Of a stretch of 33,006 nt of DNA, positions 1 to 33,006 are shown in pieces. Positions within the stretch are counted from its first letter, which is position 1. Each line of letters begins with the position of its first letter. Location of the stretch: the NCBI GenBank assembly GCA_944362765.1, contig CALVTP010000018.1, positions 1 to 33,006 on the forward strand. The letters run 5' to 3'. Below the pieces are notes generated by a model. That model saw only the letters and a program-made list of their open reading frames with translations, did no database searches and had not been told where the DNA came from. Source of the stretch: an uncultured Clostridia bacterium (GTDB lineage: Bacteria; Bacillota; Clostridia; Christensenellales; DTU072). Position numbers and translations under genes: made by a program.

Positions 1-912
1 ATAACGGTGGGGGCTTCGGAGGGGATAGACATCGCGTTAAGAGCGCTATTGAACCCAGGCGACGAAGTGTTGGTGCCATCTCCTTCATACGTTTCGTATG
101 TGCCATGCGTCGAGCTTCAGGGCGGGAAAGCCGTCATTATAGACACTTTGGCGGAAAACAAATTCAAACTTACTCCCGAAGAAATCGAAGAGGCTGTAAC
201 CGATAAGACTAAGGCGCTGATTCTTCCTTATCCCAACAACCCGACGGGCGCGGTTATGGAAAGGGAGTACCTTGAAAAATTGGTGCCCGTCATCATCAAA
301 CACAATCTTATTGTCGTCGGCGACGAAATTTATTCGGAGCTCACCTATGGCGAAGAGCCGCACGTCTCGATAGCCTCCCTCCCCGGCATGTGGGAGCGGA
401 CGATAGTCATCAACGGGTTCAGCAAATCCTTTGCAATGACGGGCTGGAGAGTAGGGTACGTTGCGGCGCCGCCGGAGCTTGCCGCCGTCATGAGGAAGAT
501 ACATCAATACGTCATCATGTGCGCGCCGACGGCGGGGCAGTACGCCGCTCAGATGGCGTTGGAGCACAGCTTCAGAACAGATTACGCCGAAGTCAGGGAA
601 ATGAGAAAGCAATACAACGAACGGCGTATTTACCTTGTAAACAGGTTAAACGACATGGGGCTGGAGTGCTTCGAGCCGCGCGGCGCGTTTTATGCCTTCC
701 CTTCCGTCGCTTCGACGGGCTTGACGGGGGAACACTTTGCCGAAAAGCTTCTCTATTCGAAGCGGGTGGCGGTGGTGCCGGGCTCGGCTTTCGGCAGAAG
801 CGGAAGGGACTTTGTGAGGATTTCTTACGCTTATTCCATAGAAACGATAAAAAAAGCGTTGGACAGGATAGAGGAGTTTTTACGGGAGCTCAGCGGCGCC
901 GACAAAGCTTGA
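1..912 (+). CDS. PLP-dependent aminotransferase, fold type I (5' truncated)
   Basis: The reading frame is open from the first base (frame I-T-V-G-A-S-E), so the true start lies upstream and the N-terminal part (usually about 90 residues) is missing. It is a class I/II aminotransferase that moves an amino group between an amino acid and a 2-oxo acid using pyridoxal phosphate in the cytoplasm. Visible family marks are VGASEGIDIAL near the cofactor phosphate site, the PNNPTGA loop, GDEIYSEL with the aspartate that pairs with the pyridine nitrogen, the Schiff-base lysine in NGFSKSFAMTGWRVGY, and FVRISYA near the C-terminus with the carboxylate-binding arginine. Substrate is not decidable from sequence; aspartate/aromatic-type (AspB/PatA-like) enzymes are the closest. 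A TGA stop ends the gene, and the next gene has its own promoter. Confidence 0.93.
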   Translation: MTVGASEGIDIALRALLNPGDEVLVPSPSYVSYVPCVELQGGKAVIIDTLAENKFKLTPEEIEEAVTDKTKALILPYPNNPTGAVMEREYLEKLVPVIIKHNLIVVGDEIYSELTYGEEPHVSIASLPGMWERTIVINGFSKSFAMTGWRVGYVAAPPELAAVMRKIHQYVIMCAPTAGQYAAQMALEHSFRTDYAEVREMRKQYNERRIYLVNRLNDMGLECFEPRGAFYAFPSVASTGLTGEHFAEKLLYSKRVAVVPGSAFGRSGRDFVRISYAYSIETIKKALDRIEEFLRELSGADKA

Positions 913-965
913 GAGAGGGAAGTCGTAGAAAAAGAGTAAAAGCATTCGGGAGTGCGCGGAGGCGT

Positions 966-995
966 TTGACTTTTTGCGGCTTTCGGGATTAGAAT
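966..995 (+). promoter_or_regulatory. SigA-type promoter of the DUF1846 gene
   Basis: TTGACT (966-971) and TAGAAT (990-995) are separated by 18 bases. The expected start of transcription is near 1002, just ahead of the GGAGG ribosome site at 1011-1015. Confidence 0.6.
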
Positions 996-1021
996 ATTCG
1001 TGGATTTTTCGGAGGCAGAAG

Positions 1022-2488
1022 ATGAAAACGATCGGCTTTGACAACGACTTATATGTAAAAAAGCAAACCGAGAGCATTTTGAAGCGCATAGAATCTTTCG
1101 ATAATAAGCTCTATCTCGAATTCGGCGGCAAGATGTTCGACGATCTGCACGCGGCGAGGGTGCTTCCCGGTTTTGATCCGAATGTCAAAACCAAAATTTT
1201 AAGAAATCTCAAAGATAAGTTGGAAATCATCCTTTGTATCGGTGCTCCGGCAATCGAAAAGAACAAGATCCGTTCCGATTTCGGGCTGACTTACGGCAAC
1301 GAGCTCATCCGTCTCATGCGCAATTTAAGGGGTATGGGACTCAGCGTCAATTCCGTCGTCATCACCCAATACTCCGAGCAGCCCGCCGCCGATATATTCA
1401 GAAAACGCCTCGAAAGAATGGGCGAAAAGGTTTATATCCATAAATTGACCAAAGGATATCCTAACGACGTCGATACCATTGTCTCCGACGAAGGCTACGG
1501 CGCCAATCCGTATATCGAAACGACAAAGCCGTTGGTCGTCGTCAACGCCCCCGGTCCCAACTCCGGAAAACTTGCCACCTGCCTTTCGCAGCTCTATCAC
1601 GAGTACAAGCGCGGCGTCAAGGCGGGCTACGCCAAGTACGAGACCTTCCCGGTATGGAATCTGCCGCTGAAACACCCCGTCAATGTCGCTTATGAGGCTG
1701 CTACCGCCGATATCGGCGACAGGAATATGATCGACTACTTCCACCTCGACGCCTACGGCATAAGCGCCGTCAACTACAACCGCGATCTGGAAGTCTTCCC
1801 GGTCGTCAAAAATATCTTAACCCGCATACTCGGCAAAGAGATCTACAAATCCCCCACCGATATGGGTGTAAACATGGTAGGCTACGCCATCACCGACGAC
1901 GCAGCCGTCCGCGAAGCCACCAAACAGGAGATCATCCGTCGCTACTTCAAGGCGTACAACGACTACAAATTAGGATTGACGGAGCTCGAAACGGCGCACC
2001 GCGTCGAAATCCTGATGAAAGATATGGGCGCTAAACCACGGGACAGACGCGTCGTAGAACCCGCTCTCCAAAAAGCCGAAAAGAGCGGCTGCTCCGCGAT
2101 AGCGCTGGAGCTTCCGAACGGCAAAATATTGACCGGGCGCGACAAAAACAACCTCTACGCCCCCGCTGCCGTCATTATTAACGCCTTAAAAGAGCTCGCC
2201 GGTATCGACGACCGTATAAAACTCATCTCTCCTGCCGCAATCGACGCCGTTTTGAAGGTCAAACACGAGGCGTTGAAGTCCAAAACCAAGATGATGAATC
2301 TCGAAGAAGCGCTGATAGCGCTTTCATTCTCGGCGGCAACCAACCCGACGGTGGAGTTTGCGCTCGGGAAACTACCGGAGCTGAGCGGCTGCGAAGCGCA
2401 TTCGACGGTTATGCTTCCGGAGAGTTCACTCCAAATCTTCCGCAAGCTAAACATTAATCTTACCTGTGAATCCGAATTTTCAATATAA
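1022..2488 (+). CDS. UPF0371/DUF1846 family protein
   Basis: This 488-residue protein matches the length and character of the DUF1846 (UPF0371) family, common in Firmicutes and of no settled biochemical role. The N-terminus (MKTIGFDNDLYVKKQTESI), the LYLEFGGKMFDDLHAARVLPGF stretch, VVVNAPGPNSGKLATCLSQLYHE and the SPTDMGVNMVGYAI segment are typical. The NAPGPNSGKLATCLSQ stretch looks like a nucleotide-binding-type loop, but this is only a resemblance. I chose ATG 1022 because GGAGG lies at 1011-1015, six bases before it; an upstream in-frame start at 974 would lie inside the promoter. The TAA stop lies within the left arm of the inverted-repeat element that follows, so that element's hairpin probably terminates this transcript. 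Confidence 0.88.
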   Translation: MKTIGFDNDLYVKKQTESILKRIESFDNKLYLEFGGKMFDDLHAARVLPGFDPNVKTKILRNLKDKLEIILCIGAPAIEKNKIRSDFGLTYGNELIRLMRNLRGMGLSVNSVVITQYSEQPAADIFRKRLERMGEKVYIHKLTKGYPNDVDTIVSDEGYGANPYIETTKPLVVVNAPGPNSGKLATCLSQLYHEYKRGVKAGYAKYETFPVWNLPLKHPVNVAYEAATADIGDRNMIDYFHLDAYGISAVNYNRDLEVFPVVKNILTRILGKEIYKSPTDMGVNMVGYAITDDAAVREATKQEIIRRYFKAYNDYKLGLTELETAHRVEILMKDMGAKPRDRRVVEPALQKAEKSGCSAIALELPNGKILTGRDKNNLYAPAAVIINALKELAGIDDRIKLISPAAIDAVLKVKHEALKSKTKMMNLEEALIALSFSAATNPTVEFALGKLPELSGCEAHSTVMLPESSLQIFRKLNINLTCESEFSI

Positions 2489-2618
2489 TTTTCTTCCCGC
2501 AGAGTTAAAGAAAGAGAACTTTAATTGTTCGCGAGAACGAAAACTTTATAAAAAAGCTTGTACGCACGTACAGGCTTTTTTCATAAGGTAAGACCTGATG
2601 CGGGAAGAAAATTATATT
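2482..2618 (+). repeat. Inverted-repeat element, copy 1 (with terminator-like core)
   Basis: A perfect 20-bp inverted repeat bounds the element: left arm 2482-2501 (AATATAATTTTCTTCCCGCA), right arm 2599-2618. Inside are an AGTTAAAG...CTTTAATT half-dyad (2503-2526), a GTTC-GCGA-GAAC hairpin (2528-2539), and a longer stem at 2550-2581 flanked by A6 and T6, so it could stop transcription on either strand. The left arm overlaps the stop codon of the DUF1846 gene. It resembles a small non-autonomous mobile element (MITE/REP type) or a structured RNA; no coding capacity is seen. Confidence 0.85.
2550..2581 (+). terminator. Bidirectional intrinsic terminator-like hairpin in repeat copy 1
   Basis: The stem pairs A6-GCTTGTACG with CGTACAGGC-T6 (one G-U wobble). 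The run of T follows the stem on both strands. It lies 62 bases after the DUF1846 stop, with no other terminator in between. Confidence 0.7.
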
Positions 2619-2640
2619 GTACCCGCGGCTAGGGGCGCTC

Positions 2641-2756
2641 TCGGGGGTGCCTTTCCGCGAAGTGTACAGGATTTCAAGGTCTACACCCTACGGGCGCCTC
2701 TAGTCATGTACATCTTTGTACACTCCTGCCGGCGCTTCGCGAAAAATCACCCCCGA
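2641..2756. repeat. Large interrupted palindrome
   Basis: Three nested arm pairs are visible: TCGGGGGTG (2641-2649) with CACCCCCGA (2748-2756), CGCGAAG (2656-2662) with CTTCGCG (2735-2741), and GTGTACA (2662-2668) with TGTACAC (2717-2723). The approximate 115-nt fold is a long rod with a loop of about 48 nt. No run of T follows it, so it is not a standard terminator. It sits between the two conserved ends of the composite repeat. Confidence 0.6.
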
Positions 2757-2808
2757 CACCGGTGCTCCCAGCTGCCACTTGCTCAAACAGCTTTCCATTT
2801 TCACCTTC

Positions 2809-2830
2809 GCCCCAATCCGCTGCGTATCTC
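2809..2830 (+). repeat. Conserved 22-nt box of the composite repeat, forward copy
   Basis: The box contains CCCCAATCCGCTGCGTATC. An identical 22-nt copy lies in opposite orientation at 3220-3241, and a third copy with two mismatches lies at 3737-3758. Similarity between the first two continues on both sides (a TCAAAC block about 20 bases before, TTTACACG after), giving roughly 75 nt of recognisable homology. Confidence 0.8.
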
Positions 2831-2895
2831 GTACTTTACACGCTCGTCTACATCTCGACGGCATTATTATATAGTGAGGGGATAGTCGGTTGTAG

Positions 2896-3018
2896 CCCTT
2901 CCCGCATAGTTAAAGAAAGAGAACTTTAATTGTTCGCGAGAACAGACCCTTATAAAAAAGTTCGCCACCCGTGCGGACTTTTTTCATAAGGTAAGACCTG
3001 ATGCGGGAAGAAAATTAT
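2896..3018 (+). repeat. Inverted-repeat element, copy 2 (left arm eroded)
   Basis: It has the same order of parts as copy 1, with near-identical TTAAAGAAAGAGAACTTTAA and GTTCGCGAGAAC blocks, the TCATAAGGTAAGACCTGATG tract, and an intact right arm (3003-3018). The left arm keeps only CTTCCCGCA. The core stem (2954-2984) has different bases from copy 1 yet remains largely paired, with one bulged base. Confidence 0.85.
2954..2984 (+). terminator. Terminator-like hairpin in repeat copy 2
   Basis: A6 then GTTCGCCAC pairs with GTGCGGAC then T6, with one bulged base. It occupies the same place as the 2550-2581 stem of copy 1. Confidence 0.55.
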
Positions 3019-3124
3019 ACCCGCGTAGAAGGACAGGAGCGAAGCGACTGTTCGTTTTGGAGCCAACCTTATAATACCGAAGAGAAGGAAGAGATATCGT
3101 CTTAGAAAGATAGATTTTGCGGGT
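3019..3124. repeat. Region closed by a short inverted repeat (ACCCGC/GCGGGT)
   Basis: ACCCGC (3019-3024) and GCGGGT (3119-3124) could close a fold of about 106 nt directly after repeat copy 2. Inside is an ACAG...CTGT hairpin around GAGCGAAGCGA. No gene is recognisable. A structured RNA is possible but unproven; the six-base arms may be chance. Confidence 0.25.
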
Positions 3125-3219
3125 GATTAAAATATTCTTAGGTCAATTATGCGGAGCTATAATAAAACAAACTATACGATAAAGTAAAGCGTAACAATGT
3201 TGACTATCGTGTAAACTAT

Positions 3220-3241
3220 GAGATACGCAGCGGATTGGGGC
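3220..3241 (-). repeat. Conserved 22-nt box of the composite repeat, reverse copy
   Basis: This is the exact reverse complement of the box at 2809-2830. On the minus strand it follows, in the same order as in the forward copy, an inverted-repeat element (3459-3588) and a CCGCGGCT-N-GGGG link, so 3190-3590 is a diverged inverted copy of the 2482-2870 unit. Confidence 0.78.
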
Positions 3242-3304
3242 AAGCAAAAGGAATATAAGACGTTTGAACAAGTAGGAGCCTTGTTTGCGTTAGTTTGCGG
3301 CGAA

Positions 3305-3340
3305 GCAACTAGCAGAGGTGATAAAGCCTCCGCTAGTTGC
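3305..3340. repeat. Strong hairpin inside the repeat region
   Basis: GCAACTAGC (3305-3313) and GCTAGTTGC (3332-3340) are perfectly complementary over nine bases, with a further GAGG/CCTC pairing inside, leaving a loop of about nine bases. No run of T follows. It lies in the middle of the reverse composite repeat. Confidence 0.6.
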
Positions 3341-3458
3341 GGTTTCGGGCGAAATTGGCGAAGGGCTGTATCGACATACGCTCCGAGACAACTCCCGAAG
3401 GGAGGAAACTTGTTTCTTTCGTCCGAAAGCGCCGTGAAATATGCCCCAAGCCGCGGAT

Positions 3459-3588
3459 AAAATTTTCTTCCCGTCTCTATCCCTTCCTTATGAGAAAAGC
3501 GTGTACGTGCGTACAAGCTTTTTTATAAGTGTCTGTTTTCGCGAGCTGAAAAGTTTTCTTACTTTAAATCGCGGGAAGAAAATTATAA
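3459..3588 (-). repeat. Inverted-repeat element, copy 3 (reverse orientation, diverged)
   Basis: Read on the minus strand it shows the same arms (CTTCCCGC at 3571-3586 and CGGGAAGAAAATT at 3461-3473), a CGCGA block, and a core hairpin with the GTACG/CGTAC stem at 3495-3524. Internal sequence is more diverged than between copies 1 and 2. Confidence 0.78.
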
Positions 3589-3816
3589 AAAAAGATAATT
3601 TCTGGGGCGATAGAAATTTCTTCGAAGCGGTATTATTGAAATATAGCCGGGTACTATGAGTATATTAAATTTGCTATAATAAACGGTAAAGCAGGCTTCA
3701 CCGTTATGAGCATTTAAACCAATTAAATTTTTTTTCGCCCCAATCCGCTCCGTATCCCGTTCGGTATGCGGGCGGGAAAAAGCGGAAAAAGTGAAATTTT
3801 TTGATGCTTCCGAGGG
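3589..3816. other. Non-coding remainder of the intergenic region
   Basis: AT-rich sequence with a small AACGGT/ACCGTT hairpin (3682-3705) and a degenerate copy of the 22-nt box (3737-3758, two mismatches). The open frames here are short, carry no ribosome site and match no family I know; I see no gene. Confidence 0.5.
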
Positions 3817-3846
3817 GTGACTTAATTACTACGGGTGTGGTATAAT
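3817..3846 (+). promoter_or_regulatory. Extended -10 promoter of the YbaK-type gene
   Basis: TATAAT (3841-3846) is preceded by TGG, forming the extended -10 element. The best -35 is a weak GTGACT at 3817-3822, 18 bases upstream. Transcription would start near 3853, leaving a 5' leader of about 195 nt. Confidence 0.6.
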
Positions 3847-4049
3847 GGAAAAGCAAGGAATCAGTTGAGGGAGGAAGTGCCGAACACGCCGGAAGAATGG
3901 TTTTTAACCCGGAATAAGCATAAATACTCTTTTACGTGATAAGGGGAAGTTATTTTACCGGATTATCGGGAAAGTCAAGTCCGATAAGGGATCAGCGGTA
4001 AGCGCTTAAAAGAAAGCGGACGAAAAATACAACTGTAAGGAGAATTTGT

Positions 4050-4517
4050 ATGGCGCAAAAGACGAATGCCGTCAGGATATTGGAGCAGCAAAAAATAGCC
4101 TTCGAAGTCATAAACTTCGAGGCGACGGAGGCGGTTTCGGGAGTCGAAGCGGCGGCAAGAATGGGGATTGACCGGAAAAACGTCTTCAAGACATTGGTGA
4201 CGGTAGGGAAGTCGGGCGCCCATTATGTATTTGTCGTACCGGTTGCGGAGGAGCTCGACCTCAGGAAGGCGGCGGTCGCGGCAGGGGAGAAGAATATCGC
4301 CATGATACATTCCAAGGAGCTTTTGCCGCTGACGGGCTATATCCACGGCGGCTGCTCGCCGATAGGCATGAAGAAGGCGTTTCCGACTTTCGTCGACGCC
4401 TCCGCGGAGGATTTGGAGTTTATCGTGTTCAGCGGCGGGAGAATCGGGCTCCAGGTCAAAATGCCCCCTTCGGAGTTGATAAAAGCGGCGCGTGCCGCAT
4501 ATAAAGAACTTGTTTAA
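4050..4517 (+). CDS. ybaK: Cys-tRNA(Pro)/aminoacyl-tRNA deacylase, YbaK/EbsC family
   Basis: This 155-residue single-domain protein has the full YbaK fold length. The family hydrolyses mischarged Cys-tRNA(Pro) made by prolyl-tRNA synthetase, acting in trans in the cytoplasm. Seen directly: VFKTLV with the lysine (K47) that positions the substrate, GGCSPIGMKK, and GGRIGLQV near the C-terminus. TAAGGAG (4036-4042) precedes ATG 4050 at a normal distance. It is transcribed alone from an extended -10 promoter with an unusually long leader, and it converges on the RNA methyltransferase gene 38 bases downstream. The substrate assignment follows the family; related ProX/YeaK-type editing domains act on other tRNAs, but the GGCSPIG motif favours YbaK. 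Confidence 0.9.
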   Translation: MAQKTNAVRILEQQKIAFEVINFEATEAVSGVEAAARMGIDRKNVFKTLVTVGKSGAHYVFVVPVAEELDLRKAAVAAGEKNIAMIHSKELLPLTGYIHGGCSPIGMKKAFPTFVDASAEDLEFIVFSGGRIGLQVKMPPSELIKAARAAYKELV

Positions 4518-4555
4518 AGGATCTTACTGCGGTTTATAAAAATTTAATCCGCGCT

Positions 4556-5671
4556 TTATCGGATTTTAAGCTTCGGAAAATAGGAGTAAAAAGTCGTCTC
4601 CAATTCGGCGTTGTACAGTTTGCGGCGTCTGTCCGCCTTGCCTAAGAGCCGCTCGACGGCGGGATATGCGGAGATTATGCCGAAAGTAAAGCCCGGAAGC
4701 CTTCCTTTTGCCTCTTTCAATTCCAGGTACAATTTTTTTAACTCGTCGCCCGTCCCGAGGCGCTTCCCGTATGGAGGATTGGTCACGACGTGCCCCGAGC
4801 GGAAGCGGGAATTCAGCTCCGAAACGGGGCGGACCTGAAAGTGGACTTTACCGGAAAGCCCGGCAGCTTTCAGGTGCGCATTCGCCATCGAGACGGCGCT
4901 CGGGTCTATGTCATAACCCGCGATGTCGGGTCTGACCGAGGAAATTTCGTGGGAGAGCTCCTCGCGGAGCAGCCTCGTCGTATCCGACCCGAAAAAGGGA
5001 AAATTTTCGAATGCAAAGCTGCGCTTTAAGCCGGGCGCGGTGTTGGTAGCCAGCAACGCCGCCTCTATCGGTATCGTCCCGGAGCCCGCAAACGGATCCG
5101 CTAAAACGCCCCCTTTGTAGCCGGTAAGCAGCAACATTGCCGCCGCCGTCGTTTCCGAAAGGGGCGCGGCACCCACCAATTTTCGGTAACCGCGCTTATG
5201 GAGAGCCTCACCCGAGGTGTCCAAAAGCAGGTGCATTACGTCGTCGCTTATGTCCAAAGTGAAGGAATAAGTCGCCCCCGTCTCCGACAAGCTTCCGCCC
5301 ATTGCGTCGCAAATGGCGCGCTTGGTGACGCGTTGGAGCGCGGAGAGCGCGTAAAGCTTAGATTTATGGGAAGAGGCGTTTACCGTAATGCGGGCGTCGC
5401 GGGGAAGGAAGTCCTTAAACGGCAGCTTTTTTACTTGCTCGTAGACGTCGTCGAAGGAGTTCGCCTCTCCCTTCGCAAGACATAAATAAACACGGTTTGC
5501 CGTCCTCAACGAGAGGTTCAGATAAGCCGCGTCCCTTAGATTTCCGTTTACCGGGATCTTGCCGTAGACTGCGCCGCCCGGTTCGAACCCCGCATTTACA
5601 AGCTCACGCTTAACGACGGCTTCGAGCCCCGAAGCCGCCGCTATGTATAAATTCTCAAAAAACTCCGACAT
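4556..5671 (-). CDS. THUMP-domain class I SAM-dependent RNA methyltransferase (RlmL-N/YpsC type)
   Basis: This 371-residue enzyme of the RlmL N-half/YpsC family is predicted to methylate guanine N2 in 23S rRNA. Order of parts: ferredoxin-like and THUMP region (about 1-155), a linker with the family signature GYR...APLSETTAAAML (161-180), the SAM-binding loop ADPFAGSGTIPIEAA (191-205), the acidic GYDIDPSAV stretch (252-260), and catalytic NPPYG (298-302). It starts only four bases after the stop of the upstream transporter gene on the same strand. No ribosome site is visible before its ATG, so translation is probably coupled to the transporter. No separate promoter is seen. The exact base modified cannot be read from sequence. 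Confidence 0.9.
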   Translation of the reverse strand: MSEFFENLYIAAASGLEAVVKRELVNAGFEPGGAVYGKIPVNGNLRDAAYLNLSLRTANRVYLCLAKGEANSFDDVYEQVKKLPFKDFLPRDARITVNASSHKSKLYALSALQRVTKRAICDAMGGSLSETGATYSFTLDISDDVMHLLLDTSGEALHKRGYRKLVGAAPLSETTAAAMLLLTGYKGGVLADPFAGSGTIPIEAALLATNTAPGLKRSFAFENFPFFGSDTTRLLREELSHEISSVRPDIAGYDIDPSAVSMANAHLKAAGLSGKVHFQVRPVSELNSRFRSGHVVTNPPYGKRLGTGDELKKLYLELKEAKGRLPGFTFGIISAYPAVERLLGKADRRRKLYNAELETTFYSYFPKLKIR

Positions 5672-5675
5672 TTAA

Positions 5676-7412
5676 TTATTTGTCGTCTTCGGTTTCCGAA
5701 ATATCATTTTCGGTATCCCGTTCATCGACTTTTTCTTTGGAAGTGTGTCTGTCGAATCCGTGAGAGGAGACAGCCGTATTGCCCATGATGACGGCGGCTT
5801 CTTCTTCGGTGATGGCACCGATGGATTCCTTGCCGATTTCCTCGTCGAGGTTATAAGCGCCTTCGGCGCGGCTTCTTGCGGCGAGTTCTTCGACTACCTT
5901 GGCGTGCTCCTTCTTGCCGAGCTTATAGAACAGAAGGGTGATAAACATCAACGCCGCCGAGACAGCCGAGACTATCAACGCTATCTGGAAGTAGTCCATG
6001 GCGGAGGCGGCTTGTGCGGCAGTGTGGCTGTTTTTCTTGCCGAAGAAGTAGGAGGGCTGGTAGTCCATGCTTTGCTTGACGTAAGACATGACAACCAATC
6101 CGGCGTTCGTAAACACCAATACCAATGCGTACAGGAAGGTCTGGATGAAGCCCTCCAGGCGTTTTCCGGTCAGATATTGCTGGTAGTCGGACAGCTCCGC
6201 CATCATCAGCGGCTGGAGGGAGGCGATGGCGTTGAATAGGGATATGAACCGCAACAGGGTGATGACGGCTGCAGAAGTCGCACCCTGCGGGATATTTTCC
6301 AAGCCGATTATGCCTAAAAGCGCATAGCCCAAGGCGTTGCAGCCCATCCAAATCATCAGAATGGTGCGGTTGTTGAGTTTTCTGGTCATCAGCGGCAGCA
6401 GCACCATGTTGGGAGTGACCGCAAAGCCCGTTATCAGAGTCAACGCGCCGTATACTTCCAAGCCGGTAGCGGTATCCGAAGCGTAACGCAATCTTCCGAT
6501 GACTTCGGCGTCAATTTCTATTACGGTACGGCTGGAGCCCAGCACCAAAGCCAGAGTGAATATCAATAACGGCTTATTTTTTACTATCATGCGCATGCCT
6601 TCGAACAAGCCGACCTTTTCCTTGTTTTCGACCGTCGGTATGACGCGCTCTTTGACTTTGAACAGGCACAGCAACAGCACCAAACCGACTGCGGCGTAGA
6701 TAAAGCCCAGGTACCTGTAAGCCATATATTCCTTGCCCAAGTCGTTGAAGTGACCTTTGATGACGTTACCTAAAACGTTCATTATCGTGGGCGAGAAGCC
6801 GATGACCAAGCCGATAGGCGACCAGACGTCGGCTCTCTCCTGCTGGTTGGGGGTGATGACGCCGGGCAGCAGATAGAAGGTGTTCTGAACGAGATTCCAC
6901 AAAATCAGCGTCGGCGTGCAGACGAGATATGCGTACAGTGTGCGCGCCTGTTCCGTCATGCCTTGCTGCTGCCAGGTAGCCGCGATCGCGAAAACGGCAA
7001 GAATAGGCGCCAGAATCAGAATAAAAGGTTTATATTTTCCGTATTTTGTGTTGGTATTCTGAATTAATTTTCCGAAAACCGGCTGGATTATCAAACCGAT
7101 AATACTTGAAATGAAGCAAATCCACGCGCCGTGAATGACGTCGATGTCGTAAATTCCGGGGATCTGCGTGGCGGTGATAAGCCCGGAGACTATCGTGATT
7201 ATCGTGCTGACGCCGAACGCGGTGCCGCCGAGGCAGAGAATTTCTTTAAGGTTTAAATATCTTCCCTTCGGCGGATTTTTCCAAAAGACTTTGATTTTTG
7301 CGGGAAGAGTTTTGAAAAATTCCTTCAGGTCGAACTTGGGTTTGCCGGCGGGCGCATTGCCGGGGCTGAGTTCGGGTTCGGTTGCGGGAGTAAAATTCGT
7401 GTTGTCGTCCAT
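5676..7412 (-). CDS. MFS sugar transporter, glycoside-pentoside-hexuronide (GPH) family
   Basis: This 578-residue polytopic membrane protein belongs to the GPH branch of cation-coupled sugar symporters (MelB/XylP/UidB relatives). About twelve hydrophobic segments are visible between residues 55 and 500. After the second segment comes QNTNTKYGKYKPFIL, the family cytoplasmic loop (D/N-x-T-x-x-x-G-K/R-x-R/K-P). It is longer than the usual 450-500 residues because of a hydrophilic N-terminal extension of about 50 residues and an acidic C-terminal tail of about 80 residues. There is no EIIA-like domain in the tail. A good ribosome site (GGAAGGAGG) precedes ATG 7412, with a near-consensus promoter further up. 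The substrate is unknown because no glycosidase gene lies nearby. Confidence 0.85.
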   Translation of the reverse strand: MDDNTNFTPATEPELSPGNAPAGKPKFDLKEFFKTLPAKIKVFWKNPPKGRYLNLKEILCLGGTAFGVSTIITIVSGLITATQIPGIYDIDVIHGAWICFISSIIGLIIQPVFGKLIQNTNTKYGKYKPFILILAPILAVFAIAATWQQQGMTEQARTLYAYLVCTPTLILWNLVQNTFYLLPGVITPNQQERADVWSPIGLVIGFSPTIMNVLGNVIKGHFNDLGKEYMAYRYLGFIYAAVGLVLLLCLFKVKERVIPTVENKEKVGLFEGMRMIVKNKPLLIFTLALVLGSSRTVIEIDAEVIGRLRYASDTATGLEVYGALTLITGFAVTPNMVLLPLMTRKLNNRTILMIWMGCNALGYALLGIIGLENIPQGATSAAVITLLRFISLFNAIASLQPLMMAELSDYQQYLTGKRLEGFIQTFLYALVLVFTNAGLVVMSYVKQSMDYQPSYFFGKKNSHTAAQAASAMDYFQIALIVSAVSAALMFITLLFYKLGKKEHAKVVEELAARSRAEGAYNLDEEIGKESIGAITEEEAAVIMGNTAVSSHGFDRHTSKEKVDERDTENDISETEDDK

Positions 7413-7452
7413 GCTGCCTCCTTCCGTTGACGCCTTGATGGCGCGTTAAATT

Positions 7453-7481
7453 ATTATAGCGTGCACGCGCGCATTAGTCAA
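7453..7481 (-). promoter_or_regulatory. SigA promoter of the GPH transporter with a palindrome in the spacer
   Basis: On the minus strand, TTGACT (7476-7481) and TATAAT (7453-7458) are 17 bases apart. The spacer holds the perfect 10-bp palindrome GCGTGCACGC (7459-7468), placed where a repressor would block RNA polymerase. Confidence 0.75.
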
Positions 7482-7571
7482 TAAGCTTTACCGTTTTTAT
7501 ACGTTTTTCAGGCGAAAGCGGAAAGATCCGGGAAAGTGAGGCGGATTTCCGGCACCCGAAAAGAGCTGCGG

Positions 7572-7600
7572 TTGACAGCCTTTACCGAAAATGGTATATT
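7572..7600 (+). promoter_or_regulatory. SigA promoter of punA
   Basis: TTGACA (7572-7577) matches consensus exactly, TATATT (7595-7600) matches 5 of 6, and the spacer is 17 bases. The start point would be near 7607, just before the AAGGAG ribosome site at 7614-7619. Confidence 0.8.
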
Positions 7601-7629
7601 GAACTCGAAAAAAAAGGAGCTTTAAGTTT

Positions 7630-8445
7630 ATGACTCGCGAATACGAAATTCTTCTGAATGCCGCAAAGTGCCTCAGGGCACGGCTGAAACAAATTCCGGA
7701 AGTGGGCGTCGTGCTGGGTTCGGGGCTCGGCGGGTTTGCCGAGGAGTTTCCGAACAAAATCGCCTACGGAGACATTCCGGGGCTCAGGACTTCCACCGTC
7801 GGCGGACACAGGGGAGTCTTTGCCGAGGGCGAAACGGAAGGACGGCACACGCTGGCGATGATGGGGCGGGTGCATTATTATGAAGGCTGCTCCGCCGCCG
7901 AGGTCGTCCGTCCGATAAGAGTGATGGCGCTTTTAGGCGTCAGAAAATTGATTCTGACGAATGTTTCCGGTGGCATCAATCCCGAATTGGGAACGGGTTC
8001 ACCCGTCATGATAAAAGGGCATATGTCTTTTCTTATGCCTTCTCCTTTGAGGGGTGAAAACATAGAGGAGCTCGGCACAAGGTTTCCCGACATGAGCGCC
8101 GTCTATTCCCCCCGGATCTTAGCTTCGGCACGCCGCATTTTCGCCGACGCGGGAGCGGAGTACCGCGAAGGAGTCTACCTCCAGGTTCCCGGTCCTCAGT
8201 ACGAAACTCCCGAAGAGATTTCAGCCTTCCGCGCGTGGGGTGCCGACATGGTGGGTATGTCGACGGCGACAGAAGCTGTCGCGGCGAGACATGCCGGTAT
8301 GGAAGTGGCGGGAGTAAGTCTTATAGCCAACGCCGCAGCGGGACTCGGGACGGGGGAACTTTCCCACGAGGAAGTCAAAGCCGCAGCCGCCCTCGGTGCC
8401 GAACGCTTTAACGCAGTCCTGAAAGGTCTCGTTCACGCGATTTAA
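7630..8445 (+). CDS. punA: Purine-nucleoside phosphorylase (trimeric, PNP/MTAP family)
   Basis: This 271-residue cytoplasmic enzyme cleaves purine (deoxy)ribonucleosides with phosphate to free base and (deoxy)ribose-1-phosphate. Visible family sites: VLGSGLGGF with phosphate-binding Ser31, GGHRG with His60, MGRVHYYEG with Arg80 and His82, TNVSGGINP, the base-site segment VPGPQYETPEE, VGMSTATEA, and LIANAAAG with Asn234, all in the order found in low-molecular-mass trimeric PNPs. Length fits this class, which mostly favours guanosine and inosine types. AAGGAG (7614-7619) and a strong promoter precede ATG 7630. Adenosine deaminase follows 69 bases later on the same strand, which would supply inosine to this enzyme. 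Confidence 0.94.
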   Translation: MTREYEILLNAAKCLRARLKQIPEVGVVLGSGLGGFAEEFPNKIAYGDIPGLRTSTVGGHRGVFAEGETEGRHTLAMMGRVHYYEGCSAAEVVRPIRVMALLGVRKLILTNVSGGINPELGTGSPVMIKGHMSFLMPSPLRGENIEELGTRFPDMSAVYSPRILASARRIFADAGAEYREGVYLQVPGPQYETPEEISAFRAWGADMVGMSTATEAVAARHAGMEVAGVSLIANAAAGLGTGELSHEEVKAAAALGAERFNAVLKGLVHAI

Positions 8446-8514
8446 GTAAAGAACCGCTTTGAACAATGCATTAAAAGATTTTCGACCCGACGCTTTTCAG
8501 TCAACCGGCGCGAT

Positions 8515-9462
8515 ATGATAGAACTTCATCTTCATCTGGACGGCTCTCTGTCCGAAAAAGAACTCAATGAAATCCGCAATAAATTCTACCCCGGGGAAGA
8601 GATCCCCTTCACTCCCGTGCGTTTTGACGGAAGAGGGGGGCTTGGTGCCTATTTACAATGTTTTAGGTACCCGCTTTTACTTTTACGGAAGCCTGAAAGC
8701 GTATATTATGCGATCAAGTTGTTGTCAAAAAGGTTGCATTCCGAAGGGGTTGACTACATAGAAATCCGTTTTGCGCCGGCGCTTCACAAAGGTTACGCTT
8801 CCGTCGGTGAGATAGCCCGGGCGGCGGCATCGGCTGCAAAGGAATTAAACGAAGAGGGATTGTACACCGGCATAATTTTTTGCTGTATGCGCGGAGCCGA
8901 AAAGGAGGAAAACGCTCTCGTTTCGAAACTTACCGCAATGCATGTCGAAAGTGGTTCCGGGGTGGTCGGCGGCGACCTTGCCGGGGACGAAGGGCGCTAT
9001 CCGAACGACGGTTACTCCTTCGTTTTCTCCGCATTGGCAGAGGCGGGGGTTCCGTTCACGGTACACGCGGGAGAAGCTTCGGGCGCCGACTCGGTGCGGT
9101 CGGCGATAGCTTTCGGCGCGCGCAGGATAGGTCACGGCGTGGCGGCGGCGAAGGACGATTATACGATGTCTTTAATTAAGGAAAGAGGGGTGACGGCGGA
9201 GCTTTGTTACACTTCTAATCTTCAGACCGGGGCTTGGAAGGAGGGGGAGTACCCTCTCCGCAAATTTCTGCGCTACGGCATAAAGGCGACTTTAAACAGC
9301 GACAACACCGCCGTTTCCGGGACAAACCTGAAAAGGGAGTATGCCTTGTTGAAGGTGAACGCGGAGGAAGAAAAGAGGCTTTTTCTGAACGCTTTCGAGG
9401 GCGCTTTCCCGAATGCCGCCGCAGCGGAGTTTTTCGACAAAAAAGGCGGTTCGGACGCATGA
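8515..9462 (+). CDS. add: Adenosine deaminase
   Basis: This 315-residue zinc hydrolase converts (deoxy)adenosine to (deoxy)inosine. Metal and catalytic sites are all present: HLHLDGS with His5 and His7, VHAGEA with zinc ligand His184 and general acid Glu187, IGHGV with His207, and LNSDN with Asp263. It is slightly shorter than the usual 330-350 residues because the protein begins almost at the HLHLDG strand. No ribosome site precedes ATG 8515 and no earlier in-frame start fits, so initiation may rely on coupling with punA 69 bases upstream or on an unusual mechanism. It probably shares the punA transcript and ends at the hairpin 9469-9495. Confidence 0.93.
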   Translation: MIELHLHLDGSLSEKELNEIRNKFYPGEEIPFTPVRFDGRGGLGAYLQCFRYPLLLLRKPESVYYAIKLLSKRLHSEGVDYIEIRFAPALHKGYASVGEIARAAASAAKELNEEGLYTGIIFCCMRGAEKEENALVSKLTAMHVESGSGVVGGDLAGDEGRYPNDGYSFVFSALAEAGVPFTVHAGEASGADSVRSAIAFGARRIGHGVAAAKDDYTMSLIKERGVTAELCYTSNLQTGAWKEGEYPLRKFLRYGIKATLNSDNTAVSGTNLKREYALLKVNAEEEKRLFLNAFEGAFPNAAAAEFFDKKGGSDA

Positions 9463-9468
9463 CATAAA

Positions 9469-9495
9469 AAATGCGGGGCATTCCGTCCCGCATTT
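9469..9495. terminator. Bidirectional terminator between add and the lipid kinase gene
   Basis: AAATGCGGG (9469-9477) pairs with CCCGCATTT (9487-9495) with a nine-base loop. Runs of A and T flank both sides, and it separates two convergent genes, so it can serve both. Confidence 0.8.
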
Positions 9496-9522
9496 ACCTT
9501 TTTCCCGAAGGGGGATTCGCGG

Positions 9523-10392
9523 TTATTTGAAAATTTTCAGCACGTCGTGTTCGATGCGGCAGTCGATTATCTTGTCGCCTACGACTTCGCCGTCGACCTC
9601 GGTCAGTCCTTCGTCCAGCACCTCGATTCTGACAGAGTCGGCAAGGTACTCTTCCGAATAGGGGGAGTCGATGTGTTTTCCGCCGTTCAAAAACTTTATC
9701 AGCGTCGGTAAAATCTTATATTTCGGCATTTCGTTTATCAGTACAACATTCAGTTTGCCGTCGTCGGTCACGGAGTGCGGAGAAATTTTCATACCGCCGC
9801 CGATGCAGGTGCCGTTTGCCGCGGCTATCATGAACACCGACTTAACGCTTCTCACGCCGTTGACTTCGAGCGCCACCTTGTGGAACTTGCATTTTATTAA
9901 GGTGTCGATGAGGGCGGCGTAGTACTTGGCTTTACCCTTGAAAGCCTTCATGTTTGCGTAGCGCACCAGGACGTCGACGTCCATGCCCGCTCCCGCGCAA
10001 TTCATGGCGCGGCGGTGACCGAGGTTCAAAAAGTCGATGTATCCCGTATTGCCTTTCAGAATAAGTTTTGCGGCTTCGACGGGATCGTCGGGGAGCCCTG
10101 CAGCGCGGATAAAGTCGTTGCCGGTACCGCATGAAATGATGCCCAAAGTCAATTTGTCGAAGTCGGTTATGCCGTTCAACACCTCGTTCAGCGTGCCGTC
10201 GCCGCCCATCACGATGACCTCGGCGTAATCTTTTTTATTGATTTCGGTCATCAGCTCTTTGGCGTGGAGGGGGTGGGTGGTTTCGTGGAGGGTGTATTCC
10301 GCACCTGCTTCGTCGAGCACGGCTTTAACCGCCTCGTAAGCTTTCAAACTATTACCTTTCCCCGAAACGGGATTCAAAATTATGTCGTACAT
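9523..10392 (-). CDS. Diacylglycerol/lipid kinase, YegS/DgkB/BmrU family
   Basis: This 289-residue soluble, membrane-associated kinase phosphorylates diacylglycerol or related lipids using ATP. Seen directly: NPVSGKGNS at the N-terminus, the nucleotide-binding GGDGTLNEV (63-71), GTGNDFIRAAGLP, GAGMDVDVLVR, GGGMKISPHSVTDDGKLNVV, and DGE near the C-terminus (family EVDGE). Length and order fit DagK_cat followed by the YegS/LCBK C-terminal domain. AAGGAG precedes ATG 10392 and a clear promoter lies just upstream. In Gram-positives DgkB recycles diacylglycerol released by lipoteichoic acid synthesis, but the sequence cannot tell DgkB from other lipid kinases of the family. Confidence 0.9.
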   Translation of the reverse strand: MYDIILNPVSGKGNSLKAYEAVKAVLDEAGAEYTLHETTHPLHAKELMTEINKKDYAEVIVMGGDGTLNEVLNGITDFDKLTLGIISCGTGNDFIRAAGLPDDPVEAAKLILKGNTGYIDFLNLGHRRAMNCAGAGMDVDVLVRYANMKAFKGKAKYYAALIDTLIKCKFHKVALEVNGVRSVKSVFMIAAANGTCIGGGMKISPHSVTDDGKLNVVLINEMPKYKILPTLIKFLNGGKHIDSPYSEEYLADSVRIEVLDEGLTEVDGEVVGDKIIDCRIEHDVLKIFK

Positions 10393-10421
10393 ATTCTCTC
10401 TCTCCTTGGGAGTATATTCAG

Positions 10422-10450
10422 ATTATATACCTTAATTTTCAAAAAATCAA
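10422..10450 (-). promoter_or_regulatory. SigA promoter of the lipid kinase gene
   Basis: On the minus strand TTGATT (10445-10450) and TATAAT (10422-10427) are separated by 17 bases. The ribosome site AAGGAG follows at 10402-10407. Confidence 0.75.
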
Positions 10451-10504
10451 GATTTCCCCGAAAGTTTCCGTCCCGAAGCCTCACTAACGAGTTTGAAAAA
10501 ACGC

Positions 10505-10532
10505 TGTACATTATTGTTCGCGCGCTGTATAA
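10505..10532 (+). promoter_or_regulatory. Promoter abutting the start codon of the gene at 10541
   Basis: TGTACA (10505-10510) and a perfect TATAAT (10527-10532) are 16 bases apart. Transcription should begin at about 10539-10541, that is at the ATG itself, which suggests a leaderless transcript. Confidence 0.55.
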
Positions 10533-10540
10533 TATATCCG

Positions 10541-10942
10541 ATGGAGCTTATCGGAATATTGTCGGCGGCAGACAGGCTCGCCGTAATATGTGAAGGAGAG
10601 GAGTTTCCCGTTCCCGCATCGTCCGACGCGGCGTTTCGGGAAAGGTTTCTCGCTCTCACCGAAGGCGGCTATGAAATGCCGGCGTTCGGAGTCTCTCTCG
10701 ACAAGGTCGTAAAGGAAGCCCTGAAAGAGGGGTTGTGGCTGAAATTTTACTATTCCGAAACGAAAAGCTATCTCGAGATGCCCTTTGACGCGTTGGCGGT
10801 CAGGCTGGAGCCGGGATATTCCGGCTTGGAATTCATGCGCGAAAACAAAGGGAAATTTTCGGGTCGTGACTACTACTTTTCCCTTGTTAAGGAAATCGGA
10901 GAGGAATTCTGTTCCTTTTTAAAAGCCGTCAAGGGGGAATAA
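10541..10942 (+). CDS. Conserved-looking small protein of unknown function
   Basis: I do not recognise this 133-residue protein. It starts MELIGILSAADRLAV, is mixed alpha/beta, acidic overall, has no signal peptide or membrane segment, and contains LWLKFYYSETKSYLEMPF and a C-terminal helix EIGEEFCSFLKAV. I chose ATG 10541 because a perfect -10 box ends eight bases upstream; the in-frame TTG at 10493 would lie upstream of that promoter. There is no ribosome site, consistent with a leaderless message. It is followed 45 bases later by trkA on the same strand and could be cotranscribed with the potassium uptake genes, so a role in that system is possible but only guilt by position. Confidence 0.65.
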   Translation: MELIGILSAADRLAVICEGEEFPVPASSDAAFRERFLALTEGGYEMPAFGVSLDKVVKEALKEGLWLKFYYSETKSYLEMPFDALAVRLEPGYSGLEFMRENKGKFSGRDYYFSLVKEIGEEFCSFLKAVKGE

Positions 10943-10987
10943 CCGATATAAAACGCTCCGCCCGGTGCGGGCTGAAAGAGGTAATAT

Positions 10988-12340
10988 ATGAAAATCATTG
11001 TTGTCGGCGCGGGTAACGTCGGCAAAGAATTGGTGGCAAGGCTTTCGGAAGAGGGACACGACATCGTCGTCGTCGACTCCGACGAAAGAAGACTGAACGA
11101 TTTTATAGACCGTTATGACGTCATGGGGATAGCCGGAAACGGCGCCGACTTCGACGTTCTGGAAGAGGCGGGAGTCAACACCGCCGACTTGTTCGTGGCA
11201 TGTACGCCGCGGGACGAGCTGAATATACTTTGTTCCCTCGTCGCCAAAAAGCTCGGAGCAAAGGACACCGTCGCAAGGGTGCGCTCCCCCGAATATTTCG
11301 AGCTGTTCAAGGAACGCGACCTCGGACTGTCGGTAATGGTCAATCCGGAGTTCGAGATGGCGCGCGAGATAACCTCGGCATTAAAATATCTTTCCGCCAT
11401 CAGAATAGAGACCTTTGCGGGCGGCAAGGTCAGCCTTGCCGAAGTCAAGGTGACCGAGGAATCGGGCTTGGACGGCTTGGAGCTTAAAGATCTGAAGAGC
11501 CGTTTTTCGGTGCGGTTATTGGTCTGCGCCGTCGAAAGGGAGGACGGAGAAGTTTATATCCCGCGCGGCAACTTTACTTTGAAAGCCAAAGACACCGTCT
11601 ATGTGGCGGCGGCGTCGGGCGACATCGGCACCTTCTTCAAGGAGATCTCGGGTGCAAAACTCATGAAACGCGTCATGATAGCGGGCGGCGGCAGGATTTC
11701 CTATTATCTTGCAAGAGCGCTCGGAAAAATGGGCGTTAAAGTTAAAGTCATCGAATCGGACGAGGAAAAATGCAAGGTGCTGAGCGCCGAGCTTCCGAAA
11801 GCCGAAATAATCTGCGGCGACGCTTCCGACCATGAGCTTCTGATAGAGGAAGGTCTGAAGAGGACGGACGCCTTCGTCTCTCTTTGCACGCTGGACGAAC
11901 AGAACATCATTCTCTCCCTCTACGCACGCGAGAAAGGAGCGAAAAAGGTCATCGCAAGGGTGGAAAAGGGAAGTTATTATAACCTTTTACAGGATTCGGG
12001 AGTCGATTCCATCGTTTCGTCGAAGGCGATCACCGCCGATCTTATTGCGCGTTACGCAAGAAGCAGAAGCGGGGCGGCGTCCGGCGGCTCCGTCAAAAAG
12101 CTTATAAGGATAATGAACGACAGGGCGGAGACGCTCGAATTCAACGTGGAGGCTTCTTTCAAGGCTCTCGACATACCGTTAAAAGAGGTGGCACTTCAGG
12201 ACAACGTGCTGATAGCGACGATAATCCGCGACGGCGAAGTTTTCATTCCCGACGGCGACTCCGTCATCAGACAGGGGGATTCCGTCCTCGTCGTCACCAC
12301 CAATGAATACACCGACGAATTGAACGACCTGGTAAGATAG
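10988..12340 (+). CDS. trkA: Trk potassium uptake regulatory subunit TrkA
   Basis: This 450-residue peripheral membrane protein gates the TrkH channel in response to nucleotides. It contains two tandem RCK units, as in long TrkA proteins. Unit one has the Rossmann loop GAGNVG (7-12) with an acidic strand end (VVVDSDERR), then a TrkA_C domain around 145-215. Unit two starts near 225 (VMIAGGGRISYYLARAL, VIESDEEKC) with a second TrkA_C to the end. The second glycine loop (GGGRIS) departs from GxGxxG, as is common in second units of this family. AGAGG (10977-10981) precedes ATG 10988. The stop is 12 bases before trkH, so the two form one operon, probably with the small gene upstream. Confidence 0.94.
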   Translation: MKIIVVGAGNVGKELVARLSEEGHDIVVVDSDERRLNDFIDRYDVMGIAGNGADFDVLEEAGVNTADLFVACTPRDELNILCSLVAKKLGAKDTVARVRSPEYFELFKERDLGLSVMVNPEFEMAREITSALKYLSAIRIETFAGGKVSLAEVKVTEESGLDGLELKDLKSRFSVRLLVCAVEREDGEVYIPRGNFTLKAKDTVYVAAASGDIGTFFKEISGAKLMKRVMIAGGGRISYYLARALGKMGVKVKVIESDEEKCKVLSAELPKAEIICGDASDHELLIEEGLKRTDAFVSLCTLDEQNIILSLYAREKGAKKVIARVEKGSYYNLLQDSGVDSIVSSKAITADLIARYARSRSGAASGGSVKKLIRIMNDRAETLEFNVEASFKALDIPLKEVALQDNVLIATIIRDGEVFIPDGDSVIRQGDSVLVVTTNEYTDELNDLVR

Positions 12341-12352
12341 GGTGCTTCCGCT

Positions 12353-13855
12353 ATGATGAATTACAGAATGACCGCATATATTCTCGGAAGCATCGCCGTC
12401 ATCACGGCGGGATTGATGCTGGTGCCGTTCATCATGACCTTCGGCTATCACGAAGATTATGCGAGCACGACTTTCGCATTCGGTCTGACAATTGCGATAT
12501 TGCTGGCGATAGGTATCCCCTGTATCGTCAAAAAGCCCAAAAACACCCATATAACTTCCTCCTGCGGCTTCGTGACGGTGGCGCTTGCATGGATAATGAT
12601 GAGCGTTGTGGGCGCCGTTCCGCTGTGTGCAAGCGGCGTCATGCCCGACTTTATAGACTGCATTTTCGAGATGGTTTCGGGATTTACGACGACGGGGGCT
12701 ACCGTCCTGACCGATATCGACGGCGCTCCGAATTCGATATTGTTCTGGCGTTCGATGACCCACTGGATAGGCGGAATGGGGATATTGGTGTTTGTTGTGG
12801 CGCTGCTGCCGAAGTCCAATCCCGCCGTCGTGCATCTGATGAAAGCCGAAGTGCCGGGTCCGGAGTTCGGAAAACTGGTCAGCAAACTCCGTTTCACGGC
12901 GAGGATACTTTATTGCATCTACCTTGCCATGACGGTTCTGGAAATAGTTTTATTGGTGGCTTCGCCGAAGATGAACCTTTTCGACGCCGTAATACACTCT
13001 ATGTCGACGGCGGGAACCGGCGGCTTTTCCAACAGGGGTCTCTCCGTAGGCTACTATAACGACGCATATATCGACGTCGTCATCACGGTGTTCATGATGC
13101 TGTTTGCCGCCAACTTCAACGTCTTCTATTTCTTATTGATAGGGCACGTCTCTGCGGCGCTCAGGAACGAAGAGCTGCGCGCGATGTTCATAATTTTCGG
13201 CGCGGCGACCATCGGTATAACCATTTCGCTGACCGTCGAAAACATTTATGAAAATTTCTGGGTGTCTCTGAGATACGCAGCCTTCCAGACGGCTTCGATG
13301 ATGAGTACGACCGGCTTCGCGACGGCGGATTTCAATAACTGGCCGACCATCACGCATATACTTTTGCTGATAGTGATGTTTGTCGGAGGCTCTGCGGGGA
13401 GCACGGCAGGCGGACTGAAGGTGTCCAGGATAGTCATCGGCGCGAAAAGTGCCTTTGCCGGCATGAAAAAAGCCTATTCTCCGCGCGGCGTTTTCACCGT
13501 AAAGCTGGACGGAAGACCGGTTTCGGACGAGCTGAGGCTCTCCGTAGCCAACTACTTTGTGGCGTACTTTTTCATCACGGTAGTCTCTTTGGTGCTGATT
13601 TCCGTCATAGAACCGCGGGTGCCGTCGTCGCTTCAGGGGGTGGATACCGGCTGGTTCGTCGAAAACTTTTCGGCGGTTGCCACATGCATCAACAACGTCG
13701 GACCGGGACTCGGTTCCTTCGGACCGATGTACAACTTCGCCCACCTCAGTTCTCTTTCGAAGATAGTCCTGTCTTTCGATATGCTTCTCGGGCGGTTGGA
13801 GATAGTGCCGATAATGCTGATGTTTTATCCGAAGGCATGGACGCCCGCCAAATAG
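12353..13855 (+). CDS. trkH: Trk potassium uptake membrane subunit TrkH
   Basis: This 500-residue polytopic protein forms the K+ path of the Trk system. Four selectivity-filter-type P-loops are visible in order: SGFTTTGATVL, STAGTGGFSNRG, SMMSTTGFATADFN and CINNVGPGLGSFG. Between them lie the expected transmembrane pairs, including the gating-loop segment GGSAGSTAGGLKVSRI and the C-terminal LGRLEIVPIMLMFYP. Two adjacent ATGs (12353 and 12356) are possible; only a weak purine-rich site precedes them, and translation is probably coupled to trkA 12 bases upstream. The next transcript starts at its own promoter 44 bases after the stop. Confidence 0.94.
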   Translation: MMNYRMTAYILGSIAVITAGLMLVPFIMTFGYHEDYASTTFAFGLTIAILLAIGIPCIVKKPKNTHITSSCGFVTVALAWIMMSVVGAVPLCASGVMPDFIDCIFEMVSGFTTTGATVLTDIDGAPNSILFWRSMTHWIGGMGILVFVVALLPKSNPAVVHLMKAEVPGPEFGKLVSKLRFTARILYCIYLAMTVLEIVLLVASPKMNLFDAVIHSMSTAGTGGFSNRGLSVGYYNDAYIDVVITVFMMLFAANFNVFYFLLIGHVSAALRNEELRAMFIIFGAATIGITISLTVENIYENFWVSLRYAAFQTASMMSTTGFATADFNNWPTITHILLLIVMFVGGSAGSTAGGLKVSRIVIGAKSAFAGMKKAYSPRGVFTVKLDGRPVSDELRLSVANYFVAYFFITVVSLVLISVIEPRVPSSLQGVDTGWFVENFSAVATCINNVGPGLGSFGPMYNFAHLSSLSKIVLSFDMLLGRLEIVPIMLMFYPKAWTPAK

Positions 13856-13898
13856 CGGCGAAAACAAAAAAACCGACGTTTTTCAGGGCAAAACGCCG

Positions 13899-13926
13899 TT
13901 GACAGACGCCCGGAAAGTGATATAAT
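13899..13926 (+). promoter_or_regulatory. Strong SigA promoter driving the Mn2+ riboswitch and ATPase
   Basis: TTGACA (13899-13904) and TATAAT (13921-13926) both match consensus, 16 bases apart, with a TGA extended -10 dinucleotide. The start of transcription falls near 13933, at the beginning of the riboswitch. Confidence 0.85.
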
Positions 13927-13930
13927 GTAA

Positions 13931-14027
13931 TCATCAAAAGGGAGTAGCCTGCAAGCGCGGCGAGCCGTCAATACGACCTTCGGGTCCGGTTCCCGCCACC
14001 TTAGACGGTAGTCAAGACTTTTGACGA
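13931..14027 (+). ncRNA. yybP-ykoY (Mn2+-sensing) riboswitch aptamer
   Basis: Closing helix P1 pairs 13931-13940 (TCATCAAAAG) with 14018-14027 (CTTTTGACGA), nine of ten bases. Inside are the family's conserved AAAGGGAGTAGC loop element, the CCGTCAATACG segment that matches the GTCGTCAATTCG part of the B. subtilis yybP RNA, a hairpin ACC-TTCG-GGT, and the 3' end GTCAAGACTTTTG. This order and spacing are those of the yybP-ykoY family, which binds Mn2+ and turns on exporters. The P1 3' strand is also the 5' strand of the terminator that follows, giving a simple switch. It directly precedes a P-type ATPase gene, a usual partner of this riboswitch. Confidence 0.9.
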
Positions 14028-14049
14028 GTTTTCGCCGAAAGTCTTTTTT
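14014..14049 (+). terminator. Riboswitch expression-platform terminator
   Basis: AAGACTTT (14014-14021) pairs with AAAGTCTT (14038-14045), followed by a T run to 14049. Bases 14018-14021 are shared with P1 of the aptamer, so formation of P1 on Mn2+ binding should prevent the terminator and allow ATPase expression. Confidence 0.85.
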
Positions 14050-14129
14050 GTTCGGCGAAGTCCGCGGTAAAATAACGGCTTAAACCGCCGGAAACAAACG
14101 GCATACAGCCGGATAAAGGAGATAAAAAC

Positions 14130-16832
14130 ATGAACTATTACTCCGAAAACCTTTCCGAAGTAATGGAGTCCCTACGGACGACGGAAGAAGGGTTAAGTCC
14201 CGAAGAAGCAGCCAAGCGGCTTGAAGAGCACGGCAGGAACGCTTTGCAGGAGAAGAAGAAAAAACCGCTTATCGTGAAGTTCTTCGAACAGTTCAAGGAC
14301 GTCATGATAATCGTGCTTATCGCGGCGGCGATAGTGTCGGCGGCACTGACCATCTATTCGAAGGAATACTCCGAGTTGATAGAGTCGGGCTTGATTTTGC
14401 TTATCGTCATCGTCAACGCCGTCATCGGAGTGGTGCAGGAGAACAAAGCGGAATCGGCATTAGAAGCGTTGAAAAACCTCAACAAACCTTATTCCAAGGT
14501 AATAAGAGGCGGGGCGCTCGTACAGATCAAAAGCGAAGAGATAGTCCCGGGCGACGTCGTGCAGCTCGAGGCGGGCGACATCGTGCCGTGTGACCTAAGA
14601 CTCATAAGCTCGGCTTCGCTGAAAATCGAGGAAGCTGCGTTAACCGGAGAATCGGTACCCGTAGAAAAGGATTGGGAAGCCCAAATCGCCGATAAAGCGC
14701 CTTTGGGGGACAGAAAGAACATGGCGTACTCTTCGGGCATCGTCTCTTACGGAAGGGGGCGCGGCGTCGCCACGAAAACGGGAATGGAGACCGAAGTCGG
14801 TAAGATAGCGAAGATGCTGGAAGCGGGCGAGAACGACTCCACTCCTCTTCAGAAGCAATTAAATAAGACCGCGAAGGTGTTGTCGGTATTGGTACTTGTG
14901 ATAGCCGCCGTCATCTTTGTGGTAGCGCTGGTGGACGATGTCAGCCAATGGATGAACGCCTTTATGACCGCTGTCGCCATCGCAGTTGCCGCCATACCGG
15001 AAGGGCTCCCCGCCGTGGTGACCGTCGTTTTGGCAATCGGCGTGCAGCGCATGTCAAAAAGAAACGCCATCATCAGAAACCTCCCCGCCGTCGAAACGCT
15101 GGGCTGCTGCGAGATAATCTGCTCCGACAAAACGGGCACGCTGACAATGAACAGGATGACCGTCAAAAGCCTCTATACTCTTGCGGGCGGCGCGATAAGC
15201 GACGAAGAGTACTCCTCCGAAAAGGGTGACGCAGCCCTTCTGGTGCGCGCGATGACCCTCTGCAACGACACGACGGAAAGCCTCTCTCCCGCCGCGGAAG
15301 AGGGAAGCGGCGCCAAACAATCTACGCTTACCGGCGACCCGACGGAGACCGCACTCGTACGTTTTTATATCGATAAAGGCGGTGATTTCGGGGCGTTGAA
15401 AGAGGAATGGAGCCGCGTCGACGAAGTGCCTTTCGATTCCGTCAGAAAGATGATGACCACCGTAAACCGGACGAATGAGGGGGTCAGAGTGGCACATATA
15501 AAGGGCGCTACGGACATCATGCTGAAAAAGTGCGGGAAGGTGCTTGATGGCGACACGGTGCGCGCGATGACCGCCGCCGACATCGAAGCCATAGGCAAAG
15601 CCAACGCCGACATGGCGTCGAAGGCGCTTCGCGTACTCGGAGTGGCGGTCAAGTATGAGGACACGGACGACCTCGATAACATCGAAAATGATATGGTGTT
15701 TGTGGGTTTGGTGGGCATGATAGACCCGCCGCGCCCGGAGGTAAAGGACGCCGTCCGTATCGCTATCGGAGCGGGAATGCGTCCCGTCATGATAACGGGC
15801 GACCACCGCGACACAGCCGCCGCCATCGCAAAGGAAATAGGCATACTTCGCGAGGGCGACAAAGTGATGGAGGGCGCCGAAATCGACGCATTGAGCGACG
15901 AGGAGTTCAGAAAGATAATAAAAGAGTATTCCGTATTCGCCCGCGTCAGCCCCGAAAACAAGGTGAGAATTGTGCGCGCATACCGCTCTTTCGGACACGT
16001 CGTGGCTATGACCGGCGACGGCGTCAACGACGCCCCCTCGATAAAGGAAGCCGATATAGGAATAGGTATGGGTATCACCGGAACGGACGTTTCCAAGGGC
16101 GCCGCCGATATGATTCTCGCGGACGACAACTTCGCGACGATAGTCTCCGCCGTCGAAGAGGGCAGAAAGATCTTCCAAAACATCAAAAAGGCGATACAGT
16201 TCCTGCTTTCCGCAAATATTGCCGAAGTGCTCTGCCTGTTTATCGCGACGGTGTTTTTGAAGATAGAGTTCCTTACCCCGATCATGATACTTTGGGTCAA
16301 TCTCGTCACAGACTCCCTGCCGGCGCTGTCGCTCGGAATGGAAAAGGCAGAGTCCGACGTCATGAACAGACCGCCCAGAAAGACGGGAGGCAACCTCTTC
16401 CGCGGCAAGATGGGAAGGGATATCATCATCCAGGGCATAATGCAGACGGGTTTGGTGATGCTTTCCTTCTGCCTCGGGCATTACGTCCTGGACGCTTCCA
16501 ACGAGTACGTCGGCATGACTATGGCGTTTATCAGCCTTTGCATGATCCAGCTCTTCCACAGCTTCAACCTGAAAAGGCAGGAAAACAGCATCTTCCACAA
16601 GGACATTCTGGACAATAAGTGGCTGAATGTTTCATTCCTCGTGGGAACGGCGCTGATACTTCTTATAACGCTGATCCCCGCCTTCCACGGAATTTTCGAC
16701 ATCGCCTCGATGAACGCCGCCGAGTGGTTCATAGCGCTCGGGTGCGCAATTGCGATAATTCCCTGCGTGGAGCTTCAGAAGCTGATAGAAAACGCCATAG
16801 AAAAGTACGTAAAAAATAAAAAAATCAAGTAA
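14130..16832 (+). CDS. P-type cation-translocating ATPase (P2A, Ca2+/Mn2+ type)
   Basis: This 900-residue membrane pump belongs to the SERCA/PMR1-like P2A group. Seen: the N-terminal cation ATPase domain (EEGLSPEEAAKRLEEHGRN), actuator loop TGES (172-175), membrane ion-site IPEGLP, phosphorylation site DKTGTLT (Asp333), nucleotide-domain KGATD, hinge TGDGVNDAP (about 628-636), and the TM6 ion-site NLVTDSLPALSLGME. It carries no metal-binding N-terminal CxxC, unlike copper or zinc pumps. The Mn2+ riboswitch ahead of it argues for Mn2+ (possibly with Ca2+) efflux, as for other yybP-ykoY-controlled P2A pumps; sequence alone cannot separate the two ions. AAGGAG (14116-14121) precedes ATG 14130. 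deoC starts 15 bases after the stop. Confidence 0.93.
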   Translation: MNYYSENLSEVMESLRTTEEGLSPEEAAKRLEEHGRNALQEKKKKPLIVKFFEQFKDVMIIVLIAAAIVSAALTIYSKEYSELIESGLILLIVIVNAVIGVVQENKAESALEALKNLNKPYSKVIRGGALVQIKSEEIVPGDVVQLEAGDIVPCDLRLISSASLKIEEAALTGESVPVEKDWEAQIADKAPLGDRKNMAYSSGIVSYGRGRGVATKTGMETEVGKIAKMLEAGENDSTPLQKQLNKTAKVLSVLVLVIAAVIFVVALVDDVSQWMNAFMTAVAIAVAAIPEGLPAVVTVVLAIGVQRMSKRNAIIRNLPAVETLGCCEIICSDKTGTLTMNRMTVKSLYTLAGGAISDEEYSSEKGDAALLVRAMTLCNDTTESLSPAAEEGSGAKQSTLTGDPTETALVRFYIDKGGDFGALKEEWSRVDEVPFDSVRKMMTTVNRTNEGVRVAHIKGATDIMLKKCGKVLDGDTVRAMTAADIEAIGKANADMASKALRVLGVAVKYEDTDDLDNIENDMVFVGLVGMIDPPRPEVKDAVRIAIGAGMRPVMITGDHRDTAAAIAKEIGILREGDKVMEGAEIDALSDEEFRKIIKEYSVFARVSPENKVRIVRAYRSFGHVVAMTGDGVNDAPSIKEADIGIGMGITGTDVSKGAADMILADDNFATIVSAVEEGRKIFQNIKKAIQFLLSANIAEVLCLFIATVFLKIEFLTPIMILWVNLVTDSLPALSLGMEKAESDVMNRPPRKTGGNLFRGKMGRDIIIQGIMQTGLVMLSFCLGHYVLDASNEYVGMTMAFISLCMIQLFHSFNLKRQENSIFHKDILDNKWLNVSFLVGTALILLITLIPAFHGIFDIASMNAAEWFIALGCAIAIIPCVELQKLIENAIEKYVKNKKIK

Positions 16833-16847
16833 TCTCGGGGTAGGACA

Positions 16848-17516
16848 ATGATCACAAAACAGCAATGCTCGGAAATAATGTCCTTTGTCGACCACACCGA
16901 ACTCAATCCTCGGGCAACCGAAGCGGACGTGCGTCGCGCCGTCCGCGAGGGATTGAAGTGGGGGGCGCGGGCAGTGTGCATACCCTCTTCCTTTGTCGAA
17001 GCTGCCGCAGAAGAGGGGAAGGGAGGCATAGATCTGGCCGTCGTGACGGGTTTTCCGAACGGCTACGACTGCACCGCCGCGAAACTTGCGGAAACGGAGT
17101 ACGCCCTGAATAAAGGCGCCGCCGAAACGGATACGGTGATAAATATCGGGCGCTTTCTGGCGGGCGATTACGGATATTGCTTAAAAGAGCTCCGGGCATT
17201 GAAAAAGCTTTCGGGTGATAAAGTTCTGAAGGTCATAGTCGAGTGCTGCTACCTCGACGAAAGGCAAAAAATCGACGCATGCAAGCTGATAACCGATTCC
17301 GGCGCCGACTTCATCAAAACTTCGACGGGCTTTGCCACGGGCGGAGCCACCAAGGAGGATGTCGCGCTGTTCAAAGCCAACGTCGGGGCGGGTGTTTCGA
17401 TAAAAGCGGCGGGCGGCATACGCGACTTCGAAAGCGCCGCCGCGATGCTTGCCGCAGGCGCCTCGAGGATAGGAGCAAGTAAACTCGTCAAACTCCTTGA
17501 AGCAATGAACGGGTAA
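16848..17516 (+). CDS. deoC: Deoxyribose-phosphate aldolase
   Basis: This 222-residue TIM-barrel class I aldolase splits 2-deoxyribose-5-phosphate into glyceraldehyde-3-phosphate and acetaldehyde, the last step of deoxynucleoside breakdown. The Schiff-base lysine is K157 in ADFIKTSTGF; other family marks are VDHTELNP at the start, VVTGFPNG, AETDTVINIG with the catalytic aspartate, KVIVECCYL with the second lysine region, and VSIKAAGGIRDFE with the third conserved lysine. It lies 15 bases behind the riboswitch-controlled ATPase with no promoter visible between, so it may be read from the same Mn2+-dependent transcript, an odd pairing. Its natural partners punA and add lie 7 kb upstream. A terminator follows at 17565-17591. 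Confidence 0.95.
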   Translation: MITKQQCSEIMSFVDHTELNPRATEADVRRAVREGLKWGARAVCIPSSFVEAAAEEGKGGIDLAVVTGFPNGYDCTAAKLAETEYALNKGAAETDTVINIGRFLAGDYGYCLKELRALKKLSGDKVLKVIVECCYLDERQKIDACKLITDSGADFIKTSTGFATGGATKEDVALFKANVGAGVSIKAAGGIRDFESAAAMLAAGASRIGASKLVKLLEAMNG

Positions 17517-17564
17517 CCGAATTCGGATATTAGGTATCCCGAATAAACTTAATTTTCAAATAAG

Positions 17565-17591
17565 GCTCGGGCAGGAACCCGGGCTTTTTTT
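17565..17591 (+). terminator. Intrinsic terminator after deoC
   Basis: GCTCGGG and CCCGGGC form a GC-rich stem (17565-17584, one G-U pair) with loop CAGGAA, followed directly by seven T. A second dyad, ATTCGG/CCGAAT (17521-17544), precedes it. Confidence 0.88.
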
Positions 17592-17651
17592 GTTTTTACT
17601 GTCCGGTGCAGAACGAAGGAAGCATCGAAGGTATATCCGGAAACCGTTAAG

Positions 17652-17675
17652 CAGGAAGGGAGATTCCTTCCTTTG
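17652..17675. terminator. Possible short hairpin upstream of the recombinase gene
   Basis: AGGAAGG and CCTTCCT form a seven-base stem with a short T-rich tail. It could be a weak terminator or insulate the recombinase gene; this is a low-confidence call. Confidence 0.3.
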
Positions 17676-17739
17676 TTATTTACCGCAAGCCGCCGAATGA
17701 AAAAATGCGATAATATCAAAAAAAGAGGAGGAATCAACA

Positions 17740-18684
17740 ATGCAACGGATTTGGACAGTGGAAGAGGCGGTAACGGTGTGGCTGGAAAGAACCGACCTGA
17801 AGCTGAGATCGCGTGAGAGGTATTTGAATATCGCCGAAAATCACATCTATCCCAGTCTCGGCTCCCGCCCGATAAACGAAGTCGACAGAGCGGCTTTGGA
17901 GGAATTGATGAGAAAGGAGAGGGAGCACGGCAACCTGAAGCGTCCGGGCGGGCTTTCGGGGAGCAGCCTGAACCTCATGCGCGTAGTGCTGTACGGAGCG
18001 TTGAGGGCGTCGGTGGATTGGGGAATAATCGATGAAAATCCTGCCGAGCAGCTGCCACGCTTCCGCGTTGACACGGGCAGAGCGGCGGCATTTTCGATGC
18101 AGGAACAGCGCGAAATAGAGCATCATCTTGCGTACTGCCGCGATCCGAGGCTGTTCGGCATAAAAATCGGGCTGTATACGGGGCTCAGAATAGGAGAATT
18201 GCTGGCTCTGAGGTGGTCGGACGTCGACTTCGGGCTCGGGGTGATATCGATAAACCGCACCGCTTATATCGCAAAAACTACATTGGGAAGGTGGACGGCG
18301 GTCAACGACAAGCCGAAGACGGCGGCTTCGGCAAGGTGCATCCCGCTCCCGACACGGCTGATGAAGGATCTGAAAAAGTACCGGAAGCGGGTAAAAGGGG
18401 AGTATGTCGTCTCCGACGGCAGCGGAAAACAGATGAATATAAGGACTTATCAATATCTTTTCGGGAAATTTTTGATAAAATGCAGGGTGCGGCGGCTGAA
18501 TTTTCACGCGTTGAGACACACCTTCGCGACGCGGGCGCTGGAAGCGGGGGTGGACATCAAAACGCTGAGTGAGCTGCTGGGGCACGAATCCGTGACGACT
18601 ACGCTGAGGATCTACTCCCACACCTTCCTTTCGACCAAGCGGCGGGCGATGGAGATAATAAACAGATTATACGTCGAAGTGTAA
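17740..18684 (+). CDS. Tyrosine recombinase/site-specific integrase
   Basis: This 314-residue protein is a phage-integrase-type tyrosine recombinase. An N-terminal SAM-like core-binding domain (about 5-95) is followed by the catalytic domain with the complete set: Arg150 in [11 protein letters not shown], Lys193 in KPKTAASAR, His256 and Arg259 in [12 protein letters not shown], His282 in [15 protein letters not shown], and nucleophile Tyr292. It is thus probably active. GAGGAGG (17725-17731) precedes ATG 17740, and a TGC-GATAAT extended -10 (17709-17714) may drive it, though no -35 is evident. No excisionase, phage or conjugation gene, tRNA gene or flanking direct repeat is visible, so it may be a remnant, or a domesticated enzyme. 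It is too unlike XerC/XerD in its N-terminus to call Xer. Confidence 0.92.
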
Positions 18685-18721
18685 GCCGCTTTATAACGAT
18701 ATTTCCGGCGATACTTCGTCC

Positions 18722-18750
18722 TTGCGGAAGGCGGGGAGACGTGGTATAAT
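18722..18750 (+). promoter_or_regulatory. Extended -10 promoter of the radical SAM gene
   Basis: TATAAT (18745-18750) preceded by TGG, with a weak TTGCGG (18722-18727) at 17-base spacing. The transcript start near 18757 leaves a leader of about 210 nt. Confidence 0.55.
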
Positions 18751-18756
18751 GGTGTC

Positions 18757-18944
18757 GGAATAAAGGCGTTCGGATGTTTTTCCGAGCCGCAGGCGCTTCG
18801 GTGCGGAAGGGCGGAATTTGGTCGTCATCGGTTTCCGGCGCGTTCGCGAACGGTGCCTTTCAGGTCCGGCATGTCGGCAATTTGTACGGAAAATACCGGA
18901 AAACGCATTGAGAGCCAATCGGCTTCGACAAGCCTTGCGGCAAA
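18757..18944 (+). other. Long 5' leader of the radical SAM gene
   Basis: About 190 nt with several small dyads: TCGGA/TCCGA (around 18769-18786), CGCA/TGCG around a CTTCGG turn (18789-18806), and the palindrome CGTTCGCGAACG (18842-18853). I cannot match it to a riboswitch class I know, and there is no clear terminator. It may be unstructured or a regulatory leader. Confidence 0.3.
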
Positions 18945-18965
18945 AAGGAAGGAGAAAAAATCAAT

Positions 18966-20039
18966 ATGCCCGAGATATCCGTGATGTTCAAGCCTGCTTC
19001 TTCGAAGTGCAACATGGCTTGCGAATATTGTTTTTACCACTCCGTCGCCGAAAACCGAGAACTTCCCTTCCGCGGCATGATGAGCGAGGAGCTCTTCGGG
19101 GAGGCGCTCGACAAGATCTTCCGCTACGCCGCCGGCGCTCCCGTCTCTCTTTCCTTCCAGGGCGGAGAACCCCTCCTTGCGGGAAAGAAATTCTTTTTAT
19201 ACGTCGCCGACAAAATCAAGGAGCTGAATGCTTCGGGTTCCCCGGTAAATGTCGGCATTCAGACAAACGGTACGCTGATAGACGAGGAGTGGTGCGCGAT
19301 TTTTAAAAGGAACGACTGGCTTGTAGGGCTTTCGTTGGACGGCGACGCCCGGGCGAACAAATACAGAAAGTTTCTCTCCGGCGAACCCGCCTTCGAAGCC
19401 GTTTTGCGGGCGCTGCATCTGCTGCAAAGGAATAAGGTCGAGTTCAACGTCCTCGTCGTGGTCACCCGTTATATTGCGGAGAATATCGGACGGGTATACC
19501 GCTTCCTGACGGGGGAGGGCTGTAAATTTCTTCAATTTATTCCCGTTCTGGCGCCCCGTGACGGAAAAATCGACGAAAGTATCTGCCTCGACGTCAAAGT
19601 GTACGGAGAGTACCTTAAAAACCTGTTTTCGCTCTACAAAGCCGACATGCAGGCGGGAAAGTATGTTTCGGTAAGGCAGATGGACAATTTCGTCATGCTG
19701 GCAAACTTCGGAAGAGCGGAGCAGTGCGGTATGCAGGGCGGCTGCTCCCGCCAGCTTGTCATAGAAGGGGACGGAGCGGCGTATCCGTGCGACTTCTATT
19801 GTACGGACGAGTACTGCCTCGGAAACATCGCCCACACGGAAGTCATAGATCTCCTTACCTCGGAGCGCGCCGTCAACTTTTTGAAGGAGTCGCGCGTCTT
19901 CCCCGGAAAGTGCCTCGGGTGCGAGTGGTTCAGGCTCTGCGGAGGCGGGTGCAGAAGAGAGCGGGAGGACTTCGACAAGTGCGCCGCGTATAAGGAGTTT
20001 TTCGCCTGTGCCGTCCGCGACCTTAAAAGAATGAGTTAG
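18966..20039 (+). CDS. Anaerobic sulfatase-maturase-type radical SAM/SPASM enzyme
   Basis: This 357-residue enzyme matches the anSME family, which oxidises a Cys or Ser in a sulfatase active site to formylglycine under anaerobic conditions. The radical SAM cluster cysteines are C15, C19, C22 (CX3CX2C, at the same positions as in the Clostridium perfringens enzyme), followed by FQGGEP and IQTNGTLI. The SPASM part carries C254, C260, C275, C316, C319, C325, C329 and C348. Asp276 in PCDFY corresponds to the family's catalytic aspartate. The GGAAGGAG stretch ends about 11 bases before ATG 18966, a long spacing. No sulfatase gene with a C/S-x-P-x-R motif is in the window, so its target is elsewhere or it acts on another peptide. 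Confidence 0.88.
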   Translation: MPEISVMFKPASSKCNMACEYCFYHSVAENRELPFRGMMSEELFGEALDKIFRYAAGAPVSLSFQGGEPLLAGKKFFLYVADKIKELNASGSPVNVGIQTNGTLIDEEWCAIFKRNDWLVGLSLDGDARANKYRKFLSGEPAFEAVLRALHLLQRNKVEFNVLVVVTRYIAENIGRVYRFLTGEGCKFLQFIPVLAPRDGKIDESICLDVKVYGEYLKNLFSLYKADMQAGKYVSVRQMDNFVMLANFGRAEQCGMQGGCSRQLVIEGDGAAYPCDFYCTDEYCLGNIAHTEVIDLLTSERAVNFLKESRVFPGKCLGCEWFRLCGGGCRREREDFDKCAAYKEFFACAVRDLKRMS

Positions 20040-20135
20040 CTTTTCCCGGACGCTTCCCGACAACTAAAGATAACTATAAGCAAATATTGCAATAAATAAA
20101 AGTTTGGAATATTTTGTAAAACCAGCCGATTTTAC

Positions 20136-20165
20136 TTGACATAATTCGCGCGCATATAATATTAT
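20136..20165 (+). promoter_or_regulatory. Promoter of the ABC transporter/surface protein operon
   Basis: Perfect TTGACA (20136-20141), 18-base spacer, TATTAT (20160-20165); an alternative TATAAT (20155-20160) is too close. AT-rich sequence upstream (20080-20125) could act as an UP element. Start of transcription is near 20172. Confidence 0.65.
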
Positions 20166-20179
20166 AGACGCGATGGTAG

Positions 20180-20208
20180 GAGCGTAATTTTACGCTCTTT
20201 ATTATTTT
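20180..20208 (+). terminator. Early attenuator-like hairpin in the ABC operon leader
   Basis: GAGCGTAA (20180-20187) pairs with TTACGCTC (20190-20197), followed by TTTATTATTTT. It lies within about 10 bases of the predicted transcript start and 110 bases before the first gene, so it would stop transcription early unless bypassed. GCGAT (20170-20174) could also pair with ATCGC (20209-20213). Confidence 0.5.
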
Positions 20209-20306
20209 ATCGCTCATTAAACCCGGGATCCGTTGTTCGTCAGACTTTCGGAAAGAAATGCGAAATTTGTCGAAAAAACGGATTTCAGGTTTCCAAAGAG
20301 GTTGAT

Positions 20307-21071
20307 GTGGGAAACAAAAAAGAGGAATTCGCGACAGACGCGACGCTGTTATCCGTTGAAGGATTAGCGAAAAAGTACAAAAAAACAGGTTCGGTCTACG
20401 CCGTAAAAGACGTCAGCTTCACCGCCGTCCGCGGCGAGGTCGTCGGGCTTCTCGGCGCCAACGGCGCCGGCAAGACGACGACGTTGAAGTGCATAACCGG
20501 CATGATCCCGATTACCGAAGGGGAAGTTTTCGTCTCCGGGCATTCCATCAAAAAGGAGCCGGTCAAAGCCAAATCGCAATTTTCTTTCGTCACCGACAAC
20601 CACAGCGTATTTTTGAAGATGACCGGGCGGCAGTATCTTGAATTCATGTCCGATGTCTACAAAGTGCCGTCCGACGTCAGAAAACCCCGTTACGAGGCGT
20701 TGGAGGAAAGTTTCCGCCTCGGTGCGGCGGTAGGGGACGTCATTTCGGGGTACTCTCACGGTATGCGCCAAAAGATTTGCATGATGGGGTCGCTTATGCA
20801 CGAACCGAAGCTCTGGATATTGGACGAGCCGATGCTGGGGCTCGATCCGGAGACTCAAAAAAACGTCATGGACTACATCCGTTCTTATGCCGAATCGGGG
20901 CACACCGTGCTGTTTTCGACGCATAATCTGTATGTGGCTTCGGAGATCTGCACAAAAGCCGTCATCATAGCCGGCGGCAGGATCTCAAAGATATTGGGGC
21001 GCGACGAAATCCGTTTCGGCGGCAGAAGGCTGATGGAATATTGGTACCGCGCGGATAAGGAGGAGGAATAG
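20307..21071 (+). CDS. ABC transporter ATP-binding protein
   Basis: This 254-residue cytoplasmic ATPase powers the membrane partner encoded next. Walker A GANGAGKT (50-57), signature YSHGMRQ (149-155, a variant of LSGGQ as often seen in ABC-2 type drug or bacteriocin exporters), Walker B LWILDEP (169-175), D-loop LGLDP, and H-loop STHN (His206). The usual Q-loop glutamine seems replaced in FVTDNHSVF. GTG 20307 is the start, with AGAGG (20297-20301) before it; the ATG at 20305 is in another frame. The stop is two bases before the permease start. It belongs to the ABC-2/NatA-like group, so export is likelier than uptake; the substrate is not readable. Confidence 0.92.
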   Translation: MGNKKEEFATDATLLSVEGLAKKYKKTGSVYAVKDVSFTAVRGEVVGLLGANGAGKTTTLKCITGMIPITEGEVFVSGHSIKKEPVKAKSQFSFVTDNHSVFLKMTGRQYLEFMSDVYKVPSDVRKPRYEALEESFRLGAAVGDVISGYSHGMRQKICMMGSLMHEPKLWILDEPMLGLDPETQKNVMDYIRSYAESGHTVLFSTHNLYVASEICTKAVIIAGGRISKILGRDEIRFGGRRLMEYWYRADKEEE

Positions 21072-21073
21072 TT

Positions 21074-22735
21074 TTGTACGGAGTGCTCCTGAAAAAGAGT
21101 CTGAAAGAGAGCTTCTCTTCGGGCGGCAAAAGGCGGAGGGACGTGACCGGAGCGATACTTTCGGTGTTGCTGACGGCGGCGCTGCTGTTTGCCGTTCTGG
21201 TCGTCCTTTCCAGATTGTCCCGCCTTTACGTCGAAATAAGGATGAACGGCGTATCGGATCCGACGGCGCGCATGGTGGAGCTGATGAGTTTCATTTACGC
21301 CGTTGTTTTCCTTATCGGCGTCGGAGACGGCATAAAAAACATCAACTTTGCGTTGTTTGAGTCCGAAGACAGGACTATCCTGATGACTCTTCCGATCAAA
21401 TCCTCTACGATTTTCTATGCCAAGCTGACCACCGTCTATATCCGGCAGCTGGTGTTGTTTGCCGTCATGATTATCGCCGTCAACTTAGCCTTGGCGGAGG
21501 CGGTGGCTAAGACGACTGCATATATAGTGATGACTGCGGTGCTCATTCCGATTTTTCCCGCGCTGACTCTTATCGTCTCCTCGATATTGTGTTTCCCGGT
21601 CTATATGATAAAAAGGGCGCTGAAATCGAAGTATCTCGTCAGCCTGCTGCTTGCAACGGCGGTGCTGGCGATTCTTTTTTACGGTTACAAATATATTCTG
21701 GAATTTATCAGGGAACTTTTCACGACGGGCGACATCCGCTTTTTCTTCGATGACGACGTCATGCACTTTATGATGGACTTTGCCCGCTACTCCTATCCCG
21801 TCAATCTGATGGCACGGTGCGTGGCGGGGGTGGATATGACGGATAACGCCATCCTGCTCCTTGCGATTGCCGCCGCGGCATTTTTTGCGGGCTTCGGGGT
21901 GGTGGCGCTTTTATACAACAGGGCGCGGCTGATGAGAGCCTCCTCTCAGCGGAGTTCGCGAAGGCAGTTAAGAAAGGGGATAGCCCGTAAGAAAGGCGTC
22001 TTCCACGGGCTGCTGAAAAAAGAATTTTTCCTGATTTACCGCACCCCGTCTTACGCCTTCCAATACTTTTCGGTGGCGGTCATCATGCCGCTGATGGTCT
22101 ATTTCTGCATGGGGATAGGCGAGGATTTGTTAAGACAGCTCATAATGGCGGACGCCGGAGCGGAGCTCGGACTGTTTTTGGTGCTGACTTTCGGCGCTCT
22201 GACAAACACGTTTGCCGCGACGAATATCTCCCGCGACGGCTATGCCTTCTACACACTGAAAGCGATGCCGATAAAGCCCGCGACGATTGTCAACGCCAAA
22301 GTGCTCTTTTCCGCCATCGTTGCCGTAGCCTCGATATTGATTTCCGTCGTCGTCCTGGCGGCGGAAAAGTATGTCGATTATGGCGAGGCTGCGGTTATAT
22401 TCACGGTCGCGGTATTGATGGCTTTAGCGCAGATAGCCTTTGCGACGAGGAAGGATTTATTTAGTCCCTCGTTCTCGCCGGAAGAGGATTCGGAAGTGCG
22501 CGAATCAACCAATACGGTATCCCAAATCATTATTATAGGATTCCTGTCCGGCATATTATTAGGAGGTCTCGCGCTGTTTGCTTCGATATTTTTGTCGCAG
22601 TCGCTGCCCGAGGCGGAGATGTATGTAAAGCTGGGATCGCTGTTGTTGTCGGCGCTGCTTGCGGCGGCGGCGTTTACCTATTTATACGTGGGACTCGGAA
22701 AGAAACTTTACAGGATGCAGGAGGGAGACAATTGA
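21074..22735 (+). CDS. ABC-2-like transporter permease
   Basis: This 553-residue polytopic membrane protein is the partner of the preceding ATPase. About twelve hydrophobic segments form two sets of six: one at residues 30-270 (for example LLTAALLFAVLVVLS, IFPALTLIVSSILCFPVYMI), a basic cytoplasmic stretch near 290-310 (SSQRSSRRQLRKGIARKKG), and a second set to the end (YFSVAVIMPLMVYFCMGIG, IIIIGFLSGILLGGLALFAS). The start is TTG 21074 with AGGAGG at 21061-21066, inside the end of the ATPase gene. Its stop overlaps the TTG start of the next gene by three bases, so the three are translated as a coupled unit. The family is known for bacteriocin-like, lipid or polymer export; I cannot narrow it further. 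Confidence 0.85.
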   Translation: MYGVLLKKSLKESFSSGGKRRRDVTGAILSVLLTAALLFAVLVVLSRLSRLYVEIRMNGVSDPTARMVELMSFIYAVVFLIGVGDGIKNINFALFESEDRTILMTLPIKSSTIFYAKLTTVYIRQLVLFAVMIIAVNLALAEAVAKTTAYIVMTAVLIPIFPALTLIVSSILCFPVYMIKRALKSKYLVSLLLATAVLAILFYGYKYILEFIRELFTTGDIRFFFDDDVMHFMMDFARYSYPVNLMARCVAGVDMTDNAILLLAIAAAAFFAGFGVVALLYNRARLMRASSQRSSRRQLRKGIARKKGVFHGLLKKEFFLIYRTPSYAFQYFSVAVIMPLMVYFCMGIGEDLLRQLIMADAGAELGLFLVLTFGALTNTFAATNISRDGYAFYTLKAMPIKPATIVNAKVLFSAIVAVASILISVVVLAAEKYVDYGEAAVIFTVAVLMALAQIAFATRKDLFSPSFSPEEDSEVRESTNTVSQIIIIGFLSGILLGGLALFASIFLSQSLPEAEMYVKLGSLLLSALLAAAAFTYLYVGLGKKLYRMQEGDN

Positions 22736-25700
22736 AAAAGAAGGTAATGCTTTTAATCATAATACTTCCCCTCATTTTCATGCTGACGCTGTTCACGATA
22801 GGTGTGGCGGTGGCGGTCATGATAAAAGTACCCGTTTCGGGTATAGTGATTGCCACCCCCACAAAGGACGGCGTGCTGACGATAGACATCTCCGATTACG
22901 ACGCGGCGGATCTGACTAAATTGGAAGTGCGTGTCGAGCCGCTGAATGCCGCCAACCGCGAATGGAGTTATACGCTGGAAGGGGATTCCGTGCAGCTTAT
23001 CGAGGGGAAAGGAGAGTTTTTCATAAATCCGTTAAAGGTGGGAATGACAAAAATCACCGTGCGCTCTGCGGACGGCGGTTATACCGACGCGCTTAACGTC
23101 GACGTCGTCAGCAGCAGACTTTGGGACTTCGAACCCGTTTTAAGCTCGGAAGGCAACTCCTTCGGGCTTACCGAGGTCGATTTAAATAATTACGAAATCA
23201 ATTTGTCCGACGCAGCGGGAATGCTCTATCAATTTACGGGAAAAGCGATACCTTCCTCGTTCGGCACGGCGGATGTCGAGTGGATTTCCGACAATCCGGA
23301 TGTTCTGAAGATCAGTAAATACACCGGCTTTTTTAGGGCTATGTCGGAAGGCACCGCCACAGTCACCGCCACGACGGAAGGCGGGCTAAGCGGCAAACTG
23401 GTAAAAAAGATAAAGGTGACAGTCGATATGGGGCTTGATGAGGATGAAACGACGGTGAACGGAGTCAAACTTTCTTCCTCCGGCGACACCGAAGTGCGCT
23501 TCGGCGCGCTCGGCGGGAATGCAAGAAGCTTCACCCTTATTTTGCCGACGGTTCCGGAAGATGTAGACTTGACAGGTTTTGACGTCAAAGGCGAAGGGAT
23601 AATAACTAAGACAACAAGGTCTCTGGAAGGTAACCAACTGACGATCACGATAATAGATGACGACATACTGAAAGAGCTCGAAGAGGCGAAGATAACGTTA
23701 GAAATAGACGGGAAGGATTTCACCTTTACCGCCGTATTTTCGGATAATGTCGACTTCGACATTTATACCTCTTACCACTCTCCCGGCGACAAGCCCGAAG
23801 GTGCGGAGGAAGAGGACGGGGAGACCGTCTACCAACGGGAAGGGAGCACGGTGACGTACACCGCTTATTCCGACTTCGACGTGGTGGGGGTGAGTTACGA
23901 ATGGCATGTCGAAGGTGACGCAGAGATTGTCGGCGGAGAGGGCGCTTACAGAAAGATATTCATTGAACGGGGAGAGGCGACGCTGACGGTCAAGGCTAAG
24001 GACGCTTCGGGTAAAGAGTTGTCGGAGGAGACAGTCGCCATACGCGCCGTGGAAAGCGTTTATTCGATAGCTTTTTCCGAAAACAACTCCGACTGGGGGC
24101 TTGAAAAACTGTTCACTACAGGGGACGGTTACATCCAAGGCAACAGCTATAGCGTAACGGGCTACGAATTGAAGATAAGCTACCGCGAGTCGGCGCAGGG
24201 GGCGGCGAGACCCTTTGACCGCGACAAGATTCTTATTTCGTTAAGCGACCTCGGCAAGGCGAAAAACGATTACGACAATCACATTTCGATAAATGGCAGC
24301 GGAATAATAGAGGCGGAAGCGGAGTGGATATACGGCGATTACTTCGGAGCCGACGTCTCAGCCGTCCTCCGTTTCAGAGTAGTGAAAGGCGGAGTCAACG
24401 TTTCCACATACGAGGAGCTGAAAGCGGCTTCCTCTTCGGTCATAGAAGGAGTCGAAGCCGTGGTGCTGCAAGGGGATATAATGCTCGGGAAACGGGGGAT
24501 AAGCGAGGGTGAAGCCTCCGAGTATTATTCCGAAATGTACACCACATACGATTGGAAATACTATAGTAACCTCGGCGAAAGCGCGCCGAAAGTCAAATAT
24601 TTAATTAAATTCACCCATGACCTGTACGGGAACGGCTACTATCTGGACGGCGACTATCTGACGACGGCTTCGAAAGGGGCAAGCTCCATGGGCGGTCAGC
24701 TTCTGTTCAACGGACCCCTCGATTTCGTGCGCGTCGGTCAGACGGAAGGCGCCGCCATGGCTGCGGTCAAGGGACAGGACAACATCGTCTTCCTTGCAAA
24801 GGGCAATATCACGATAAATAACGCCGTGTTGAGGGGTTGCAGCGACTCGTCGCTTCTCGATGACGAGACGGGAGAGTACGACCTAGCAAAGCTCAATACC
24901 GTCGGCACGACATTGGAAATAATGGGGAATGTGCAACTGTTGAACAGCCGCGTTTCCAACGGAAGAACGGTAGTAAGGATTTTCGGCGGCGGCGGAGAGC
25001 CTGACGGCAAGGACAAATTGGTCACCGAAAGTAACTACGACGATACCGTCAACACCTTCGGCGAAAGGTACACCGTCAGGATCGACGGCTGCATTCTTTC
25101 GCGTGCGCGCGAATTCATATTGAAAATAGGTACTAACCGCGCGATACGCGCCACTACCGAAGGCAGTGTGACGAAATACCCTTACCTGAAGGATAACGGA
25201 ATAACTTTCGTGCCGGATAACGCCACGGGAGACGATGCCGAGACCTACGGCACGCTTCCCGAAATCGATGGCGTATCCGTCAAGGCGCCCGATTACTCGG
25301 TGGACTCCGACTTCTACAAAAAATTCGTATTGACGGACGTCACCCTCAAGAATTCGGTACTCCAGGATTCCGGTTTATTTACGGTGGGAATGGAGGCGCA
25401 CTTCTCGGGTTCGGCACTCGCAATCGGCGAGCAGTCGCAATTCGGTAATTGGCTTTATAAGTGGTATGATCTTGCCGCCACCTCTTTCGGCACGGTGCTG
25501 AGGCTGGAGGGGGACGTCAGACTGCTCGACTGGAAGAACATCGACAACGTCGATTCCTCGACGCTTATCGAGATTTCCGGCAGCGACAGCACTTTGCAGC
25601 GATTCAAACTCGACATAAAAGCGATGCTCCTTGAAGTCAGAGGTAAGGAAGCTTATAAAAACGTCGTCTCCGACATCGACGGCAACACTTACGCCCACGG

Positions 25701-25962
25701 CGGCATAGCGTTGTACGGCGGCGGACTCAATTATGCGGGGATAGACGTAAGCAAACTGAATGCGACGACAGAGGGCTTCCAAAAGTATAAAATAAACCTC
25801 GGAGACTTCGGGAACAATACCTTCGACATATTGAAGGTTGCGGCGGGAAGGAATGACTTCGTCTTCTATATGTATGACAACACCTCCCGCATGAACTACG
25901 CCGCGGAGCAGGCGTTGAGACAGTCCGGAAAAGCTTACGAACTTCCCGTAGCGACGGAGTAG
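22732..25962 (+). CDS. Giant surface protein with Ig-like domains and a beta-solenoid
   Basis: I do not recognise a named family for this 1076-residue protein. An N-terminal hydrophobic segment (about 6-31, preceded by KKK) is a signal anchor or uncleaved signal, with no lipobox. After it come a BIG-like domain (about 37-126), a BIG_2-like domain (about 127-231, WISDNPDVLKISKYTGFFRAMSEGTATVTA), another beta domain (240-340), and a PKD-like one (about 370-443, YEWHVEGDAEIVGGEGAY). From about residue 553 (STYEELKAA...VVLQGDIML) the repetitive short strands (ITINNAVLRGCSD, LEIMGNVQLLNSRVSN, VRIDGCILSRAREF) suggest a right-handed beta-solenoid. There is no LPXTG or other C-terminal anchor. TTG 22732 overlaps the permease stop; GGAGGG lies just before it. 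Outward location is inferred. Confidence 0.8.
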   Translation: MKKKVMLLIIILPLIFMLTLFTIGVAVAVMIKVPVSGIVIATPTKDGVLTIDISDYDAADLTKLEVRVEPLNAANREWSYTLEGDSVQLIEGKGEFFINPLKVGMTKITVRSADGGYTDALNVDVVSSRLWDFEPVLSSEGNSFGLTEVDLNNYEINLSDAAGMLYQFTGKAIPSSFGTADVEWISDNPDVLKISKYTGFFRAMSEGTATVTATTEGGLSGKLVKKIKVTVDMGLDEDETTVNGVKLSSSGDTEVRFGALGGNARSFTLILPTVPEDVDLTGFDVKGEGIITKTTRSLEGNQLTITIIDDDILKELEEAKITLEIDGKDFTFTAVFSDNVDFDIYTSYHSPGDKPEGAEEEDGETVYQREGSTVTYTAYSDFDVVGVSYEWHVEGDAEIVGGEGAYRKIFIERGEATLTVKAKDASGKELSEETVAIRAVESVYSIAFSENNSDWGLEKLFTTGDGYIQGNSYSVTGYELKISYRESAQGAARPFDRDKILISLSDLGKAKNDYDNHISINGSGIIEAEAEWIYGDYFGADVSAVLRFRVVKGGVNVSTYEELKAASSSVIEGVEAVVLQGDIMLGKRGISEGEASEYYSEMYTTYDWKYYSNLGESAPKVKYLIKFTHDLYGNGYYLDGDYLTTASKGASSMGGQLLFNGPLDFVRVGQTEGAAMAAVKGQDNIVFLAKGNITINNAVLRGCSDSSLLDDETGEYDLAKLNTVGTTLEIMGNVQLLNSRVSNGRTVVRIFGGGGEPDGKDKLVTESNYDDTVNTFGERYTVRIDGCILSRAREFILKIGTNRAIRATTEGSVTKYPYLKDNGITFVPDNATGDDAETYGTLPEIDGVSVKAPDYSVDSDFYKKFVLTDVTLKNSVLQDSGLFTVGMEAHFSGSALAIGEQSQFGNWLYKWYDLAATSFGTVLRLEGDVRLLDWKNIDNVDSSTLIEISGSDSTLQRFKLDIKAMLLEVRGKEAYKNVVSDIDGNTYAHGGIALYGGGLNYAGIDVSKLNATTEGFQKYKINLGDFGNNTFDILKVAAGRNDFVFYMYDNTSRMNYAAEQALRQSGKAYELPVATE

Positions 25963-26053
25963 GACGTATGTCCGGATTGCCGGGAAGAGCGCACGGGGAA
26001 GCGGCGGACGCCGCCGGAGTGCATAAATAAAAAAAATAAGGGAATAGAGTAAA

Positions 26054-26059
26054 AAGGAG
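26054..26059 (+). promoter_or_regulatory. Ribosome site that decides the start of the giant lipoprotein gene
   Basis: AAGGAG lies three bases before ATG 26063 and six bases before ATG 26066. The second spacing is closer to the optimum, so 26066 is preferred. Confidence 0.6.
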
Positions 26060-26065
26060 ACTATG

Positions 26066-29000
26066 ATGAAAAAGGGAATTGTAATTTTGTTCGCGCTGCT
26101 GACGCTTTTGTCTTTGGCGGTTTTGGTCGCCTGCGACAACGTCGGCAAGGAGGAAGTTACATATACCGTCACTTTCATGGACGGAGACGAGGTCTGCCAC
26201 ACTCGTGAAGTGGGGGAAAATACGGCGGTCTTGTATAAGCCCGACGAAGAGGCGGGAAGGACTTTTGTCGGCTGGTTTACCGACAGGGAGCTGACTGAAC
26301 CCTTCGACGGCTCCCTCGGGGTCAGCGCCGACATGACGGTCTACGGAAAGTGGGATACAGAGGTCTTCACCGTCAAATTCGTCGACGCCGACGGCGATAT
26401 TCTGAAAGAGATGACGGTGGAATACGGCTGCGACGCCGTGCCGCCCGCGGAGGAAGAAGTCCCCGTCCCGGAGGGCTACGAGTTTCAGGGCTGGTCGGAT
26501 CCGTATACTCACATCACTTCCGACATGGTGATTGTCGCCGAATACGAAAAAATCCCCGGAAAGGGGAACCTTGTCTTCTTCATCAACAGCAAGGAAATTT
26601 ATTCCGTTACCGACGTCACCGAAGGAGATCCGATAGGTCGTTACATAAACGAAGCCAACGCCGAAGTCCCGAAGAAATTACCGGGATATGTCCAATTCGG
26701 CTCGGTCTGGACGGACGAAGAAGGAAACAGCGTTTCTTCCGACGCCGTTTTCGGAGGTAAGGACACGGCGCTTTATGCCGAGCTGTCTTTTGCCGAAAGC
26801 CTGGACATCAACCGTCACGACATCACCGCCGCCCAAAGTGGGGACGATGACTTTGACTTCGCACCGCGGTATATGGAAGATTTCATGGGAGCGCTCGGAT
26901 ACTCCCTTTCCGGAACGGCGTATAAAGACGTCGACTACACTTTCACCTGGTACTATAACGGCGATGTGTTGGACGCAGCCGATTATACGGGTTTAAAGTT
27001 GATGGAGCACAGCCTGAATTTCGGAGCCGGCGACAGCCTGTATTTTGCCAATGCCGCAACGGAAGGCGCGGTGGGCGCATTGCAATTTGAAAAGTGGAAG
27101 ATCACCCTGAATGTCGGCGAGTATTCGGGATTGTTTGCGCTGAAAATGACGGCGACGCCGAACGAAAACTCGGGGTTCAGGTATCTCGGAAGCTATAAAC
27201 GGGAGCTTAAATGGGACTTTAAAATAACACCCGCCGATTTCTCGCTCGAATACGAACACGATCTTGGCGGAAAAGAGTACGACCAAGACGGGTACACGGT
27301 TACCTCCGCCGATGTTTTCGAAGAAGGCATTTTGAAGGAAGACGACGATGTGACTTTTTCCGTCGACGGAGAAGAATATTCCGAGGAAGTCCTCCTCAAG
27401 GACGCAGGCGTCTATTCCGTGGCGTTCAGAGTCTCCCGCGACAACTACAACGATTTTACGGGATTTGTCGGTTATGAAATTACCCCGAAACCGATAACCG
27501 TATATGCCGCTAAACCGGAGAATAGCCAATTTTATTACGGCGATACGCCGTCGTACGACGGGTTCGGCTACTTTGCCGATGGGCTCCTCGAGGGCGACGA
27601 ATTGGACATTTCTGAAGCCGAATTCGGCGGGTTCCCCGCTTCCTTCGGCGCAGCGGGGCAGAAGTATACCGTTTATTTTGACGGCGGCGTCAAAAACGAC
27701 AACTATGAAATCGAGTACGGAACAGACCCGTTAGAGGACGGGAAAAACATCGTAACCATATCGAAGCGCCCCATCTCCGTTACGGTGGAGGAAGCCGAGA
27801 TAGAGTACGGCGCTCAGCTTCCTGAGTTCACCCCGGTGCTTTGCGAGAATAGCTTAGGTTTAGCTCCGGGCGAAGACTTAAATTTCGTCATGCCCCAATC
27901 ATATGCGGTTGGTGGCTGGGAGCCGGACGGTAAAAATAACGTCGGAGAGTACTCGGTCACTCCCAAATATAATACCAATTCTAACAAAAACTATGCTATT
28001 ACTCCCGTCGCCGGCACGCTCAAAGTTATTCCGAAGGCAATTACCGGATACATTTCCGACGAAGAGACTGCGTACGGAAGTAAAGCCGGCGACGATTTTT
28101 CGGTCACCTATCCCGAGTTGGCAGGCATGCCCGATTATGAAGAAGTAGTACGCGGTATCAAGAATGCATATAAATATACGTTTGTAATAAGTAAAGAATA
28201 CAATGTGGAAGCCCATGCGGGCGCGAGCTTCTCCGTCACGGGCAGCGCCGCGTTCATAGAGGGATCCGGATACGAAAATTACGAAATTACTTTGGAAAGC
28301 GGCACCCTCACCGTCACAAAGGCGAAGGTCACCGTCTCCGTAACGAAAAAGTCGGGAGCGGTAGAAAAATTTACCTACGGCAAAGCCACGGCGGAAAGTA
28401 TCGTCGGGAGCTATTCGCCCTCCGCAACGTTTGAAAACGGAGAAAACCATTTAAGCAATTTCGAAGTGATTACCGATTACGCCGCCGGCATGAATGCGGG
28501 CACCTATTCTGTGCTGGCAAGGCAGAAGGCGGAACTGACCGACTACGAAGTCACCATTCAAAAAACGGAGATCGAGGTCAGTAAGAGTCCGCTCAGAGTG
28601 TGGCTTATCGGTAACAGCATTTACTACGGCGAAGTCGCTGAGCTTTCCGTTGGGTACTCGGCGGGAGAGCTTTATTACGGCGATAAACTTGATGCAAATG
28701 TCAACTGCAAAAATTATAAGGCAGGAGACGCCGCAGAAGGCGACTACCCCGTCACCGCCAAGATAACGATAAACGGAGGCGAACCGGTAAACTATGAAAT
28801 CGTAGGCGCGGATGATTTTAAATTAGAGGTAAAGCCGCGCGAAGTTGTCTTCGAAATAAGCGAAACCACCAACCTTACGGCGGGCGAGAGATGGGGGAAG
28901 TCATTTAATAATGTCGATAACCTCTATGAGTCAGACACCGTTTCGGCTACGTTCACTCTTGACACAACCACCGCAGGCACGCACGTTTATGAAAACGGAG

Positions 29001-32000
29001 AAGGCGCCGACGGATGGGGTATCAACGTGACTTTCGAGCGCAATGGGGACGACGTTACCGCTAACTATGAGATAAGTTATAAATTGTCCGTTACCATACT
29101 TTCGATAACGGTGGAACACAATTTGTCTCTTGACGGCGTGGACGCCGAGAAAGGACAATTCGATTTCGTCATCGGTTATGACTCCCTCGAGCACTCCGTC
29201 ACGGTAGCCCCCGCCGTAGAGGGATATACGGTTTCCTACTATGTGGGCGAAGAAGCTCCGGAAAACGTAGCATTATATGGTGAAGCGGTTCCCAAATTCC
29301 ACGATGCGGGTACCTATACCGTGCATTATCGTCTGACACCGAACAACGGAGGCGACGCGGAGAGCGGAAGCTTCACGCTGACTATCGAGAAAGCCGAACT
29401 CGAAGTCACTCTTGACAAAAACGCTATAACTATCGAATACGGCGAGGAGTTCGCCGGAGTCGAAGTCAAATATACTCCCGAAGAAGGTCTGTTGAAAGGG
29501 GACGACTCGTTTACGCTCAATTTCACTTCTTCATATAAAGCCGGTTCGGACGTCGGCGAATACGATCTTGCAATCGAATGCAAATCGGAATCGGATCCTT
29601 ACAATAATTACTCCAATTACTCCGTTATATTCAACGGAAAGCTGACGGTCAATCCGCGTAAGATAGAAATCGAAGTCGCGCCCGTTACGGTGATATACGG
29701 CGAAGCGGCGACGCTGACATATAAAGTCACAAGCGGAAGCCTTTACGGAGGCGACAAATTATATCCTTATTCCGACTACGCTCCCGGAAAGAAAGCGGGG
29801 AGCAGTTATCCGATTTTGGTAAGAGGTAATTCCAACTACGACGTCACTTATTCCAATGCAGATAAAGCGATAGTCACGGTTGATAAGAGGAAGTTAAATG
29901 TCGTGATTTCCGACATAACGATAAAGTACGGTGAAGTGCCGGAGTATAAATTCGAGGTTTCGAACCTTTGGTACGGCGACGAAGGGAAAATTACTCCGGA
30001 AGCCGTTTCCGACTACTATGATACGGCGAACCCGAACTCCTTCGGCAACAAAGGCGGGTACGATATAACACTTTCGACGCAAACCCTCGATAATTATACC
30101 GTTCCGGACAATGCCAAAGGCAGGCTGACCGTTGAGCCGCTCGATATCACCGTGTTATGGTGGCAGGTTGAAAGCGGGTTCACTTACGACGGGAGCAAAC
30201 AGGAAGTAGATATTACTCATGCAAATCTTGAAGGCACCGTGAAGGCGGTCATAGAGAGCGCCGGGATATCACTTTCCTACGAAAAGGACGGGGAAGATGC
30301 CGAATTCATAGACGCCGGTTTATATACGGTGACGCTTTCGCTCGGGAGTAACTTCAATATCCGGAATCCGAAATACAAGTTCGAAATCGCGAAGGCAGAA
30401 TATAAAATTCCTGAGGAATTCCAAAATGAAGAGGTAATCTACCGTCACGACAGAACGCTTTCCGCTATTGAAGAGCCGACCGATTTAAGCTGGCTGAATC
30501 CGAACGAAGTGCCCGTCCCGGGGAAAAAAGAATACGAAGCCGTAGTCACCAACGAAAACTATTTCTCCCACGAGACGATAAAAGTTCCGGTAACCGTTTT
30601 AGAAGCCGAGATTCGTCCCGACAGCGTTTACACTCTGGAATATGTATCGGGAGGGGTAACTCTTCCCGCGTCCGTTCCTGCGGTTTATAACGACGAAGCC
30701 GCCCTCCCGCTCCCGCGCGACGCGGTGGCTTTCAAGTTCGACAAAACGGAATTCAACGCCCCCGGCACCTTTATAGTGACGGCTACGGGCATCGAGGAAA
30801 ACGCCTATTATAAGATGAGCGAAAACCTTACAATTTACGTCAAAGTCGCAGCCGTCAGTCTGAACGGCACCAAATACACCTTGGAAGACGCCCTCTTTAA
30901 CGCGGAGCCGGGCGACACCATTACGCTTCCGAACGCTGTCGACCTCACCTTTGCGACGGGCGACGCGGCGGGGTGCTATGAAAGTAACGACTATCGCACC
31001 GTAAAAGCAGGAGTGACGTTGATACTACCCTCCACGAAAGATTCGGGCGGGAAGGGTGAAGCTACCTACCTCGGAACCGAGGACTCACCGCACACCGAGC
31101 GCCGTTATATCGACACAATTGAATCCTTAATCAATATGAAACTGACCGTTCCCGAAAATGTGAATTTTATTATAGACGGCACCGTTATCGTAAGGGGCGG
31201 CATGGGCTCCACCTCGATAGGTGCCAGCGGACACACTTCCGACAACCACAGTCAGATTATCAATAACGGAAGCGTCACCGTCAATGACGGCGGCACCCTC
31301 GACCTCAGAGGATTTATAAAGGGGAAGGGCGAGCTGTCGATGGAGAATGGCTCCGACCTCTATGCTCCCTTCGTCGTGGTGGATTTCAGGGGCGGCACCA
31401 GCACGGTCCTGACTTACAGAAAAGGAAAGATAGCACCCTTCAACGTCTTCGACTTCCCGAACATGCAATGCAAGGTGACTTACGAGTACGGTTCGGAATT
31501 GAAGGTGTATTGCGACCTTTATGCCAATGACGAGCATTGCTCGATGGAACCTTTAACGATCCTGGGACCGGACGACGAGGGATTCCTGTTCGGAATGAAG
31601 GAGGGTTCGAAAATAGTGTATACCAGTTATGACGACGGATTTGCCCTTCCCGAGGCTACCAAGTCCGGCTACTCCGGCTATCCGACTACGTTAAAACACT
31701 CCGTTCAGCTTCTGGGCAATATCAACGTCGGCTCGCTGAAACTCGAGATTTCGCTGACGATAATCTCCTCAGAAGTCGATATGGGCACCGTGCTTTCCCC
31801 CGTTTCATATCTTTATGATATAATAATAGGGGACGGTAATACTCCGACGACGGTTACTTCGAACGGAAGATGGAAGTTCCTTCCCGGTTCTTCGCTGACG
31901 CTGAAAGACAATGCCACGCTGAATGTGGGCGGGGAGCTCATATTCTACGAGGAGTTCCCGGACGCATTTAAGGGTAACGCGGACGGAAAGAATACTTTTG

Positions 32001-32311
32001 TAAGCTATCCTGCGCTGCTCGCCAAAGAAGCAGCCGATTTAAAAATCGAGGGCGGCACGATGAGCGTCACGGGCGCGCTCGGAGCCAAAGTCGAAATCAC
32101 CGGAAGCGGCACACTCACAGTGTCCTCCGGCGCTCGGACAACGCTCACGAGCGAAGAGGGCGATTCCGGCGACTCGAAACCATTGGAAGCGATTCTGAAT
32201 ACCGGTAAAGTCGTAGTCAGATACACCGCAAACATCGCTTCCCGGCTTTCCGACGGTACCGCAATCAAGGCGGGGAACAGCTATGATGCAAAAGGTTTAA
32301 AAACAGCGTAA
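26066..32311 (+). CDS. Giant lipoprotein with InlB B-repeats, MBG-like modules and beta-solenoid
   Basis: This protein of about 2081 residues has a lipoprotein signal with lipobox LVAC (Cys23), so it is probably tethered to the outer face of the membrane. Order of parts: two InlB B-repeat (Listeria-Bacteroides) units (about 32-96, ending VYGKW, and 100-161); a beta-rich stretch (about 165-470); some eleven MBG-like modules of about 80-95 residues (about 475-1448), each opening with a strand such as KPITV, KRPIS, RKIEI or LDITV and a Y-G-E/D-type turn; a linker; and from about 1594 (YTLEDALFNAEPGDTITLP) a pectate-lyase-like beta-solenoid to the end. There is no C-terminal anchor. It lies 103 bases after the preceding giant gene, probably in the same operon. 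Similar modules occur in adhesins, but no ligand can be inferred. Confidence 0.82.
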   Translation: MKKGIVILFALLTLLSLAVLVACDNVGKEEVTYTVTFMDGDEVCHTREVGENTAVLYKPDEEAGRTFVGWFTDRELTEPFDGSLGVSADMTVYGKWDTEVFTVKFVDADGDILKEMTVEYGCDAVPPAEEEVPVPEGYEFQGWSDPYTHITSDMVIVAEYEKIPGKGNLVFFINSKEIYSVTDVTEGDPIGRYINEANAEVPKKLPGYVQFGSVWTDEEGNSVSSDAVFGGKDTALYAELSFAESLDINRHDITAAQSGDDDFDFAPRYMEDFMGALGYSLSGTAYKDVDYTFTWYYNGDVLDAADYTGLKLMEHSLNFGAGDSLYFANAATEGAVGALQFEKWKITLNVGEYSGLFALKMTATPNENSGFRYLGSYKRELKWDFKITPADFSLEYEHDLGGKEYDQDGYTVTSADVFEEGILKEDDDVTFSVDGEEYSEEVLLKDAGVYSVAFRVSRDNYNDFTGFVGYEITPKPITVYAAKPENSQFYYGDTPSYDGFGYFADGLLEGDELDISEAEFGGFPASFGAAGQKYTVYFDGGVKNDNYEIEYGTDPLEDGKNIVTISKRPISVTVEEAEIEYGAQLPEFTPVLCENSLGLAPGEDLNFVMPQSYAVGGWEPDGKNNVGEYSVTPKYNTNSNKNYAITPVAGTLKVIPKAITGYISDEETAYGSKAGDDFSVTYPELAGMPDYEEVVRGIKNAYKYTFVISKEYNVEAHAGASFSVTGSAAFIEGSGYENYEITLESGTLTVTKAKVTVSVTKKSGAVEKFTYGKATAESIVGSYSPSATFENGENHLSNFEVITDYAAGMNAGTYSVLARQKAELTDYEVTIQKTEIEVSKSPLRVWLIGNSIYYGEVAELSVGYSAGELYYGDKLDANVNCKNYKAGDAAEGDYPVTAKITINGGEPVNYEIVGADDFKLEVKPREVVFEISETTNLTAGERWGKSFNNVDNLYESDTVSATFTLDTTTAGTHVYENGEGADGWGINVTFERNGDDVTANYEISYKLSVTILSITVEHNLSLDGVDAEKGQFDFVIGYDSLEHSVTVAPAVEGYTVSYYVGEEAPENVALYGEAVPKFHDAGTYTVHYRLTPNNGGDAESGSFTLTIEKAELEVTLDKNAITIEYGEEFAGVEVKYTPEEGLLKGDDSFTLNFTSSYKAGSDVGEYDLAIECKSESDPYNNYSNYSVIFNGKLTVNPRKIEIEVAPVTVIYGEAATLTYKVTSGSLYGGDKLYPYSDYAPGKKAGSSYPILVRGNSNYDVTYSNADKAIVTVDKRKLNVVISDITIKYGEVPEYKFEVSNLWYGDEGKITPEAVSDYYDTANPNSFGNKGGYDITLSTQTLDNYTVPDNAKGRLTVEPLDITVLWWQVESGFTYDGSKQEVDITHANLEGTVKAVIESAGISLSYEKDGEDAEFIDAGLYTVTLSLGSNFNIRNPKYKFEIAKAEYKIPEEFQNEEVIYRHDRTLSAIEEPTDLSWLNPNEVPVPGKKEYEAVVTNENYFSHETIKVPVTVLEAEIRPDSVYTLEYVSGGVTLPASVPAVYNDEAALPLPRDAVAFKFDKTEFNAPGTFIVTATGIEENAYYKMSENLTIYVKVAAVSLNGTKYTLEDALFNAEPGDTITLPNAVDLTFATGDAAGCYESNDYRTVKAGVTLILPSTKDSGGKGEATYLGTEDSPHTERRYIDTIESLINMKLTVPENVNFIIDGTVIVRGGMGSTSIGASGHTSDNHSQIINNGSVTVNDGGTLDLRGFIKGKGELSMENGSDLYAPFVVVDFRGGTSTVLTYRKGKIAPFNVFDFPNMQCKVTYEYGSELKVYCDLYANDEHCSMEPLTILGPDDEGFLFGMKEGSKIVYTSYDDGFALPEATKSGYSGYPTTLKHSVQLLGNINVGSLKLEISLTIISSEVDMGTVLSPVSYLYDIIIGDGNTPTTVTSNGRWKFLPGSSLTLKDNATLNVGGELIFYEEFPDAFKGNADGKNTFVSYPALLAKEAADLKIEGGTMSVTGALGAKVEITGSGTLTVSSGARTTLTSEEGDSGDSKPLEAILNTGKVVVRYTANIASRLSDGTAIKAGNSYDAKGLKTA
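27490..30420 (+). repeat. Tandem MBG-like module region within the giant lipoprotein
   Basis: About eleven modules begin near 27490, 27764, 28036, 28322, 28588, 28832, 29100, 29393, 29657, 29887 and 30139. They share the pattern I/V-x-V ... Y-G-E/D ... aliphatic strands ... TV, but are diverged in DNA, so this is an old duplication and not recent expansion. Boundaries are estimates. Confidence 0.65.
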
Positions 32312-32321
32312 AATAAATTGA

Positions 32322-32345
32322 CGGCGCCCGTCGTACCGGGCGCCG
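32322..32345. repeat. GC-rich perfect hairpin between the lipoprotein and the membrane protein genes
   Basis: CGGCGCCCG (32322-32330) and CGGGCGCCG (32337-32345) form a nine-pair stem with a six-base loop. No T run follows, so it is not a typical terminator. It may stabilise the upstream message or reduce read-through. Confidence 0.6.
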
Positions 32346-32362
32346 GTTCCGGGAGGGAACAG

Positions 32363-33006
32363 ATGACCGAAACATTGACGTTAACCGAACGACCCGTCAC
32401 AGCGAGAGCACCGGAGTGGCTGAAAAAGTTTTTCTACTCCGACGCGTATTTGGTGATATTGGGTGTACTGATGTTTGCGGCTTGGTATACCAAAATGCCG
32501 ATAGTAGTGTTTTTGCCGGGTTCGATCCTTGCAATGACCGCATTGATAATTTTGGACGATTTTTCCCCGTTGCTGCCGGTAATATTATACGTACCGTGCA
32601 TCTTCCAGACCAAAGATCCCGCGCCGTATTGGTGGCAGTTGGTCGGCGCGATACCTCTGGTGATAGGGCTGGTCTTTCACTTTGTATATTACCGTCCGAA
32701 GCGCGCCAAACTGCGTATGGTGATACCGCAGCTATTGATCGCGGCGGCTATGCTGCTCGGGGGATTGGGATCTATTTCAAAAGAACATTATCTGGGTACG
32801 TTGACGTACAACGTCATGTTGGGATTTTTGCCTTTGATTTTTTATGTGGTCATGGCGATATATTCCAAACCGAATAAATATAACGACTTTGCCAAATATT
32901 TTGCAAAGGTTTCGGTATGGTACGGGATACTGCTGGGCGCCGAAGTCATTGCGATGTATATAATGAAATCGCCCGATTTGAATAAATTGGGAGCGGGCTT
33001 TGCGAT
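32363..33006 (+). CDS. Polytopic membrane protein of unknown function (3' truncated)
   Basis: The frame stays open to the window end (214 residues seen), so the gene is partial. After a hydrophilic N-terminus (MTETLTLTERPVTARAPEWL) come about seven hydrophobic segments, for example AYLVILGVLMFAAWY, FLPGSILAMTALIIL, LLPVILYVPCIF, QLVGAIPLVIGLVFHFVYY, and YGILLGAEVIAMYIM. A conserved-looking QTKDPAPYW loop lies between segments three and four. The architecture recalls O-antigen ligase/polymerase (Wzy/WaaL) type proteins, but no catalytic motif is visible in this part. GGGAGG (32351-32356) precedes ATG 32363 at good spacing. It may continue the surface-protein operon and act in envelope polymer assembly; that is inference. 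Confidence 0.7.
   Translation, partial: MTETLTLTERPVTARAPEWLKKFFYSDAYLVILGVLMFAAWYTKMPIVVFLPGSILAMTALIILDDFSPLLPVILYVPCIFQTKDPAPYWWQLVGAIPLVIGLVFHFVYYRPKRAKLRMVIPQLLIAAAMLLGGLGSISKEHYLGTLTYNVMLGFLPLIFYVVMAIYSKPNKYNDFAKYFAKVSVWYGILLGAEVIAMYIMKSPDLNKLGAGFA

Follow-up and report, generated by a model that had tools for sequence, protein, structure and literature searches.

High-copy palindromic intergenic repeats, and the mosaics that they form, are already known as REP/BIME and BOX/RUP elements. REP/BIME repeats are palindromic, intergenic and present in more than 100 copies per genome, and they build composite mosaics of mixed orientation, according to the excerpt cited (PMC2817692). BOX/RUP-type repeats and bacterial MITEs are described in the corresponding excerpts as short, non-coding, interspersed sequences with inverted-repeat ends (PMC3049150, PMC2229807). 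Quasipalindrome template switching is a mutational process rather than a repeat family, and the sections cited relate that it makes the arms of inverted repeats alike (PMC8604942, PMC3820800, PMC7202029).

In this study, we analysed a window of 33,006 nt from an uncultured Clostridia bacterium (Christensenellales, DTU072; assembly GCA_944362765.1, contig CALVTP010000018.1, positions 1 to 33,006 of the forward strand). The original prediction, made from the letters of this window, described three copies of an inverted-repeat element whose core hairpin changes in sequence and stays paired, and suggested either a MITE carrying its own two-way terminator or a family of structured RNAs. Judging from sequence, the best explanation of the three copies is one array of a repeat family that would cap the 3' ends of genes. 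Like the RAYT-associated REP/BIME elements, this family has more than 100 palindromic copies, is mosaic and occurs in both orientations within arrays. A REP/BIME unit measures about 20-40 nt, whereas the unit found here is longer, about 130 nt, and contains a two-way terminator-shaped core within a long outer stem. It also differs from REP/BIME in holding a copy, inverted and specific to the locus, of the host gene's end, in its seating on stop codons and in the other ends of the Y1 transposases. The repeat is short, non-coding and interspersed with inverted-repeat ends, as are BOX/RUP elements and MITEs, but its flank copy is inverted and internal and a direct duplication is absent. Integron attC sites, with the core sites RYYYAAC ... 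GTTRRRY, share with it the large palindromes near stop codons and the arrays, although the core motifs are lacking here. Finally, the arms are alike, as quasipalindrome template switching would make them, but the pattern recurs on one dispersed family and the stem reaches into host coding sequence.

Results

The array in the window

The gene upstream of the array encodes a DUF1846 protein of 504 aa (974..2488, + strand, to the ORF end; Pfam PF08903 and PF20921). Its TAA stop codon (2486-2488) is the start of the arm of copy 1 (2482..2618, + strand), an outer unit. The outer stem of this copy, in which 2481-2501 pair with 2599-2619, is perfect over 21 bp and includes the last codon and the stop of the gene. 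The final coding bases plus stop, CAATATAA (2481..2488, + strand), which we call F, pair in a run of 8 with F' (TTATATTG; 2612..2619, + strand), which is the gene end in inverted copy and is followed by (TA)CCCGCG. The core of copy 1 (2546..2587, + strand) is a terminator-like hairpin with an A-run on its 5' side and a T-run on its 3' side, readable in both directions. As far as its letters go, a G+C-rich hairpin and then a T-run, this core has the form of the two-way intrinsic terminator that had been proposed.

Copy 2 (2896..3018, + strand; core hairpin at about 2947-2991) starts with GTAG|CCCTTCCCGC. The AT-rich half of its left arm is absent, so this truncated copy is classed as an internal unit. 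Copy 3 (3459..3588, - strand; core hairpin at about 3488-3529) is a reversed outer unit with which the array ends, and it has no flank match past its arms. The three form a single array in the order +,+,-, bounded by copies 1 and 3. The spacer between copies 1 and 2 (2620..2889, + strand) is built from modules that recur in other arrays, and the spacer between copies 2 and 3 (3020..3457, no strand assigned) holds at 3197-3241 an inverted match to 2809-2853 of the first (45 nt, 89%). Length differences that break the frame suggest, by eye, that the spacers are non-coding; the single spacer ORF examined (114 aa, 3172-3516) gave no Pfam match. The 80-codon open frame behind copy 3 is unlikely to be a gene.

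All three copies lie where they had been predicted, in the orientations and with the stems quoted, and fold better than dinucleotide shuffles. In element orientation, the folding z was -11.5 for copy 1, -6.9 for copy 2 and -3.6 for copy 3, the weakest fold, which 2/200 shuffles equalled; on the other strand, it was -10.3, -4.1 and -4.7, respectively. An Rfam search of window positions 2300-4100 gave 12 matches with E values of 5 or less, none of which came anywhere close to its gathering score, in line with the earlier statement that no named family was recognized. The DUF1846 orthologues in two related genomes (G009 and G011) end in the same last codon and have no repeat there. The downstream neighbour gene in the window is not the same as in those two genomes.

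Copy number and distribution

The source genome is a draft of 1.71 Mb in 68 contigs, 92% complete. The arm pattern TTCTTCCCG-N85-115-CGGGAAGAA occurs at 44 places in it, and the same pattern read backwards, our control, at none. About 206 kb of stretches from this genome contained 124 distinct copies, in + and - orientation within arrays, which bears out the expectation of further copies genome-wide. According to whether a spacer end lies upstream, we classed 68 of these as outer and 56 as internal units. A covariance model built from 74 copies yielded 134 genome rows with E values not above 0.01 (150 of 1,059 candidates scored), some of these rows being one place counted on both strands. The palindromes recur at a spacing of about 400-600 nt.

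In a survey of 13 genomes of the genus, including the source, three others matched the covariance model (11, 5 and 2 rows) and 9 of the 12 other genomes did not. No copy was detected at an E value of 1e-4 or below in 27 further genomes of the family, for each of which 84 candidates were scored. In a pattern scan of wider genome contigs, only two loci (L159 and L163) among the matches listed (104 stretches) fitted the repeat profile well, and two more fitted at E 0.3-0.4. Among the genomes examined, the repeat was found in this one genus only.

Position relative to stop codons

An open frame of at least 70 codons (60 at an edge), with no start codon required, lies behind 46 of the 68 outer units; 20 had no such frame and 2 too little flank. 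The TAA stop is the unit start in 33 of these 46, a count that includes copy 3 of the window, whose open frame is probably no gene. In the remaining units, the frame enters the unit (8/46) or ends earlier (5/46).

Comparison with 800 kb of the sister genome G009 gave matches near the junction for 18 of the 68 outer ends, 3 of them uninformative. At the 15 informative junctions, we read from the printed ends the same last codon in 10, with no repeat in G009, and an agreement within one codon in 2; two others fall inside the last codons, and one lies about 20 nt 3' of the stop. By eye, several G009 genes have a terminator-like hairpin next downstream. On contig C51, the same two convergent genes are adjacent as in G009, each with a unit on it, and matches to the roughly 94 nt of intergenic DNA of G009 do not exceed 12 nt there. 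More generally, 9/9 tests failed to find the 400 nt past the stop in G009 within the analysed source stretch of the locus; these tests count for little at junctions close to a contig end, as several are. An inverted repeat of at least 12 nt embracing the stop was present at none of 1,613 ORF ends in 800 kb of G009 (mechanical ORFs) and at 20 of 322 in the source stretches, which had been selected for holding units.

Inverted copies of the flank

In outer units, the stem often extends beyond the arms into unique flank. The partner of this flank, F', sits inside the unit, bordered by the right arm on one side and a conserved CCGCG on the other, and is up to 18 nt long; part of the outer stem thus consists of host coding sequence. 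We compared flank and F' in 51 outer units with unique flanks, that is, the 68 minus 8 with unusual arms or edges and 9 with similar flanks. The complementary run had a mean of 5.9 nt, versus 3.2 when flank and F' were taken from different loci. Runs of at least 6 nt were found in 26/51 units (4.1 expected) and of at least 8 nt in 12/51 (0.42 expected with swapped flanks), and none of 20,000 permutations reached the observed sum of runs. In 25/51 units the run is shorter than 6 nt, and 3 nt (TAA/TTA) are inherent in the motif. The text anchor of this test was misplaced in at least C4:4314, C25:5126 and C55:3974, and C57:4364, with a 13-nt fit past its arm, was left out for a similar flank though its gene differs.

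The longest F' (18 nt) lies behind a guaA-like gene, whose end ACGATAGAGTGGGAGTAA recurs inverted within the unit. A second, diverged guaA-like gene has the last 27 bases before the stop in common with it and has its own unit. In a different species, a 15-nt F' was found at an rplQ-like gene, near a contig end. The names guaA, rplQ and rpsU are what we take the respective genes to be from their translated ends.

An outer partner in the same array exists for 49 of the 56 internal units. The right arm plus F' of these is more similar to that partner (0.80) than to other outer units (0.62), with 7/49 identical, and 0/5,000 permutations reached the own-array sum. On contig C44, the F' of two internal units fits the gene flank and that of the outer unit does not. 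Several loci have one F' in common, with a partial flank match. Units with a common F' have flanks that share longer ends (5.98 vs 3.27 nt; 0/10,000 permutations), an excess owed partly to similar T-rich right-hand flanks; for example, C35:13383 and C5:47506 share an F' and both lie at TAAGTAC.

Conservation of pairing

In an alignment of 74 copies (72 distinct), 96.2% of the cells at 24 predicted pairs are paired, versus 92.3% in shuffles. Changes on both sides affect 13 pairs and 90 cells, versus 5.4 and 17.9, and 0/500 shuffles reached any of five pairing measures. The pairs were taken from an RNAalifold structure of the same alignment, so that a control with slid versions favours the structure by construction; the copies are related, and the shuffles ignore this kinship. 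The test supports kept pairing through change on both strands, as the original prediction held, rather than stems that vary with pairing lost, and gives no count of independent events. Core variants form few discrete types, and much of the covariation would therefore reflect shared ancestry or subtype exchange instead of independent compensatory changes. In four units (C17:7739, C17:10927, C1:87821 and C2:5846), the arms are wholly different and pairing is still kept.

Discussion

The anatomy described above is directly visible: an outer stem that in many outer units includes an inverted copy of the gene end, often seated on the stop codon. Our leading reading, to which we give a probability of roughly 0.4, is a terminator-like repeat that would spread by recombination and cap gene 3' ends, with fold-back synthesis copying the flank into the stem. 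The right arm of a single-stranded unit would snap back onto the left arm, and its 3' end would then be extended by copying the flank, producing F', before returning to its own template, as in template switching of the quasipalindrome type. Fold-back template switching would also change both arms jointly. By analogy with that process, fold-back synthesis would be the simplest way of writing an inverted copy of the flank beyond a hairpin. Spread to new genes, on the other hand, needs a second process. Short homologies around the stop codon would allow units to move, through recombination or template switching, and to displace native terminators; the longer common flank ends of units that share an F' fit such joining, or guidance by F'. 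Units are probably tolerated because the gene remains whole and the core may end transcription. A transcript ending in the T-run of the core would be without the right arm, so that the outer stem would work only in DNA or in read-through RNA.

We infer fold-back copying from the finished sequences rather than from an observed event, and several observations count against it. Copying alone fails to predict one F' at several loci with partial flank match, and template switching by itself leaves the exact seating on the stop codon and the intact CCGCG after F' unexplained. Copy 3 of the window, with no flank match, also speaks against this account, as do the runs shorter than 6 nt in 25/51 outer units.

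Alternatively, the repeat could be a non-autonomous mobile element, its mobility supplied by an enzyme that aims at gene ends and has escaped detection, with F' pairing with the target as a guide or being made at insertion. Exact seating on the stop codon would suit this reading, as would the presence of over 100 copies in the source genome where G009 has a single place, and the longer common ends at flanks of units that share an F' (TAAGTAC at the two loci named above), yet we consider it unlikely. On C51 native DNA is replaced rather than interrupted, and runs of 13-18 nt cannot be a chance choice of target by a guide. A direct target-site duplication, sought in the 14 arrays with both ends, was not found (mean shared run 1.14 nt vs 1.04 for mismatched ends; 4 nt in 1/14). 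The Y1 (IS200-type) transposase genes that we found have ends that look IS200-like by eye, with a terminal hairpin different from that of the repeat; of two Y1 loci, one has a broken gene at a distance of about 650 nt from a unit, and the other an intact gene with no unit within 1.5 kb. A classical MITE, as first suggested, is not supported: terminal inverted repeats are present, but the direct duplication is absent and none of the Y1 genes searched has matching ends, although a partner of another transposase family may exist. The 92% complete genome also has no match to reverse transcriptase (RVT_1), the criterion for a group IIC intron. Large imperfect palindromes near stop codons, repeating at the spacing given above, recall cassette arrays with attC-type sites, but the integron reading is close to refuted. 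The attC motifs RYYYAAC and GTTRRRY occur together in 0/124 copies, with GTTRRRY on the right side in 1/124; the integrase score in the genome, 43.9 bits, falls well short of the cut-off (265) and is of a level also seen in all 14 control genomes, and the single spacer ORF examined has no Pfam match.

If an RNA or DNA hairpin were under ordinary selection for its structure, arms and F' would have been fitted through selected compensatory point mutations, and changes on both sides of the stem with pairing kept (90 cells vs 17.9) would be expected. This explanation is disfavoured and we hold it to be improbable: arms are replaced as whole blocks, runs of up to 18 nt fit unrelated gene ends in a manner that is not stepwise, and termination at the core would leave a transcript with no right arm. 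Inverted chimeras in the assembly could also have created the flank copies. Many units do lie at contig ends, and in one instance the F' of a unit (C26:23821) fits the flank of another (C45:129), each being close to the end of its contig. Such an artefact is nevertheless very improbable, given that many cases lie far inside contigs (C3:16346, C2:5846, C14:15745), that host genes are whole at the junctions and that the 15-nt case comes from an independently assembled species, though from near a contig end.

A repeat that holds the reversed last letters of the adjoining gene is unusual among repeats. Our literature searches, which covered open-licence papers, turned up no repeat in which each unit contains the end of its own host gene in inverted form. 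A new kind of dispersed repeat is conceivable, although we put it forward tentatively and with more doubt than belief: a self-templating, transposase-free 3'-end cap that replaces host terminators and in which the host's last codons, written inverted as a pairing arm, then record or direct its spread. If F' is copied from the flank, nature would have kept a record of fold-back DNA synthesis in this family, spread over dozens of templated stretches that look independent of one another within a single genome; the family would also show how a repeat takes possession of gene ends and yet keeps the genes intact. Should F' guide insertion instead, the family would represent a new mode of target choice.

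Relatives and adjoining elements of the repeat

A more distant second subfamily of the hairpin repeat was found in two related species, with arms ATATTTTCCTGCCCGA/TCGGGCAGGAAAATAT and a layout similar to that of the main family. Its loci lie on contigs C131, C84 and C126 of genome G001 and C33 and C11 of genome G010 (fetched stretches L193, L197, L203, L181 and L188).

Many arrays have in common a module close to GATAATTTCTGGGGCGATAGAAATTTCTTCGAAGCGG, which follows the reversed outer unit. In the window it occupies 3589-3640, and it is also present at the right-hand outer ends (contig:unit position) C2:7248, C17:6005, C24:22647, C30:18060, C60:4269, C11:119, C29:1075 and C1:88835. This module is perhaps a component of the mosaic or the leader of the next gene. 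Within some units, such as C30:16468 and those of the C58 and C24 arrays, the terminator-like core is followed by AAGGAGG...ATTGATG, which by its sequence resembles a ribosome-binding site with a start codon; other units lack it.

IS200-like elements of the Y1 transposase type adjoin repeat units in two genomes. In the sister genome G009 (contig C1, L211), an IS200-like end abuts the spacer of the genome's single repeat unit, and in the source genome a broken Y1 copy precedes a unit by ~650 nt (C7:7728-8068, L206). The window also encodes a tyrosine recombinase (17740-18684, Phage_integrase match); this was the only place in the genome matching an integron-integrase model, with a score far under the cut-off.

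Possible exchange between units

The inverted gene-end copy inside one unit of the pair C26:23821 (L230) and C45:129 (L234) fits the other's flank. Contig ends lie close to both units, and the cross-fit reflects either inter-unit exchange or a misjoin. Two diverged guaA-like genes, each with its own repeat unit (C17:28733, L057; C51:1704, L224), have the same final 27 bases ahead of their stop codons; it looks as though conversion had taken in the end of the gene together with the repeat.
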